Shown piece by piece: positions 1 to 64,000 of a stretch of 64,000 bases of DNA. The notes under the pieces were generated by a model, which worked only from the letters and a program-made list of their open reading frames with translations, was not told the DNA's origin and searched no databases. Source of the DNA: Hyphomicrobiales bacterium (GTDB lineage: Bacteria > Pseudomonadota > Alphaproteobacteria > Rhizobiales > Beijerinckiaceae); contig CANGPL010000003.1 of the NCBI GenBank assembly GCA_947455725.1, positions 1-64,000 of the forward strand. The letters run 5' to 3'. How positions within the stretch are numbered: the stretch's first letter is position 1; each line of letters starts with the position of its first letter. Position numbers and translations under genes: made by a program.

Positions 1-111
1 CATCTGATCCAACAGCGCGGCGACCGCTTATTAGAATATGAAGCAGCGAAAGATCATCTCTATTTCATGATCGAGCGTTTGCCGCCAAAGGATATGAATT
101 CTGAGAATTAA
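1..111 (+). CDS. 3' end of an unrecognised gene (truncated by window start)
   Basis: The window opens inside an open frame of 36 codons that ends at TAA (109-111). The visible C-terminus is charged and contains YFMIERLPPKD before the stop. It carries no motif I can assign to a family. The next gene starts 20 bases downstream with its own strong ribosome binding site, so the two may be co-transcribed. I see coding-like composition but cannot name a function. Confidence 0.6.
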   Translation, partial: HLIQQRGDRLLEYEAAKDHLYFMIERLPPKDMNSEN

Positions 112-130
112 ACTCCAGGAGGTTTAAGCG

Positions 131-547
131 ATGCGCATTTTAAACCGGCATGCCCCCATCGCATTGCTTTTTACGTTTATATTCCAAAGCTTCGCCCACG
201 CCGACGAGACCGACATCATCCGGAATGTCATCACCAATCAGCTTGAAGCCTTCAAACGGGACGATGCAGCAAGTGCTTATTCTTTTGCCGCACCCGTCAT
301 CCAGCAGATCTTTCCGGATGAAGATATCTTCATCGATATGGTGCGAAAGGCCTATCCGCAGGTCTATCGGCCAAAATCATACAAATTCGGCCAGATCGAA
401 CCGGTCGACAACGCAATGGCACAGACGGTCATTCTCACCGATGAAAGCGGCAAGCAATGGCAAGCGCTTTACACGCTTGAACAGCAAACCGACGGCAGCT
501 GGAAAATAACCGGATGCCGGATTTTAAAATCCGACATCACCTCTTAA
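131..547 (+). CDS. DUF4864 family exported protein
   Basis: This 138-residue protein has an N-terminal signal peptide (hydrophobic residues 8-22, likely cleavage after A24 in HAHA-like context FAHA|DETD). The mature part, with the AFKRDDAASAYSFAAP segment followed by a tyrosine-rich stretch and a C-terminal beta-rich half, matches DUF4864, a small family of NTF2-like fold proteins in Alphaproteobacteria with no known function. An AGGAGG Shine-Dalgarno at 117-122 fixes the start. Its TAA stop overlaps the stop of convergent valS within a shared TTAA. Periplasmic location is inferred from the signal peptide; function is unknown. Confidence 0.8.
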   Translation: MRILNRHAPIALLFTFIFQSFAHADETDIIRNVITNQLEAFKRDDAASAYSFAAPVIQQIFPDEDIFIDMVRKAYPQVYRPKSYKFGQIEPVDNAMAQTVILTDESGKQWQALYTLEQQTDGSWKITGCRILKSDITS

Positions 548-3360
548 GCCAAGCGCGCTAAGGCTTCGCTCAATTTCGTCGAACGCTCGGTAAAATCAGC
601 GCGACGCTCGTGCTGTTCTTCGACGATCTCTTCCGGCGCGCGTGCCATAAAATCGGCATTGCCGAGCTTGGCATCGATTTTCGCAATTTCCTGCGCAATC
701 TTTTCGATTTCCTTCGATAGTCGCGCCGTCTCCGCCGAGATATCGATAATGCCCGCTAAAGGAAGCGCCGCAACCTCACCGCGGATCACCATTTGCGCCG
801 ATTGTGGCGGTGCGACATCGGCAAAGGAAATATCCGAGAGCCTTGCGAGACGCTTCAGCATATCGCCCCACGCCACAGCCCGCTCGCGCGTGGCGGTTGA
901 GGCCCCAACCAGCACTAGCGGAATTGGAGACCCTGCCGGAACATTGATCTCGTTCCGGGCTGAGCGGATTTCGGTCACAAGATCAACCAACCAACCAATT
1001 TCCGCCTCGGCATCCGGCGCGGAAAGTCCCGCTAAAGAGGGCCATTCCGACAAGCACAACAGCGCCTCACGCTTGGGCCCTTCCTGACCTTTGACGGCCC
1101 AAAGCTCTTCGGTGAGATAGGGCATAAAAGGGTGCAGTATTTTTAAAATACCATCGAACACATAGGCCACGCTCGCGCGCGTCTCGGCTTTCGCTCCCTC
1201 GTCCTCGCCCATAAACAGAGGCTTGGCGAGCTCAAGATACCAGTCGCAGAACACGTTCCAAGTGAAGCGATAGGCGGCATTGGCCGCATCATTGAAGCGG
1301 TAGGCTTCAATCGCCGCCGTCACTTCAGCGGTTGCATTGGCAAGCTCGCCAATGGCCCAGCGGTTCAGCTGCAAACTGACAGATTTCGGATCAAAGCCCG
1401 CAACCCGCGCGCAGCCATTCATCTCGGCAAAGCGCGCGGCATTCCAAATCTTGGTCGCGAAATTGCGATAGCCTTCAATACGTTGGGTCGAGAGTTTGAT
1501 ATCGCGCCCCTGCGCCGCCATCGCAGCCAGCGTAAAGCGCAACGCGTCGGCGCCATAGGTGTCAACGAGATCGAGCGGATCGATCACATTGCCCTTCGAC
1601 TTCGACATTTTGGCGCCCTTCTCGTCGCGGACGAGCGCATGGATATAAACCGTGTGGAACGGCTCACGACCCATAAAATGATCTCCCATCATCATCATAC
1701 GCGCGACCCAGAAGAAGATGATGTCGAAACCGGTGACCAGAACATCGGTCGGATAATAACGCGCCAGTTCCGGCGTCTCATCCGGCCAACCCAGCGTCGA
1801 GAACGGCCAGAGCGCTGACGAGAACCACGTGTCGAGCACGTCTTCATCGCGGGTTAATGCGGTTTTTGCGCCATAATGCTTTTCTGCCGCAGCCGATGCC
1901 TCCGCCTCACTCGCACCAACAAACACGTGACCATCAGGCCCATACCACGCCGGTATCTGATGTCCCCACCAAAGCTGACGCGAGATACACCAAGGCTCGA
2001 TATTCTCAAGCCATTGATAATAGGTCTTAGACCAATTCTCCGGCACAAATTTCGTCCGGCCCGAGCGTACCGACTCCAAGGCCTCAACAGCCATCGTCTT
2101 GGCGTCGACATACCATTGATCCGTCAAATAAGGCTCAATCGCCGAATTCGAGCGATCTCCATGCGGCACCTGGCTCGCATAAGGCTCAACCTTGGCGAGA
2201 TAGCCTAACGCCTCAACGAGCCCGACAACACGCTTACGGGCCTCGTAGCGGTCAAGGCCATCAAGCGGCTTAAGCTCATCCGAGAGCCCCGAAGGACCAG
2301 CGATAAAGCTGTCATTACCGATTAGCCAAATCTTCGCCTGTCGGGTCAGTACATTAATCGCCGGCAACTGATGCCGCTTGCCCACTTCAAAATCGTTGAA
2401 ATCATGCGCAGGCGTTATCTTTACCGCGCCCGTACCTTTTTCGGGGTCGGCATACTCATCACCCACAACGGGCACGAGACGTCCCACGAGTGGCAGCATG
2501 ATGTGCTTGCCAATCAGGTGCTTCAGCTTCTCATTTTCGGGATGAATAGCAATCGCGGTATCACCCAACATCGTCTCGGGCCGCGTCGTGGCAATCGGCA
2601 CGAAAGTGTTCGGATTTTCAGGATCATAGGTTTCGCCTTCGACCGGATAATCGAAATAATACAAATGCCCATGCGGGTCTTTCGCCAAAGCCTTTGCCAA
2701 GGCCTCGGCGCTAAACCGCGCTTCATCGCCGCGCGACCATTTAAACGAGCCCTTCTTTTCAATCTGCAGCACTTCGAGATCAGAAATGGCCGATTCAAAA
2801 TGCGGGTCCCAATTCACGAGACGCTTATCTTTATAAATGAGCTTTTTGTTGTAAAGCTCTACAAATACTTTGGTAACCGCGCGCACCATCTGGTCATCGG
2901 CAGCGCCATTTTTGCCCATGGTAAAGCGCTCGCGCGACCAATCGCAGGATGCACCAAGCCGTTTCAACTGGTTGATAATCAGCCCGCCGGACTCTTCTTT
3001 CCAGTCCCAGACGCGCTTTAAAAAAGCCTCACGGCCCATATCCCGGCGCGAGGGCTCTTTGCGCTCGGCCAATTGGCGTTCCACCACCATTTGCGTGGCG
3101 ATACCGGCATGATCGGTGCCAGGCTGCCAGAGCACGTCTTTGCCGCGCATCCGTTCAAACCGGCAGAGAATATCCTGCAACGTATTATTGAGCGCATGGC
3201 CCATATGCAGCGAACCGGTCACATTCGGCGGCGGAATGACGATGGTAAAGGGCTTGGCGTCCTTCCGCTCGGGCCGACCAGCGCGAAAAGCGCCTTCCTT
3301 TTCCCAAACCTCGCGAATACGGGCCTCAATCGACGCCGGTTCGAACCTATTATCCATCAT
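544..3360 (-). CDS. valS: Valine--tRNA ligase
   Basis: Cytoplasmic class I aminoacyl-tRNA synthetase that charges tRNA-Val and edits mischarged threonine. The 938-residue length is normal. The HIGH signature appears as HMGH at residues 52-55, after PPPNVTGS, and the KMSKS loop is exact at 584-588. The CP1 editing domain contains TTRPETMLGDTA, and the C-terminal 55 residues form the heptad-rich coiled-coil arm typical of ValRS. The start is one of two adjacent ATG codons (3360 or 3357). A popZ-valS tandem is common in Rhizobiales. An intrinsic terminator lies between popZ and valS, so valS probably has its own promoter in that gap. Confidence 0.98.
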   Translation of the reverse strand: MMDNRFEPASIEARIREVWEKEGAFRAGRPERKDAKPFTIVIPPPNVTGSLHMGHALNNTLQDILCRFERMRGKDVLWQPGTDHAGIATQMVVERQLAERKEPSRRDMGREAFLKRVWDWKEESGGLIINQLKRLGASCDWSRERFTMGKNGAADDQMVRAVTKVFVELYNKKLIYKDKRLVNWDPHFESAISDLEVLQIEKKGSFKWSRGDEARFSAEALAKALAKDPHGHLYYFDYPVEGETYDPENPNTFVPIATTRPETMLGDTAIAIHPENEKLKHLIGKHIMLPLVGRLVPVVGDEYADPEKGTGAVKITPAHDFNDFEVGKRHQLPAINVLTRQAKIWLIGNDSFIAGPSGLSDELKPLDGLDRYEARKRVVGLVEALGYLAKVEPYASQVPHGDRSNSAIEPYLTDQWYVDAKTMAVEALESVRSGRTKFVPENWSKTYYQWLENIEPWCISRQLWWGHQIPAWYGPDGHVFVGASEAEASAAAEKHYGAKTALTRDEDVLDTWFSSALWPFSTLGWPDETPELARYYPTDVLVTGFDIIFFWVARMMMMGDHFMGREPFHTVYIHALVRDEKGAKMSKSKGNVIDPLDLVDTYGADALRFTLAAMAAQGRDIKLSTQRIEGYRNFATKIWNAARFAEMNGCARVAGFDPKSVSLQLNRWAIGELANATAEVTAAIEAYRFNDAANAAYRFTWNVFCDWYLELAKPLFMGEDEGAKAETRASVAYVFDGILKILHPFMPYLTEELWAVKGQEGPKREALLCLSEWPSLAGLSAPDAEAEIGWLVDLVTEIRSARNEINVPAGSPIPLVLVGASTATRERAVAWGDMLKRLARLSDISFADVAPPQSAQMVIRGEVAALPLAGIIDISAETARLSKEIEKIAQEIAKIDAKLGNADFMARAPEEIVEEQHERRADFTERSTKLSEALARLA

Positions 3361-3392
3361 GCAAGCAACATCCCCACCCTAAAGGGTGTCAT

Positions 3393-3432
3393 CAAAACGA
3401 AAACCGCTCTTGACGGGTAAAAGCCCGAGCGG
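3393..3432 (-). terminator. Intrinsic terminator downstream of popZ
   Basis: On the minus strand CCGCT and AGCGG arms (3404-3432) enclose an inner GGGC/CCCG-type pairing, followed by a T-rich run (TTTTCGTTTT) at 3403-3394. This is a standard Rho-independent layout ending the popZ transcript before valS. Confidence 0.7.
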
Positions 3433-3483
3433 ACCGTGTCTGTCAACGGAACTTCAGCAATGAAGGGAAAAAACGAGGTGACG

Positions 3484-4056
3484 TCAGCCTTTTTTGGCCA
3501 TTCGTTCGATTTCAGCCTTCACCAAGCGTTCAACAATGCTCGGCAAATGGGAATCGAGCCAATCCTTCAGCATTGGACGCAACGCCGCTTCAACCACCGT
3601 ACGCATCGCAGATGACACAGCCGCATCAGCCGAAGTCTCGCGCTCAATCGTCTGCCGCAAAGATCCGAAAGCCGAAGAAACGGCGCTTTCGGTCGAGGAA
3701 GCCACCGGTGTTTCAACATTCTCTGGCTTAGATGACAAAATCGCCATTCGAGCGGCCAATTCGGTAACCGCGGAAACCGGATCCGTCATGGCCGAGGGCG
3801 CTGAAGCCGCTGGCTTTTCGGCGCCATTATTATCGCGCCGACCAAGCGGCAAATTCCACAAGGAATCCTTCGCCGCAGGCAACGCCATCTCAGAGGTCAG
3901 CTCCAAAACATCCGCCGATACCTCAGGCTTTAACGAGATTGCGGGTTGGGTGGCCGGCGCCGGCGTTTCCCCTAAATCGTCTGAAATAATTTTGCGGATG
4001 GACGCCAAAATCTCGTCCATTGTCGGCTCATTTTGTTTCGCAATAGCCGCACTCAT
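3484..4056 (-). CDS. popZ: PopZ family polar organising protein (DUF2497)
   Basis: Polar scaffold that self-assembles at cell poles and, in Caulobacter and Agrobacterium, anchors ParB/parS and recruits cell-cycle regulators. The 190-residue protein shows the expected three-part design. A conserved N-terminal helix (PTMDEILASIRKIISDD, about residues 11-27) serves as the client-binding region. A long low-complexity, Ala/Pro/Glu-rich linker follows (about 30-130). The C-terminal helices needed for oligomerisation contain LRPMLKDWLDSHLPSIVERLV. The start is the ATG at 4056. It lies between tolC and valS on the same strand, with a terminator after it. Confidence 0.92.
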   Translation of the reverse strand: MSAAIAKQNEPTMDEILASIRKIISDDLGETPAPATQPAISLKPEVSADVLELTSEMALPAAKDSLWNLPLGRRDNNGAEKPAASAPSAMTDPVSAVTELAARMAILSSKPENVETPVASSTESAVSSAFGSLRQTIERETSADAAVSSAMRTVVEAALRPMLKDWLDSHLPSIVERLVKAEIERMAKKG

Positions 4057-4169
4057 CCGAAATACCCGTTTATTGTTATGCCACTACCCTGACTTTTAAA
4101 ACAGCTCTTTAAATGTCCGCAAGCATTGATCCAGACTTAGCTGTTGATGAGGCCAAGCACCGCAAAAAT

Positions 4170-5549
4170 TTATTTCCCCGCGATGTCGGTACCAGCAATC
4201 CGCCCCTTGGTCGCGTCATAATGCACATTCGGATCATAGGCCTTAATCGCCAAGCCGAGACTAGACGCCGATAGGCGGCCAACAGCCGCGAGGAGCTGAT
4301 AGGAGGACACAACACGATCGCGCTGCGCCGTTACCAGATTAACGCGGGCACTCAAAAGATTTTGGTCCGAGATCAAAACATCCAAGGTCGTGCGCTGGCC
4401 GACTTTCGCTTCTTCCTGCACGCCATTTAGAGCGATGGTTGCCGCGGCAATCTGTGCTTTAGCCGATTTCACGCGGGCATTGGCCGTCTCATATTGGCTC
4501 CAAGCGGCTGCAACGCCAGAACGAACTTGATCCCGCGCGCTATCGGATTCCAACCGACGCTGACCAAGCGTTTCTTTAGCAGCCCGTGCACGCGCCGAAA
4601 TTTCACCTGCCTCATAAATTGGCATCGAAACCTGACCTAACAAACGGAAATCGCGGCCTGCGTCGCCCGGATATTTCGTTTCCCAACCTTGTGATGCGCT
4701 ACCTTGCAGATCAACCGACGGTTTAAACTCGCCTTCGACCAATCGCACCTGCGCTTCGGCAACTTCCACGTTGATGCGGGAAGCAACCAGTTGCGGATTT
4801 TCTTTGTCACCAATCTTGAAAGCTTCCTCGATCGAAACAGGAAGACGCTTAGCAACCGGTTCAGCCTCAACAAGGCCAGAAGGTGCAACACCGATGACCT
4901 GCTGATAAGCCGCACGGCTGCTTTCCAAATTCGCTTCGGCGCTTGAGCGATCCGCTTCTGCCGCCGCGAGTTGGGCTTCAACCTGCGCAACGTCGGTCCG
5001 CGTCACTTCGCCCACATTAAAACGGTCCTGAGTTTGACGGAGCTGTTCCTTCAGAACATCGATATTGGCCGTACGCAATTGCACAACCGCCTCATCGCGT
5101 ACGACATTCATATATTGCGTCGCACCGTTCAAGAGCACTTGCTGCTCAGCAGAGCGTAAACCGGCACGTGCGGCCAAAACACCCTTTTCAGCGGCGTCGA
5201 CCTGGCTTGATGTACGGTCACCATTATACAGATTTTGCGTCACCGTTACGCCAACCGTTCTTGGCGTTGTCGTCAAATCATAGGGGCTTGCAGAATAAGC
5301 TACATTGCCAGCCGAATTGGCTTGCCCGAGCGAAGACGATGCCGAAACACGCGGCAAATATCCGGAACGCGCTCTTGGCACTTGCTCATCGGTTGCGCGC
5401 AGACTGGCGCGCTGGGCGTTCAAATCCGGGCTGCTGGCATAGGCGCGGGCTAGTGCTCCATTAATCGTTTCAGCCCGAGTACCGGTTCCGGCAAAAAGGG
5501 CAGATACAGCTATGCCGACCAGCAAAACATTCTTAAACGTCGTCATCAT
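4170..5549 (-). CDS. tolC: TolC family outer membrane efflux channel
   Basis: Trimeric outer membrane/periplasmic duct used by RND or ABC efflux pumps and type I secretion. The 459-residue protein has a signal peptide (cleavage near residue 26, TRA|ETI). It then shows two OEP repeats with the SPDLNAQRASL motif after the signal, a second-repeat region near NPQLVASRINVEVAEAQVR, and long Ala/Gln/Arg-rich helices. The C-terminus QRTTLDVLISDQNLLSARVN-like segment is typical of the TolC helical barrel. The start is the first of two ATG codons, at 5549. The PCMT-like gene lies directly upstream on the same strand, an arrangement usual in Rhizobiales. No pump subunit is encoded nearby. Confidence 0.93.
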   Translation of the reverse strand: MMTTFKNVLLVGIAVSALFAGTGTRAETINGALARAYASSPDLNAQRASLRATDEQVPRARSGYLPRVSASSSLGQANSAGNVAYSASPYDLTTTPRTVGVTVTQNLYNGDRTSSQVDAAEKGVLAARAGLRSAEQQVLLNGATQYMNVVRDEAVVQLRTANIDVLKEQLRQTQDRFNVGEVTRTDVAQVEAQLAAAEADRSSAEANLESSRAAYQQVIGVAPSGLVEAEPVAKRLPVSIEEAFKIGDKENPQLVASRINVEVAEAQVRLVEGEFKPSVDLQGSASQGWETKYPGDAGRDFRLLGQVSMPIYEAGEISARARAAKETLGQRRLESDSARDQVRSGVAAAWSQYETANARVKSAKAQIAAATIALNGVQEEAKVGQRTTLDVLISDQNLLSARVNLVTAQRDRVVSSYQLLAAVGRLSASSLGLAIKAYDPNVHYDATKGRIAGTDIAGK

Positions 5550-5642
5550 TAGAACCGCCTAGGGAAAAACAAAGAACAATAACCGAAATCCGGCCAAAAG
5601 GAATCACGCGCACTGAAGCTAATATACTAAATTTATATTAAT

Positions 5643-6302
5643 TCAGAATACAAACGCTGGCTCCCTTAAAAAAGCTGAGAGTAATGGACCTGAAGCGTTC
5701 ATCAAGCTCTTTTCACCAATCGAACCTTCGGAAAGCGTATAAACCCGAATGGCTGAAGCAAAGGAGCTGCCCATAATAGCCACCAAACGTCCACCAGCCT
5801 TTAGCTGATGAAACAAGGTTGCTGGGACCTGTTCGCAACGTCCATTGACCAAGATAATATCGTATGCAGCACCTGCACTTACTCCGAGCGTCAGATCACC
5901 TTGCTGGACGTCGACGGTTTTAAGATCGAGTTTGGCCAATGCATCCTTCGCGGCCGCGCATTGTGAGGCGCTGTCTTCCAATAAGGTCACGCGCCCTCCA
6001 AGCCCCGCCATCAACGCCGTCGAATAGCCAGCGCCGGCTGCGACATCGAGTACCGTGTCATTCGGCTTTATTTCGGTCGCTTGAATCATCCTCGCCAAAA
6101 TCATCGGTGGCAAAATTTTTCTTTGCGCACCGCCAATCGATAAAACCGCACGGTCGGCATATGCTATCGATTGTTCCGATGGATCAACAAAGACCTCGCG
6201 CGGAATTACAGTAAAAATATCCAATATGTCCGTGCGCGTCACATCGGCGGTCCGAAGTTGGCCATCCACCATCGCTCGGCGTGCCTGTAAAAAATCGACC
6301 AT
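5643..6302 (-). CDS. Protein-L-isoaspartate O-methyltransferase-like protein
   Basis: This 219-residue class I SAM-dependent methyltransferase has the PCMT fold. The SAM-binding motif I is VLDVAAGAGYST (about residues 82-93) and an acidic residue follows at LLED. The N-terminus VDFLQARRAMVDGQLR is typical of the tolC-linked group. True Pcm enzymes carry an ISQP-type motif just before motif I; here the equivalent reads RKILPPMILARM. I therefore call it PCMT-like and do not claim isoaspartyl repair. ATG at 6302 is the start. The gap to tolC is 93 bp and AT-rich, so tolC may have its own promoter. Confidence 0.8.
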   Translation of the reverse strand: MVDFLQARRAMVDGQLRTADVTRTDILDIFTVIPREVFVDPSEQSIAYADRAVLSIGGAQRKILPPMILARMIQATEIKPNDTVLDVAAGAGYSTALMAGLGGRVTLLEDSASQCAAAKDALAKLDLKTVDVQQGDLTLGVSAGAAYDIILVNGRCEQVPATLFHQLKAGGRLVAIMGSSFASAIRVYTLSEGSIGEKSLMNASGPLLSAFLREPAFVF

Positions 6303-6394
6303 ATGAAAACTCCCCGGACATAAAACATACTATGGCGTTTCATAAGGATGAAAACGCCGTCGAACCCGAACAGAACTGCAAAATACAGGAAAAA

Positions 6395-6468
6395 TGGAGG
6401 CCTCGCCCGGAATCGAACCGGGGTACGAGGATTTGCAGTCCTCTACGTGACCACTCCGCCACGAGGCC
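6395..6468 (-). tRNA. tRNA-Cys (GCA)
   Basis: The 74-nt gene includes encoded CCA. The acceptor stem GGCCTCG pairs perfectly with CGAGGCC. The anticodon loop reads CTGCAAA with anticodon GCA, the T loop is GGTTCGAATC, and the discriminator base is U, as expected for cysteine tRNA. Confidence 0.95.
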
Positions 6469-6655
6469 TCAACCGGAAAGTACCGGCGCGCCTAGATACA
6501 AACAGTTTTCACTTACGGCAATCAATTTGATGAGGTTACACGTAAAAAACGACAAGTTGTTGACGGAAATTATGGGCATTGAGAATTTCTTTATCATTTT
6601 CCTGTCATCTACCCCTTGCGTTTCGGATACATAGTGATGTATCCGGCACCCGTGA

Positions 6656-6731
6656 TCCTCGATAGCTCAGCTGGTAGAGCGTTCGACTGTTAATCGAATG
6701 GTCGCAGGTTCGAGTCCTGCTCGAGGAGCCA
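6656..6731 (+). tRNA. tRNA-Asn (GTT)
   Basis: The 76-nt gene includes encoded CCA. The acceptor stem TCCTCGA pairs with TCGAGGA, the D arm is AGCTCAGCTGGTAGAGC, the anticodon loop is CTGTTAA with anticodon GTT, the T loop is GGTTCGAGTC, and the discriminator base is G. Confidence 0.96.
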
Positions 6732-6777
6732 CTTTTCCCGGAAATCAATACATTCCTCCCGTTTTGGGTAGATTATA

Positions 6778-6807
6778 TGAACCGGCTGGCCTGTTAATCC
6801 GTAAAAT
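6778..6807 (+). promoter_or_regulatory. Candidate ECF sigma (RpoE/ChrR-type) promoter of the photolyase operon
   Basis: TGAACC (6778-6783), an 18-base spacer, then TAAAAT (6802-6807) lie 32 bases before the photolyase start. The Rhodobacter sphaeroides RpoE consensus is close to TGATCC-N18-TAwrTA, so the -35 differs at one position and the -10 at two. A second element with the same spacing precedes chrR. This is a pattern match by eye, not a scored prediction. Confidence 0.35.
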
Positions 6808-6839
6808 AGCGGTATTTTGACGGTAACCTTAAGGCCATT

Positions 6840-8297
6840 ATGTCCGACTCAATTCTCGTCTGGTTTCGCAACGACCTTCGTTTGCTCGACAATCCCGCCG
6901 TCCTCGACGCCCATCGTTCCGGTCAGCCCATCCATTTCGTTTATATTTTCGATGACAGCGGAAAACACGCGCGGCCCTTAGGTGGCGCTCAGAAATGGTG
7001 GCTGCACCAAAGCCTCACCCGCCTCTCGGAGGATATTTCAAAGCGTGGCGGTCGCTTAGTTCTGTTTCGCGGCGATCCGGAAAAAATTGTTCCACATCTT
7101 GTCAGCGAGTGGCGTCCGTCGAAAGTGGTCTGGAACCGCCGCTATCATGCAGCAGACATTGCATGTGACACCGCCATCAAAGCGCAATTGGAAGCCCAAG
7201 GCATTGCCGTCAAAACCTTCAATGGCACTTTGATTCGGGAACCTTGGACACTTGTTTCCAAAAGCGGGGGTGCCTTTAAAGTCTTCACGCCGTTTTGGCG
7301 GGCTGCACGAGAAAATCATGACGTGCCCTCCCCGCAAGCCGCACCTGACGCCTTTGCGTCCCCCCCTAATTCGTCATCGAACTTGTCTGTATCTTTGGCG
7401 GACCTAGCACTCGAACCCAAAAAGCCGAATTGGGCCGAAAGCATTGCCGAGGCTTGGGTGCCGGGAGAAGCCGGTGCGCTAGCAGCGCTTGAAACCTTCA
7501 TCGATCACGGCTTTGCAGGCTATGCGGAAAACCGCAACCGGCCCGATATGCCGTCAACCTCGCGGCTTTCGCCCTATCTGCGATTTGGCGAAATTTCGAT
7601 CAATCGCGTCTGGCATACCAGTGAAATGGCCGTGCAATCAGGCCGTACGAAGGCAAGCTCTGAGGATCTGAGGGTCTTTCAATCGGAACTCGGCTGGCGC
7701 GAGTTTTCCTATTATTTGCTCTATCACCAGCCTGATATTTCTAAAATCAACGTCCAGAGACGGTTCGACGAATTTCCGTGGCAGAATGATCCGGCGATGT
7801 ACAAAGCATGGTGCCGCGGTCAAACCGGCTATCCGATTGTGGATGCGGGCATGCGCGAGCTTTGGCAAACCGGTTTCATGCACAACCGCGTGCGCATGAT
7901 CGTTGCGTCCTTTCTGATTAAGCATCTCAGGATCGACTGGCGGCAGGGCGAAAACTGGTTCTGGGACACGCTTTTGGATGCCGATCCCGCGAGTAATCCA
8001 GCGAGCTGGCAATGGGTGGCGGGTTCAGGAGCCGATGCTGCGCCCTTCTTCCGGATTTTTAATCCCATGCTTCAAGGCGAGAAATTCGACCCGAAGGGCG
8101 ACTATGTGCGCCACTATGTCCCCGAACTCGCCCGCCTCTCGAACAAATATATTCAAGCCCCATGGACAGCGGGCCCGCTCGAATTAACCGCGGCGGGCAT
8201 TAAACTGGGCACGACCTACCCTCGCCCGATCGTCGATCACGATGCCGCGCGCAACAGCGCCCTTGCGGCTTTCAAGGCGCTCACGGTATATACGTAA
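6840..8297 (+). CDS. phrB: Deoxyribodipyrimidine photolyase (class I, cryptochrome/photolyase family)
   Basis: Flavoprotein that repairs UV-induced cyclobutane pyrimidine dimers using visible light. The 485-residue protein has the N-terminal antenna-chromophore domain (VWFRNDLRLLDNPAV, residues 7-21). Its C-terminal FAD domain contains GYPIVDAGMRELWQTGFMHNR and the NPASWQWVAGSGADAAP region with the tryptophans expected near the electron-transfer chain. Length is normal for class I CPD photolyases. It is first in an operon-like run with an FAD oxidoreductase, DUF1365 and a CFA-type methyltransferase, a set that in several proteobacteria responds to light or singlet oxygen. The start is ATG 6840. 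Confidence 0.95.
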   Translation: MSDSILVWFRNDLRLLDNPAVLDAHRSGQPIHFVYIFDDSGKHARPLGGAQKWWLHQSLTRLSEDISKRGGRLVLFRGDPEKIVPHLVSEWRPSKVVWNRRYHAADIACDTAIKAQLEAQGIAVKTFNGTLIREPWTLVSKSGGAFKVFTPFWRAARENHDVPSPQAAPDAFASPPNSSSNLSVSLADLALEPKKPNWAESIAEAWVPGEAGALAALETFIDHGFAGYAENRNRPDMPSTSRLSPYLRFGEISINRVWHTSEMAVQSGRTKASSEDLRVFQSELGWREFSYYLLYHQPDISKINVQRRFDEFPWQNDPAMYKAWCRGQTGYPIVDAGMRELWQTGFMHNRVRMIVASFLIKHLRIDWRQGENWFWDTLLDADPASNPASWQWVAGSGADAAPFFRIFNPMLQGEKFDPKGDYVRHYVPELARLSNKYIQAPWTAGPLELTAAGIKLGTTYPRPIVDHDAARNSALAAFKALTVYT

Positions 8298-8332
8298 ATA
8301 TGACTAGACACATTAGGACGACCGAGACACGC

Positions 8333-9631
8333 ATGAAGCTTGCTATTATTGGTAGTGGTATCGCTGGAAACGCCGCTGCTTACGCTTTAGCATCGTCCTC
8401 AGCCCATAAAATTACGGTTTTTGAGCAAAATGACCGCCCCGGCGGCCATTCCGCGACGGTTACGGTCGATTATGACGGAATGTCAATTCCAGTTGACACC
8501 GGCTTCATCGTCTACAACGAAAACAACTATCCCGAGTTCAAAGCCCTGCTCGCGCATCTCAACGTCGCAACCCACGCCTCCGATATGAGCTTTGCGCTGT
8601 CGGTAGATGGCGGGCGCTTTGAGTGGTGCGGGCGCGATAAAAATCCGATGGGTGGTCTTTTCGCCCAACCGCAAAACCTGTTCTCGCCGAGCTATCTCAA
8701 AATGCTCCTCGAGATTTTGCGCTTTAATAAACTGGCGCTCGCTGATCTGAAAGCCGGACGGCTCGGCGATGGCTCCCTTGGCCGGTACCTCTTGGCCAAT
8801 GGCTTTTCCGCCCGCTTCCGTAATGATTATCTTTTGCCCATGGGAGCTGCGATTTGGTCGATGTCGACCGAATCCATGCTGAATTTCCCGGTCAAATCCT
8901 TCATCACGTTTTTTAATAATCACCATTTGCTGCAATATAACGGGCATCAATGGCGCACCATCACCGGCGGTAGCCGCGTCTATGTCGAACGGCTGATCGA
9001 CGCTTTCCGCTCCCGCTTGCGCCTATCGACGCGGGTGATGAAAGTCGAACGCAGCGCCCATGACGTCACCCTTACCTTTGAAGACGGCTCGAACGAACAG
9101 TTTGACGGTGTCGTCTTTGCCTCCCATACCGATCAGACCATGGCGATCTTGGCGGATGCAACGCCTCAAGAGCGCGCGGTGCTCGGCTCAATCGCGTACA
9201 AGCCAAACACGGTCTATCTCCACCGTGACCCGAGCCTCATGCCTAAGCGCAAGCGGGCTTGGGGTTCTTGGAATGTGATTCAACGCAAAGACCGCAATGA
9301 AGATTTATGCGTAAGTTACTGGATGAACCGGCTTCAAGGCATCGATCCTTCGCGTCCGATCTTTGTAACGCTTAATCCGCCCGAGCCGCCTGCGGAGCAT
9401 CTGACCTTTGGTCGATATGTCTATGATCATCCCCAGTTCGATCATGCAGCCATTGGTGCGCAAACCAAGCTTGATTCCATCCAAGGCCGTAACCGCGCTT
9501 GGTTCTGCGGCGCATGGGCCAAACATGGCTTCCACGAGGACGGATTAAGATCAGGCCTCGACGTCGCCGAGCGTTTGGGCGCTGTCCCCGAATGGCGGCC
9601 ACGGCCTGCTTATGCAGAGGCAGCGGAATGA
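8333..9631 (+). CDS. FAD-dependent amine-oxidase-like oxidoreductase of the CFA/furan lipid cluster
   Basis: This 432-residue flavoprotein begins with a Rossmann dinucleotide motif (MKLAIIGSGIAGNAAAYALA, GxGxxG at residues 7-12). It has the second flavin-binding block GGHSATVTVDYDG and a C-terminal FAD motif near CGAWAKHGFHEDGLRSGLDVA. It belongs to the amine oxidase/desaturase-like family that sits beside DUF1365 and CFA-synthase genes in many proteobacteria. An upstream in-frame ATG at 8300 exists, but the motif position favours 8333. It overlaps the next gene by ATGA. In R. sphaeroides, relatives are implicated in methylated furan fatty acid synthesis; that role here is inferred. Confidence 0.85.
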   Translation: MKLAIIGSGIAGNAAAYALASSSAHKITVFEQNDRPGGHSATVTVDYDGMSIPVDTGFIVYNENNYPEFKALLAHLNVATHASDMSFALSVDGGRFEWCGRDKNPMGGLFAQPQNLFSPSYLKMLLEILRFNKLALADLKAGRLGDGSLGRYLLANGFSARFRNDYLLPMGAAIWSMSTESMLNFPVKSFITFFNNHHLLQYNGHQWRTITGGSRVYVERLIDAFRSRLRLSTRVMKVERSAHDVTLTFEDGSNEQFDGVVFASHTDQTMAILADATPQERAVLGSIAYKPNTVYLHRDPSLMPKRKRAWGSWNVIQRKDRNEDLCVSYWMNRLQGIDPSRPIFVTLNPPEPPAEHLTFGRYVYDHPQFDHAAIGAQTKLDSIQGRNRAWFCGAWAKHGFHEDGLRSGLDVAERLGAVPEWRPRPAYAEAAE

Positions 9632-10440
9632 CACCGGTCGAGGCGGGATTATTCGTCCCGCCACAAAGTGCGGCCTGTTTCTATGTCGGCCCCGTCATGC
9701 ATGCGCGGATGAAGCCGGTTCTGCATCGCTTTTCCTATCGCGTTTTTTCGATGCTGATTGATCTTGCCAAGCTCAACGAAGCCAAGAGCCTCAGCCCGTT
9801 TTTCTCGATTAATCGGTTTAATCTCCTAAGCCTTTTTGAACGCGATCACGGCCCGAAAACGGGTGTTTCTCTTCATGCCTATGCGCAGGATCTCTTTCAA
9901 TCAGCTGGCGTCGATCTAACGGGCGGCAAGATCATGCTCCTGTGTTACCCGCGCATCTTGGGCTATGTCTTTAACCCGCTCTCGGTCTATTTCGGCTATG
10001 GAGCAAATGGCGCGTTGAAAGGCGTGCTGTACGAGGTGCGCAACACGTTCGGTCAAATGCACACTTATGTTGAGCCCGTTGAAGCCGGAATGTTAACACG
10101 GGCAGGCTTACGCCAAGAGCGTGCGAAACGCTTCTACGTCTCGCCTTTCAATGCACTCGATATGACCTATTTTTTTCGGGTTAAACCACCCAGACAAGAC
10201 ATCGCAGTACGCATTTTGGTGAAGGACGATGAAGGCCCTGTGTTAGCGGCGAGTTTTTACGGCAATATGCAGCCATTAACCACGCAAAACCTTCTATGGC
10301 TGTGCTTGACGCTTCCCCTTCTTACCCTCAAGATTATCGTAGGAATTCATATTGAAGCGTTCTGGCTATGGGTAAAAGGAATGCGTCTTGTTCCTCGTCC
10401 CCCGCCACCACCCAAAATAAGTCTTCCCGGCGATCAATAA
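9628..10440 (+). CDS. DUF1365 family protein
   Basis: A 270-residue protein of the DUF1365 family, recognised from AACFYVGPVMHARMKPVLHRFSY near the N-terminus, the central CYPRILGYVFNPLSVYFGY block (both conserved) and the C-terminal hydrophobic helix LLWLCLTLPLLTLKIIVGIHIEAFWLW. The ATG at 9628 overlaps the stop of the FAD gene as ATGA, giving translational coupling. DUF1365 proteins are nearly always encoded between an FAD oxidoreductase and a CFA-type methyltransferase, as here. The biochemical role is not firmly established; the association points to modification of unsaturated membrane fatty acids. The C-terminal helix suggests membrane contact. Confidence 0.88.
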   Translation: MTPVEAGLFVPPQSAACFYVGPVMHARMKPVLHRFSYRVFSMLIDLAKLNEAKSLSPFFSINRFNLLSLFERDHGPKTGVSLHAYAQDLFQSAGVDLTGGKIMLLCYPRILGYVFNPLSVYFGYGANGALKGVLYEVRNTFGQMHTYVEPVEAGMLTRAGLRQERAKRFYVSPFNALDMTYFFRVKPPRQDIAVRILVKDDEGPVLAASFYGNMQPLTTQNLLWLCLTLPLLTLKIIVGIHIEAFWLWVKGMRLVPRPPPPPKISLPGDQ

Positions 10441-10493
10441 ACGTCCCTAATCTGCGGTTCGTGACATTCACGATGAGAATACAAGAGATAGCA

Positions 10494-11741
10494 ATGCTGG
10501 ATATTCCGTCCAATCAAATGGCCCCCGTTCACCTGACGCAAGAAACGGTATCACGTCACACGCAAGGCCTGCCCTTTCTGGTTCGCCAAGCGCTGAGCTT
10601 TGCCTGCCGCATTGAAGTCGGAACGCTCACCGTGACGCTGCCCGATCAACGCGTCTTTACCTTCGGCGGCTTGCAACCCGGCCCCAATGCCGAGATGCAT
10701 ATGCACGACTATACCTTCACCAAACGCATGTTTTCATCAGGTGATATCGGCATCGCGGAATCCTTCTTACGGGGCGAATGGACGACGAAGGATTTGACCA
10801 CGTTTCTCCTTCTCTTTTGCGCCAATCACCACCTTATTTCAGCCATGCTCGCCGACAAGCCGATCATCCGCTATTGGCAATTGTTCAAATATTGGTTGAA
10901 CCGGAACACCAAAACCGGTTCGCGCAAAAACATCCATGCGCATTACGATCTCGGCAACGCCTTTTACACCAAATGGCTTGACCCATCGATGACCTATTCA
11001 TCCGCGCTTTTCACTGCGAATGATAAGGATCTCTATCAGGGCCAACAAAATAAATATGCCGCACTCGCGCGCGAATCCAACATTGAGACCAATCATTCGG
11101 TCTTGGAAATTGGCTGTGGCTGGGGTGGCTTTGCCGAATACGCAGCGAAAGAAATTGGCTGCAAAGTAACGGGTCTTACCATCTCGCAAGAGCAATATGA
11201 TTTTGCCAAAAAGCGTATCTTTGAAGCGGGCTTAAACGAAAAAGTTGAGATCAAATTTCAAGACTATCGCGACGAAAAAGGCATTTATGATCGCATCGCT
11301 TCCATCGAGATGTTCGAGGCGGTAGGCGAGCAATTTTGGCCCGTCTATTTCAACACGCTGAATAATCGCCTGAAGAGCGGCGGCGTCGCTGGCTTGCAGG
11401 TCATCACCATTCAAGATCGCTTCTTTGATTCCTATCGTTTGGAAGTTGATTTCATCCGCCGCTATATTTTCCCGGGCGGCATGTTGCCCTCGCCTTCCAT
11501 CATGAAAAAGCTTGGCGAAAAAGTCGGCATGGCCATCAAGCACGAGCGCATTTTCGGGGTTGATTATGCTGATACGCTTGCCGAATGGCGCAACAAATTC
11601 AGAGCCGCTTGGCCCGAATTAACGCCGCTCGGTTTCGATGAGCGCTTCCGTCGCATGTGGGAATATTACCTCGCCTATTGCGAAGCAGGTTTTCGCGCCG
11701 GCAATATCGATGTGCGGCAAATCGTTTACGCCAAAGCCTAA
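10494..11741 (+). CDS. Cyclopropane-fatty-acyl-phospholipid synthase family methyltransferase
   Basis: SAM-dependent methyltransferase of the CFA synthase family (415 residues from this start). The SAM motif is VLEIGCGWGGFAEYA (about 204-218). Family hallmarks include NIHAHYDLGNAFYTKWLD, MTYSSALF, and QEQYDFAKKR followed by YRDEKGIYDRIASIEMFEAVG. It methylates the double bond of unsaturated phospholipid acyl chains, making either cyclopropane or methyl-branched products; which one cannot be told from sequence. Upstream in-frame ATG codons exist at 10473 and 10368. I chose 10494 because AAGAGA sits just before it. It is last in the photolyase operon and converges on the SDR gene with 6 bp between stops. 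Confidence 0.9.
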   Translation: MLDIPSNQMAPVHLTQETVSRHTQGLPFLVRQALSFACRIEVGTLTVTLPDQRVFTFGGLQPGPNAEMHMHDYTFTKRMFSSGDIGIAESFLRGEWTTKDLTTFLLLFCANHHLISAMLADKPIIRYWQLFKYWLNRNTKTGSRKNIHAHYDLGNAFYTKWLDPSMTYSSALFTANDKDLYQGQQNKYAALARESNIETNHSVLEIGCGWGGFAEYAAKEIGCKVTGLTISQEQYDFAKKRIFEAGLNEKVEIKFQDYRDEKGIYDRIASIEMFEAVGEQFWPVYFNTLNNRLKSGGVAGLQVITIQDRFFDSYRLEVDFIRRYIFPGGMLPSPSIMKKLGEKVGMAIKHERIFGVDYADTLAEWRNKFRAAWPELTPLGFDERFRRMWEYYLAYCEAGFRAGNIDVRQIVYAKA

Positions 11742-11747
11742 CAGGAC

Positions 11748-12554
11748 TTAAGACCCGCTGGGCTTCGTATTGTCCCAGCCGGTCATTTTGGCGATCAGGC
11801 CAAAATAGAGCGAGTAAGGCAGCATATTGAGCGCCTTAAGAATAAAAGCGAAACGGCGCGGAAACGTAATCTCGAACCCGCCCCGTTCAAAGCCATCGCA
11901 AATGCGCCGCGACGCTTCATCAAGTTTCATCAGAAATGGCATAGGATGATCGTTTAACGCGGTAAGCGGTGTCTCCACAAAGCCCGGATTGACCACCTGC
12001 ATCGTAATACCAAGCTGATCCGTATCGAATTTCAGGCTCTCCGCCATCGCGATCAAGGCCGCCTTGCTACCCGAATAGGCACCCGCGCGCGGCAAGCCGC
12101 CATATCCCGCTACCGACGCATTAAACGCAATCTGCCCCCGCTTGCGCGCTGTCATCTTCGGCAAAATCGCCGAGAGGCAATTAATGACGCCATAGACATT
12201 CACGTCGAAGGTCTTGCGAAACCCGTCGGCATCAAAAGGTGCCGCTCGCAACGGGAAATAAATGCCAGCATTCAGAAAACAAAGCACAATCTCGCCGTGC
12301 TCTTGCTCAATTTTTTCGACAAGGGCTGCAATACCGACCGCATCGGTGACATCACCAATTGCCGGGATAATGCGTCCCGAAAGGCCTGTGGCTTCCGCCA
12401 CCAATGTTTCAAGGTCAGGCAGACGCCGTGCGGTAGCGATAACCGTATAGCCGCGCCGCGCCAATTCCACGCAAGTCCCGCGGCCGATGCCCGAGCTCGC
12501 TCCCGTTACCCATGCTACCCCATCAGACGCCGAAGCTCGATAGGTGCTGGTCAC
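11748..12554 (-). CDS. Short-chain dehydrogenase/reductase (SDR) in the chrR operon
   Basis: A classical SDR of 268 residues. The cofactor motif TGASSGIG is at residues 17-24, NAG occurs in FLNAGIYF, and the catalytic pair lies in AYSGSKAALIAM (Tyr and Lys). A GTG start at 12554 lies one base after the chrR stop and has a GGGG ribosome-binding element inside the chrR tail, so translation is probably coupled. An SDR commonly accompanies the FAD, DUF1365 and CFA genes in light or oxidative-stress clusters. The substrate is unknown. A TTG further upstream (12590) would create overlap with chrR and is less likely. Confidence 0.85.
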   Translation of the reverse strand: MTSTYRASASDGVAWVTGASSGIGRGTCVELARRGYTVIATARRLPDLETLVAEATGLSGRIIPAIGDVTDAVGIAALVEKIEQEHGEIVLCFLNAGIYFPLRAAPFDADGFRKTFDVNVYGVINCLSAILPKMTARKRGQIAFNASVAGYGGLPRAGAYSGSKAALIAMAESLKFDTDQLGITMQVVNPGFVETPLTALNDHPMPFLMKLDEASRRICDGFERGGFEITFPRRFAFILKALNMLPYSLYFGLIAKMTGWDNTKPSGS

Positions 12555-12555
12555 G

Positions 12556-13197
12556 TCAATACCCCATAAAATGCTGGAACAATCGGCCAAACGGGCCGGT
12601 CAACCGTAAAGGCGCATCATTGACGACGAAGCAGATGCAATCCTCGCCCTCATCAGCCTTCGGCCGATGGTCGATCTCGCCATCCGCAATCGCGATATCA
12701 CCGCGCGCATAATGCTGATTGCCATCGCTAAAGGCCCCCTGAAGAACCAACGTGATCTCTGTGCCATCATGCGTATGCGACGGCATCGTACGGCCCGCTT
12801 TAATCCAGAGCAACGAAGCCTCGCATCCGGACGGATCCTTACGCGCGTATTCTTTTAAACCTGGCAAACGCGTGCGCCACTTCAACTGGTTGAGATCCGA
12901 ACCGATAAACGCCGCAATCGGCTCAGGCACCAGCTCATCGGCAGAAGAAACGCGTTCCTTCGGCACCTCAACGGGCTGGCTGAAAATCTGGTTGAGCATC
13001 TTATCCCGATTGGACAGCGGCGATGGCGCGACCTTCTCGATCTTCTCGGAATGCAAAATTTCCATCGCCTCAACAAAGCCGCGGTTATCCGGCTTCATCA
13101 ACAAATGGGCGGCAATCAAACCATGCAAAGGCGCGGGCAAATGGCCAGCAGCATAGCCAGCGAGTAAGGTGTTGAGAGCACCCTCTTCTTCTGTCAT
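12556..13197 (-). CDS. chrR: ChrR family anti-sigma factor lacking the N-terminal zinc ligands
   Basis: A 213-residue protein collinear with Rhodobacter ChrR, the zinc-dependent anti-sigma factor that releases RpoE upon singlet oxygen. The C-terminal cupin has all four metal ligands at the family positions (H141, H143, E147, H177) plus C187 and C189. In the N-terminal anti-sigma domain only H31 is kept. Positions 6, 35 and 38, which are His, Cys and Cys in R. sphaeroides, are Gly, Lys and Asn here, and there is no cysteine at all before residue 125. No sigma-factor gene adjoins it. ATG 13197 was preferred over an upstream TTG because it aligns with the known N-terminus. It may bind a sigma factor without zinc or may have become a cupin sensor only. 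Confidence 0.87.
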   Translation of the reverse strand: MTEEEGALNTLLAGYAAGHLPAPLHGLIAAHLLMKPDNRGFVEAMEILHSEKIEKVAPSPLSNRDKMLNQIFSQPVEVPKERVSSADELVPEPIAAFIGSDLNQLKWRTRLPGLKEYARKDPSGCEASLLWIKAGRTMPSHTHDGTEITLVLQGAFSDGNQHYARGDIAIADGEIDHRPKADEGEDCICFVVNDAPLRLTGPFGRLFQHFMGY

Positions 13198-13329
13198 CTT
13201 AGACGCTAAGGTCAAAACCGCCGCTCCAAATTGCAAAACACGAAAATCTCTACGGAATCATCTAACGATTGGATTGATTTACAATAAAAAATGTTCGGCT
13301 AAATTTACAGGCGTCTTATTGGCGCACCT

Positions 13330-13359
13330 TATTTATACCTAACATCGACGACACGTTCA
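13330..13359 (-). promoter_or_regulatory. Candidate ECF sigma promoter upstream of chrR
   Basis: On the minus strand TGAACG (13359-13354), an 18-base spacer, then TAAATA (13335-13330). The -10 fits TAwrTA exactly and the -35 shares TGA.C with TGATCC. The photolyase operon carries TGAACC-N18-TAAAAT. If used, the chrR mRNA would have a leader of about 125 nt. Confidence 0.35.
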
Positions 13360-13392
13360 AAATCTTATCCAAAACGCAGAGCAGAAAATTCA

Positions 13393-14424
13393 ATGAAAAT
13401 CGCCAATACCGTCCTCGATGCCATTGGAAATACTCCTCTTATCCTGCTAAAACACGCTTCCGAACTTACAAAATGCACCATTTTGGGCAAAGCGGAGTTT
13501 ATGAACCCCGGCGGCTCGGTTAAGGATCGCGCGGCGCTCGCCATCATCAACCATGCGATGGCCTCCGGCGCCATGAAGCCGGGCGGGACAATTGTTGAGG
13601 GTACCGCCGGCAATACCGGCATCGGCCTAACCTTGGTTGCCAATACGCTTGGCCTTAAATCCGTGATCGTCATTCCGGAAACCCAGTCGATTGAAAAGAA
13701 AAACGCCCTCCGTCAGATGGGTGCCGAACTGATCGAAGTACCAGCAGTGCCCTACTCCAATCCCAATAATTATGTGAAACTTTCCGGACGATTGGCCGAA
13801 AAACTGGCCCAATCGGAGAAAAGCGGGGCCATTTGGGCCAATCAATTCGACAATATCGCCAATCGGCAAGGCCATATCGACACCACAGCCCCTGAAATTT
13901 GGGAACAAACCGGCGGTAAAATCGACGGTTTCATTTGCGCGGTTGGTACGGGCGGCACGCTTGCAGGCACTGGCATTGGTCTCAAGCGCTTCAATCCCGC
14001 GATTAAAATCGGCTTGGCCGATCCCATGGGGGCGGCCCTTTATTCCTTCTACACCAATGGTGTCCTTAAATCCGAAGGCTCGTCGATGACGGAAGGCATC
14101 GGCCAAGGCCGCATCACCAAAAACCTCGAAGACGCCCCCATCGATATCGCCTTCCAAATCCCGGATACCGAGGCAATACCCCTCACTTTCGACCTGCTTG
14201 AAAAAGAAGGCTTAGCACTTGGTGGCTCATCGGGCATTAATGTCGCAGGCGCGATACGCCTTGCCCAACATCTTGGACCGGGCCATACCATCGTCACCAT
14301 CCTCTGCGATGGCGGGGCACGCTACGCCTCCAAACTCTATAACCCCGACTTTTTGCGTTCCAAGCAATTACCCGTACCCCATTGGCTGGAACGCCAATCG
14401 ACCATCAAACCGGATTTCATCTAA
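13393..14424 (+). CDS. cysK: Cysteine synthase A (O-acetylserine sulfhydrylase)
   Basis: PLP enzyme that joins sulfide with O-acetylserine to give cysteine. The 343-residue protein has the PLP lysine K44 in NPGGSVKDRAAL, the substrate loop GTAGNTGIGL, the phosphate-binding glycine loop GTGGTLAGTG, and a C-terminal GGSSGIN. It is about 20-30 residues longer than E. coli CysK, as is usual for the alphaproteobacterial type. The start is ATG 13393. The next gene, alaX, overlaps its TAA by one base, and sseA follows, so the three form a likely sulfur and cysteine-related operon. Confidence 0.94.
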   Translation: MKIANTVLDAIGNTPLILLKHASELTKCTILGKAEFMNPGGSVKDRAALAIINHAMASGAMKPGGTIVEGTAGNTGIGLTLVANTLGLKSVIVIPETQSIEKKNALRQMGAELIEVPAVPYSNPNNYVKLSGRLAEKLAQSEKSGAIWANQFDNIANRQGHIDTTAPEIWEQTGGKIDGFICAVGTGGTLAGTGIGLKRFNPAIKIGLADPMGAALYSFYTNGVLKSEGSSMTEGIGQGRITKNLEDAPIDIAFQIPDTEAIPLTFDLLEKEGLALGGSSGINVAGAIRLAQHLGPGHTIVTILCDGGARYASKLYNPDFLRSKQLPVPHWLERQSTIKPDFI

Positions 14425-15137
14425 TGCCGACCGACTTACTCTTTAGAGACGATGCCTATCTCCAAGAATGCTCCGCAACCGTAACCGCGATCAATGAGCG
14501 CGGCGGTATCGTGACAGATCGGACCGTGTTTTATGCAACGGGCGGCGGACAACCCGGCGATACGGGTACAATGAAAACCGCCGATGGTTCGGAAATCATC
14601 ATCGCAACAACCGTTTATGGCGAGGACAAATCCGACATCGTCCATGTGCCAGCCGAGAACTCGGCCCTGCCTAAGATTGGCGATACGGTCACCCTCGTGC
14701 TTGATTGGCAAAAGCGCTTGCAACGCATGCGCATTCATACCGCGCTGCACCTTCTAACGACCGTCCTGCCCTACCCGGTGACAGGTGGATCCATCGGCGA
14801 TGGCGATGGGCGTCTTGATTTCGATATTCCCGATGCCGGTCTCGATAAGGATGAGATCGCCGCCGAACTGAACCGCCGGATCGATCAACACGCAGACGTC
14901 GACTATCGCTGGATCAGCGATGCCGAGCTCGAAGCCAACCCGGGTCTCGTCAAAACCATGTCGGTCAAGCCACCGATGGGAACGGGCCGTGTGAGGCTGG
15001 TTGAGATTGCAGGCTTAGACCTGCAACCCTGCGGCGGCACCCATGTCCGTAACACCTCAGACATTGGTAAAGTCAGCGTCACGGCGATTGAGAAAAAGGG
15101 TAAAATCAACCGCCGCGTCCGCATCACTTTAGCCTGA
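14424..15137 (+). CDS. alaX: Alanyl-tRNA editing protein AlaX
   Basis: Free-standing relative of the AlaRS editing domain that hydrolyses Ser-tRNA-Ala (and in some members Gly-tRNA-Ala). Zinc-binding residues are visible as HxxxH (H105 and H109 in RIHTALHLL) and CxxxH (C203 and H207 in PCGGTHV). The 237-residue length fits the AlaX-M type, with an N-terminal beta-barrel portion (YATGGGQPGDTG). The ATG at 14424 overlaps the cysK stop (TAATG), indicating coupling. Linking mistranslation control to serine-derived cysteine synthesis is a reasonable but unproven reading of the operon. Confidence 0.92.
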   Translation: MPTDLLFRDDAYLQECSATVTAINERGGIVTDRTVFYATGGGQPGDTGTMKTADGSEIIIATTVYGEDKSDIVHVPAENSALPKIGDTVTLVLDWQKRLQRMRIHTALHLLTTVLPYPVTGGSIGDGDGRLDFDIPDAGLDKDEIAAELNRRIDQHADVDYRWISDAELEANPGLVKTMSVKPPMGTGRVRLVEIAGLDLQPCGGTHVRNTSDIGKVSVTAIEKKGKINRRVRITLA

Positions 15138-15150
15138 AGAAAGAAAACCC

Positions 15151-15990
15151 ATGTTCAACGCCCTGTTTGTCACGACCGAATGGCTGAGCAACCACCTCAA
15201 TGATCCGGATGTCTCGATCATTGACGCGAGCTGGTACCTGCCCACCATGAACCGCGACGGCAAGGCGGAGTACGCGGCCGGTCATATTCCTGGCTCAGTC
15301 CATTTCGACATTGACGCGATAGCGGACACATCAAGCCCGCTTCCCCATATGTTGCCGACGCCGGAATTCTTCGCCGACACCGTTGGCAAAATGGGCATCT
15401 CGGATAAGGACACCATCGTCATTTATGACGGCGCGGGTCTTTTCGCAGCCGCCCGCGTCTGGTGGACCTGCCGCGTCATGGGCGCGACCAAGGTCTCCAT
15501 CTTGGAAGGCGGCGCCCCCAAATGGCGCGCGGAGGGTAAGGCTTGGACCGATGCGACAACGGAAAAGCCAAAAAAGACCTTCCACCCAAGCTTTCATCCG
15601 GCTGCGGTCGCGGATTTGCCCGCGATCAAACAGGCGCTTGAAAAACATGCGGCGCAAATTGTGGATGCCCGTCCCGCCGAACGTTTTCGTGGTGAAGCAC
15701 CCGAACCACGCCCGGGTTTAGCCTCGGGCCATATGCCGGGAAGTTACAATGTGCAGTTTTCGGATATTGTTACTAACGGGCAGCTAAAACCCGCAACCGA
15801 ATTACGCGAGGCCTTCACCAAGGCAGGCGTCAACATCAATCAACCGATCATCACAAGCTGCGGGTCCGGCGTCTCCGCCGCTATCCTAGCCCTCGCCCTC
15901 GAAAGCCTCGGCCACCCGGCCAAAGCGCTATATGATGGCTCATGGGCGGAATGGGGCGCGCGTACCGATTGTGATGTGATGAAGGGATAA
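15151..15990 (+). CDS. sseA: 3-mercaptopyruvate sulfurtransferase (rhodanese family)
   Basis: Two-domain rhodanese of 279 residues that transfers sulfur from 3-mercaptopyruvate (or thiosulfate) to thiol or cyanide acceptors. The inactive N-terminal domain contains VSIIDASWYLP and HIPGSVHFDID. The C-terminal domain has the catalytic Cys237 in the loop CGSGVSA, which matches the 3-mercaptopyruvate type (CGSGVT) better than the thiosulfate type. The start ATG 15151 is 13 bp after alaX, consistent with a cysK-alaX-sseA operon in sulfur amino acid metabolism. A nested inverted repeat follows the stop. Confidence 0.93.
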   Translation: MFNALFVTTEWLSNHLNDPDVSIIDASWYLPTMNRDGKAEYAAGHIPGSVHFDIDAIADTSSPLPHMLPTPEFFADTVGKMGISDKDTIVIYDGAGLFAAARVWWTCRVMGATKVSILEGGAPKWRAEGKAWTDATTEKPKKTFHPSFHPAAVADLPAIKQALEKHAAQIVDARPAERFRGEAPEPRPGLASGHMPGSYNVQFSDIVTNGQLKPATELREAFTKAGVNINQPIITSCGSGVSAAILALALESLGHPAKALYDGSWAEWGARTDCDVMKG

Positions 15991-15994
15991 GCGG

Positions 15995-16067
15995 CGGCAG
16001 TCGTTAATCGGCAGTCGGCAATCGAATTTCAACGTCCCGATTTACGACTGCCGACCCCCGACTGCCG
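15995..16067. repeat. Nested inverted repeat (REP-like or bidirectional terminator)
   Basis: The left arm holds CGGCAGTCG at 15995 and 16009, plus a variant CGGCAATCG at 16016. The right arm holds the inverse CGACTGCCG at 16045 and 16059. Both pairs are spaced 14 bases, so the arms fold into one long stem with a four-base internal loop. It fills the gap between the convergent sseA and aapP genes. There is no strong T-run, so a simple Rho-independent terminator is uncertain. Confidence 0.7.
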
Positions 16068-16075
16068 AGCAATAA

Positions 16076-16855
16076 TCAATGCAAAATCTGGCTCAAGAAC
16101 AGTTTCGTCCGCTCGTGTTGCGGGTTCTTGAAGAAGGCATCCGGCGTGTTGGCTTCGACCACCTGCCCCTGATCCATAAAGATCACGCGATTGGCAACCT
16201 GCCGCGCGAAGCCCATTTCATGGGTCACGCAAATCATCGTCATGCCTTCTTCCGCCAGCGACACCATCGTATCAAGCACTTCCTTGACCATTTCAGGATC
16301 GAGTGCGGAAGTTGGCTCATCAAACAACATGATTTTCGGGCTCATGCATAAAGAGCGTGCGATTGCTACGCGTTGTTGCTGACCACCTGAAAGCTGGCCC
16401 GGAAACTTATTGGCCTGCTCGGGAATTTTGACGCGCGTTAAATAATACATCGCGATTTCTTCCGCGTCCTTCTTGGGCATCTTCTTTACCCAGATCGGCG
16501 CAAGCGTCAGATTTTCCAAAATGGTGAGATGCGGAAACAGATTGAAATGTTGAAACACCATACCGACATCGCGGCGGATTTCATCGATCTTTTTGACGTC
16601 CGCGGTAAGCTCAGTCCCATCAACAATGATCGAGCCCTTTTGATGCTCTTCCAACCGATTAATGCACCGGATCAACGTCGATTTGCCTGAACCCGATGGT
16701 CCGCAGATCACAACACGCTCGCCGCGTTTGATTGTGAGGTCGATATCGCGCAACACGTGAAAGGCGCCGAACCATTTGTTCATGCCTTTGATATCAATCG
16801 CATTTTCATGCGTGAGTTTGCCAGGTTTCAAGCCGAGGGGTCGTTCAGCGCCCAT
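16076..16855 (-). CDS. aapP: General L-amino acid ABC transporter, ATP-binding subunit
   Basis: ATPase of a polar amino acid uptake system, 259 residues. Walker A is GPSGSGKST (residues 52-60), the signature [15 protein letters not shown], Walker [12 protein letters not shown], and the switch histidine is in VTHEMGF. It follows aapM with a 12-bp gap, completing an aapJQMP operon on the minus strand. The long N-terminal extension before the ABC domain (about 20 residues) is normal for AapP. The start is ATG 16855, with AGGGAG upstream. In Rhizobium this transporter takes up a wide range of L-amino acids; the same breadth is inferred here. Confidence 0.94.
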
Positions 16856-16867
16856 AAATACAACTCC

Positions 16868-18016
16868 CTAATGTCGATGATCCGTGGCAAGGCGACGTTC
16901 GACCGACATCGAATAGCGTGCCATGCCATAGCAGAGGATGAAATAAACAATTGCAGCAAACAAATATCCGGCAAACGGCATGCCCGAGGTACGCCAAACC
17001 GGATCGTTCAAGCTTGCTTCGATGACTTTCAAAAAGTCGAAAATGTTGACGATGGCCACAAGCGTCGTATCTTTCAAAAGACCGATGAAATTATTCACGA
17101 TACCGGGAATAACGATCTTCAAGGCTTGTGGCAAAATGATCTTGATCATCATCTGCCAATAGCCAAGCCCCAAAGCTTGCGCCGCCTCATATTGCCCGCG
17201 CGGAATGGCCTGCAAACCACCGCGAACCGTCTCCGCCATATAGGCCGAGAAGAACAGCGCCACACCCACAAGCACGCGCAGCAAAGAGTCCGGACGCCAC
17301 CCTTCCGGCACGAACAGCGGGAACATCACATTGGCCATAAAGAGCACGGTAATGAGAGGCACGCCGCGAATGAATTCGATCATCACCACGCTGCTCGAAC
17401 GCGCAACCGGCATATGCGAGCGACGCCCGAGCGCGAGGATAATGCCGAGTGGCACCGAGATAACGATCCCAACCGTGCCAATCACAATCGAGACGAGAAA
17501 GCCGCCCCAATAATGCGTTTGTACGACTTCAAGCCCAAGCGTGGTTGATCCCGACAACAAGAAAAACGCGACAATCGGGAACACGACAAAGAAATAGATC
17601 ATGCCTAAATCTTTGCGCGGAATACGCTGGATCAAGAGCCAAGCAAGACCAATCCCTTCAAGCGCAAAAAAGAGTTCCGGACGCCAACGCAAATGTTCGG
17701 GATATTGGCCAAAAACGAAATAGCCCCAATGCGCACCGACAAAACCCCAACACATGCCAACGGGATGTCCAACCACATCGGCGACGCATGCCTTACTGTC
17801 TTCCGCCACCCACACGGCTTTGATGATCAACACATCAACAATGCCGGGAATAATGGAGTAGAGAAAATAGAGAATGACCAAGGTCAGGATTGTATTAAGC
17901 GGCGAGGAAAAAAGATTTTCCCTGAGCCAATGGATCGCGCCCGATGTCCGCATCGGCGGCGCAATCGGCTCTTTAAACGTTGAGCGAATAAAATGCGTTT
18001 CAGCACTGGTCGTCAT
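16868..18016 (-). CDS. aapM: General L-amino acid ABC transporter, permease AapM
   Basis: Inner-membrane permease of 382 residues, of the long type found only in Aap/Bzt systems. The first half has several hydrophobic helices (such as NTILTLVILYFLYSII). The second half is the HisM-like domain, with the EAA loop EAAQALGLGYWQMMIKIILPQAL near the C-terminus. ATG 18016 is one base away from the aapQ stop (TGATATG), so the start is well supported by coupling; an upstream in-frame ATG would overlap aapQ. It pairs with AapQ to form the transmembrane channel energised by AapP. Confidence 0.93.
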   Translation of the reverse strand: MTTSAETHFIRSTFKEPIAPPMRTSGAIHWLRENLFSSPLNTILTLVILYFLYSIIPGIVDVLIIKAVWVAEDSKACVADVVGHPVGMCWGFVGAHWGYFVFGQYPEHLRWRPELFFALEGIGLAWLLIQRIPRKDLGMIYFFVVFPIVAFFLLSGSTTLGLEVVQTHYWGGFLVSIVIGTVGIVISVPLGIILALGRRSHMPVARSSSVVMIEFIRGVPLITVLFMANVMFPLFVPEGWRPDSLLRVLVGVALFFSAYMAETVRGGLQAIPRGQYEAAQALGLGYWQMMIKIILPQALKIVIPGIVNNFIGLLKDTTLVAIVNIFDFLKVIEASLNDPVWRTSGMPFAGYLFAAIVYFILCYGMARYSMSVERRLATDHRH

Positions 18017-18017
18017 A

Positions 18018-19208
18018 TCAGCGCTCCACCAAGGCCACACGGCGGTTAAACCAATTCATGAAAGCCGACGTCAGCAGGCTCAAAGTGAGATAGACGAGCA
18101 TGGTAACGGACACCATTTCAACCGCCTGCCCCGTCTGATTCAGCACCGTACCCGTGAACACACTCACAAGATCCGGATACCCAATCGAAACACCAAGCGA
18201 TGAGTTTTTGGTCAGGCTCAAATATTCACTATTCAGCAAAGGCACAATCACGCGCAAAGCCTGCGGCATAATCACAAGACGAACCGTCTGCGCATGGCTC
18301 AAGCCCAAAGATTGCGCGGCCTCTGTCTGGCCTTTCGAAATAGCCAAAATACCAGCGCGAACATTCTCGGCGATGAAAGCCGCCGTATAGGTCGTCAAGC
18401 CAACCACCATCGAGACGAATTCAGGCGCCAAGGTCATACCGCCCGACGCATTAAACCGGCCTTGCACGGGAACATCAAAACTCAAAGGCGCACCAGATAC
18501 GATGAACACAATCGACGGCACCAAAACCATCAGACCCGCGATAAGCCATCCCGTTTTCGGGCGAATACCGGTCCGCTCCTGCACGCGCCCTGCCCACCAG
18601 ACAAGCGCGATCGATGCAATGGTCATCAAAACGAAAACAACGAGCGGATAGATAAACGCGTCGGCCAATACCGGCCTTGGCATCATCAAGCCGCGTGTAT
18701 TCAAAATTATGCTGCCCGGCAATTTGATCGAGTCACGCGGCTCCGGCAAAAGTCCCAACACGCCGCGATACCAAAAATACAGGATCAAAAGCAGCGGAAT
18801 ATTACGAAAAATTTCAACATAAACCGTCGCCAATTTCGCAATCAGCCAGTTCTTTGAAAGGCGTAAAATACCAATCACAACGCCTAAAATGGTCGCAAGC
18901 ACAATGCTCACAAAAGACACAAGCAGCGTATTGAGTAGGCCAACCCAAAAAGCCCGGCCATAAGAAGAAGCGGCACTATAAGAAATCAGCGTCTGGCTAA
19001 TATCAAAGCCAGCCTCAACGTTCCAAAATCCAAAGCCCTGCGCAATGTTACGCTTTTTTAGATTGGTTACCGTATTGTCGTAGGCAAACCAAAACAGAGC
19101 GACGATAAGCGCTAATAAAATAAGTTGAAAAAACAGACTGCGAACACGCGGATCATTATAAAAAACAACTTTTGCCTCTGAAGGGCGTCCAGCACTTTCG
19201 ACGCTCAT
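18018..19208 (-). CDS. aapQ: General L-amino acid ABC transporter, permease AapQ
   Basis: Partner permease of 396 residues. It has an N-terminal helix (LFFQLILLALIVALFWFAY), a long periplasmic insert typical of AapQ, and the EAA loop EAAQSLGLSHAQTVRLVIMPQALR in the C-terminal permease domain. ATG 19208 follows an AGGGGG ribosome-binding site at a suitable distance. Another ATG at 19247 has no such site and falls in the terminator hairpin. A terminator separates it from aapJ, so aapQMP is likely expressed by read-through at a lower level than the binding protein. Confidence 0.93.
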   Translation of the reverse strand: MSVESAGRPSEAKVVFYNDPRVRSLFFQLILLALIVALFWFAYDNTVTNLKKRNIAQGFGFWNVEAGFDISQTLISYSAASSYGRAFWVGLLNTLLVSFVSIVLATILGVVIGILRLSKNWLIAKLATVYVEIFRNIPLLLILYFWYRGVLGLLPEPRDSIKLPGSIILNTRGLMMPRPVLADAFIYPLVVFVLMTIASIALVWWAGRVQERTGIRPKTGWLIAGLMVLVPSIVFIVSGAPLSFDVPVQGRFNASGGMTLAPEFVSMVVGLTTYTAAFIAENVRAGILAISKGQTEAAQSLGLSHAQTVRLVIMPQALRVIVPLLNSEYLSLTKNSSLGVSIGYPDLVSVFTGTVLNQTGQAVEMVSVTMLVYLTLSLLTSAFMNWFNRRVALVER

Positions 19209-19247
19209 TATGTCACGCCCCCTATGGCCTTCATTGACGTCCAACAT

Positions 19248-19278
19248 AAAAAACCGGCGGAGCGTAACACTCCGCCGG
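19248..19278 (-). terminator. Hairpin terminator/attenuator between aapJ and aapQ
   Basis: On the minus strand a perfect 9-bp stem CCGGCGGAG/CTCCGCCGG (19278-19254) with a short loop is followed by six T residues (19253-19248). It sits after the aapJ stop and before aapQ. Such intercistronic hairpins normally let the binding protein be made in excess over the permeases. Confidence 0.8.
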
Positions 19279-19289
19279 AATGGCTCACC

Positions 19290-20306
19290 TTAACGGATTG
19301 GCGGTGCGTATTGCAGGCCACCCTTTGACCAGAGCGCATTCGAAGCGCGGGTCAACTGGATTGGCGTGTTTGGACCAACATTACGCTCGAAGATTTCTTC
19401 GTAATTGCCGACACCCTTTACGATCTGAACAACCCAAGCGTTCGACAAGCCGAGCGATTCACCAAACTTGCCTTCGGTGCCGAGGACGCGCTTGATTTCA
19501 GGATCATCCGACTTCAGCTTTTCATCGACGTTCTTCGAGGTGATGCCGTCTTCTTCAGCCGTCAACAACGCGAAGTGAACCCACTTCACAAGGTTGAGCC
19601 ACTGATCATCACCCTGACGAACGAGCGGTCCGAGTGGCTCTTTCGAAATGATTTCTGGCAGAATGACATGATCATCAGGCTTCGACATCGAAAGACGGTC
19701 CGCAGCAAGGCCCGAACGGTCGGTCGTGTACGCATCGCAACGGCCGGAATCGTAGGCCTTCACGGCTTCTTCTGACGTGCCAAGCGTTACAACCTTGTAT
19801 TCAAGCTTGTTCGAACGGAAGAAGTCAGCAAGGTTCAATTCGGTCGTGGTGCCCTGCTGCACGCAGATCGTTGCACCAGCCAATTCCTTGGCCGACTTAA
19901 CATTAAGCTTCTTGTTGACCATGAAGCCTTGGCCGTCATAGAAGTTGATACCAGCCCAGATCACGCCCAGAGTGGTTTCACGCGACATCGTCCAGGTCGA
20001 GTTGCGGATCAAAACGTCAACTTCACCCGAAGCAAGCGCCGTGAAGCGGTCTTTGGAAGAAAGCGGAACAAACTTAACCTTCGTCGGATCGTTAAAGATT
20101 GCTGCAGCGATAGCGCGGCAATAATCCACATCGAGACCCGTCCAGTTGCCCTTTTGGTCAGGAACACCAAAGCCTGCCGTGCCTGGGTTGGCGCCGCAAA
20201 CAACTTGGCCCTTCGCCTTGACGTTATCGAGCGTACCGGCCGAAGCGGCCGTAGCAAGCCCAACGCTGGCGGCAGCCACAATGGCCGCTGCAATTAATTT
20301 CTTCAT
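19290..20306 (-). CDS. aapJ: General L-amino acid ABC transporter, periplasmic binding protein
   Basis: Periplasmic substrate-binding protein of 338 residues. It has a clear signal peptide (MKKLIAAAIVAAA..., cleavage after about A23, ASA|GTL), then a family 3 solute-binding domain. Conserved elements include VVCGANPGTAGFG, the amino-acid-carboxylate-binding region FTALASGEVDVLIRNSTWT, and CVQQGTTTELNLADFF. The C-terminus with RASNALWSKGGLQYAPPIR is characteristic of AapJ/BztA. The ATG at 20306 is preceded by GAGAGAT. The divergent neighbour is metC, the same pairing seen in Rhizobium. Confidence 0.95.
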   Translation of the reverse strand: MKKLIAAAIVAAASVGLATAASAGTLDNVKAKGQVVCGANPGTAGFGVPDQKGNWTGLDVDYCRAIAAAIFNDPTKVKFVPLSSKDRFTALASGEVDVLIRNSTWTMSRETTLGVIWAGINFYDGQGFMVNKKLNVKSAKELAGATICVQQGTTTELNLADFFRSNKLEYKVVTLGTSEEAVKAYDSGRCDAYTTDRSGLAADRLSMSKPDDHVILPEIISKEPLGPLVRQGDDQWLNLVKWVHFALLTAEEDGITSKNVDEKLKSDDPEIKRVLGTEGKFGESLGLSNAWVVQIVKGVGNYEEIFERNVGPNTPIQLTRASNALWSKGGLQYAPPIR

Positions 20307-20415
20307 AGGATCTCTCCAGTTCGAATAACAAAACCCACGCCAATTTGCACAAGCGCAGTGGTTCCATGCCACTGAGGCATAGCAGCTATTACCATTCGAC
20401 TTTCCTCAGAAGGTC

Positions 20416-20448
20416 AAGTGGATTGAAGCGGCAACACGCCACTTTTTT
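20416..20448 (+). terminator. Terminator-like hairpin in the metC leader region
   Basis: AAGTG (20416-20420) and GCG (20428-20430) pair with CGC (20437-20439) and CACTT (20440-20444), and a T run follows (20443-20448). It faces metC and lies 75 bases before its start. It could be an attenuator or the end of an unseen short transcript. Confidence 0.5.
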
Positions 20449-20459
20449 GTGCAATTTCT

Positions 20460-20484
20460 TGACGTGCCTATCAAATCGACGTCA
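20460..20484. promoter_or_regulatory. TGACGT-N13-ACGTCA palindrome upstream of metC
   Basis: A perfect 6-base inverted repeat, TGACGT at 20460-20465 and ACGTCA at 20479-20484, lies 40 bases before metC and overlaps a TTGACG that could be a -35 element. The geometry fits a dimeric regulator. No regulator can be named from the sequence. Confidence 0.4.
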
Positions 20485-20523
20485 GATAGCGGAAATTTGC
20501 ACGGAAATGATCGGAACGATTTT

Positions 20524-21714
20524 ATGAAAAAAATGACCCCACAAACCTTAGCCGGCCTCTCAGATCGTACCAAGCTTGTTTATGCGGGCCGTGATCCTTC
20601 CGAACAATTCGGTTTCGTCAACACACCCATCTATCGTGGTTCAACGGTTCTCGCGCCAACGATGGAAGAATTGCTTAACCGTTCCAATCGCTTCGTCTAT
20701 GGCACGCTCGGAACACCAACGAGCGAGGCGCTTGAAAAAGGATGGAGCGCTATCGCGGGTGCAGAGGGCACCGTGTGTGTTCCATCAGGCTTAGCAGCTG
20801 TTACCGTTGCCATTCTATCCTGCGTTAAAGCAGGTGATCACATTCTCATCACCGATAGCGTCTATCGTCCAACGCGCGAATTCGCCGAAGGATTTTTGAA
20901 GCGCTTCGGCGTTGAGGCCACTTATTTTGACCCCATGATTGGCGAAGAGATTGAATCACTCATGCGGCCCAATACGACGGCCATTTTTACCGAAGCGCCC
21001 GGCTCACAAACGTTTGAAATTCAGGACATTCCCGCGCTCGCTCGAATTGCAAAAAAACATAATGCGACGCTGCTTATGGATAATACGTGGGCAACACCCT
21101 TTTTCTTTCCGCCGCATGAAATGGGCGTCGATCTCGCCATTGAAGCCGGTACGAAATATCTGTCGGGTCATTCAGATTTATTGCTCGGAATGGTTTCTGC
21201 CAATGAGCGATCCTGGAAAGCGCTCCGCAACACCTATTTGCAATTAGGTCTCTGTGCCGGTCCTGAAGATATGTTCTTAGCCCTGCGCGGCATGCGCTCA
21301 ATGTTGCTGCGCCTCAAAGAGCAAGAAAAGGCCGCGCTTGAAATGGCGCATTGGTTGAAAGCGCGTCCGGAAGTTGAAAAAGTCTTGCACCCTGCCTTAC
21401 CCGATTGCCCGGGCCATGAGATCTGGAAGCGCGACTTTAAGGGCTCGTCCGGTCTTTTCTCGATCGTTCTAAAACCGGCGACGCAAAAAGCAGTGGCCGC
21501 CATGCTCGATGATTTATTGCTCTTCGGCATGGGCTATTCATGGGGCGGATATGAAAGCCTGATTATCCCGTTTGATCCGCGCCCCTATCGCTCGGCAACG
21601 CAATGGAACGAGAAGGGTCCATCGCTACGCATCCAAATCGGCCTTGAAGACCTCGAAGATTTAAAACGCGATCTCGATGCAGGCTTTGCCCGCCTCAGAG
21701 CAGCCAATTCGTAG
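20524..21714 (+). CDS. metC: Cystathionine beta-lyase
   Basis: PLP enzyme of the Cys/Met metabolism family, 396 residues, cleaving cystathionine to homocysteine, pyruvate and ammonia. The PLP lysine is K211 in GTKYLSGHSDLLLG. Other hallmarks are the N-terminal YRGSTVLAPTMEEL, YGTLGTPTSEALE, and the C-terminal SWGGYESL followed by RIQIGLEDLEDL. ATG 20524 is preferred to an upstream in-frame start because the conserved region begins soon after. It is divergent from aapJ and convergent with the PNPOx-like gene. A terminator-like hairpin and a palindrome lie in its leader. Confidence 0.93.
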   Translation: MKKMTPQTLAGLSDRTKLVYAGRDPSEQFGFVNTPIYRGSTVLAPTMEELLNRSNRFVYGTLGTPTSEALEKGWSAIAGAEGTVCVPSGLAAVTVAILSCVKAGDHILITDSVYRPTREFAEGFLKRFGVEATYFDPMIGEEIESLMRPNTTAIFTEAPGSQTFEIQDIPALARIAKKHNATLLMDNTWATPFFFPPHEMGVDLAIEAGTKYLSGHSDLLLGMVSANERSWKALRNTYLQLGLCAGPEDMFLALRGMRSMLLRLKEQEKAALEMAHWLKARPEVEKVLHPALPDCPGHEIWKRDFKGSSGLFSIVLKPATQKAVAAMLDDLLLFGMGYSWGGYESLIIPFDPRPYRSATQWNEKGPSLRIQIGLEDLEDLKRDLDAGFARLRAANS

Positions 21715-21724
21715 GGCCGAAAGG

Positions 21725-22330
21725 TTAAGGAACAAGCCAGCGCATCACAGGTGTGCTGGCCGCATTGTCCCATTCAAAAAGGGCTCGGCGGTGTCCGTCA
21801 CTGCCCAGCCACAGCCATTCTAGTTTTGAAAACTTTATGCGTACGGCACAAAAATGGGGACGCCCAACCTCGGTTAAGTCCCGCCCTTTCGGGATTGAAA
21901 ACGCCCCGCCCTCCATAATCGCGCTACCGGGTGCTGGCTCGGTTGCGTAGCAATGGCGGCTCATCGCTTGCGAAGCGGCCCAAGCCCCATCCGCGATCTC
22001 ATCCGTTACGTGTAGGCTTGCCATTCCGCTTAGCCGCAACTGAACTTTTTTATCGGCATCATAAAACAGAGTCGAAATCCTCGGGTCGCTCGTAAGCTCC
22101 GCATATTTTTCCGACCGAATATCGGTATGGAAGCGAAGGCACCGCTCCCCACGGTCAAAATGCCGCAATACTACCGTTCGGCTCCGCGGGGCCCCGTCAA
22201 GGCCAATACTGGCAACCGAAGGCGTGTGCATGGGCGAGCGACGGTCAGCTGCCGCTCGGGCCAGCAAATCAAAGGCGCGCGTGAGCGTCGCCGCAAGATC
22301 ATCTGAAAAAGCGTGCGTCAGGTCTGTCAA
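21725..22330 (-). CDS. Pyridoxamine 5'-phosphate oxidase-like FMN-binding protein
   Basis: A 201-residue split-barrel flavoprotein. It shows SIGLDGAPRSRTVVLRHFD and FHTDIRSEKYAELTSDPRISTLFYDADKKVQLRL, which form the FMN-phosphate binding core of the PNPOx family, plus a C-terminal EWLWLGSDGHRRALFEW block. It differs from PdxH in lacking the usual C-terminal substrate segment with RxH, so substrate and reaction are uncertain. The start is an apparent TTG at 22330 with GAGG eight bases upstream. No in-frame ATG precedes the conserved region. It converges on metC with 10 bp between stops. Confidence 0.8.
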   Translation of the reverse strand: MTDLTHAFSDDLAATLTRAFDLLARAAADRRSPMHTPSVASIGLDGAPRSRTVVLRHFDRGERCLRFHTDIRSEKYAELTSDPRISTLFYDADKKVQLRLSGMASLHVTDEIADGAWAASQAMSRHCYATEPAPGSAIMEGGAFSIPKGRDLTEVGRPHFCAVRIKFSKLEWLWLGSDGHRRALFEWDNAASTPVMRWLVP

Positions 22331-22352
22331 ACAATACCTCGGAGAGCAAAAA

Positions 22353-22429
22353 TGGCGACTCCAGCTGGATTCGAACCAGCGACCTGCCGCTTAGAAGGCG
22401 GCTGCTCTATCCAGCTGAGCTATGGAGCC
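22353..22429 (-). tRNA. tRNA-Arg (TCT)
   Basis: The 77-nt gene includes encoded CCA. Acceptor GGCTCCA pairs with TGGAGTC (one G-U), the D arm is AGCTCAGCTGGATAGAGC, the anticodon loop is CTTCTAA with anticodon TCT, and the T loop is GGTTCGAATC. Confidence 0.95.
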
Positions 22430-22451
22430 TCAACCCAGAGCCTAAACCGAT

Positions 22452-22757
22452 TCAGTGCGTCCAGGAACCGATACGGTTGAACTTAAAGTTGTCAGAATAG
22501 GAAATAACCCGCCGTTTAGCCGTTTGTGGTTCCTCGACTTGGGCGGCAATGCCCTGCCGTGCGGCATAGGCGATCGCCTCTTCGCGCGTGTCGAACCACA
22601 ATTTAACCTGTTGGCGGGTGTCGGATGAGCCAGACCAGCCCATCAAAGGATCGATTGTAACGGGGGTATCGGACGGAAATTCGAGCAACCAGCGGTCTGT
22701 TTTACCCGTACCAGATTGCATCGCGGATTTGGCAGGACGATAAATGCGCGCGGTCAT
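22452..22757 (-). CDS. NADH dehydrogenase accessory subunit, NDUFS4 family
   Basis: A 101-residue protein of the ETC complex I NDUFS4 (18 kDa/AQDQ) family, an accessory subunit shared by Alphaproteobacteria and mitochondria. Diagnostic features are ARIYRPAKSAMQSGTGKTDRW at the N-terminus, the DPLMGWSGSSDTRQQVKLWF core and the terminal YSDNFKFNRIGSWTH. It binds the peripheral arm of complex I at the inner membrane. The ATG at 22757 is unambiguous. It stands alone between two tRNA genes, as is common in Rhizobiales, away from the nuo operon. Confidence 0.95.
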   Translation of the reverse strand: MTARIYRPAKSAMQSGTGKTDRWLLEFPSDTPVTIDPLMGWSGSSDTRQQVKLWFDTREEAIAYAARQGIAAQVEEPQTAKRRVISYSDNFKFNRIGSWTH

Positions 22758-22789
22758 CGTGACTTCCGTTAAGCGTTCCCTGTGCCGGA

Positions 22790-22866
22790 TGGTCGGGGCT
22801 GTAAGATTCGAACTTACGACCCTCTGCTCCCAAAGCAGATGCGCTACCTGGCTGCGCTAAGCCCCG
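22790..22866 (-). tRNA. tRNA-Pro (TGG)
   Basis: The 77-nt gene includes encoded CCA. Acceptor CGGGGCT pairs perfectly with AGCCCCG, the anticodon loop is TTTGGGA with anticodon TGG, the T loop is GTTCGAATC, and the discriminator is A. Confidence 0.95.
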
Positions 22867-22976
22867 TTCCGTCGGCCACCACGCTTTAGGCGGAGTTTGC
22901 CCAAGGTTCAAGCTGAAATTTTGAAAAAGTTTTCAGATTGCTTGCACCATGCCCATAATTCGGCGAGAAGCGGGAC

Positions 22977-24842
22977 ATGCTTATACTTTCCGACATCACC
23001 TATCGGCTCGGGCCGCGCCTTTTGTTCGATAAGGCCTCCGCTACCATCCAAACGGGCTCAAGGGTTGGCTTTGTCGCCCGAAATGGCACGGGAAAGACGA
23101 CGCTTTTCCGCATGATCAAAAGCGAAATTGCGCCCGAATCCGGCACAATCACGCTCGGAAAAGGGCTCCGGATTGGCGCCGTTGCCCAAGAAGCACCGGG
23201 CGGACCCGAATCGCTGATCGAAGTGGTCTTGGCGGCCGATACCGAACGGGCCGCCCTCTTAAAAGAAGCTGAAATCGCGATTGATCCCTCCCGTATTTCC
23301 GAAATTCACGTCCGTTTGGCCGACATCGGAGCGCATGCGGCACCCGCACGCGCCGCAACGATCCTGCACGGATTGGGCTTTGACGCCGAAGCGCAAGCCC
23401 GCCCCTGCTCGTCTTATTCCGGCGGATGGCGGATGCGCGTGGCCTTGGCCGCCGTCCTTTTCACCGAGCCCGATCTACTCCTGCTCGACGAGCCGACCAA
23501 TTATCTCGATCTTGAAGGCACGCTTTGGCTGATGGATTACCTCGAGCGCTATCCGCATACGGTGCTCGTCATCAGCCATGATCGCGATTTGCTCAACCAA
23601 TCAGTGGATCAAATCCTCCACCTCGATCAGGCCAAGCTCACGCTTTACAAAGGCGGCTACGATAATTTCGAAAAACAGCGCTCCGAGCAGCAAGCCATCT
23701 TGCAAAAGATGCAGAAAAAGCAATCGGACGAACGCAAGCACCTCGAAGCCTTCATCAATCGCTTTAAGGCGAAGGCCTCAAAAGCCAGTCAGGCGCAGTC
23801 CCGCGTCAAGCGGCTTGAAAAGATGAAAACGATCACGCCGATTGTTGATCTTGATGTTTTACCCTTCCATTTCCCCTCACCCGAACGGCCGCTCTCGCCG
23901 CCAATCGTCGCGATGGAAAGTGCAAGCGTTGGCTATGGCGACAAGCCCGTCCTATCAAAGCTTTCGCTTTCGATTGCGGAAGATGACCGGATTGGTCTTT
24001 TGGGTTCCAATGGTAACGGCAAATCGACTTTCGCGAAATTAGTGGGTGGTCGCTTGGCACCGATGAGCGGCGGCTTCCGCGCGTCATCAAAAATGAAAGT
24101 CGCCTATTTCGCGCAGCACCAACTCGATGAGTTGAAAGAAGGCGGCACACCCTTCTCCCATGTGCGCGAATTGATGCCCGATGCGCCGGAAGCGAAAGTT
24201 CGCTCGCGCGCGGCGCAAATGGGTTTTCCGGGGCAGAAGGCCGACACGCCCGTTGCCAATATTTCCGGTGGCGAGAAAGCCCGTTTGCTGATGGGGCTTG
24301 CGACCTTTGGCGGCCCTCACCTTCTGATCTTGGACGAACCGACCAACCATCTCGACATCGACTCCCGCGTGGCCTTAATGGATGCGATCAATGAATATGA
24401 AGGTGCGATTATCCTCATTTCACATGATCGCTTCTTGCTCGAAGCCTGCGCTGATCGTCTTTGGCTCGTGAATAACGGAACCGTAAAACCGTTTGACGGG
24501 GATCTCGATGCCTATCGCTCCTTAGTCCTCGAAGGTCCAGAAGCGCTCGCTTCTGCAAAATCGAAGCAAGAGCGGATGGAACTAGCCGCCCGCGATGCAC
24601 CCGTTAAAAAAGTACATCCGAATACAATACGCAAAAAGATCGAAACGGTCGATGCCCGCATCGCCAAGATTTCCGAACTCATCAGCCGCGTCGACGAAAT
24701 CCTGTCAAAGCCCGAAACTTTTCAACGCGACAAAGGCAAAGCCGCGCAATTGGCCGCCCAACGCGCAGAACTCGCAAAAGCGCTCGAGGGCGCCGAGGAA
24801 GAATGGCTATCGCTCTCAACCGAACTTGAAGAAGTGTCGTAA
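22977..24842 (+). CDS. ABC-F family ATPase
   Basis: Soluble protein of 621 residues with two ABC domains and no membrane helices. The first Walker A is ARNGTGKTT (about 34-42), with signature SYSGGWRMRVALA and Walker B LLLLDEPTNYLD. The second domain has GSNGNGKST, NISGGEKARLLMG and LLILDEPTNHLD. A basic inter-domain linker (EKQRSEQQAILQKMQKKQ...) and a charged coiled-coil C-terminus (about 540-621) are present. ABC-F proteins act on the ribosome as translation factors or protect it from antibiotics. The subtype cannot be fixed here; the organisation is closest to the Uup/YheS-like housekeeping types. It ends at a bidirectional terminator. Confidence 0.9.
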   Translation: MLILSDITYRLGPRLLFDKASATIQTGSRVGFVARNGTGKTTLFRMIKSEIAPESGTITLGKGLRIGAVAQEAPGGPESLIEVVLAADTERAALLKEAEIAIDPSRISEIHVRLADIGAHAAPARAATILHGLGFDAEAQARPCSSYSGGWRMRVALAAVLFTEPDLLLLDEPTNYLDLEGTLWLMDYLERYPHTVLVISHDRDLLNQSVDQILHLDQAKLTLYKGGYDNFEKQRSEQQAILQKMQKKQSDERKHLEAFINRFKAKASKASQAQSRVKRLEKMKTITPIVDLDVLPFHFPSPERPLSPPIVAMESASVGYGDKPVLSKLSLSIAEDDRIGLLGSNGNGKSTFAKLVGGRLAPMSGGFRASSKMKVAYFAQHQLDELKEGGTPFSHVRELMPDAPEAKVRSRAAQMGFPGQKADTPVANISGGEKARLLMGLATFGGPHLLILDEPTNHLDIDSRVALMDAINEYEGAIILISHDRFLLEACADRLWLVNNGTVKPFDGDLDAYRSLVLEGPEALASAKSKQERMELAARDAPVKKVHPNTIRKKIETVDARIAKISELISRVDEILSKPETFQRDKGKAAQLAAQRAELAKALEGAEEEWLSLSTELEEVS

Positions 24843-24921
24843 ACAATCGGCAACCGGCTGGTTTATTTATAAATCCAATCCTCCCTTGAAAATTTCCGTC
24901 GATTTGCTACCTTAAAGGAGT

Positions 24922-24953
24922 GGGGAACGGGCCTTGGCCCGCCCCCCTATTTT
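24922..24953. terminator. Bidirectional terminator between ABC-F and the small ORF unit
   Basis: GGGG-aa-CGGGC (24922-24932) pairs with GCCCG-CCCC (24937-24945). On the plus strand it is followed by TATTTT (24948-24953), ending the ABC-F transcript. On the minus strand it follows the small ORF stop and is trailed by a weaker CTCCTTT. Confidence 0.6.
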
Positions 24954-25047
24954 AGCTCCTACGCTTTAGTGTGACCCGGACAGACATTTGCAGGCCGGTC
25001 CGGGTCACGACTAAAGAGAGCCGAATACTCATAGGCCAAAGGCCCAT
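24952..25047 (-). CDS. Putative 31-residue basic protein with structured leader (unrecognised)
   Basis: Small ORF of 31 codons from ATG 25047 to TAA 24952. It is preceded by AGGAGG with a 6-base spacer (25058-25053), the strongest ribosome-binding site in this part of the window. The product begins MGLWPMSIRLSL, has VVTRTGLQMSVRVTL in the middle and ends KRRS, so it is short, amphipathic and basic with no acidic residue. An in-frame second ATG at 25032 would give 26 residues. The coding region contains an 18-bp inverted repeat with one bulge (24964-24981 region against 24998-25016), so the mRNA folds into a long hairpin. I do not recognise a family. It could be a leader-type peptide, a toxin-like peptide, or part of a structured RNA that only looks coding. 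Confidence 0.5.
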   Translation of the reverse strand: MGLWPMSIRLSLVVTRTGLQMSVRVTLKRRS

Positions 25048-25063
25048 TTTCTTCCTCCTTTTC

Positions 25064-25165
25064 GAGAGCGAGGCTATCGCCTTAGTCGGGGTGGCCCATC
25101 CTCCCCGATAGCGTGCTGCACCACGCCGTCTGCTGCCGCTCTCAAACCATGATTGGCGTTGAGAG
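25064..25165 (-). ncRNA. Structured 5' leader RNA of the small ORF, with alternative pairings
   Basis: This stretch belongs to the 384-bp gap between ABC-F and the lipoprotein gene. On the minus strand CTCTCAA (25165-25159) can pair with TTGAGAG (25145-25139). The overlapping GAGAGCG (25143-25137) can instead pair with CGCTCTC (25070-25064), which ends 6 bases before the AGGAGG site. The two pairings exclude each other. Between them GCTATCG (25112-25106) pairs with CGATAGC (25079-25073). A TTGACA at about 25197 could be a -35, but I see no good -10. The design resembles a riboswitch or attenuator, though no known class was recognised. Confidence 0.4.
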
Positions 25166-25226
25166 TAAGGCGCGCGACCACGCGGGCTTAACTGTCAAAA
25201 AGAACAGGTGTTAATCGGCAAACGCC

Positions 25227-25601
25227 TTAACGCACCACGCGTTTCAAGCGATTATCCGAGAACAGATAAACCGCTTTGCCATTCGGCTCCATATAGAGCA
25301 TCGTCGTTTCGCGCTTCGAGTTTTGGCTAGCACCACTCATAACGCTCAGCGGTGCCTCCCCATGGAGCGCTACGATCTGGCACTCGCCTAACCCCATCAA
25401 CGCGTCATCGGGTTTGCCTTTGTAAGGCGCTACATCGAATGTAATCGTCTCCGTGCATTTACCCATCTCATCGACGATCGCGCCGAAGGATGATGTCGGA
25501 GCAGCTTGTTGCGGCAAGGCTGCGATAGGCTTCGCCTTCTCCGAGTTACACGCGGCAAGCGCCAGCCCCACAACCAAAATGGCGGATAATGATTTCATCA
25601 T
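25227..25601 (-). CDS. Small lipoprotein, function unknown
   Basis: A 124-residue predicted lipoprotein. It has a hydrophobic signal (SLSAILVVGLALAAC) with lipobox LAAC and the acylated cysteine at residue 18. The mature part has a paired-cysteine pattern (C in GKCTET and in GECQIV), the segment DDALMGLGECQIVALHGEAP, and ends TMLYMEPNGKAVYLFSDNRLKRVVR. Rhizobiales have similar small lipoproteins without assigned function. The ATG pair (25601 and 25598) overlaps the holC stop, so it is translated from the holC transcript. The structured small ORF unit follows on the same strand. Confidence 0.75.
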   Translation of the reverse strand: MMKSLSAILVVGLALAACNSEKAKPIAALPQQAAPTSSFGAIVDEMGKCTETITFDVAPYKGKPDDALMGLGECQIVALHGEAPLSVMSGASQNSKRETTMLYMEPNGKAVYLFSDNRLKRVVR

Positions 25602-26050
25602 GCCTTTTTCTCCCATCGTCCGCTTTCGCTTTGCTGCCAATAGGTGCTTTCCAATCCGCGATTGCGCACCTCTTTCCAAGCTTTGCGCGCCTCGGAAAGG
25701 GCTACATCATCATTGCCATCAAACAGCAAAACGACGCGCTGATAGCTCTCAACTTTTTCAGGAAATTCAGCGCCCTCAACCAGAAATAAAATATCCGGCC
25801 GGTTCGGCTCATCCTGTGTTGCTGTCAAGATAATCGGCTCAATCTCAGCATAAGGCTCCGATGCCACCGCGTGGGGAAGAAAACTTTCTTCCGAATAAGA
25901 CCAAAGCGCCTCATCGAGCAACTGAACCTTGTCCGCGCTTTTTGCTCTTACAACCGCACGCCATCCGCGCTCTAAGGTCTTTTCCAGCAAGGCTGGAATG
26001 ACTTTCTCAAGCGGTTGGCGTTCGAGATGGTAGAACAAAATGTCGGTCAT
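25598..26050 (-). CDS. holC: DNA polymerase III chi subunit
   Basis: A 150-residue protein of the HolC family, the clamp-loader accessory subunit that contacts single-stranded-DNA-binding protein. Conserved features are the N-terminal MTDILFYHLERQPLEKVIPALLEKTLERGWRAVVRA, LDEALWSYSEESFLPHA, and the ILFLVEGAEFP and RVVLLFDGND strands. ATG 26050 is the start. It is nine bases downstream of pepA, the common pepA-holC tandem, and its stop overlaps the lipoprotein start. Confidence 0.95.
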   Translation of the reverse strand: MTDILFYHLERQPLEKVIPALLEKTLERGWRAVVRAKSADKVQLLDEALWSYSEESFLPHAVASEPYAEIEPIILTATQDEPNRPDILFLVEGAEFPEKVESYQRVVLLFDGNDDVALSEARKAWKEVRNRGLESTYWQQSESGRWEKKA

Positions 26051-26059
26051 CAACCGGTC

Positions 26060-27577
26060 TCAGTCTTCGTAATAATCGGCGACAAACCGATCCAGCAAGC
26101 GAACGCCCCAGCCCGAACCCCAGCTCTTATTAATATCGCTTTCGGGCGAACCCATCGCGGTGCCCGCAATATCCAAATGCACCCAAGGTGTATCGCCAAC
26201 AAAGCGCTTCAAGAATTGAGCCGCCGTAATGGATCCCGCGAAACGACCACCGGTATTTTTCATATCGGCAAATTTCGAGTCGATCATTTTGTCGTAAGCG
26301 GTGGAAAGCGGCAGACGCCACACCGTCTCGCCGGTTGCAACACCTGCTGCATGAAGCCGCTCGGAAAGCGTGTCGTTATTCGAGAATAGTCCGGCATTTT
26401 CCTGCCCAAGGGCCACCAAAACGGCACCCGTCAAGGTTGCCAAATCAATCATCAGCGAAGGCTTATAGTGTTCTTTGATGTACCAAAGAACATCACCCAA
26501 AACGAGGCGTCCTTCGGCATCCGTATTGATGATTTCAATCGTTTGGCCCGAGAGCGACGTCACAATATCGCCCGGCCGTTGCGCGTTGCCGTCTGGCATA
26601 TTTTCAACAAGACCAATCGCGCCAATCGCATTCACCTTGGCCTTACGAGACGCCAGGGCGTGCATGAGACCCACCACGCAAGCGGCCCCTCCCATGTCGC
26701 CCTTCATATCTTCCATACCCGCCGCAGGCTTGATTGAAATACCGCCGGTATCAAAAACAACGCCCTTACCGATAAAGGCGAGCGGTCCGGTCTTGGCCGA
26801 TTTTGCGGCCTTGGCCCCGTTCCACCGCATTATAACAACGCGGCTTTCTTTCGATGATCCTTGGCCAACGCCCAGCAAGGCCCGCATACCAATTTTGGCG
26901 AGTTGCTTTTCATCGAGCACGGTTACTTCAACGCCGAGCTTTGTAAGCTCCGATGCACGCCGCGCGAATTCGACCGGATCCAACACATTTGGCGGCTCAT
27001 TCACAAGATTGCGCGCTAATATCACGCCGTCAGCGATGCCCTCGCCCGCCTTGGAAAGTTTTTTAGCCTCCGCATGGGCCGCGAGCCCAATTTTAACGCT
27101 TACCGTTCCAGATGTCTTCTCGGTATCATTATCCCGCTTTTTCGTCTGATATTTATCGAAACGATAGGCCCGCAACCGCATACCCATTGCCAAATCTGAC
27201 GCCGCTTGGCCATCAACCCGCCAATCCGAAGGGCCAATTAATAACACGCTAGCGGACTTCGCTGATCCAAGCCTGCCCGCAATAACGCCGCCCAAGCGCA
27301 CATAATCGGTTTCTTTCCGATCCTTTTCGCCGCCAATGCCGATCAAAATCACCCGTTCAACCTCAAGACCATGCGGCGCGGTCACCGTCAGCGCGGCCTT
27401 AGCCTTGCCCTTAAAATTTTCCGCCTCAATCGCGCGCTTTAAGGATTGCGCCCCTGTCGTGCCAATCAGTTTACGAACGGCATCGGGCAACTGACCGTCA
27501 TCGCCAATGAAAACAATCAAAGAGCCCGTCTTCGAGATATCTGGGGCGGAATAGGTAATTTTTAGCACTTCCGACAT
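26060..27577 (-). CDS. pepA: Leucyl aminopeptidase (M17, PepA)
   Basis: Cytosolic hexameric di-metal aminopeptidase that removes N-terminal residues from peptides. The 505-residue protein has the M17 signature [14 protein letters not shown] and metal-binding [27 protein letters not shown]. The less conserved N-terminal domain carries the [25 protein letters not shown] region. ATG 27577 is preceded by GGGAG at good spacing; an in-frame upstream start is less likely. It is divergent from lptF with 185 bp between starts and leads into holC. Confidence 0.95.
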
Positions 27578-27718
27578 TGCAAGCTCCCGGCGCATGACGC
27601 CTTTTTGATCGAGTTCTGGCAGAAACCGCAAAACTATGGAAAAATGCTCCGCGGTAACGCTTCGAGAATCTAGGTTGATCTTTTATACCGGCCCTTGTTA
27701 GCACTGCAAACGACCCCT

Positions 27719-27735
27719 TGCATCTTGAAGATGCA
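27719..27735. promoter_or_regulatory. 17-bp palindrome before lptF
   Basis: TGCATCTT-G-AAGATGCA is a perfect 8-base inverted repeat with a single central base. It lies 28 bases upstream of the lptF ATG in the pepA-lptF divergent gap. It could be an operator or a compact hairpin in the lptF leader; no regulator is identifiable. Confidence 0.35.
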
Positions 27736-27762
27736 CTTTTGAAAGCAGAGTTTTGATCCCCC

Positions 27763-28917
27763 ATGGCCGTCCTTGATCGATATATCATTCGGCTAATCGG
27801 GTTTTCGGGGCTGTCAGCCCTTTGTGCGCTAACACTGGTCATTTGGATCAGTCAGGCGATGCATGATGTCGATCTGATTACGACACAGGGGCAATCGCTT
27901 CTATCCTTTCTGATTGTCACCGGATTAACATTGCCCGCAATGGCCGCCATTATCGCGCCGGTTGCCTCTTTCATAGGCATTATTCTCACGCTTAACCGGT
28001 TGAATGGGGACAGTGAATTAGCCGTCTTGAACGCTACCGGCATGTCGCCTTTACGGCTCTTGCGACCCCTCATGCTCGCAGCCTTTCTGGCGATGATCTT
28101 GTGCGGGTTACTCACGACTTGGGTCGTGCCCACAAGCATCCAAACCTGGCGAACGATGATTACCCAAATCCGTTCCGATTTTTTAACAAAAATCGTAAAG
28201 CCTGGGCGGTTTAACGAGCTCGAAAAAGACGTGGTCTTTCATTATCGCGAACGAGCGGGCGACGCGCTTCTTGGCATTTTTATCCAAGACAGCCGCGATC
28301 CCGACCTCGTTCTCGTCTATGTCGCAGAACATGGACGCATCGTTGCGGGCAAAGAAGGAAATTATCTCGTTCTCGAAAATGGCAGCGTCCAGCGTGAAAC
28401 CCGCCGCGCACAAGATGCGAGCATCGTCGCCTTCCAACGCTACGCGCTCGACCTCACCCAATTGGCACCCGGCAATGAAGAGCTTGTCTTTCAACCACAT
28501 GAAAGGCTGACACAGGATTTACTCATCGCCTATATTGGCAACCAAGATACATCGGCGAATGAAATTCGCATTGGTACCGAGCTCGCCGATCGATTATCGA
28601 CGCCACTTTACACGTTCACCTTCGCCGCTATTGGATTTGCGTTTTTAGGTCGCCCCCGCACCACAAGAAGCATTAAAACGACGGGCATTATTGCGACTAT
28701 TCTCATCGGCGCCGTCATACGAATTTTGGGTTTTGCTCTAATCGTTGGCTCGAAGACATCGCCCTATGTCATTATAATATCAATTTTATTTCCAATTTTA
28801 TCGGCCTTACTCGTTGTCGTGACCAATCTCATGCTGTCGAGAAAAATAAGATCATATGATTACGCCCGCTATGTCCCGATTTCTTGGGCGATGCGGGCAA
28901 TGGGTCGTAGGTTCTAA
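27763..28917 (+). CDS. lptF: LPS export permease LptF
   Basis: Inner-membrane permease of the LptB2FGC complex that extracts LPS and passes it to the periplasmic bridge. The 384-residue protein has three N-terminal helices, a periplasmic beta-jellyroll domain (about 120-270) and three C-terminal helices. Family markers are LDRYIIRLIGFSG at the N-terminus, NRLNGDSELAVLNATGMSPLRLLRP, and the WRTMITQIRSDFLTKIVKPGRFNEL region. The start is ATG 27763. lptG follows with one base between stop and start, and lptD comes next. Confidence 0.95.
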   Translation: MAVLDRYIIRLIGFSGLSALCALTLVIWISQAMHDVDLITTQGQSLLSFLIVTGLTLPAMAAIIAPVASFIGIILTLNRLNGDSELAVLNATGMSPLRLLRPLMLAAFLAMILCGLLTTWVVPTSIQTWRTMITQIRSDFLTKIVKPGRFNELEKDVVFHYRERAGDALLGIFIQDSRDPDLVLVYVAEHGRIVAGKEGNYLVLENGSVQRETRRAQDASIVAFQRYALDLTQLAPGNEELVFQPHERLTQDLLIAYIGNQDTSANEIRIGTELADRLSTPLYTFTFAAIGFAFLGRPRTTRSIKTTGIIATILIGAVIRILGFALIVGSKTSPYVIIISILFPILSALLVVVTNLMLSRKIRSYDYARYVPISWAMRAMGRRF

Positions 28918-28918
28918 A

Positions 28919-30001
28919 ATGCACATCACGATTTTAAGCCGCTATCTGTTCATCAAATTTGTGAAGAGCATCGTTGCCGTCTTCGCCATTGCCACGTTTT
29001 TAATTTACGTGCTCGACATGATTGAACTCACGCGCATTTCGAACGATGCGTCGGCTAATGCATTACTTCTTTCCGCGAGTTTAGCGGTTCTGCGCACACC
29101 CGTTGTCGCTGAACAAATTCTACCCTTCGCCGCCCTCTTCGGCGCGCTCGCGGCCTTTCTATCGCTCGGTAGAAGCCGAGAACTTGTCATCGCACGTGCT
29201 GCAGGAATGTCCGTTTGGCGTTTTCTGCTCCCGACGCTTCTCGCAGCCTTTTCGCTGGGCATCGTAGCGACTTTGGTTTTCAATCCCTTATCGGCCAAGC
29301 TCAAATCCATTGCAGACCAAGAAAGCCTTCATGCGATTGTTCCGTCATCGTCAGAGCAGATGCACAATGTCTGGATCCGCCAAAAAAGCATTGATGGCGA
29401 GGCGATCTTGCGAGCGGGCACGGCCAACACGGCATCCGCCGAATTTCAACATGTCACCGCATTCGAATTCGATAAACAAGGTAATTTTATTCATCGCGTA
29501 GAGGCCAATACCGCCCATTTGCAGGACGGCTACTGGGTGATGAACACGGTGAAAATTCTAAGCCCCGGTATTCCACCGGAAATTCACGACACCTATGAGC
29601 TTCCAACCTATTTGACGGCTGCTCAAATTCAACAGTCACTATCAGAGCCTGAAACCATATCCTTTTACGAGCTTTTATCGTGGGCAAAGGCAACGGAAGC
29701 CGCTGGATTGGATGCCGCACGCTATTTTCAACAATATCACTCGCTTTTGGCCCGCCCTCTTCTCATGGCGGCCATGTTGTTGTTAGCCGCCACCGTTAGC
29801 CTGCGATTTTCACGCACTGGGGCCCAATTTATCTCCATTTTGGGCGCGATCGGTGCCGGATTTGCACTTTTTGTCTCAAATAAAGTTTTGGGCGATCTGG
29901 GTGCCGCCGGGATGCTTCCAACTTTATTAACCTCGTTCCTCTTTCCTGCCATCGCAGGTTTGCTCTGCACCCTCGTTTTGCTGTATCAAGAAGACGGTTA
30001 A
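28919..30001 (+). CDS. lptG: LPS export permease LptG
   Basis: Partner of LptF, 360 residues, with the same six-helix plus jellyroll design. Markers are ILSRYLFIKFVKSIVAVFAI (first helix), LGRSRELVIARAAGMSVWRFLLPTL and the C-terminal helices from about 265 onward (LARPLLMAAMLLLAATVSLRFSRTG). ATG 28919 directly follows the lptF stop at 28917. Earlier in-frame ATG codons lie inside lptF and would place residues before the first helix. Transcription likely continues to lptD 24 bp later. Confidence 0.95.
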   Translation: MHITILSRYLFIKFVKSIVAVFAIATFLIYVLDMIELTRISNDASANALLLSASLAVLRTPVVAEQILPFAALFGALAAFLSLGRSRELVIARAAGMSVWRFLLPTLLAAFSLGIVATLVFNPLSAKLKSIADQESLHAIVPSSSEQMHNVWIRQKSIDGEAILRAGTANTASAEFQHVTAFEFDKQGNFIHRVEANTAHLQDGYWVMNTVKILSPGIPPEIHDTYELPTYLTAAQIQQSLSEPETISFYELLSWAKATEAAGLDAARYFQQYHSLLARPLLMAAMLLLAATVSLRFSRTGAQFISILGAIGAGFALFVSNKVLGDLGAAGMLPTLLTSFLFPAIAGLLCTLVLLYQEDG

Positions 30002-30025
30002 CAGGAATGCGAGGACGTCACTCTA

Positions 30026-32443
30026 TTGGGTGCCAAATTGGCAGTTTACCTCGCCCGATTGGCGAAATTGGCTTGTGTCTTCGTCATGCTTTTGGCGGGA
30101 GCGTTGTCGTTCGTCCAGATTTCGATCGCTGCTGAAACGGCAAGCACTAACATTGCAGCAAAAAATCCAGATAAATTAACCGTTAATGCAGATGAACTTG
30201 TCTATGATACCGATAAAAATACGGTTTCCGCGTCGGGCAATGCCAAGCTATATTACCAAAGAAAAGTTTTAGAGGCTGATAAGGTTATTTATCATTCCGA
30301 TACGGGGCATGTTTACGCTGAAGGTCATGTCATTTTAACGGAACCAGACGGCCAAATTCTTCACGCTGCCTCATTAGAACTGTCTGAACAATTTAGAGAC
30401 GGTTTTATCAATTCCTTTAAAATTGATACGCCCGATAATACGCATTTCGTAGCCCCTCGTGGGGAGCGCATCGCGAGTACGCAGACGATCTTCGAAAAGG
30501 GAACCTTTACCGCTTGCGACGCCTGTAAAGACGATCCGTCGAAGCCACCGCTATGGCAGGTTCGCGCGCGACGGATCATTCACAACCAAGTCGAAAAAGT
30601 CATCTATTACGAAGATGCGACGCTCGATATAGGCGGCGTACCGGTTATGTATATGCCGTATTTCTCGGCGCCTGATAACACAATCCCGAGGCGGTCCGGA
30701 TTTTTGACGCCACAATACACGGCCACCAGCACGCTCGGCCAAGGATTTGCAGCACCCTATTATTACGTGATCAGTCCGGATCGCGACGTAACGGTGACCC
30801 CTACCTATTATTCCCGCCAAGGTCTTTTGCTGGAAGGCGAATATCGTCAGAAACTGCAAAACGGCGACATAACTTTCCGTTTAGGTGGCATTTCACAAAA
30901 TGACCGGAGTGCGTTTCTACCTTGGCCAAATGGTGCCGGTGACATGCCCATTCGCGGCTATGCGGAAGCGATTGGAAAAATCAACATCAACAGCCAATGG
31001 AATTGGGGCTGGGATCTCGCCTATAGTTCCGACAAATGGTTCTATCAAAATTATAAAATCGATACGCCATCGGTCACTTCCCTTGGCACGATCAAGCGTG
31101 AGTCGACCTCGACAGCGTTTCTTCAGGGAAAGGGCGACCACAGTTTCTTTGATGGTCGTGGTTATTATTTCCAGTCTCTGTTGACCGAAGACAATCAGCT
31201 TCACCAGCCGTTGATTTTACCTGTTGTGGATTATGACCGTCGGTTCCACCTTAATGGACCGATTGCAGGCGAACTGGCTTTAACGACCAACCTAACCAAT
31301 GTCTCGCGCTTAGAAGCGGATATCGGATCGCTAACGAGCAATTGTGGGGCCCCCTACACCACGTCCAATTGTTACATGCGGGGTGTAGGCGGGAATTACA
31401 GCCGATACACCGCCGAGATGGCGTGGCGTCGAAGCTTTATTGATCCCGCGGGTGAATCTTGGACGCCGTTTGCATCCTTCAGAGGCGACACCGCCTACAC
31501 AACACTATTTCATAATGGTGATGTAAATTCGGGCCAATCGAACCTAATTGACGCCACCGATACCGGACTAGCGCGGAGTATGGGTACCGTCGGTGTGACC
31601 TATCGCTATCCGTTCATTGCCGCGAGCAAATTGGGAACCAGCGTTTTCGAGCCAATTGCGCAAATCATTGCCCGCCCGAATGAAACGAATATCGGTCAAT
31701 TACCGAATGAAGATTCCCAAAGCCTTGTTTTTGACGACACCAATCTTTTCGCCGTTGATAAATTTGCAGGCTATGATCGAATGGAAGGTGGCTCTCGCGC
31801 CAATCTCGGGGGGCAATTTACGCTCAACATGAACAATGGTGCGCGCACAAATTTTCTGGTCGGGCAGTCCTATCAATTGGGTGGCGTGAATTCCTTCGCC
31901 CAAAGAGATCTGGCTTTGACGGGGGCGGATTCCGGACTGAATAAAACCGTGTCTGACTATGTATCTCGGCTTCAGTTTGTTCCGACCAAAGACCTTAATT
32001 TTACGCTACGCGGCCGTTTCGATCCGCAAGGCATACAAAGCCGCCGCTTCGAAGCGGAAACAAGCGCTCAATTCGGCAAGCTCGGGACAAGCCTGATCTA
32101 TGCCAATTATGACGCGCAGCCTAATGCGGGAATCCTGACACGCCGCGAAGGCGTCGGCGCAAGTGCGAGCTATGCGTTGACCGATCATTGGAGTGTATCT
32201 GGCGGCGCGCTCTATTCGCTGAGCCGATACCTAACGGATCCTAATGTAGCGCATGATTATCTCGCTTCCTATTCGACGGCAGCGGCCTACCATGATGAGT
32301 GTACGGATTTCTCCGTTCAGTTTATCGGAAAAGATCCGCTGGCCACTGGAACAACGGATACCGGCCAAACAATTTTCTTCCGCCTGTCTTTAAGAACCCT
32401 GGGAACGATTGACGCGAAATCTTCCACCGGCAATGCGTATTAA
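30026..32443 (+). CDS. lptD: LPS-assembly protein LptD
   Basis: Outer-membrane beta-barrel that inserts LPS into the outer leaflet together with LptE. The 805-residue protein has a signal peptide (hydrophobic to about residue 34, then AAETAS) and a periplasmic LptA/OstA jellyroll (LTVNADELVYDTDKNTVSASG, about 48-130). Cysteines at TACDACKDD can form the disulfides of the family, and a large C-terminal barrel follows. The only plausible start is a TTG at 30026, because no ATG precedes the signal sequence in this frame. rsmA begins 9 bases after the stop, so the usual surA and pdxA are missing here. Confidence 0.93.
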   Translation: MGAKLAVYLARLAKLACVFVMLLAGALSFVQISIAAETASTNIAAKNPDKLTVNADELVYDTDKNTVSASGNAKLYYQRKVLEADKVIYHSDTGHVYAEGHVILTEPDGQILHAASLELSEQFRDGFINSFKIDTPDNTHFVAPRGERIASTQTIFEKGTFTACDACKDDPSKPPLWQVRARRIIHNQVEKVIYYEDATLDIGGVPVMYMPYFSAPDNTIPRRSGFLTPQYTATSTLGQGFAAPYYYVISPDRDVTVTPTYYSRQGLLLEGEYRQKLQNGDITFRLGGISQNDRSAFLPWPNGAGDMPIRGYAEAIGKININSQWNWGWDLAYSSDKWFYQNYKIDTPSVTSLGTIKRESTSTAFLQGKGDHSFFDGRGYYFQSLLTEDNQLHQPLILPVVDYDRRFHLNGPIAGELALTTNLTNVSRLEADIGSLTSNCGAPYTTSNCYMRGVGGNYSRYTAEMAWRRSFIDPAGESWTPFASFRGDTAYTTLFHNGDVNSGQSNLIDATDTGLARSMGTVGVTYRYPFIAASKLGTSVFEPIAQIIARPNETNIGQLPNEDSQSLVFDDTNLFAVDKFAGYDRMEGGSRANLGGQFTLNMNNGARTNFLVGQSYQLGGVNSFAQRDLALTGADSGLNKTVSDYVSRLQFVPTKDLNFTLRGRFDPQGIQSRRFEAETSAQFGKLGTSLIYANYDAQPNAGILTRREGVGASASYALTDHWSVSGGALYSLSRYLTDPNVAHDYLASYSTAAAYHDECTDFSVQFIGKDPLATGTTDTGQTIFFRLSLRTLGTIDAKSSTGNAY

Positions 32444-32452
32444 TGGCTCCCC

Positions 32453-33295
32453 GTGTCCATCGATAACCTCCCGCCTCTTCGCGACATCATCGAAAAATAT
32501 GACCTTGGCGCCAAAAAGTCGCTCGGCCAGAATTTTTTGTTCGACCTCAACCTAACAACAAAAATTGCAAAATCCGGCGGCGACCTCGACGGTGTAACCG
32601 TCGTCGAAATCGGGCCGGGTCCCGGCGGTTTGACGCGGGCACTGTTGGCCGCAGGCGCCAAGCGCGTCATTGGCATCGAAAAGGACGAACGGTGCCTAGC
32701 AGCCCTCGCCGAGATTGGATCTTACTATCCCAATCGTCTTTCGATTATCTCAACCGACGCGTTAACGATCGATTGGCAGGCTTTATCTATCGAAAGTCCG
32801 TGCAGGATTATCGCAAATCTACCCTATAATATCGGAACTTTGCTGCTCACCCATTGGATCGGCGACATACATTGGCCGCCGCCCTTCGACTCCTTTATCC
32901 TCATGTTCCAGCGCGAAGTAGCCGAACGCATCGTCGCAACCCCGGAAAATCCCCATGATTACGGACGTTTAGGCGTTTTATGCGGCTGGCGCACCGAAGC
33001 TAAAATCTTGTTTGACGTACCGCCCCAAGCCTTTAATCCACCGCCCAAAATTATGTCCTCAGTCGTAAAAATTACACCTAGAATCAATCCCTTACCGTGT
33101 AATGTTAAGACGCTATCTAAGGTAACCCAGCACGCTTTCGGGCAGAGGCGCAAAATGCTCCGCCAAAGCCTAAAAGGCCTCGGCATGGATCCAGTAAAAC
33201 TCTGTGAAGAGGTAGGAATAGACCCCACCGCGCGAGCAGAAACGGTGCCAGTGGAACTATTCGTTGCTCTGGCAAACCGGTTAGATCAGGCTTAA
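32453..33295 (+). CDS. rsmA: 16S rRNA dimethyladenosine transferase (RsmA/KsgA)
   Basis: Methylates A1518 and A1519 of 16S rRNA (E. coli numbering) during 30S maturation. The 280-residue enzyme has motif [15 protein letters not shown], the acidic residue at GIEKDERCL, and the catalytic NLPY in [11 protein letters not shown]. The N-terminal [17 protein letters not shown] is a family hallmark. GTG 32453 is the start, as no ATG is available before this motif. It sits 9 bp after lptD. Its TAA abuts the convergent gmk stop with no base between. Confidence 0.95.
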
Positions 33296-33967
33296 TCAGT
33301 CGCCTTCTGCGATTAAAGCATTCACAAACTGCTCAAGACCCGTTTGCCTTTCCCGCCGAAGCCTTTCAGCCGCGAGAATTATACGTAATCGGGAAAAGGT
33401 CCGGTCCAAATCATCATTGACCAAGACATAACTATACTCGGACCAGCGACGTATTTCCTTCTTCGCATTGGCAAGGCGCTTTTCAATCACGTCCTGACTA
33501 TCCTCGGCCCGCCTCTCAAGCCGAGAACGAAGTTCAGCCATTGAAGGCGGAAGTATAAAAATACTCACGACGTCATTCGGCGCACTCGCTACCAGTTGTC
33601 GCGTGCCCTGATAGTCAATATCGAAAAGTATATCTTTACCCGCTTCGAGAGCTCGCTCTACTTCTTTACGTGGTGACCCATAATGATTGCCATGAACTTC
33701 TGCCGACTCCAGAAGATCACCTCTCGATTTCATCGAAAGAAATTCATTCTCGGAAATAAAATAGTAATGGACGCCCTCAACCTCACTCGCTCGCCGCTCG
33801 CGAGTGGTGACCGAGACTGACAGCGAGAGGCTCGGCTCTTGCTCCCGAAGCAATCGGGTCAACGTCGTTTTACCCGCCCCTGAGGGTGACGATAAGACGA
33901 ACATAAGGCCCCGGCGGCTTACGGTCTCATTGGCTAAATGAGCAATCATTTCAATATTTTCCCTCAT
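33296..33967 (-). CDS. gmk: Guanylate kinase
   Basis: Phosphorylates GMP to GDP. The 223-residue protein has the P-loop SSPSGAGKTT, GMP-binding SVTTRERRASEVEGVHYYF with the tyrosines of the GMP site, and GNHYGSPRKEVE. The C-terminal lid includes RRAEDSQDVIEKRLANAKKEI. ATG 33967 has GCGGAT upstream; a second ATG at 33949 is possible and would remove six residues ahead of the P-loop. In related genomes yicC lies between mltG and gmk; here only 63 bp separate them. Confidence 0.95.
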   Translation of the reverse strand: MRENIEMIAHLANETVSRRGLMFVLSSPSGAGKTTLTRLLREQEPSLSLSVSVTTRERRASEVEGVHYYFISENEFLSMKSRGDLLESAEVHGNHYGSPRKEVERALEAGKDILFDIDYQGTRQLVASAPNDVVSIFILPPSMAELRSRLERRAEDSQDVIEKRLANAKKEIRRWSEYSYVLVNDDLDRTFSRLRIILAAERLRRERQTGLEQFVNALIAEGD

Positions 33968-34030
33968 CGATCCGCGGTGCAAAACGTAATGCGTTGTTGC
34001 AACCTTCAGATCAAGTCACCGAATGTAAAA

Positions 34031-35368
34031 TTAGTCCGCTATGGCCGGCTGATCGACCCCACCATCCGTGCCCGGTTTCTTTTTAGCCGGTGCTTTCAAT
34101 GCCTTAGGCTTATTGGACGCAGGTTGCGCCGGACTTGGCTGTTTAGCAGCGCTACCAGCATCCGGTGCAGCAACGGGTGCCGTCGTCGCCTTTGGCGTCG
34201 TTGGACCATTGACTTGTCCCGTATCCGCCGGCTTGTCCGTCTCAATTTGACGCCATTTTAAGACGTTCTTTTGATGCTGTTCCAGCGTTTCGGCGAATAC
34301 ATGTCCACCGGTGCCATCGGCGACAAAATACAATTCCTTTGTCTGTGAAGGATTCGCGACCGCTTCCAACGCCGCACGTCCGGGATTCGTAATCGGCCCC
34401 GCCGGCAAACCTGGAATAAGATAGGTATTATAAGGAGTTGCCTGCTGCAGCTCGGCCTTGGTAAGGCCATGACCTAACGAACCCTTGCCGCCAACCAAGC
34501 CGTAAATAACGGTTGGGTCGGATTGAAGGGGCATTTTTAAACGAAGACGATTAAGAAAAACGGACGCAACACGCGGTCGCTCGTCGGCTTTACCCGTTTC
34601 TTTTTCGACGACAGAGGCCAGCGTAACCAGATCCAAAGGGCTCGATAGAGGCAAATCTGGCGCCCTTTTTGTCCATATTTCCCGCACCAGCTTCGCTTGA
34701 TCCTGTGCCATGTGCTCTAACATCTGAACGCGGGTCATACCGCGCGCAAATTTATAGGTTTCAGGCAATAAAGTACCCTCTTTCGGGGTTTCCTTTATAT
34801 CTCCGGCCAATTCACCTGAAGAACGCAAAATTTCAACGATTTCTTCCGAAGTACGCCCTTCGGGGATCGTAACTGAATGCAGGATCGATTTTCCTTCAAC
34901 CAAAGTCTCGGTTATTTGCTCAAGACTCGCTTCCTTGCGGAATAAATATTCGCCGCCTTTGATTTGCGAGCTTTTGCCGGTTAACTGCCAATAAAGTGTG
35001 AGTAAAAAGCCCTTATCTGTAACGCCCTCACGCTCAAGTTGATCAACGACATCGGCCATACTGCCGCGGACGATGACAACTTTATCGGCAATAAGGGTAC
35101 CGGGTGCCGAAATCTGTCGCTGAGCTAAGATGAACGCTGAGGCAATCAGAAAAAGCACAATAACAAGAAACGACAGCAAACCGCTCACGAAATTCGTGAT
35201 CGGGCGTTCGGGACGTTCTTTTTTCTCTGGTTCGGGCGGAAGTGGCACGGATTCAGGGTGAATGGCGGCCGCAGGGCTTTTCAAAACGTTCCGGCGCAAA
35301 AAGCCACGCGACTTCGGTCGCTCAACGGGTAACTCAGTCAAAGGCGCGCTACCGTTTTCTTCCGACAT
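34031..35368 (-). CDS. mltG: Endolytic murein transglycosylase MltG
   Basis: Inner-membrane lytic transglycosylase that cuts nascent glycan chains and sets their length. The 445-residue protein has a cytoplasmic N-terminus, one membrane helix (about residues 60-82) and a LysM-like/YceG domain. The catalytic glutamate is in LASVVEKETGKADER, followed by VIYGLVGG and YNTYLIPGLPAGPITNPGRAALEAV. A Pro/Ala/Lys-rich C-terminal tail of about 60 residues follows the domain. ATG 35368 is the start. It lies downstream of fabF on the same strand, the usual order. Confidence 0.93.
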   Translation of the reverse strand: MSEENGSAPLTELPVERPKSRGFLRRNVLKSPAAAIHPESVPLPPEPEKKERPERPITNFVSGLLSFLVIVLFLIASAFILAQRQISAPGTLIADKVVIVRGSMADVVDQLEREGVTDKGFLLTLYWQLTGKSSQIKGGEYLFRKEASLEQITETLVEGKSILHSVTIPEGRTSEEIVEILRSSGELAGDIKETPKEGTLLPETYKFARGMTRVQMLEHMAQDQAKLVREIWTKRAPDLPLSSPLDLVTLASVVEKETGKADERPRVASVFLNRLRLKMPLQSDPTVIYGLVGGKGSLGHGLTKAELQQATPYNTYLIPGLPAGPITNPGRAALEAVANPSQTKELYFVADGTGGHVFAETLEQHQKNVLKWRQIETDKPADTGQVNGPTTPKATTAPVAAPDAGSAAKQPSPAQPASNKPKALKAPAKKKPGTDGGVDQPAIAD

Positions 35369-35434
35369 CAAGCGAAACTTTCCAACGATAGACGATAAGG
35401 GTCCAGTGCGCCGATAAAAAGCGCAAACATGCCT

Positions 35435-36700
35435 CTAACTCTCGAATTTCCGGAAGACGAGAGATGCATTGGTTCCACCGAAGCCGAACGAGTTTGATAA
35501 TGCCACACCCACCTTCCGCGCACGAGGTAAATGTGGAACCAAATCAATCGACGTCTCAACCGACGGATTATCCAAATTCAGTGTAGCCGGAACGATCTGA
35601 TCCCGAATGGCAAGGATCGAAAAAATGGCCTCGATCGCTCCCGCCGCACCCAATAGATGCCCAGTAGCAGATTTCGTCGATGACATTGAAACCTGACCAG
35701 TATCATTGCCCAACATGCGTTCAACGGCCCTTAATTCGATTTCGTCGCCCAATGGCGTCGATGTTCCATGGGCATTGATATAGTCCAAATCATGCGATTG
35801 TAAGCCGGCCCGTTTAAGCGCCGCCATCATACACCGATAGGCACCATCACCATCCTCAGCCGGAGATGTAATATGATAGGCATCGCCTGACATGCCATAT
35901 CCGATCACTTCGGCGTAGATTTTAGCACCGCGCGCCTTGGCATGCTCGAGTTCCTCAAGCACCACAACGCCCGCACCCTCCCCCATGACAAATCCGTCCC
36001 GGTCTTTGTCATAAGGACGGGAGGCCCGAAGCGGATCATCGTTAAAGCCGGACGATAGCGCACGACATGCAGCAAAACCCGCTAGAGAAAGGCGGTTGAC
36101 GGGGGATTCCGTTCCACCAGCAACCATAACATCCGCATCACCCAGCATAATGAGCCGGGAAGCGTCACCAATCGCGTGAGCTCCGGTCGAACAGGCTGTG
36201 ACAACCGAATGATTTGGCCCCTTCAATCCATGGCGTATCGAAATCCAACCGGAGGCTAGATTGATAATCGCGCTTGGAATGAAAAAAGGCGAAACGCGCC
36301 GAGGGCCTTTTTCAAAAAGGGTCACCGATGTTTCGTAAATCGTTCCAATGCCGCCAATACCAGACCCGACCATGACGCCCGTCCGATAACGCTCATCCTC
36401 GGTCGAAGGCACCCAGCCCGAATCTTCGAGAGCCTGTGTTGCCGCAGCGAGGCCGAAAATAATAAATTCGTCGGCCTTACGCTGGTCCTTCTTATCCATC
36501 CAATCATCTGGATTGAATGTGCCGTTTGAGCCACCCCCCCTAGGGACTTCACAAGCAATTTGTGATGCCAAGTCAGACACTTCAAAGCGGGACACTTTAA
36601 CAGCCCCGCTTTGGCCAGCCTTAAGGCGCGACCAAGACGTCTCGACACCGTTTCCCAAAGGGGAAACCATACCTAAACCTGTAACGACGACACGCCGCAT
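35435..36700 (-). CDS. fabF: Beta-ketoacyl-ACP synthase II
   Basis: Condensing enzyme elongating fatty acids, especially 16:1 to 18:1. The 421-residue protein has the catalytic Cys170 in VTACSTGAHAIG, the two histidines in NAHGTSTPLGD and KSATGHLLGAAG, and the terminal NSFGFGGTNASLVF. A homopolymer run of seven G (coding strand, 36540-36534) encodes GGG at residues 55-57. ATG 36700 follows GAGGTCACCCC. The gene follows acpP by 48 bp in the fabD-fabG-acpP-fabF series. Confidence 0.96.
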   Translation of the reverse strand: MRRVVVTGLGMVSPLGNGVETSWSRLKAGQSGAVKVSRFEVSDLASQIACEVPRGGGSNGTFNPDDWMDKKDQRKADEFIIFGLAAATQALEDSGWVPSTEDERYRTGVMVGSGIGGIGTIYETSVTLFEKGPRRVSPFFIPSAIINLASGWISIRHGLKGPNHSVVTACSTGAHAIGDASRLIMLGDADVMVAGGTESPVNRLSLAGFAACRALSSGFNDDPLRASRPYDKDRDGFVMGEGAGVVVLEELEHAKARGAKIYAEVIGYGMSGDAYHITSPAEDGDGAYRCMMAALKRAGLQSHDLDYINAHGTSTPLGDEIELRAVERMLGNDTGQVSMSSTKSATGHLLGAAGAIEAIFSILAIRDQIVPATLNLDNPSVETSIDLVPHLPRARKVGVALSNSFGFGGTNASLVFRKFES

Positions 36701-36748
36701 GGGGTGACCTCGATAGCCTAAAAGGGAAAGGAATGCCGCTTAATGAGC

Positions 36749-36985
36749 TTAAGCCGACTTTTTCGAGATGAAGGAAACAGCATCACCTACCGTACGGATA
36801 GTTTCAGCCGCATCATCAGGAATTTCGACGCTGAATTCTTCTTCGAACGCCATGACAAGCTCGACCGTGTCGAGGCTATCAGCACCGAGGTCATCGATGA
36901 AATTCGCGGTATCGACTACCTTATCCGCTTCTACACCGAGGTGCTCGATAACGATCTTCTTAACGCGGGCTGCGATGTCGCTCAT
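36749..36985 (-). CDS. acpP: Acyl carrier protein
   Basis: Acidic 78-residue carrier of fatty acyl intermediates. The phosphopantetheine serine is S37 in [19 protein letters not shown]. The sequence aligns end to end with AcpP of the group. ATG 36985 has GAGGACAT upstream. The 265-bp gap before it contains no gene and probably holds the acpP promoter, since acpP is normally transcribed much more strongly than fabG. I saw no further structured element in that gap. Confidence 0.97.
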
Positions 36986-37250
36986 ATCATGTCCTCACTG
37001 TCTTAAATCTGGCGACCACGTCCACCTTGGCGTAACCGCACGTTCCGAAATTATGTATCTGTATCAAGGTATGCTCAATCAGTTCGACGCCAAACCAAAG
37101 AGGACCCTAAATCGATGACGGTTCAAACGACGATGCGACCGCTACGTCAAGCCCCGAACACCAAACTTTAACACTCGTTAGCACAAAAATAATGGCTTTG
37201 CGAGCACACAAGTTCGTTATCTAATACTTAAACAGGAACAAGTAACCCAT

Positions 37251-37988
37251 TCAAATCATTGCCATTCCGCCGTTTACATGCAAAGTTTGTCCTGTAATAT
37301 AGCCAGCTTCTCGGCTTCCTAAAAATACCGCCGCAGCGGCAATTTCATCCGCCGTTCCTAGGCGCCCCATAGGTACCCGCTGGAGCGTCGACTCACGTTG
37401 CTTTTCATTCAATACATCGGTCATTGGGGTTTCAATAAAGCCCGGTGCAAGACAGTTCACAGTAATGTTTCTTGTAGCGACCTCAAAAGCCAACGATTTC
37501 GACATCCCGACAATCGCTGCTTTCGCCGCCGAATAATTAGCCTGCCCCGGGTTACCCGTGGTTCCAATAATCGAGGTAATCGAGATAATGCGTCCGTAGC
37601 GGCGCTTCATCATCGATTTTGCTGCGGCGCGCGAAAGGCGAAAGGTCGCCTCAAGATTGACCCGCATTACATCCTGCCATTCCTCATCTTTCATCCGAAC
37701 GAAAAGATTGTCTCGCGTAATCCCGGCGTTATTCACGAGGATGTCGAAGCCGCCCATTACCGCTTCGGCCGCCGGAACAAGGCTTTCAACCGACACAGTG
37801 TCCGAAAGATTGGCGGGAACAACAAATGCCCTGTCACCCAATTCATGGGCAAAGGTTTCTAATACTTCTTTCCGGGTACCGGAAAGTGTAACGGTTGCGC
37901 CGCGTGAATGAAAGGCACGCGCAATGGCCCCACCAATGCCACCCGTCGCGCCGGTTACAAGTGCCGACTGGCCGGTTAAATCAAACAT
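37251..37988 (-). CDS. fabG: 3-oxoacyl-ACP reductase
   Basis: NADPH-dependent SDR of 245 residues that reduces beta-ketoacyl-ACP. It has TGATGGIGGAIA near the N-terminus, NNAGITRDN, the catalytic YSAAKAAIVG and the FabG-type C-terminus GSREAGYITGQTLHVNGGMAMI. The start at ATG 37988 is preceded by AGGAGATCCCA. It follows fabD after 14 bp and precedes acpP, placing it firmly in the fatty acid synthesis cluster. Confidence 0.96.
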   Translation of the reverse strand: MFDLTGQSALVTGATGGIGGAIARAFHSRGATVTLSGTRKEVLETFAHELGDRAFVVPANLSDTVSVESLVPAAEAVMGGFDILVNNAGITRDNLFVRMKDEEWQDVMRVNLEATFRLSRAAAKSMMKRRYGRIISITSIIGTTGNPGQANYSAAKAAIVGMSKSLAFEVATRNITVNCLAPGFIETPMTDVLNEKQRESTLQRVPMGRLGTADEIAAAAVFLGSREAGYITGQTLHVNGGMAMI

Positions 37989-38002
37989 TGGGATCTCCTA
38001 TC

Positions 38003-38950
38003 TTACAAAACAACTTGAGAATGAAACAAACCAATATCATCGGGATTTGACACGGATAACCCTTCGGCTTCGGCGGCAATCCGTTTAACGAGACCGGTGA
38101 GAACCTTACCCGATCCAACCTCGATAAATTGCTTAACGCCTTGGCTGGCCATCCATTCAACACTCTCGCGCCAGCGAACCGTGCCCGTCACTTGAGCCAC
38201 CAATGCATGACGAATAGCGGTTGGATCCGAGCCTGCCGACGCCGAAAGATTGCCAACCAGCGGAACGATCGGCGCTTGGACTGAAACCTCGGCCAAAGCA
38301 GCAGCCATCGCATCGGCAGCTGGTTGCATCAAGGCGCAATGGAAAGGCGCAGAAACTGCCAACATCACCGCTCGCCGCGCACCCTGCGCCTTTGCAAGTT
38401 CAACGGCGCGCTCGACGGCAGATTTTGAGCCCGAAACAACGACCTGACCACCGCCATTATCATTGGCCGCCTGACAGACTTCACCCTGAGCCGCCTCAGC
38501 GGCAACAAGTGCCGCTTTGTCAAAGTCTAACCCTAAAAGTGCGGCCATTGCACCAACACCGGGTGCAACAGCCGCCTGCATTGCATTACCGCGAGTGCGC
38601 AGGAGGCGCGCAGTGTCTGCCAAAGTTAAGCTACCTGCAGCCGCAAGAGCTGAATATTCACCAAGCGAATGTCCGGCGACGAAAGCTACGTGTTTCTTTA
38701 AATCCAATCCGGCTTCATGCTCTAAAACCCGCAAAGCCGCAATACTGACCGCCATAAGAGCGGGTTGGGCATTGGCGGTTAGCGTAAGTTGGTCTTCTGG
38801 CCCCTCAAACATCAAAGAAGAGAGTTTTTGATCCAAAGCACTATCAATTTCAGCGAAAACATCTCGAGCAACCTGAAATTCATCGAAAAATGCCTTGCCC
38901 ATTCCAACGCTTTGGCTGCCCTGCCCTGGAAATGTGAGTGCTATGGCCAT
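38003..38950 (-). CDS. fabD: Malonyl-CoA:ACP transacylase
   Basis: Transfers malonyl groups from CoA to ACP. The 315-residue protein has FPGQGSQSVGMG at the N-terminus, nucleophile S95 in AGHSLGEYSAL, the catalytic histidine in VSAPFHCALMQPA, and the conserved QVTGTVRWRESV. ATG 38950 is supported by an upstream AAGGAA; the in-frame extension upstream is not conserved in the family. It is the first gene of the minus-strand fab cluster, and the 176 bp up to xthA hold divergent promoters. Confidence 0.95.
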   Translation of the reverse strand: MAIALTFPGQGSQSVGMGKAFFDEFQVARDVFAEIDSALDQKLSSLMFEGPEDQLTLTANAQPALMAVSIAALRVLEHEAGLDLKKHVAFVAGHSLGEYSALAAAGSLTLADTARLLRTRGNAMQAAVAPGVGAMAALLGLDFDKAALVAAEAAQGEVCQAANDNGGGQVVVSGSKSAVERAVELAKAQGARRAVMLAVSAPFHCALMQPAADAMAAALAEVSVQAPIVPLVGNLSASAGSDPTAIRHALVAQVTGTVRWRESVEWMASQGVKQFIEVGSGKVLTGLVKRIAAEAEGLSVSNPDDIGLFHSQVVL

Positions 38951-39126
38951 ATCAAAGATTCCTTTTCCCAACCGCCCAGTCGGCGCTCGTGAGACACAAG
39001 CGCAGCCGATAAGTCAAGCTTAATCCTCAAAATAAGAGGTCATCTATCCTATAATGAACACTGGCGCGGCGGGATTTAACACCCTACATTCCAAGCCGAT
39101 TTATATCACTTTTGAAGGCAAAACGG

Positions 39127-39909
39127 ATGCGCATTGCAACTTGGAACGTCAATTCGGTGCGGCAACGGGCAGACCATTTGGCTGCATGGCTAACAGAAGC
39201 ATCACCCGATATTTGTTGCCTCCAAGAATTAAAATGTACGGAAGAAACGTTTCCGCGCCTCGAGATCGAGGCCTTAGGTTACAACATTGAACTTCTTGGA
39301 CAAAAGACGTTTAACGGCGTTGCTATTCTCTCTAAATATCGCATTGACCACGTGACCCGTGGGTTACCCGGTGACGAAAGCGATGAACAGGCACGATTTA
39401 TCGAGGTCGAGATTTCAACCGCCAAAGGCGCCTTGCGCGTCGCTTCAATCTATGCTCCGAACGGCAATCCGATCGGCACAGAAAAATTTCCCTACAAAAT
39501 TGGCTTTCTCGACCGATTAATTGCCCGAGCGAAGACGCATCTCGCAAATGAAGAAAATTTTGTTTTTGCAGGCGATTATAACATCATTCCAATGCCGGAA
39601 GACGCCGCAATTCCGTCCCAATGGGTCAATGATGCTCTTTTTCAGCCCGAGTCACGCGCCAAATGGCGCGAATTGCTGAGCTTAGGGCTTACCGATGCGA
39701 TACGCACGACAACAGGCGACACGAACCTCTACACATTTTGGGACTACCAAGCTGGCGCTTGGCAAAAAAACAATGGTATTCGGATCGATCACCTTCTGCT
39801 TTCGCCTAACTGCGCCGATAAACTTATCAGCACCGCGATCGACAAGCATGTTCGCGGATGGGAAAAACCATCCGATCACGTCCCAGTGCGGATTGATGTC
39901 GAACTTTAA
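39127..39909 (+). CDS. xthA: Exodeoxyribonuclease III
   Basis: AP endonuclease and 3'-5' exonuclease in base excision repair. The 260-residue protein starts MRIATWNVNSVRQR and has CCLQELKCTEETFP (Mg-binding Glu), YAPNGNP, GDYNIIP, and the terminal SDHVPVRIDVEL with the catalytic Asp-His pair. ATG 39127 is preceded by GAAGG and matches the family N-terminus; ATG 39112 is a less likely start. Its TAA shares the bases TTAA with the stop of the convergent channel gene. Confidence 0.95.
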   Translation: MRIATWNVNSVRQRADHLAAWLTEASPDICCLQELKCTEETFPRLEIEALGYNIELLGQKTFNGVAILSKYRIDHVTRGLPGDESDEQARFIEVEISTAKGALRVASIYAPNGNPIGTEKFPYKIGFLDRLIARAKTHLANEENFVFAGDYNIIPMPEDAAIPSQWVNDALFQPESRAKWRELLSLGLTDAIRTTTGDTNLYTFWDYQAGAWQKNNGIRIDHLLLSPNCADKLISTAIDKHVRGWEKPSDHVPVRIDVEL

Positions 39910-40952
39910 CGAGCGAATGAGGAAAGCGCTTTACTAAGATCGTCGCGCGGCTTCGCCGCGATCATCATTGCTTCTTCGGTTGTGATGATTTGTTCCCGTT
40001 GAAGAAGCGCGAGCGCCGCGATAACCGGATTAACCGCATCATCCACAACAACGGCTCCAGCAACTGCGGTGGTTGCAGCCGGCTTATCATTGCCATCCAG
40101 CGTTTCGCCAAACAATAGAACCATGATCGTCTTGCCGACGATGTTCATCAAAATCGAGAAGAGTATCAATCCGGAGAACATCGTGAATACGGCGATAACA
40201 CGTCCTATAAGCGTAACCGGATACAAATCGCCATATCCTGTCGTTGTTAGAGTGACAAGACACCACCATACGGCAGTCGGAATAGACTGAAAAAACCGTT
40301 TATCTTCAGGAATCTCGACACCGGTTATCGGATCCTTCGGGACGTAAATTTCGGCCTGCTGGCCTGTCTTTGCTGCAATTTCATCGAGTGCCGCCTGAGC
40401 TTCTGAAATGGTCGACGGAGCGTATAAAACGCCTTCCGTATAATACATCAAACTCGATGAAATCATTGTCACCGCAAAGAGCGTGATCAAATAAATATTC
40501 AAATTCAGGAGCAACGGGTTTCGCTTTTTGGCCATTTGCGAACCCATCATCTCCATCGCCTGCCGGGCGAGCTTCAAAACACGCATGACGCGAAGAACGC
40601 GCATCACCCGTAGAATGCGGGTACCGCGAAGTGCAGACGTATTTAAGAACAGGAGAAGGGAAGGTAAAATAGAAAGAAGATCTACTAAGCCCCAGAAACT
40701 AAAGACAAATTTCAATTTATTTTTAGCAAAATAAAAATTGCCAATATATTCTAAAACGAAAATGCTCAACGTGAAATTTTCAAAAATGGCTACCGCTTGC
40801 TCATGATTCTCAACAAAGTCCGACAATGTCTCAAGCGCGATCCCTAAACAGGAAACAAAGATAATAAGAGCGATGAACGTTTGAAAATGACGATGCCACA
40901 CAAAAGTATGGTCTGTGAACATTCGCTCTAAAAAATCATGAACTTTACGCAT
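39906..40952 (-). CDS. Voltage-gated potassium channel-like protein
   Basis: Six-helix ion channel subunit of 348 residues. The voltage sensor S4 is very clear (LRGTRILRVMRVLRVMRVLKLARQ, about 108-131) with basic residues every third position. The selectivity filter is TTTGYGD (236-242), typical of K+ channels. The loop between S5 and the pore (about 174-222) is unusually long for a bacterial channel. A cytoplasmic C-terminus of about 70 residues follows S6. ATG 40952 follows GGGTAG. The role is probably membrane potential or K+ homeostasis; no partner gene is nearby. Confidence 0.88.
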   Translation of the reverse strand: MRKVHDFLERMFTDHTFVWHRHFQTFIALIIFVSCLGIALETLSDFVENHEQAVAIFENFTLSIFVLEYIGNFYFAKNKLKFVFSFWGLVDLLSILPSLLLFLNTSALRGTRILRVMRVLRVMRVLKLARQAMEMMGSQMAKKRNPLLLNLNIYLITLFAVTMISSSLMYYTEGVLYAPSTISEAQAALDEIAAKTGQQAEIYVPKDPITGVEIPEDKRFFQSIPTAVWWCLVTLTTTGYGDLYPVTLIGRVIAVFTMFSGLILFSILMNIVGKTIMVLLFGETLDGNDKPAATTAVAGAVVVDDAVNPVIAALALLQREQIITTEEAMMIAAKPRDDLSKALSSFAR

Positions 40953-41069
40953 TACTACCCATCCTACTGAAACGAACGGGATTAAGCGTATCTGTAAAAA
41001 GCTTGTCAACGACCGAAGGGATAAATTTTCAAAAAATATCTAAATTCAAGTGGTTTAAGGCCGATGGGA

Positions 41070-42074
41070 CTATTTATTACGCCGTTTCCGTTGAGCCAGA
41101 TAAGCATTTGCTGCCAGACGATCCGACTCTGAGGCTTCGGATAAGGCCGCATCATTCGCCTCAATAATCCAATTCTCATTCACAGGATCGGCGGCGTCAC
41201 TGGCTAAATTGAGCCACATAAGGCCACGCGCCCTCTGTTTGGTGCCAACCTCGCCGCTAAATAGCAATTTGCCCAGTTCAGCCTGTGCGAGACGATTGCC
41301 CTTCTCCGCCGAAAGGTTCAGCCAACGAAGCGCTTGCTTTGTATCTTTTGCGCCACCGATTCCATCCAAATACAACCGGGCGAGGATTAGTTGGGCCTCG
41401 GAATCGCCAAAGTAACTCGCTGAATAAGCAAACATTTCACGTGCTTTAACCGGATTGGCTTTAACCGTGCTATTTGGAATACCGTTTAAATAATAAGAAC
41501 CTAAGGCAATGAAAGCAGAGGAAACAAAAGGTGCCGTTGCTGATTCTGGCACCTCATCTGCATGGCGATCACAGACTTGAGAAAAATTCTCGAAGGCGCG
41601 CAATTCATCCCGTGGCACACCATCGCCTTCTGCATACATCCTTGCCAATTTCCATTGTGCCGGAGCATGACCTTGGTCGGCCGCATAAGAAAGTGACTTA
41701 AGAGCATCTTCCTTATTGCCGGCAAGATATGACTTTATGGCCTCGCGCGTCGCGTCAACGACACCGCCAATGGCTTGAAGCGGGACCCTGGCTGCGTCCA
41801 GCACCCCACTTTCAGCATCATTTTTTGATGCTTCAACGGGTTCGCCAGACGTCTCGCTTACGTGGCTCTCCTTTTCTCCGTCTGACGATGCTGTCCCTGG
41901 CGTCGCAATCGTTGATGGCACCGTGTTGGATGACGGGGTGTTTCGCTTCCCGCCAGGATCATGCTCGCCGGGATGAGCCTCAAGAGCAAACACGGCGCTT
42001 GTTAAGAGGCACACTGAAATCAAACTCAGTACCGCCCTGATCAATCCTAAAAATGGCAACGATTTGATCTGCAT
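41070..42074 (-). CDS. Exported Sel1-like repeat protein
   Basis: A 334-residue protein with a signal peptide (cleavage near residue 30, FALEA). A low-complexity Ser/Thr/Glu linker follows (about 35-105), then Sel1-type repeats. Repeats are recognisable from KSLSYAADQGHAPAQWKLARMYAEGDGVPRD, ARLYLDGIGGAKDTKQALRWL and AQAELGKLLFSGEVGTKQRARGLMWLNLA. The C-terminus ends LAQRKRRNK. Sel1 repeat proteins are adaptor scaffolds, in Rhizobiales sometimes tied to exopolysaccharide control (ExoR-like). A periplasmic location is expected, but the specific role is unknown. Confidence 0.85.
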   Translation of the reverse strand: MQIKSLPFLGLIRAVLSLISVCLLTSAVFALEAHPGEHDPGGKRNTPSSNTVPSTIATPGTASSDGEKESHVSETSGEPVEASKNDAESGVLDAARVPLQAIGGVVDATREAIKSYLAGNKEDALKSLSYAADQGHAPAQWKLARMYAEGDGVPRDELRAFENFSQVCDRHADEVPESATAPFVSSAFIALGSYYLNGIPNSTVKANPVKAREMFAYSASYFGDSEAQLILARLYLDGIGGAKDTKQALRWLNLSAEKGNRLAQAELGKLLFSGEVGTKQRARGLMWLNLASDAADPVNENWIIEANDAALSEASESDRLAANAYLAQRKRRNK

Positions 42075-42203
42075 AGACTAATAATCACCTAGTATACTGA
42101 TCGATATCAAAAACGCAGACCAGCCTTTAACGTATCGCAATATTTAGCGACCATTACAGCCAATCCAACGTCGTCAATACTACACAACAAGGAGACCGAT
42201 ATT

Positions 42204-42260
42204 ATGGCCAATTTTCGACAATATGGCCGCAATTCTAAAGTTGAGCCCAATTATGGCTAA
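42204..42260 (+). CDS. Candidate 18-residue small ORF upstream of mntH
   Basis: ATG 42204 to TAA 42260 encodes 18 residues beginning MANFRQYGRNSK. It is preceded by AAGGAG nine bases upstream (42189-42194), a better ribosome-binding site than mntH itself has. The same stretch contains three ATGGC blocks (42204, 42223, 42253) in AT-rich context, which could instead be binding sites for a metal regulator. It is too short for codon statistics. It lies in the 262-bp gap between the Sel1 gene and mntH; the rest of that gap holds no gene I can see. Confidence 0.35.
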   Translation: MANFRQYGRNSKVEPNYG

Positions 42261-42336
42261 CTGTTGCGTTTTCATCACACGCGGAGCCGGCATGATGGCC
42301 TTTTAATTTTATACGTTTTATTCGATAAGTATCGTA

Positions 42337-43647
42337 ATGTTCTTAAATTCAAAATCCGCGCCATATAGCGCCGACCTTCGCCATGGTGGCGTTAAGTTAG
42401 AGCAAAATTGGCCGCTATGGCGACGAGTTTTAGCATTTTTCGGACCGGGCTACCTGGTTGCTGTCGGCTATATGGATCCAGGTAACTGGGCAACCTCGCT
42501 GGCTGGCGGGTCGCGCTACGGCTACCTCTTATTATCAGTCGTCCTCATTTCAAGTCTAATGGCCATCATCTTACAGTCGCTGGCCGCTAGGCTCGCCATC
42601 GCAACGTCCCGCGATTTAGCCGAGCTCTGTCGCGACATCTTCCCAAGATCGATCAATTTTTGTTTGTGGGTGATGGCCGAGCTGGCCATTATCGCCACGG
42701 ATATTGCGGAAGTTATCGGAACGGCGATCGGGTTCAAATTATTATTTGGATGGCCACTTCCGGTTGGAATTGCAGTCACTACGGCGGATTCACTTCTGAT
42801 CATAGCCCTGCAACGTTTCGGATTCCGAACAATTGAAGCGATTATTATCGGCATATTAGGCATCGTAGCCGTTTGCTTTACGATCGAGTTGGCGCTCGCA
42901 CACCCTGATTGGCAGGCGATCGTGAACAATCTGGTCCCAAACTCAGATATAATCACCAATCCCGATATGCTCTATCTCGCTTTGGGCATTCTTGGCGCAA
43001 CGGTGATGCCTCATAATCTCTATCTACACTCAAGTATTGTGCAGACCCGTCCACTTGGGACAACAACCAGCGAACGCCGCCAAAGCCTAACCTTTGCAAC
43101 GCTCGATTCAACGCTAGCCTTGGCATTAGCCTTCCTTATTAACGCGGCGATCCTCATATTAGCTGCGGCAAGCTTCAATGCAGCCGGGCGAACGGATGTT
43201 GTTGAATTGTCGGACGCCTATTCGCTTCTTTCGCCCCTTTTAGGCTCCCAATTAGCCCCTGCCCTCTTCGCAATCGCGCTTATCGCCTGTGGCCTTAATG
43301 CTACGGTGACGGCCACATTGGCCGGACAAATTGTGATGGAAGGTTTCCTTGGCCTGCGGTTCTCCCCGATTATAAGGCGACTAGCGACCCGTCTTATCGC
43401 GGTTGTTCCGGCTGCATGGGTTGCGATTATCCATGGCGAACAGGGGGCGACGGGGCTTTTGGTGCTCAGCCAAGTCGTTTTAAGTCTACAATTGCCATTT
43501 GCCGTTATTCCGCTAGTCGTTTTTACCGCGCAGAACAAACGTATGGGCGAATTCACCTCACCCATTTGGCTTTCGATTATAGCCAGTGTCATTGCCTGCG
43601 TAATTGTGATTTTAAATGGCGTTTTGGTCAAAAACCTATTGTTTTAG
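42337..43647 (+). CDS. mntH: NRAMP family Mn(II)/divalent metal transporter
   Basis: Proton-coupled divalent metal importer of 436 residues with about eleven hydrophobic helices. The metal-site motifs are DPGN (47-50) in helix 1 and [13 protein letters not shown] with M224 in helix 6. The methionine favours Mn and Fe over Mg and Ca. The central [22 protein letters not shown] loop matches the family. The start is ATG 42337, with no strong Shine-Dalgarno, so regulation may depend on the upstream small ORF region. It is not linked to a known regulator gene here. Confidence 0.93.
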
Positions 43648-43802
43648 CGGCCATAGCACTTGCAATTGGTGGAGTTTGGCTCTATCCAGCGGACTTCATG
43701 CGGTCGTTTGGCCGGTGGCTGAAAGGAAAGTCTGGGTATCCAGATGGAGCTTTTAATAGCTCATTTCCCTTGTCTCCGCCTTCGATACCTTCCGTTTCGG
43801 GC

Positions 43803-43817
43803 CTTTCCTAAAGGCTC
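43803..43817 (+). promoter_or_regulatory. Hairpin in the rpsF leader
   Basis: GCCTTT-CCT-AAAGGC forms a perfect 6-bp stem 47 bases before rpsF. In many bacteria S6 and S18 repress their own mRNA through a leader structure. This hairpin and the following GGCGCC element could be part of such a site, but I could not match the known S6:S18 motif. Confidence 0.25.
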
Positions 43818-43863
43818 GGAGGGCTTGGCGCCAAAAGGCCGCGCAACAGGAAAGGACGAAGAC

Positions 43864-44352
43864 ATGGCTCTTTATGAGCATGTGATCCTTGTGCGTCAGG
43901 ATGTGACGTCACAACAGGTCGATACCATTAATGAACAATATAAGGGCGTGATCGAAGCGGCTGGCGGCAAGGTCACCAAGACTGAATATTGGGGTGTTAA
44001 GACCCTAGCATTCCGTATCAGGAAGAATCGTAAAGCGCATTTTACGCTTCTGAACATCGACGCTCCTCATCAGGCTGTTGCTGAAGTCGAGCGCCTTGAA
44101 GCCATTAGCGAAGACGTCATCCGCTCCCTGACCATTAAGGTCGAGGAATTGGAAGAGGCTCCTTCGGCTATGCTTCAAAAGCGTGATCGGGACGAAGACC
44201 GTTCGGATCGTCCAAGCGGCGGCCGCGGCTTCGGTGGCGGCGGCGGCCGCTTCGGCGGCAGCGGCGGCGCTGGTGGTTTTGGTGGCGGTTCGGGTCGTGG
44301 TCCACGTCCGCCCCGTCGTGATGATGCAATTGGTGAAGAGGAGAGCTTCTGA
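43864..44352 (+). CDS. rpsF: 30S ribosomal protein bS6 with glycine-rich tail
   Basis: Platform protein of the 30S subunit that pairs with bS18. Residues 1-100 are ordinary S6 ([40 protein letters not shown]). After that comes a tail of about 55 residues that is first charged ([14 protein letters not shown]), then strongly Gly-rich (about 118-146) and ends acidic ([10 protein letters not shown]). Length is 162 residues against about 130 in E. coli. ATG 43864 has AGGAAAGGACG upstream; an earlier in-frame start lacks homology. It overlaps rpsR by one base (TGATG). Confidence 0.97.
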
Positions 44353-44609
44353 TGTCTACAGCTGAATCCGCAAGCTCCGGCGCACCACGCCGTCCATTCT
44401 ATCGTCGTCGCAAGTCGTGCCCATTCACGGGTCCGAACGCTCCGAAGATAGACTATAAGGACACGCGCTTGTTGTCCCGTTACATTTCGGAGCGTGGCAA
44501 GATCGTCCCATCCCGTATCACGGCTGTGTCGGCCAAAAAGCAGCGCGAACTCGCTCAGGCGATCAAGCGTGCTCGCTTCCTTGGTCTCCTGCCTTACGTC
44601 ATCGCGTAA
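44352..44609 (+). CDS. rpsR: 30S ribosomal protein bS18
   Basis: An 85-residue small-subunit protein that binds bS6 and 16S rRNA in the platform. It contains [50 protein letters not shown] and [14 protein letters not shown], the full S18 core. The ATG overlaps the rpsF stop, so translation is coupled. A terminator-like hairpin follows 12 bp after the stop and could reduce read-through into DUF2232 and rplI. Confidence 0.98.
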
Positions 44610-44620
44610 TTTGAACATTT

Positions 44621-44652
44621 TCCCGGGGTCACCTTTGACCCTGGGGATTTTT
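44621..44652 (+). terminator. Terminator or attenuator after rpsR
   Basis: TCCC-GGGGTCA pairs with TGACCC-TGGGGA around a CCTT loop, followed by TTTTT (44648-44652). It lies between rpsR and the DUF2232 gene, where it could lower expression of downstream rplI. Confidence 0.65.
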
Positions 44653-44741
44653 CGGTCATCCGGCTCTAAAGGGTCGGCTTGGTTGGGGCGGGGTATCCGT
44701 CTCTAACCGCCCCAATATTGGGTTTGCGGGACAGCTCGACA

Positions 44742-45722
44742 ATGATGCTAAAAAATTTCGGATTTGGGGCCGGTTGCGGTGCAGTTTCTGCGCTGCTTTT
44801 CGCTGTGATCTCAACAGCATCACCCATCGCCTTCCCGCTCTATCTCGTTGCCCCCCTGCCTATCCTGATCGCCACTTTAGGCTTTACGCAGCAGGCCGGT
44901 CTCGTTGCATCGCTGACGGCCTTTTTAGTGACGAGTTTGATTTTTTCGCCGCTTGCCGGCCTGATCCACGCGATCTCGATCAGCCTTCCATCCTGGTTTA
45001 TCGGCTATCTCGCTTTATTGGCACGCCCGATTGAAGGCGCGGATAACGATAATAAAGTTGAATGGTATCCAATCGGGCGATTGCTGATTTGGAACATCGC
45101 TTTATCCGCCGTCCTGACGATTGCCGGCGTTTTGATGCTTGGAAGTGACTATGCTTCCTTTGTCGATGCGTTCGAAAAGTTACTCAACGAGCTCGTCGAA
45201 TTCGAACCCGCCATGTTCGCGGGCATCGTTGGCGCAGATAAAGCAAGCTCAATTTCGATGATCGCTAACATATTGGCTCTTGTTGCAGCTCCGATCAGCG
45301 CGGCGATCAGTTCAATGATTTCTGTCGGCCTGCTCTATGGTGCTGCACGGATCGTTAAAGCATCCGATCGTTTGCCAAGGCCTTGGCCGGATTTAGCGAC
45401 GACGGCGATGCCAAAAATCACCCTGCCGATCTTTCTAGCCTGCCTCATTCTGACCATCGTTGGGTCCGATTTTATCGGGCTATTCGGACGAATTGGTCTT
45501 GCCTCGCTTCTCGTCGGCTTCTGTTTGCAGGGCCTCGCCGTTCTTCACATGGTCACAAGGCCTATCAAATCGCGGCGTGCCATGTTGTTCATGATCTACA
45601 GCGTTTTCATTCTTCTTCCGGGCTGGCCAATCCTAGGATTCGCCGCTTTGGGAATTGCCGATTTCTGGTTCGATTTTCGATCCAGATTTAACAAGCCACT
45701 TACACCCTCACCTTCCCTTTAA
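44742..45722 (+). CDS. DUF2232 family membrane protein
   Basis: A 326-residue polytopic membrane protein with about eight hydrophobic segments, such as [30 protein letters not shown] and [22 protein letters not shown]2232 (YybS-like) proteins sit between rpsR and rplI in Alphaproteobacteria; YybS in Bacillus is linked to the S-component or scramblase-like membrane group, but the role is unknown. Two adjacent ATG codons (44742 and 44745) are possible starts. The longer in-frame extension upstream runs into the terminator and is not likely. Confidence 0.85.
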
Positions 45723-45760
45723 CTTCTGACTTAAGCTTTCAACACACCAAGGAGATACCA

Positions 45761-46321
45761 ATGCAAGTTGTATTATTAGAGCGCGTACCAAATCTGGGAC
45801 AAATGGGCGATGTTGTTCGTGTAAAGGACGGTTATGCTCGTAACTTCCTTTTGCCACGCCACAAGGCACTTCGCGCAACGAAGGCTAATCTCGAGCACTT
45901 TGAAAAAGAGCGCGCGCAGCTCGAAGCACGTAACCTCGCGGCTAAGGCGGATGCTACGGCTGTTGCTGAAAAGCTCGATGGTCAATCCTTCGTCATTATC
46001 CGTCAGGCTGGCGAAATGGGCCAACTTTACGGCTCAGTTGCTGCTCGCGATATCTCGGAAGCAATCACGACGGGCGGCTTCTCGGTTGACCGTAATCAGG
46101 TCATCTTGAACGTACCAATCAAGACGATCGGCATGCACACGATCCCTGTTCATCTGCATCCTGAAGTTGACGTTAAGATCAGCGTCAATGTCGCCCGCAG
46201 CCATGAAGAAGCTGAACGTCAGGCACGCGGCGAAAGCGCCACAGTTCGCGAAGAACTTAACCTTGACGATCTCGGCCTTGAAGTTGGCGCAGCCTTGGCC
46301 GAAGCCGGCGGCGAAGAATAA
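45761..46321 (+). CDS. rplI: 50S ribosomal protein bL9
   Basis: A 186-residue L1-stalk-base protein. The N-terminal RNA-binding domain begins [32 protein letters not shown], then a long helix (about 40-75) and the C-terminal domain with [43 protein letters not shown]-terminal extension (about 155-186, Glu/Leu-rich) is common in Alphaproteobacteria. AAGGAGATACCA before ATG 45761 fixes the start. A terminator follows the gene. Confidence 0.98.
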
Positions 46322-46347
46322 GATCCGTCACTCTTCGGAAGCCATTG

Positions 46348-46378
46348 GCCCTGGTGCTCAGCACTGGGGCTTTTCTTT
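46348..46378 (+). terminator. Intrinsic terminator after rplI
   Basis: GCCCTGGTGC pairs with GCACTGGGGC (two G-U pairs) around a TCA loop and is followed by TTTTCTTT (46371-46378). It ends the rpsF-rplI ribosomal protein transcript before dnaB. Confidence 0.85.
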
Positions 46379-46519
46379 AAGCAAGCGATTTCCTGTCAAG
46401 CTTCAAATCACATCTTAGTGGCGGCTGTGGGGAGTGTGGATAACGGGCATGGGGTAGAATAAAATCCGAATCGAGAGCGGCGAAGCGTTAAGAGTGCGGA
46501 ACCGATACTGGATACGATT

Positions 46520-48004
46520 ATGGCCCTTGCTCAATCCCTTGCCCGTCTTGCTGAAATCGAGACAACTTACCGCGTGCCGCCAAACAATGTTGAGGCGGAA
46601 CAAGCGCTTCTTGGCGCCATTTTAGTCAATAATGACGCCTATTACCGGGTGTCTGACTTTCTCGAATCCAGCCATTTTGCCGAAGAAATCCATCGCCGCA
46701 TCTACGATATCGTTCAATCACTGATCCGCGCGGGCAAATTGGCAACACCTGTCACGCTGAAATCCTTTGTCGGCGACCAAGATTTAGGCGGTATGACCGT
46801 CCCGCAATATTTGGCCCGCCTCGCCGCTGAAGCGACAACCGTCATTAATGCAGAAGCTTATGGCCGGACGATCTACGATCTCGCCATGCGCCGCCAGCTG
46901 ATTACCATCGGCGAAGACATGGTGAACGTCGCCTTCGACGCTCCGGTTGATGAACATCCGCGCAAACAAATCGAAGAAGCCGAACGCCGCCTTTATGAGC
47001 TCGCGGAATCGGGCCGTTATGATGGCGGATTTCAGAGCTTTTCTGCGGCCCTTAAAACCGCCGTCGACTTAGCGGCCGAAGCCTATAAGCGCGACCGTAA
47101 ACTTTCGGGTATCTCAACGGGACTATCCGATCTTGATCGTATGCTCGGCGGTCTACAATCCTCCGACCTTGTGATTGTTGCTGGTCGTCCGGGTATGGGT
47201 AAAACGGCACTCGCAACCAATATAGCGTTCAACATTGCGCGCGCCTATTCACACGACAAAAATCCTGATGGAACAGTCAAGCGGTTGGACGGTGGGATCG
47301 TCGGCTTTTTCTCACTCGAAATGTCTGCCGAACAATTAGCAACGCGTATCATCGCTGAGCAATCGGGCGTTCCTTCCTACAAAATTCGGCGCGGCGAAAT
47401 TCAAGAAAATGAATTTATGAAAATTGCCGATGCCGCGCGCGAGATGGAACGCATTCCATTCTATATCGACCAAACTGGCGGTATTTCAATCGCTCAATTG
47501 ACCGCCCGCGCACGTCGGCTTAAGCGCCAAAAAGGCCTTGATGTTTTAGTGGTCGACTATTTACAGCTTCTTTCAGGTTCATCCAAGAAGGGCGATAATC
47601 GCGTTCAAGAATTGACCGAAATTACGACCGGTCTTAAGGCGCTCGCGAAAGAATTGGCGGTACCCGTCATCGCGCTTTCGCAGCTCTCGCGTCAGGTCGA
47701 ACAGCGGGATGATAAACGTCCCCAACTCTCCGACTTGCGTGAATCAGGCTCGATCGAACAAGACGCCGATATCGTAATGTTCGTGTTCCGTGAAGAATAT
47801 TACCTCAAGAATAAAGAACCCAAGATGGGCACCGAGGAATATTTCAAATGGCAAAGCGAAATGGAACAAATCCACGGCCGCGCCGAGGTGATCATCGGTA
47901 AACAACGTCATGGACCAACGGGCACCGTCGTTATGCAGTTCGATGCGGAAGTAACTCGGTTTTCGAATTTAACATCCGAAGATCGACTACCAGAACGGAT
48001 GTAA
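46520..48004 (+). CDS. dnaB: Replicative DNA helicase DnaB
   Basis: Hexameric 5'-3' helicase of the replication fork, 494 residues. The N-terminal collar domain has PPNNVEAEQALLGAILVNNDA. The RecA-like domain has SGISTGLSDLDRMLGGLQSSDLVIVAGRPGMGKTAL (Walker A), DVLVVDYLQLLSG (Walker B), ELAVPVIALSQLSRQVEQRDDKRP and DLRESGSIEQDADIVMFVFREEYY. The short loop HDKNPDGTVKRLDGG after the Walker A helix is usual for Rhizobiales. No intein is present. alr begins five bases after its stop. Confidence 0.97.
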   Translation: MALAQSLARLAEIETTYRVPPNNVEAEQALLGAILVNNDAYYRVSDFLESSHFAEEIHRRIYDIVQSLIRAGKLATPVTLKSFVGDQDLGGMTVPQYLARLAAEATTVINAEAYGRTIYDLAMRRQLITIGEDMVNVAFDAPVDEHPRKQIEEAERRLYELAESGRYDGGFQSFSAALKTAVDLAAEAYKRDRKLSGISTGLSDLDRMLGGLQSSDLVIVAGRPGMGKTALATNIAFNIARAYSHDKNPDGTVKRLDGGIVGFFSLEMSAEQLATRIIAEQSGVPSYKIRRGEIQENEFMKIADAAREMERIPFYIDQTGGISIAQLTARARRLKRQKGLDVLVVDYLQLLSGSSKKGDNRVQELTEITTGLKALAKELAVPVIALSQLSRQVEQRDDKRPQLSDLRESGSIEQDADIVMFVFREEYYLKNKEPKMGTEEYFKWQSEMEQIHGRAEVIIGKQRHGPTGTVVMQFDAEVTRFSNLTSEDRLPERM

Positions 48005-48008
48005 TGGA

Positions 48009-49148
48009 ATGACAATCGCGGACCGCGCGCCTTCCATTTCCTATTCGAACGGCGGCCGCCTCACCATCGATCTCAAGGCGCTAAAAAATAATTGGCGATT
48101 ATTGGCATCCAAAGCGGGGGGGGCCGCAACAGGCGCCGTCGTTAAAGCGAATGCCTATGGCCTTGGTATTGAGACCGTTGTTCCTGCCCTTTTGTCAGTC
48201 GGATGCAATCACTTTTTCGTGGCTCATCTTGCAGAAGCCGAGCGTGTCCGGGCGATCAGTGACACCGCAGAAATTTTCGTCCTCAACGGATTTCTCCCCG
48301 AAACAGGCCCGATGTATCAGGCCCTGCGTCTCATACCTGTTATAGGCTCTCTCCCTGAAATCGAGGAATGGAAAAACTTTGCCGCGAACCATCCTAATGC
48401 ACCACCAGCAGCGTTGCATTTCGATACGGGCCTTAACCGCCTAGGGTTAAATCCGAAGGATGCAGCGGGGCTATCAAAAGCCCACCACGATGGAACCTTA
48501 GGCTTTTCAATCCACCTCGTTATGAGCCATTTCGTTGAAGCGGAAATATCCGGCTCAGAAACAACAAAAGCTCAATGCAATGCTTTTCATAAGCTTCGTG
48601 CATTGTTTCAAAATGTGCCGGCAAGCCTATGCAATTCTTCCGGAATTTTTCTTTGTCCGGATAGTCACTACGATCTCGTTCGACCGGGTTACGCCCTCTA
48701 TGGCGGCCACCCTCTCTGGTCGAATACTGATAATCCGATGGAACCGGTTGTTCGTCTGGAAGCCCCAATCATTCAAACACGAATGATCGATATCGGCGAG
48801 CGTGTCGGATATGGGGGGCATTGGACGGCTAAACGTAAATCCAGAATTGCAACTCTCTCTCTGGGTTACGCCGACGGATTACCAAGGGAGGCAGAAAGCA
48901 GCGACACGAAATTGGGTGGCTCCGTGTTAATTGGCGGCGTCAAATGCGCTATGTTAGGGCGCGTTTCAATGGATCTTCTCATCGTGGACGCGACGGATGT
49001 ACCAAGCACATCGTTAGAGCGCGGATCCTATGCAACCATCATTGGCGATGAACTTACCATCGATGCCGTAGGCGACAGCGCAGGAACCATCGGCTATGAG
49101 ATCCTTGTGTCCCTAGGTAGTCGTTATCAACGACATGTGATCGGTTAA
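48009..49148 (+). CDS. alr: Alanine racemase
   Basis: PLP enzyme giving D-alanine for peptidoglycan. The 379-residue protein has the PLP lysine K46 in VVKANAYGLG, HFDTGLNRLG, the VRPGYALYGG loop and the second catalytic tyrosine in VGYGGHWTAKR, then LSLGYADGLPR. A run of eight G (48116-48123) encodes AGGA just before the PLP lysine, a possible slippage site. It is 5 bp after dnaB and 11 bp before radA, consistent with the conserved dnaB-alr-radA order. Confidence 0.95.
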   Translation: MTIADRAPSISYSNGGRLTIDLKALKNNWRLLASKAGGAATGAVVKANAYGLGIETVVPALLSVGCNHFFVAHLAEAERVRAISDTAEIFVLNGFLPETGPMYQALRLIPVIGSLPEIEEWKNFAANHPNAPPAALHFDTGLNRLGLNPKDAAGLSKAHHDGTLGFSIHLVMSHFVEAEISGSETTKAQCNAFHKLRALFQNVPASLCNSSGIFLCPDSHYDLVRPGYALYGGHPLWSNTDNPMEPVVRLEAPIIQTRMIDIGERVGYGGHWTAKRKSRIATLSLGYADGLPREAESSDTKLGGSVLIGGVKCAMLGRVSMDLLIVDATDVPSTSLERGSYATIIGDELTIDAVGDSAGTIGYEILVSLGSRYQRHVIG

Positions 49149-49159
49149 TCGGAATTAGT

Positions 49160-50554
49160 ATGGCCAAACGTTCCCCAAGCTTCGCGTGCCAAAATTGTGG
49201 CGCGGTTTATACACGCTGGCAGGGACGCTGTGACGCCTGCGGAAATTGGAGCACCATTGCCGAAGAAGCGGCAGAGGCACCGCTGCCCGGCGGAACGGCA
49301 TTACCGAGAAGCAAAAAAGGACGTGTCTTTGCGCTTGAAGGTCTCATCGGAGACGCCCCCGAAGCGCCTCGCGTTTCAAGCGGCATCGATGAGCTTGATC
49401 GCGTAACGGGTGGAGGATTTGTTCCGGGTTCGGTTATTCTTTTAGGTGGCGATCCCGGTATTGGTAAATCAACGTTATTGATGCAGGCTTCCGCCGCATT
49501 GGCGATGAATGGCGAGCGCGTTGTTTACATTTCGGGCGAAGAAGCAACAGGCCAAGTACGCCTGCGCGCTGATCGTCTCGGGCTATCAAAAGCCCCTGTC
49601 GAACTCGCCGCCGAAACAAATGTCGAAGACATCATCACAACTTTGTCAAAAGGCCCCGCTCCTACCCTTGTTATCATCGATTCCATTCAGACGATGTGGT
49701 CTGAAAGCGTTGAATCCGCCCCCGGTACAGTGACACAAGTCCGCGGCTCGGCTCAGGCCTTGATCCGATATGCAAAAACCAGTGGTGCAAGCGTTATCTT
49801 GGTAGGCCATGTCACGAAGGATGGGCAGATCGCTGGACCACGGGTCGTGGAACACATGGTCGATGCGGTAGCCTCTTTTGAAGGTGATGGTGCCCATCAT
49901 TTTAGAATTTTAAGAGCAGCCAAAAATCGCTTCGGACCGACGGATGAAATTGGTGTTTTTGAAATGACAGGCTTGGGCCTTAAGCAAGTCTCAAATCCCT
50001 CGGCACTCTTCTTGGAAGGTCGAGACACTTCATCGGCTGGTACGGCGGTCTTTGCTGGCATGGAGGGCACCCGCCCCATGCTTTTGGAGTTCCAAGCTTT
50101 GGTCGCGCCATCTTCCTTAGGCACGCCACGCCGTGCGGTCGTTGGTTGGGACCCAAGCCGACTTTCCATGGTTATCGCAGTGCTCGAAGCCCATGGCGGG
50201 CTGAAGCTCGGCAATCATGACGTCTATCTCAATGTCGCGGGCGGCCTTAAGGTCAATGAGCCGGCAGCCGATCTTGCAGCCGCCGCTGCCCTCGTCTCCT
50301 CCTATTCCGGACATGCCCTTCCGCCAGACCGCGTCTTTATGGGCGAAATCGGATTGACCGGAGCCCTCCGGCCCATCGGACAGATCGCAGTGCGCATGAA
50401 AGAAGCAACGAAATTGGGCTTTGCGTCGGCGGTCATTCCCAAGCCAGGGCTTGAAGCGGTTGGAAAAACGAGCCTGCAAACCTACCCGATGAGTGATGTC
50501 GCCGATCTTGTGGCGGCGATTATCAGTGGACCAAAGCGGCATTCAGGCTCATAG
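49160..50554 (+). CDS. radA: DNA repair protein RadA
   Basis: RecA-related ATPase that drives branch migration in recombination. The 464-residue protein has the C4 zinc finger (C10, C13, C24, C27 in CQNCGAVYTRWQGRCDACGNW), Walker A GGDPGIGKSTL, the RadA-specific KNRFG motif in RAAKNRFGPTDEIGVFEM, and a Lon-like C-terminal domain (GLKLGNHDVYLNVAGGLKVNEP, FMGEIGLTG). The start ATG 49160 follows alr by 11 bp. Confidence 0.97.
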   Translation: MAKRSPSFACQNCGAVYTRWQGRCDACGNWSTIAEEAAEAPLPGGTALPRSKKGRVFALEGLIGDAPEAPRVSSGIDELDRVTGGGFVPGSVILLGGDPGIGKSTLLMQASAALAMNGERVVYISGEEATGQVRLRADRLGLSKAPVELAAETNVEDIITTLSKGPAPTLVIIDSIQTMWSESVESAPGTVTQVRGSAQALIRYAKTSGASVILVGHVTKDGQIAGPRVVEHMVDAVASFEGDGAHHFRILRAAKNRFGPTDEIGVFEMTGLGLKQVSNPSALFLEGRDTSSAGTAVFAGMEGTRPMLLEFQALVAPSSLGTPRRAVVGWDPSRLSMVIAVLEAHGGLKLGNHDVYLNVAGGLKVNEPAADLAAAAALVSSYSGHALPPDRVFMGEIGLTGALRPIGQIAVRMKEATKLGFASAVIPKPGLEAVGKTSLQTYPMSDVADLVAAIISGPKRHSGS

Positions 50555-50652
50555 GCAATCAAAGGGACGTGACGAGCGTGCTCGGCATGATTATAAGCGC
50601 GACAGCCTAGCGGCGAAGGTTAAGGCCCTAAATTCTCAGGACGGACATTTAA

Positions 50653-51234
50653 ATGAGCAATCTTCCGGTCAGCATTCTAGACCTGATGGTCATCGGCATC
50701 GTTCTGATCTCTGGACTTTTAGCTTCGGTACGCGGGTTTGCCCGTGAGGTGTTGGCGATTGGTTCATGGGTTGCAGCAGCCATTGCGGCCTATCTGTTTC
50801 ATCCGAAGCTACTGGTTTATTTAGAGCCGCACATTGCTAATCGGCAGGTGGCATTGGCCGCCGCAATCGCCATCCTCTTTCTCGGCGTACTCGTTATTGC
50901 CACGATGATAACCGTCAAAATCTCGGACATCATTCTTGATTCGAGCATTGGTGCACTCGACCGTACCTTAGGCTTTCTGTTTGGTGCCGCCCGTGGCTTT
51001 TTAATTGCTGCCATCGCCTTCCTCTTTTTTGATAAGCTTGTTGGCGAGAAGCAATATCCGGATTGGATCAGAGACGCGAAATTGCGGCCTGTTTTGAAGC
51101 AATCAGGTGATCAAATCATCGCGCTTTTGCCCTCTGACCCGGGCTTTTTGGATAAATTAAAGGCAAAGGCCAATGGTGCAGACGGATCAACCGGTACATC
51201 CGCTGATGCGCCATCCGCACCAAAAACCCCATAA
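50653..51234 (+). CDS. cvpA: CvpA family membrane protein
   Basis: A 193-residue protein with four hydrophobic segments in the first 120 residues (LDLMVIGIVLISGLLASVRG, EVLAIGSWVAAAIAAYLF and two more), then the SIGALDRTLGFLFGAARGFLIAAIAFLFFDKLV block conserved in CvpA. The C-terminal region is polar and Ala/Pro/Thr-rich. CvpA is named for colicin V production in E. coli and supports envelope integrity; the exact function remains open. It is followed by purF, as in the E. coli cvpA-purF pair. Confidence 0.92.
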   Translation: MSNLPVSILDLMVIGIVLISGLLASVRGFAREVLAIGSWVAAAIAAYLFHPKLLVYLEPHIANRQVALAAAIAILFLGVLVIATMITVKISDIILDSSIGALDRTLGFLFGAARGFLIAAIAFLFFDKLVGEKQYPDWIRDAKLRPVLKQSGDQIIALLPSDPGFLDKLKAKANGADGSTGTSADAPSAPKTP

Positions 51235-51296
51235 TTCGATATCTGTCTGTTTAAACTCGCTTCGGATACATTGAATTTAATGAACCAGAAGCGCAT

Positions 51297-52781
51297 ATGT
51301 CTGCGGAAGCAGGCGGGGTGTGTGCAATGACCGACGAGTTATTTGATCTCGACGCGGATCGTTTGAAAGAAGAATGCGGTGTATTTGGCATCTTCGGACA
51401 TCCGGAAGCAGCCGCAATTACCGCACTCGGGCTACACGCGCTGCAACATCGCGGACAGGAAGCAGCCGGCATTGTGAGCTTTGACGGCAAGCGGTTTCAT
51501 TCGGAACGTCGAATGGGTCTTGTCGGCGACAACTTCTCCGAACGCGCCGTGATCGAACGTTTGCGAGGTAACGCAGCCATCGGGCATACGCGCTATTCGA
51601 CGACCGGTGAGACAATCCTACGCAACGTTCAACCCCTCTTCGCGGAACTCGACGGTGGTGGCTTTGCGGTTGCCCATAATGGCAATATTACGAATGGTAT
51701 CACGCTGCGCCGTCAACTCATTCGCTCAGGCGCGATCTATCAGTCAACGAGTGACACCGAAGTCGTCCTGCATTTGGTGGCCCGCAGTACGCGGCCGAAA
51801 TTTGTTGATCGATTCATAGATGCCATCAAAGAGCTCGAAGGCGCCTATTCCTTCGTCGGTTTAACAAACAAAAAACTGGTCGGCGCGCGTGACCCATTAG
51901 GGATCCGTCCCTTGGTCCTCGGTGAACTAGACGGATGCTATATTTTGGCATCAGAAACCTGCGCACTGGATATTATAGGCGCCCGTTTCGTCCGTGATAT
52001 TGAAAACGGCGAAGTCGTGGTCATCAGCGAGACGGGCATTGAATCTATCAAGCCCTTTGGCATTCTTGCCGCTCGTCCTTGCATCTTTGAATATGTCTAT
52101 TTTGCCCGCCCCGACTCGGTCGTTCACGGCAAATCCGTCTATGCCGTCCGTAAAGCAATGGGTGCTCAATTAGCGGCTGAAAGCGGCGTGGCCGCCGATG
52201 TCGTCATACCCGTTCCCGATTCGGGTGTTCCGGCTGCACTGGGATATGCGCAAGCCTCAGGCCTTCCCTACGAGCTTGGAATCATCCGAAACCATTATGT
52301 TGGCCGCACCTTTATTCAGCCGACGCAATCGATCCGCGAATTTGGCGTAAGAATGAAGCATTCTGCCAACCGTTCCGTCGTTGAAGGCAAACGGATTGTA
52401 CTGATCGACGATTCCATCGTCCGCGGAACCACATCGATCAAAATCGTACAGATGATGCGGGATGCTGGCGCAAAAGAGGTTCATTTCCGCATTTCAAGTC
52501 CACCGATCAAATTCCCGGATTTCTACGGCATCGATACGCCCGAGCGTAATAATTTGCTCGCCGCCACCCATACGCTCGAAGAAATGCGCGCTTTTATCGG
52601 GTGTGACTCCCTCGCCTTCTTGTCAATTGACGGCATTTATCGGGCGATGGGCGAGCAAGGCCGAAGCGAAAATCAGCCGCAATTTACCGATCACTGCTTC
52701 ACCGGCGACTACCCTACTGGATTAACCGATCAGTCTGCTGAATCGCCGAAGCAACTCTCACTTCTTGCCGAAGCAGGTTAA
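51297..52781 (+). CDS. purF: Amidophosphoribosyltransferase
   Basis: First committed enzyme of purine synthesis, converting PRPP and glutamine to phosphoribosylamine. The 494-residue precursor has the N-terminal nucleophile C27 in EECGVFGIFG after a short propeptide that is normally removed. It also has GHTRYSTTGET, NGNITNG, and the PRPP loop IVLIDDSIVRGTTS followed by VHFRISSPPIKFPDFYG. A second ATG at 51327 (residue 11) could also be the start. It follows cvpA by 62 bp and precedes an SDR gene by 3 bp. Confidence 0.97.
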   Translation: MSAEAGGVCAMTDELFDLDADRLKEECGVFGIFGHPEAAAITALGLHALQHRGQEAAGIVSFDGKRFHSERRMGLVGDNFSERAVIERLRGNAAIGHTRYSTTGETILRNVQPLFAELDGGGFAVAHNGNITNGITLRRQLIRSGAIYQSTSDTEVVLHLVARSTRPKFVDRFIDAIKELEGAYSFVGLTNKKLVGARDPLGIRPLVLGELDGCYILASETCALDIIGARFVRDIENGEVVVISETGIESIKPFGILAARPCIFEYVYFARPDSVVHGKSVYAVRKAMGAQLAAESGVAADVVIPVPDSGVPAALGYAQASGLPYELGIIRNHYVGRTFIQPTQSIREFGVRMKHSANRSVVEGKRIVLIDDSIVRGTTSIKIVQMMRDAGAKEVHFRISSPPIKFPDFYGIDTPERNNLLAATHTLEEMRAFIGCDSLAFLSIDGIYRAMGEQGRSENQPQFTDHCFTGDYPTGLTDQSAESPKQLSLLAEAG

Positions 52782-52784
52782 ACC

Positions 52785-53534
52785 ATGGCGGGTAAACTCG
52801 AAGGCCGTATAGCACTCGTCACCGGTGCTTCACGGGGAATTGGACGAGCGGCAGCACTCGAATTTGCCAAAGAAGGCGCACACGTTATCGCTTTGGCTCG
52901 AACATCAGGAGCTCTTGAAGAGCTCGACGATGATATACGTGCCCTATCACCACATGGTGCAACGCTCGTTCCCGCCGATCTAAAAGATATGGACGGGATC
53001 GACCGCCTTGGTGGCGCCATTTATGACCGCTGGGGCAAACTCGATATTTTCTTCGGCAATGGCGCCATATTAGGCCCTATTTCACCGGTCGGTCATATCA
53101 TGCCCAAAGAATGGGATGATGTAATGGCCGTAAACGTCACGGCCAATTGGCGGCTTCTTCGAATTTTAGATCCATTATTGGCCCGTTCGGACGCAGGACG
53201 CGTGATCCTCATGAGTTCGGCTGCGGCATGGAAACATCGGCCTTATTGGGGCTGCTACAGCGTTTCGAAAGCGGCACTTGAAGCGCTCGGTCATACCTAT
53301 GCCCAAGAAGTTGCCTCGACACCGATCAAAGTGATGATGGTGGATCCCGGCCCTCTTCGCACCGATATGCGGGCAACCGCGGTTCCGGGCGAAGATCCGT
53401 TGAGCTTGCGTGAGCCATCTGCACTCGCCCCACACCTCGCGACAATGGCAGCAGCAAGTTGGACGGAATCCGGGCGCATTTTTGATTTTTCAGGCACCGA
53501 ACCCAAAATAACGAATTTTGGTCGGCCAATCTAA
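52785..53534 (+). CDS. SDR family oxidoreductase downstream of purF
   Basis: A classical SDR of 249 residues, with TGASRGIGRAAALEFA near the N-terminus, the GNGAILGP stretch, SSAAAWKHRPYWGCYSVSKAALEAL carrying Tyr and Lys of the catalytic site, and VDPGPLRTDMRA. The usual NNAG is FGNGA here, a small variation also seen in its relatives. The gene is a stable companion of purF in Rhizobiales, but its substrate is unknown. It is 3 bp after purF and converges on der with 8 bp between stops. Confidence 0.9.
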   Translation: MAGKLEGRIALVTGASRGIGRAAALEFAKEGAHVIALARTSGALEELDDDIRALSPHGATLVPADLKDMDGIDRLGGAIYDRWGKLDIFFGNGAILGPISPVGHIMPKEWDDVMAVNVTANWRLLRILDPLLARSDAGRVILMSSAAAWKHRPYWGCYSVSKAALEALGHTYAQEVASTPIKVMMVDPGPLRTDMRATAVPGEDPLSLREPSALAPHLATMAAASWTESGRIFDFSGTEPKITNFGRPI

Positions 53535-53542
53535 TTGGCCGC

Positions 53543-54931
53543 TTATCCCTTATTTTCTTTATCAAACGGGTTTTGGGTCTCGCGTAACGAGACACGAATA
53601 GGTGTACCCGGCAGCCCGAATGTTTCGCGCAATGAATTGATCAAATAACGCGTATAGCTATCCGGTAGGCCCGATAATTGATTACCAAAAATAGCAAAAT
53701 GCGGCGGTCGCGACTTCACCTGCGTCGCATAGCGCATTTTGATCCGGCGACCCGAGACGGCCGGTGGCGGATGCTTTTCAAGGACGCCCGCAAGCCACCG
53801 GTTGAGCTGCCCCGTCGATACACGCTTAGACCAAATTTCCGCCGACTTAATACAGGCCTCAATGAGCTTATCGGTACCCTCACCGGTAAGACCGGATAGC
53901 GGAATAATCGTCGCGCCCTTCACATTCGAAAGCAAACGTTCGGTATCCTCGACAAGTTTTTTGAAACGCCCCGTATCGCCCGCCACCAAATCCCATTTAT
54001 TGACGCCGACAACAAGCGCGCGACCTTCCTTCTCAATAACAGAAAGAATAGCGAGATCCTGTTTTTCAAACGGAATTGTAGCATCGAGCAGCAAAACGAC
54101 GACTTCGGCGAATTTCACGGCGCGTAAGCCATCGGATACGGCCAGCTTCTCGAGTTTATCCTCGATCCTCGAGCGTTTACGCATCCCGGCCGTATCGTAA
54201 AGCTTCATCGGACGACCACGGAAACTCCATTCTACGCCGATCGAATCCCGCGTGATACCAGCCTCCGGGCCGGTCAATAACCGCTCTTCACCGAGCAACC
54301 GGTTGATCAGTGTCGATTTACCCGCATTGGGCCGGCCAACAATTGCAATTCGCAAAGGCCGTGTCGGATCATTTTCAGCTTCTTCATCTTGCTCACTTTC
54401 GGGAGCGAACTCATCAATTTCCGACTTTTCGGTATGGAGCGGCAAGGCAAGACGAATAGCGTCATATAGGTCAGCCAACCCCTCACCATGCTCACCCGAG
54501 AAGGGGATCGGGTCGCCCAAGCCAAGCCCGAACGCCTCATAGGATTCCATCATGCCAATCTTGCCCTCCGCCTTATTGGCGAGAAGGATCACCGGCTTTC
54601 CGGCTCGTCGAACGAGCGTCGCAAAATGACGATCGGACGGCGTTAAACCGGCCCGAACATCAATTAGAAAGATAATCGCGTCAGCATCAGCAATCGCGGC
54701 CTCCGTCTGGCCACGCATTCGGCCCGTCAGCGTCGTCTCCGCGCTTTCCTCTAAGCCTGCCGTGTCGATCACCGTGAAATCGAGATCACCCAAACGCGCT
54801 TCGCCCTCTCGGCGGTCACGCGTGACACCGGGTTGATCGTCTACCAATGCGAGCTTCTTGCCTACAAGACGATTAAAGAGCGTCGACTTGCCGACATTCG
54901 GCCGGCCGACGAGCACGACCGTGAACGACAT
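53543..54931 (-). CDS. der: Ribosome biogenesis GTPase Der (EngA)
   Basis: Essential GTPase with two tandem G domains for 50S assembly, 462 residues. The first domain has [33 protein letters not shown] and NKAEGK; the second has [38 protein letters not shown] and NKWDL. The C-terminal KH-like domain contains [36 protein letters not shown] 54931 precedes the first G1 motif by ten residues. Its upstream neighbour is a YfgM-like protein; bamB, normally between them, is missing. Confidence 0.97.
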
Positions 54932-54962
54932 GAGAATTTCCAATCTTACTGTTGCAGCACCC

Positions 54963-55619
54963 TTATGGGAGCTTGCTGCCTGCCTTTACAAGGGCAAGAT
55001 AAACTTGAACGCGCTGCTTTAACGTTGCTGGCGCAATTTCATCGGTCATAATTTCATCGAAAAGCTTGCCAGCGCCTGCAATATCGCCCGCTTTCAATAA
55101 TTTCAGTCCTACCAATTCACGAGCATTGCCAGCCCAGGTTCCACCCGGAACGATCAATGACTGCAGCTTTGCCTGAACATCCTCAAGCGAAGCCGTATCA
55201 ACGATGAGCGTCGCTGCCCGCAAACGCGCTAACCCCCGCAACACCGGCGGCAGGGTGGCATCGGATGCAAGAACATCAAACTGCTTAACCCCCTCGCCTT
55301 TATCGACAAGCGAACGCTCTACCGCCAAGCGAAACCGCGATAATACCGCGTAACCCGCTCCGCCGTCGGACGCTATGGCATTGAATTCCTTTGCTGCGTC
55401 ATCCGACTTTCCAGCTGCCGAAGCCTCAAGTGCCGATTGAAACCGCGCACCTAGAGCCTCTGCCTTCTGATTTTCATAATGCGCATAAAACCGGTAGCCT
55501 GCCGTTAAAACGACAAGGATCAGACCGAACGCAAAGAAAAAAGGCCCATATTTCTTCCAGACATCAATGGCCTGATCACGGCGGATATCGTCATCAATTT
55601 CGCGAAATATGTCGGACAT
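54963..55619 (-). CDS. YfgM-like TPR-domain inner membrane protein
   Basis: A 218-residue single-pass membrane protein. The N-terminal [23 protein letters not shown] is cytoplasmic, one helix follows (about 25-45), and the periplasmic part has helical TPR-like repeats ([47 protein letters not shown]). It belongs to the DUF2133/YfgM family, the ancillary SecYEG-associated chaperone encoded just before bamB and der. ATG 55619 is the start. Here it is followed directly by der after 31 bp. Confidence 0.88.
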
Positions 55620-55691
55620 GCTGGCCAATCTCAAAAACGGAGGAGGCCCTTCTATAAGGAAACGCCGCGCCTTAGTTAAGTAAAAAATCCA

Positions 55692-56264
55692 TCAACCCAT
55701 CAAACTGACGCCGACAAGAACGGGATGGAGATGGATCATGCCAATATAGGCAATAATACCGGCCACAACAGCAATAATGTCACCCAAAACCCGCGGAGCT
55801 GGAAGCTCGACGGTCGCAGCTGGTCGCCATTTAAACGAAATCCGATCAACAACAGCCCAAGCCAACAAGGCACCGAAGAGAATCATACCGCCCAAATCGC
55901 CATTCGCCAGAAAATGGCCGAACGCCCACGCCTTAATACCCACCAACATGGGATGTTTAAGCCGCATTTTAATATACCCCCGTGGCGCATAGGCTGCCGC
56001 GAGTGAAATAAAAGAAACCAACATAAACAAATAATTCAGATGCTTTAGAGCTGCCGGAGGATTCCAAATTTGAATAAGACCCGCCTCGCGATAGGCTGCA
56101 AAGCCATCAAACAAGATAACAAGGCCTATAAGGGAGAAGACGCTGTAGACACCTTTATAGACGTTCGGCCCCATTGCTCCGACCAAAAACGCATGAAGGC
56201 GGGGGAACATTCCGATCGAATGGAATGCAAGAAAAACGATGAGTCCAACAATTAAAAAGGTCAC
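55692..56264 (-). CDS. NnrU family membrane protein
   Basis: A 190-residue polytopic membrane protein with about five or six hydrophobic helices. The N-terminal LIVGLIVFLAFHSIGMFPRLHAF, the central PRGYIKMRLKHPMLVGIKAWAFGHFLANGDLGGMILFGALLAWAVVDRISFKWR and the small C-terminus match NnrU, first described near denitrification genes and related to isoprenylcysteine methyltransferase-like folds. The start is GTG 56264. No nitrogen-oxide genes are nearby, so a role in denitrification cannot be inferred. Confidence 0.88.
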   Translation of the reverse strand: MTFLIVGLIVFLAFHSIGMFPRLHAFLVGAMGPNVYKGVYSVFSLIGLVILFDGFAAYREAGLIQIWNPPAALKHLNYLFMLVSFISLAAAYAPRGYIKMRLKHPMLVGIKAWAFGHFLANGDLGGMILFGALLAWAVVDRISFKWRPAATVELPAPRVLGDIIAVVAGIIAYIGMIHLHPVLVGVSLMG

Positions 56265-56402
56265 GATTAGCTATCTCTCGGGTTTGAAGCTTCATCTAAA
56301 GCGCTTTACGTTCGGCCGTCGAGCGGAATTTCAAGATCACCCGACCTAATATCAAACATCAAATATGCAATCGAACGGGCCGCTTTAGCTCCATTCATGA
56401 AT

Positions 56403-57161
56403 TTATTTCGGCTTTTTACCAACCAAGACGGTCAATGGCCATTCTACAGATCTCACCACAGCGGGATCACCCCATACCGCGCCCAATTCGGCCTCAAATT
56501 CCGGCACAGGATCGACGCCGGTCGCTTTGATAAAACTCGCGGTCGCGGACCAACTTCTAACATAGGAAACCAGCTGCCCCATTTCCCACCCGACTTTCAT
56601 TTCGAAAGGTGGCGCGTCAATCAGCGGAAAAGGAAATTGGATTGAACGATAGCCCTGTTCAACATATAGCCGTTCCGGTGGCCAATATGGGCCGACAATC
56701 TCACTATAAAACCGTTGGAAGACCTCATTAACCTCATGGCCCTGAATAAGCTGACGCCCATAACTCCAAACGGCAAGAATACCTTCCGGTTTAAGAACTC
56801 GATTTACTTCGCTGAAGAAACGATCAAAATCAAACCAATGAAGCGCCTGCGCAACCGTTACAAGATCGACTGAACCGCCCGCAAGACCGCTTTCCTCAGC
56901 AGACGCCACACGGTACTCAATCTTTTGGTGCGGTTCGGCTTGGCCAATCTGCTTCGCGCTCGCGTCGGTTGCGATGATATGACCGAAATAATCGGCCAAA
57001 GCACGCGAGGCTTGCCCGCTGCCTGCCCCGCAATCCCAAACGACATCACTTCTATCGCATAATGTCGAAAGCCACTCATAAAGCGCCAACGGATAGGTCG
57101 GACGGGTGTCAGCGTAATGTGACGAGACGGCACCGAAATGATCGACGAATGGCTTTGTCAT
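56403..57161 (-). CDS. Class I SAM-dependent methyltransferase
   Basis: A 252-residue methyltransferase with N-terminal TKPFVDHFGAVSSHYADTRPTYP. The motif VVWDCGAGSGQASRALADYF is motif I, and AEESGLAGGSVDLVTVAQALHWFDFDRFF provides motifs II and III in the style of methyltransferase type 11. The substrate is unknown. ATG 57161 is the start. It is 9 bp downstream of guaA on the same strand, so they may share a transcript. Confidence 0.85.
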   Translation of the reverse strand: MTKPFVDHFGAVSSHYADTRPTYPLALYEWLSTLCDRSDVVWDCGAGSGQASRALADYFGHIIATDASAKQIGQAEPHQKIEYRVASAEESGLAGGSVDLVTVAQALHWFDFDRFFSEVNRVLKPEGILAVWSYGRQLIQGHEVNEVFQRFYSEIVGPYWPPERLYVEQGYRSIQFPFPLIDAPPFEMKVGWEMGQLVSYVRSWSATASFIKATGVDPVPEFEAELGAVWGDPAVVRSVEWPLTVLVGKKPK

Positions 57162-57170
57162 CAAGTTGGT

Positions 57171-58736
57171 TTATTCCCACTCAATTGTCCCAGGCGGCTT
57201 CGACGTGACATCATAAACAACGCGGTTAATGCCCCTTACCTCGTTGATAATACGGTTAGCCGCACGCCCTAAGAAATTCATATCAAACGGATAAAAATCC
57301 GCCGTCATTCCATCAACCGAAGTAACCGCACGCAACGCGCACACATTATCATAGGTACGCCCATCACCCATCACGCCGACGGTGCGCACGGGAAGCAGAA
57401 CCGCGAAGGCCTGCCAAATCGTGTCATAGAGGCCTGCGCGGCGAATTTCCTCTAAATAGATTTCGTCCGCCAAACGCAAAATATCGCATTTTTCCTTGGT
57501 CACTTCGCCGGGAATACGAATGGCCAAGCCGGGCCCCGGAAATGGATGCCTGCCCACAAACGCGTCAGGCAAGCCCAATTCGCGGCCCAAGGCGCGCACT
57601 TCATCTTTGAACAATTCCCGTAAGGGTTCAACCAATTGCATCTTCATGCGTGCAGGCAATCCGCCCACATTATGGTGCGACTTGATCGTAACCGACGGCC
57701 CGCCAGTGAAGGAAACGCTCTCGATTACGTCCGGATAAAGGGTGCCTTGGGCAAGGAAATCCGCGCCGCCAATTTTTTTGGCCTCAGCGTCAAAGACATC
57801 AATGAACAAACGACCAATGGTCTTGCGCTTGGCCTCAGGGTCGGAAACACCAGCGAGTTCTTTTAGAAAAAGCTCTTCTGCATCAACATGTACGAGAGGT
57901 ATATTATAGTGATCTTTGAAGAGGGAGACGACCTTTTCAGCCTCCGCCATGCGAAGTAAGCCGTGATCGACAAACACGCAGGTCAATTGATCACCAATCG
58001 CTTCATGGATCAAAACGGCCGCCACGGCAGAATCAACACCGCCCGACAATCCACAAATCACGCGGCCTTTACCAACCTGCGCCCGAATGCGCGCAATCGC
58101 CTCTTCGCGAAAAGCCTTCATCGTCCAGTCGGCATGGCATCCGGCAATATTGCGAACAAAATTTCGAATAAGCGCAGCGCCATGCGGCGTATGAACCACT
58201 TCAGGATGGAACTGCGCGGCGTAAAAGCGTCGGGCTTCATCGGCGATGACGGCAATCGGCGCATTTTCAGACGTTGCAACAACAGCAAATCCCTCCGGCA
58301 AGACGGTGACGCGATCACCATGGCTCATCCAAACCGGATAGCGCTGTCCCTTTTCCCACACGCCTTCAAATAAAGCGCAGTCGGCGGTTACCGTTACTTC
58401 AGCGCGACCAAATTCGCGATGATGGCCACCCTCAACCTTGCCGCCCAATTGCTTGGCCATGGTCTGCTCGCCATAGCAGATGCCGAGCACAGGAATGCCC
58501 GCAGTAAAGATCGCCTGCGGTGCTGACGGTGCATTCTGATCCAGCACAGAAGCCGGACCACCGGATAGAATAACGCCCTTAGGCGAGATATCCGCAAAAG
58601 CCTTTTCAGCCGACTGAAACGGGACGATTTCGCAATAAACACCCTCTTCGCGAACGCGACGGGCAATAAGCTGCGTCACCTGACTACCAAAATCGACAAT
58701 CAGTATTTTTTCATGCGTTTCCGTCATCTCGCTCAT
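57171..58736 (-). CDS. guaA: GMP synthase (glutamine-hydrolysing)
   Basis: Two-domain enzyme that aminates XMP to GMP. The 521-residue protein has the class I glutaminase triad with C87 in [11 protein letters not shown] and H in [11 protein letters not shown]. The synthetase P-loop is [13 protein letters not shown], followed by [10 protein letters not shown] and the C-terminal [12 protein letters not shown] 58736 starts the protein. It forms a purine-related cluster with guaB on the same strand, separated by an RsmB-family methyltransferase. Confidence 0.97.
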
Positions 58737-58742
58737 CCCGTG

Positions 58743-60041
58743 TCACGCTACTTTCGTCAGTATGGAAATATAAAATCCATCGGTTCCGGTCCGTTTGGGG
58801 GTCAGCTGCAGACCAAATCCCATCGGGGATACGAAACTGGCAAGCGCCTCAAGGCCCGCATGTTCGGCAACACTGGCAGGTTCAATGACTTCAAAACCAG
58901 CGTGACGCTCTAAGAAGCTACTCACGGCGCCGTCATTCTCGCGCGGTAAAAGCGAGCAGGTAATATAGGCTATCCGACCACCTGATTTTACAAATTGAGA
59001 CGCACGATCAAGCACTTCAGCCTGCTCTTTGATGCGATCTTCGAGCGCATTCGGACGCACGCGCCACTTTGCATCCGGGTTCCGCCGCCATGTACCCGTT
59101 CCCGTGCATGGGGCGTCGACGACTACGAGATCAATATGGCCTTCTAAGCCCTCCAACGGCTCGTCGTCCTTGCCCTTTGGCGAACGAACTTGAACATTTC
59201 GAACACCTGAGCGGGTCATCCGATCAAAGATGGGAGCCAGCCGCCGTTTATCGCTATCGGTCGCAAAAATCTGTCCGCGATTATCCATCAGGGCCGCGAG
59301 CGCAAGCGTTTTCCCGCCACCACCGGCGCACAAATCGATGATCTGCATCCCCGGATCCGGCGCTGCAAGCTGCGCTGCCAATTGCGATCCCTCGTCTTGG
59401 ATTTCGTATGCGCCTTTTTGAAACGCTGGCTCAGACTGAACCGATACCGCTCGCCCATCTTCAAGCGGCAACACGCGCAATCCGACCGGCGAAAAATCGG
59501 TAGTCTTCACATTCATATGGGATAATTGCGCAAGAACGGCTTCAGGCTCGGCTTTAAGCGTATTAACCCGCAAATCAACCGGCGCGCGGCTTGCCAATGC
59601 CGAGAGTTCTTCAACGCGGCTCTCACCAAACGCCGTCTGAAACTCGCCGTCGAGCCATTCGGGGTAATCACCTGCGACCCAAGCCGGTGCACCCTCGAGC
59701 GAACCCGATGTCAATGATTTCCGTTCATCGTCTGATAAAGGCTGAGGCGCAAAACGACTGCCATCACACAGCGCAGAAATGGCGTTCACATCGAGCCCGC
59801 GGGAAAGCCCCAGCGTGCCAAGCAACATGGCGCGCGAATTATCGCCACCCATCAAGAAGCAAGCCGACGCCCGACGACGCAGCGCGTCATGGACCAAGGC
59901 CGATATTCCGGCGCGATCACCCGAACCAGCAAACCGGTGCGAAAGGCCCCAGTCTTTTAAAACATCATTAGCCGGACGCCTACGCGCGGCAATATCGTCC
60001 AAAATTTCGATGGCGGCAGAAAGCCGGGCAGAAGGGGTCAT
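58743..60041 (-). CDS. RsmB/NOP family RNA cytosine-C5 methyltransferase
   Basis: A 432-residue RNA m5C methyltransferase. The N-terminal NusB-like part is followed by the catalytic fold with motif I IDLCAGGGGKTLALAALM. The two catalytic cysteines are in motif IV (DAPCTGTGTWRRNPDAKW) and motif VI (YITCSLLPREND). The target RNA could be 16S rRNA C967 or another site. ATG 60041 is the start. It lies between guaB and guaA, a frequent order in Rhizobiales. Confidence 0.92.
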   Translation of the reverse strand: MTPSARLSAAIEILDDIAARRRPANDVLKDWGLSHRFAGSGDRAGISALVHDALRRRASACFLMGGDNSRAMLLGTLGLSRGLDVNAISALCDGSRFAPQPLSDDERKSLTSGSLEGAPAWVAGDYPEWLDGEFQTAFGESRVEELSALASRAPVDLRVNTLKAEPEAVLAQLSHMNVKTTDFSPVGLRVLPLEDGRAVSVQSEPAFQKGAYEIQDEGSQLAAQLAAPDPGMQIIDLCAGGGGKTLALAALMDNRGQIFATDSDKRRLAPIFDRMTRSGVRNVQVRSPKGKDDEPLEGLEGHIDLVVVDAPCTGTGTWRRNPDAKWRVRPNALEDRIKEQAEVLDRASQFVKSGGRIAYITCSLLPRENDGAVSSFLERHAGFEVIEPASVAEHAGLEALASFVSPMGFGLQLTPKRTGTDGFYISILTKVA

Positions 60042-60084
60042 TTCATATCTTTCAGCGCGCCAAACGGACGCGTTACGCCCGACT

Positions 60085-61593
<1,509 letters not shown>

Positions 61594-61747
61594 TCATTAG
61601 GGGATTTGTTTCGATGCGAAGCGATGCCGCGCCGAAATATGAATTGGCACCGGGACCTATCACGTCGCCTGAGAAACGGAAAGGCAGAGCGTAAAGATTT
61701 TCGAGATAATCAGAAAATGCCTGAGATAATAGCAGGATTATTGGCGG

Positions 61748-62482
61748 TTACTGCTCGAAATTGTCCTCATCAAGCCGAGGCGAGCCACGCGAACCCCGAT
61801 ATCCTGTTGCAACAACATAAAGTTCCGCCGAATCGGGACGGCTGGCGGCGGGCTTATAGTGGCGTACAACGGCAAAATCGCGTTTCAAATTGGCGAGCAA
61901 CTCGCCTTCGGTTCCGCCTTGCAGGACTTTCGCGAGGAACACGCCGCCTGGCGCCAAAACCTCACGGGCAAAATCCGCCGCCAATTCGGCCAAGGCCACG
62001 ATTTTTAAATGATCAGTCTTTTTGTGGCCTGTGGTATTAGCGGCCATATCAGACATCACAACATCCGCATCACCACCCAACATCTCTTTTAAGCGATCCG
62101 GCGCATCCGCTTCGAGAAAATCCATCACTTGGAAGTCGACACCAGGAATCGGCTCAATTTCCAAAAGATCAATCCCGATGACTTTACCGCGCTCTTTATC
62201 GGAGCCGACGATCTTAGCCGCCACCTGAGCCCAACCACCCGGAGCGGCGCCCAAATCAACGATCCGCCCACCGGACTTGAATAATTTAAACTTCTCATTG
62301 AGCTCGATAATCTTGAAGGCTGCGCGCGAGCGGTAGCCTTCGCGCTTCGCCCTTGCGACATAAGGGTCATTCAACTGCCTTTCGAGCCAGCGATTTTGCG
62401 ATACGGTACGCTTTTTAGCCGTCTTCACACGCTGTTTTAAGGAACGGCCGCCTTCGCGGCCTGAACTGTTCTCGGATGTCAT
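61748..62482 (-). CDS. rlmE: 23S rRNA 2'-O-methyltransferase RlmE (FtsJ)
   Basis: Methylates U2552 of 23S rRNA (E. coli numbering). The 244-residue protein has a basic N-terminal extension, then [21 protein letters not shown] (catalytic Lys), [15 protein letters not shown] (motif I), [17 protein letters not shown] (catalytic Asp) and [10 protein letters not shown] (Lys). The family K-D-K-E tetrad is present. ATG 62482 overlaps the ppx stop as ATGA. The 5' extension relative to E. coli is about 35 residues. Confidence 0.96.
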
Positions 62483-63555
62483 GCTCGGCCGATCAGAGTT
62501 TGCGGCCAAACGCCGTCATCCATCATGAGTTGCATCAATATGCCCTCTCTTAGGCCACGATCGGCAACCCTGACCCGGTCGGAAGGAAAAACCTGTCGGA
62601 TCGCATCAAGAATGGCGCAACCGGAAAGGACCAAATCCGCCCGTTCGGTTCCAATGCACGCACTCGCTTCCCGTTCCTGATAGGTCATGTGGAGAAGTCT
62701 CTCAACAATCACGCTAATCTCATCGCTTTTCATCCAAATACCGTCAACAGCACGCCGATCATAGCGGGGTAGACCCAAATGAACCCCAGCCAGCGTCGTC
62801 ACCGTGCCTGACGTGCCGAGGAGATGAAAATTAAGCGGCTTAGCGGCCTCGCCCAACGCGTCGACGAAGGGTTGCAGCAATTGAACAACTTCACCCACCA
62901 TCACCCGATAGATTTGCGGCGTGACATGACGCCCACCATGGCGTTCGGCAAGGCTCACCACGCCAACGGGCAAAGACGACCATTCCCGCATCCGATGGCG
63001 GACCGTTTGCTTTGTCTTGCTTTCCTGATCCAGCCAGACGATCTCGGTCGAGCCTCCGCCAATATCAAACAAAACAACGCTTTCCGCTGCCGGATCAGCC
63101 AAAGCGGCGCATCCGGAAGCGGCCAAAATCGCTTCGGTCTCGCGGTCGATAATCTCAAGCGAGAGACCTGTTTCTTCTTCCACACGGGAAATGAACTCGG
63201 AACTGTTCTTAGCGGCCCGACACGCCTCGGTGGCAATCAGCCTAGCGCGGCTTACGCCACGATGGTCCATTTTCGAACGGCAGATTTTAAGGGCTTCAAT
63301 CGTCCGAATTATCGCTGCTTCGCTCAAATATTGGTTTACGCCCAAGCCCTCGCCCAAACGAACGATGCGAGAAAACGCGTCCACCACGCGAAACCCATCT
63401 TTTGACGGCCTTGCCATCAGCAACCGGCAATTATTCGTTCCGAGATCAAGGGCACCGTAAATGGCAGACGCAGATTCCCGATAAGATCGGCGCTCGGTAA
63501 AACGCGATCCATCAGAACCCAATTCATTCCTACGCTGGACAAATGCCCGCGACAT
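62479..63555 (-). CDS. Ppx/GppA family phosphatase
   Basis: An actin-fold phosphatase of 358 residues acting on polyphosphate or pppGpp. It has [16 protein letters not shown] (phosphate loop 1), the second loop [15 protein letters not shown], and [14 protein letters not shown]. The protein lacks the HD domain, so it is the short form. ATG 63555 is chosen because GGAATGG precedes it; an earlier in-frame non-ATG start would add a basic, poorly conserved segment. The ppx-rlmE pair with overlapping ATGA is common in Rhizobiales, and the response regulator lies upstream on the same strand. Confidence 0.92.
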
Positions 63556-63659
63556 GCCATTCCAACCAAAATTACTTTTCGGAGTAATGGTAACATCATG
63601 GGGGCGACGCTGCAAAGCTTCATATCAGCGCCCTTGATGAGGGGTTCAGGCCAATAGGT

Positions 63660-64000
63660 CTAACTGGCCATCGCAACCTGATATAAATGTTCCAGTGTTT
63701 TGGCTAATCGCGCGGGAATTACGGGCTTGGTGATCAGCGCATCAAAGCCCGCATTGCGTGCCTCGTCGACGAGAGTGCGCGTCGCTTTTGACGCGACGAG
63801 AACGATCTTTGGAATCTTCCCGTCGGCATTTCTCGATCGTATCATCCGGCAAATTTCGACAGATGATAACACGGGCATATTCTCGTCCATAATGACGAGG
63901 TCGATATCCAATCGCCCTAAACTATCAAATAAGGAGCGCAAGGTCTCAGCGGTCCAAACGCCCGTATAACCATAGCCCGACAGGATTTCGACGACCATGC
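63660..64000 (-). CDS. Response regulator receiver domain protein (5' end beyond window)
   Basis: The C-terminal part of a CheY-like receiver. The phosphoacceptor aspartate lies in DLVIMDENMP, the conserved lysine is in ALITKPV, and PKIVLVASKAT supplies the alpha4-beta4 region with Ser/Ala at the switch position. The visible part begins around MVVEILSGYG, which in such proteins follows an N-terminal acidic pocket (DD) that would lie beyond base 64000, so the gene is truncated. It ends shortly after the receiver, so it is a stand-alone receiver with no output domain, probably working by protein contact. Confidence 0.8.
   Translation of the reverse strand, partial: MVVEILSGYGYTGVWTAETLRSLFDSLGRLDIDLVIMDENMPVLSSVEICRMIRSRNADGKIPKIVLVASKATRTLVDEARNAGFDALITKPVIPARLAKTLEHLYQVAMAS

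Follow-up and report, generated by a model that had tools for sequence, protein, structure and literature searches.

A light-stress switch that seems rewired to work without anti-sigma zinc in a clade of ChrR proteins

Here, we describe a ChrR protein encoded in a window of 64,000 nucleotides (the whole stretch of DNA that was analysed, on contig 3 of a Hyphomicrobiales bacterium) and the clade to which it belongs. The protein retains the metal cupin of this family of anti-sigma factors, whereas only one zinc ligand of four remains in its anti-sigma domain. The earlier note had presented it as a local oddity; instead, it belongs to a clade in which the zinc site, the order of the genes and the placing of promoters have all changed, and in which a light-stress switch apparently came to operate with no zinc in the anti-sigma domain. 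We put the probability at roughly 75% that the protein is functional as an anti-sigma factor and would fold and hold its sigma factor without zinc, sense stress through the cupin only, act on an unlinked ECF11 partner and form part of a damping feedback loop.

Results

The chrR open reading frame (Table 1) starts with ATG and encodes 213 amino acids. Its product matches the TIGR02451 profile over the full length with 158.9 bits, exceeding the curated cut-off of 124.5, and falls below the cut-off of the narrower equivalog NF051881 (122.3 versus 300). Residues 8-199 match R. sphaeroides ChrR (PDB 2z2s_B; E 1.4e-34), and in this alignment the positions of H6, H31, C35 and C38 are occupied by G, H, K and N, respectively, with all cupin ligands (H141, H143, E147 and H177) present. 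Thus, the central claim of the earlier note, that three zinc ligands are lost with H31 alone left and that the cupin set is whole, is borne out. Its description of the alignment as gap-free holds for the key positions, which are in register, and not for the linker, where small indels (around residues 61-85) sum to zero, so that residue numbering is identical on either side. The HisX3CysX2Cys motif and upstream His that constitute the zinc site of ZAS proteins are absent. Mapping of the four ligands across the family, which the same note had called for, revealed that the loss of C35 and C38 is clade-wide and that the cupin set is intact. A shift rather than a loss of the ligands is unlikely, given that residues 7-194 of the structural model superpose on residues 7-194 of ChrR in 2q1z, and a sequencing error in codons 35-38 is excluded because other genomes of the genus show K35/N38 or R35/N38; across the wider clade, S, K or R predominates at position 35 and N at position 38. 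The window protein is a full-length member of the ChrR family, neither an error nor a relic. A Cupin_7 match on contig 4 of the same genome was considered as a second ChrR and rejected, being a single cupin of 183 amino acids outside the TIGR02451 matches; its gene adjoins another short-chain dehydrogenase gene.

Table 1. Features of the chrR region, in positions of the window
Feature	Position	Strand	Basis or remark
Probable sigma-E-type phr promoter, TGAACC-N16-CGTA	6778..6803	+	1 mismatch to TGATCC-N16-CGTA; 7 of 5000 shuffles equal
DNA photolyase (phr)	6840..8297	+	PF03441, PF00875
FAD amine oxidase-like protein	8333..9631	+	PF01593
DUF1365 protein	9628..10440	+	PF07103
Cyclopropane-fatty-acid synthase-like protein, inferred start	10494..11741	+	PF02353
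Short-chain dehydrogenase	11748..12554	-	GTG start directly after chrR stop
chrR, zinc-site-less anti-sigma domain and metal cupin	12556..13197	-	ORF, profile, structure match, model
Cupin stretch with metal ligands H141, H143, E147, H177	12667..12777	-	Alignment
Codon 38, Asn replacing zinc ligand Cys38	13084..13086	-	Alignment
Codon 35, Lys replacing zinc ligand Cys35	13093..13095	-	Alignment
Codon 31, His kept	13105..13107	-	Alignment
Codon 6, Gly replacing zinc ligand His6	13180..13182	-	Alignment
Possible sigma-E-type chrR promoter, CAATCC-N16-CGTA	13251..13276	-	2 mismatches to TGATCC-N16-CGTA
Cysteine-synthase-like PLP enzyme (cysK-like), divergent from chrR	13393..14424	+	PF00291

Together with the short-chain dehydrogenase gene, chrR probably forms one operon, on which a series of plus-strand genes, for photolyase, FAD oxidase, DUF1365 protein and cyclopropane synthase, converges. 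The FAD amine oxidase-like and DUF1365 proteins are presumably the counterparts of RSP_1091 and RSP_1090, respectively. The RpoE regulon of R. sphaeroides, as given in a passage of PMC7074977, includes the photolyase phrA, the cyclopropane synthase cfaS and RSP_1090/91. Of the 76 unlinked loci of at least 6 kb, 68 have a cysK-like gene in the vicinity of chrR, versus none of 23 linked ones; this gene is a marker of the separated chrR locus, and phr was counted near chrR in 18 of these 76 loci, a count limited by short flanks. In the window, cysK-like, alanyl-tRNA-editing-like and rhodanese genes stand in a row (13393-15990), divergent from chrR, and a tRNA-Cys gene (6395-6468, minus strand) and a tRNA-Asn gene (6656-6731, plus strand) are located directly upstream of phr.

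The window's own genome, which is 90% complete, yields six Sigma70_r2 matches and holds one ChrR and one ECF11-like sigma factor. The latter is an ECF sigma factor on contig 12 (genome G000, from position 49693) with RpoE 2q1z_A as its best PDB match (E 6.3e-49), the likeness on which the ECF11 label rests; the ECF11-type rpoE that the earlier note had proposed to search for in the rest of the genome is thus present, and, with chrR on contig 3, the two genes are not adjacent. No anti-sigma gene was found 3′ of this rpoE. A split protein, with a zinc-bearing N-terminal half encoded beside the sigma factor, was rejected as well: the 300 bp after rpoE contain no such open reading frame.

The separated partners occur together. 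In a set of 60 genomes, with linkage assigned from coordinates, full-length ChrR is encoded in 38, the window's own included (37 above the cut-off; the other, in G042, scores 119.9 bits), with the sigma factor gene adjacent in 14 and non-adjacent in 24. All 24 genomes with unlinked ChrR carry a strong sigma match (at least 149 bits) elsewhere, whereas in the 22 genomes without full-length ChrR the best sigma match scores just 81.7 bits. Among 249 genomes of the order that are at least 90% complete (E up to 1e-20 for ChrR and up to 1e-28 for the sigma factor), ChrR was detected in 150, the sigma factor in 150, and both in 149. The only genome with ChrR alone (G275) has it at a contig end, and in the only one with the sigma factor alone (G081) no ChrR was found. 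For a group of 20 loci with unlinked ChrR, the genomes of 11 were examined, some of them identical with genomes of the sets above, and the sigma factor was recovered in all 11. On the complete chromosome of Labrenzia sp. THAF82, the sigma factor gene lies at 0.905 Mb and chrR at about 3.81 Mb, some 2.9 Mb apart. In the fetched stretches, all 73 genomes checked for an unlinked sigma factor (75 loci) have an IalB-like gene next to it, versus 0 of 77 linked loci; PF06776 was matched by a relative of this neighbour and not by the own genome's copy. That copy (L010:4931-5539, on contig 12) is divergent from the separated rpoE, and a functional link between the two genes is possible.

Separation and zinc loss largely coincide in the unlinked group. 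The 158 distinct ChrR sequences, a collection that leaves out about 60 linked ChrR genes, the ChrR of G107 and the second ChrR of G124, comprise 88 without a sigma factor in the fetched stretch and 70 linked ones. Neither C35 nor C38 is present in 85 of the former, with both in 3, and the linked sequences include 50 with both cysteines, 4 with one and 16 with none; the cupin set HHEH is complete in 158 of 158. The three unlinked sequences with both cysteines are a contig-end case (L236) and two from a single genus (L225 and L226, in G124 and G092) that retain all four zinc ligands. The loci concerned in G124 and G092 are L225, L226 and L227; besides its four-ligand unlinked ChrR, G092 holds a zinc-free one.

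A quick tree was built from 129 ChrR sequences with the zinc-ligand columns removed; it has long rows and no bootstrap. The 64 unlinked rows that are zinc-free all fall into a single clade (SH-aLRT 99), and the two remaining unlinked rows, with cysteines kept, lie outside it. Likewise, in a quick tree of 111 sigma factors, also with long rows and without bootstrap, all 53 unlinked rows (including that of G081) form one clade (96), so that the clades of the unlinked zinc-free ChrR and of the unlinked sigma factor match. The assemblage lies within one order and encompasses the window's genus, part of its family, Roseibium, Stappia and others. The cysteine state (both or none) changes at least six times on the ChrR tree, which means that zinc loss has not depended on separation only.

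The two genes also differ in their promoters. In a hexamer count run on the upstream regions with no preset motif, the strongest enrichment ahead of unlinked zinc-free chrR genes is that of TGATCC (64 of 85; 8.4 expected). The same word ranks first upstream of linked rpoE (58 of 69, once L071, which a contig end cuts, had been removed; 59 of 70 in the first count, with 6.8 expected) and precedes just 5 of 73 unlinked rpoE genes. The extended site, TGATCC-N16/17-CGTA, is found upstream of 57 of the 85 unlinked zinc-free chrR genes (64 if N15 is allowed), compared with a mean of 0.035 and a maximum of 1 over 200 shuffled runs and with none on the reverse strand of the 85 regions; it precedes 43 of 69 linked rpoE genes and 0 of 73 unlinked ones. 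By its letters and spacing, this clade site is the R. sphaeroides RpoE promoter, given as TGATCC(N15)GCGTA in a passage of PMC5036791. Judging by the difference between chrR (57 of 85) and unlinked rpoE (0 of 73), the anti-sigma gene seems to be under the control of its own sigma factor, which, lacking such a site, seems to have lost self-activation. Upstream of unlinked rpoE, the words TACCTTA (11 of 73; 0.1 expected) and GGTTACC (9 of 73; 0.4 expected) are enriched, and these might represent another promoter or an operator.

The case for promoter rewiring is strong for the clade and weak for the window's own genome. There, the candidate chrR site is degenerate (375 of 5000 shuffles match it, non-significant alone) and recurs in the same position and form in three relatives (L035, L036 and L043). 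The distance of the probable phr site is conserved to within one base in two others (L045 and L046). The exact sigma-E motif occurs at six sites in the own genome, none of them at chrR or phr, and at four for the reversed control, a margin too narrow to serve as evidence for this genome.

What, then, has become of the anti-sigma domain? Over the 12 closest pairs within the genus, dN/dS is 0.00-0.12 for residues 7-52, 0.03-0.08 for the cupin, and, for residues 53-90, 0.05-0.27 in 7 pairs and undefined in 5, all values being rough because most pairs are close to dS saturation. Purifying selection acts on the zinc-free helices, and the N-terminal domain is not decaying, with residues 53-90 evolving faster than residues 7-52 and the cupin; this faster segment includes helix IV, which in R. 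sphaeroides ChrR contacts sigma region 2. Several hydrophobic residues are specific to the clade (weighted frequencies: L11 0.94, L27 0.96, F/Y/W41 0.90, L45 0.83, L70 0.98 and I73 0.94), and G18 and L20 are likewise kept. An AlphaFold2 model of the window ChrR (mean pLDDT 92) places N-terminal helices at residues 3-17, 22-34, 36-54 and 64-73 and superposes 180 residues on the sigma-bound ChrR of 2q1z (Z 22.2, rmsd 2.1 Å), so that the four-helix anti-sigma fold is predicted to be retained; the fold-search matches are mostly cupins and are uninformative on other folds for the helical part.

The best surviving alternative, which we nevertheless consider improbable, is that the N-terminal domain has lost sigma binding and that the metal cupin works alone, as a sensor or an enzyme-like protein. 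In its favour, only one of the four zinc ligands remains, residues 53-90 evolve fast, and R. sphaeroides ChrR needs zinc binding to inhibit its sigma factor, according to a passage of PMC6852236, which establishes the requirement stated in the earlier note for that protein and not for the family. Such a loss, however, fits poorly with purifying selection on residues 7-52 comparable to that on the cupin, with the retention of G18, L20, L11, L27 and H31, with the confidently predicted helices, with the occurrence of ChrR and the sigma factor together in 149 genomes and apart in 2, and with the absence of both cysteines from 16 of 70 ChrR encoded next to their sigma factor.

Marginally less probable still is a domain that continues to bind metal, either through H31 and other residues or with a different metal. 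For this reading, 81 of the 85 unlinked zinc-free ChrR keep H31, despite the loss of its zinc partners, as do 13 of 16 linked ChrR lacking both cysteines, and the linked Kordiimonas types have His at position 35. The persistence of H31 also suggests a function distinct from zinc binding. By contrast, with position 35 in the unlinked zinc-free clade mostly S, K or R, position 38 mostly N and position 6 variable, there are no conserved alternative ligands at these sites.

Sequence distances bear on the pairing itself. Among 56 genomes, distances of the anti-sigma domain correlate with those of the sigma factor (partial r 0.52; 0 of 2000 permutations) when controlled for the IalB-like and cysK-like neighbours, 13 of 69 pairs having been dropped because a neighbour gene is missing from the stretch; the correlation with the neighbour genes themselves is 0.15-0.17. 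The cupin correlates with the sigma factor just as strongly (0.54), so that the signal does not single out the interface. Least probable of all is a switch of ChrR to another sigma factor or protein, with the separated ECF11 sigma controlled otherwise: the two genes lie far apart or on different contigs and the constant IalB-like neighbour might be a new functional link, but ChrR and the sigma factor co-occur and form matching clades, their distance correlation exceeds that of the neighbour genes, and chrR bears a promoter read by this type of sigma factor.

Discussion

The earlier note had left two readings, zinc-free sigma binding and loss of the N-terminal function. Comparative evidence favours the former, and the latter fits the data badly. 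We infer zinc-free sigma binding with metal-cupin sensing from co-occurrence, matching clades, purifying selection, clade-specific hydrophobic residues and chrR promoters, and the 16 linked ChrR that lack both cysteines and still adjoin their sigma factor count for a zinc-free explanation. Hydrophobic packing, instead of metal, would hold the helical anti-sigma domain together, and the zinc-free ChrR would hold the single ECF11-type sigma factor of the genome, encoded elsewhere (on contig 12). Stress would be sensed by the metal cupin alone; in R. sphaeroides ChrR, a passage of PMC6852236 reports, the cupin residues E147 and H177 are required for the response. Once freed, the sigma factor would turn on chrR and repair genes and not rpoE; it would thereby raise its own inhibitor without activating itself, since chrR of the clade, and not rpoE, bears the sigma-E promoter. 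A damping loop would thus replace the joint autoregulation of rpoE and chrR.

For the large clade as a whole, we regard a split circuit as the better bet, if with less assurance than for the single protein: an IalB-linked rpoE lacking the sigma-E promoter, a sigma-driven zinc-free chrR and cupin-only sensing. In its history, chrR would have stayed in the regulon cluster, lost its zinc site and gained a hydrophobic core. With sensing left to the metal cupin, anti-sigma zinc would be dispensable both for holding the sigma factor and for the stress response.

The clade is a natural experiment: the predicted fold, the cupin and the promoter code are the same and the zinc site is gone from a relative of R. 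sphaeroides ChrR, a founding zinc-dependent anti-sigma factor. What exactly the anti-sigma zinc of ChrR does in the singlet-oxygen response is described as unknown in a passage of a 2019 review (PMC6852236). Furthermore, ECF sigma factors without a nearby anti-sigma gene could, as suggested in a passage of a 2021 review (PMC8103513), be served by one located elsewhere, and the clade offers such a case, an ECF sigma factor whose only apparent anti-sigma factor is encoded elsewhere in the genome. A survey that, in the part cited here, collected anti-sigma factors within 10 coding sequences of the sigma factor (PMC7406223) would miss a separated pair of this kind. Such a rewired stress circuit, with feedback through the anti-sigma factor only in place of joint autoregulation, lends itself to testing. 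In the literature searched, at the level of titles, abstracts and passages, we found no description of a separated or zinc-free ChrR.

The closest known system is RpoE-ChrR of R. sphaeroides (ECF11; PDB 2q1z and 2z2s), which shares with the clade the two-domain protein, its numbering and cupin ligands, the sigma family and the promoter code, and whose regulon resembles the window in its photolyase and fatty-acid-modifying genes. Unlike in R. sphaeroides, chrR and rpoE of the clade are non-adjacent, the promoter stands at chrR with none at unlinked rpoE, and C35 and C38 are lost, as is H6 in the window ChrR. The linked cysteine-less ChrR found here (in Kordiimonas, Hellea and others) likewise have no C35 or C38 and keep the cupin, but they still adjoin rpoE and are located elsewhere in the tree. 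RseA, RskA and RsiW partner other ECF sigma factors (SigW, SigK and E. coli RpoE) and lack the ChrR cupin. These Class I anti-sigma domains are helical bundles that do not need zinc, and RsiW has a zinc motif and binds independently of zinc, according to passages of PMC7406223 and PMC6852236; the bundle can be stabilised by zinc-protein contacts, as in ChrR, or by protein-protein contacts, as in RseA (PMC6852236, same passage level), and some groups in the survey mix zinc and non-zinc members (PMC7406223, in the part cited). In S. meliloti, RsiA1 is likewise encoded apart from its ECF sigma factor RpoE2 (a passage of PMC8103513), but this is a general stress system with a second anti-sigma factor, RsiA2, in the rpoE2 operon. 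In C. glutamicum SigH-RshA, rshA likewise possesses a sigma-dependent promoter of its own, for which a role in shutting down the response has been proposed (abstract of PMC3489674), although both genes are still cotranscribed. Thus, the single elements have precedents, and what is new, as far as our searches went, is their combination in one ChrR clade. Profile, predicted fold and cupin all identify the window protein as a ChrR, and it has neither the ZAS site nor the rpoE-chrR gene order.
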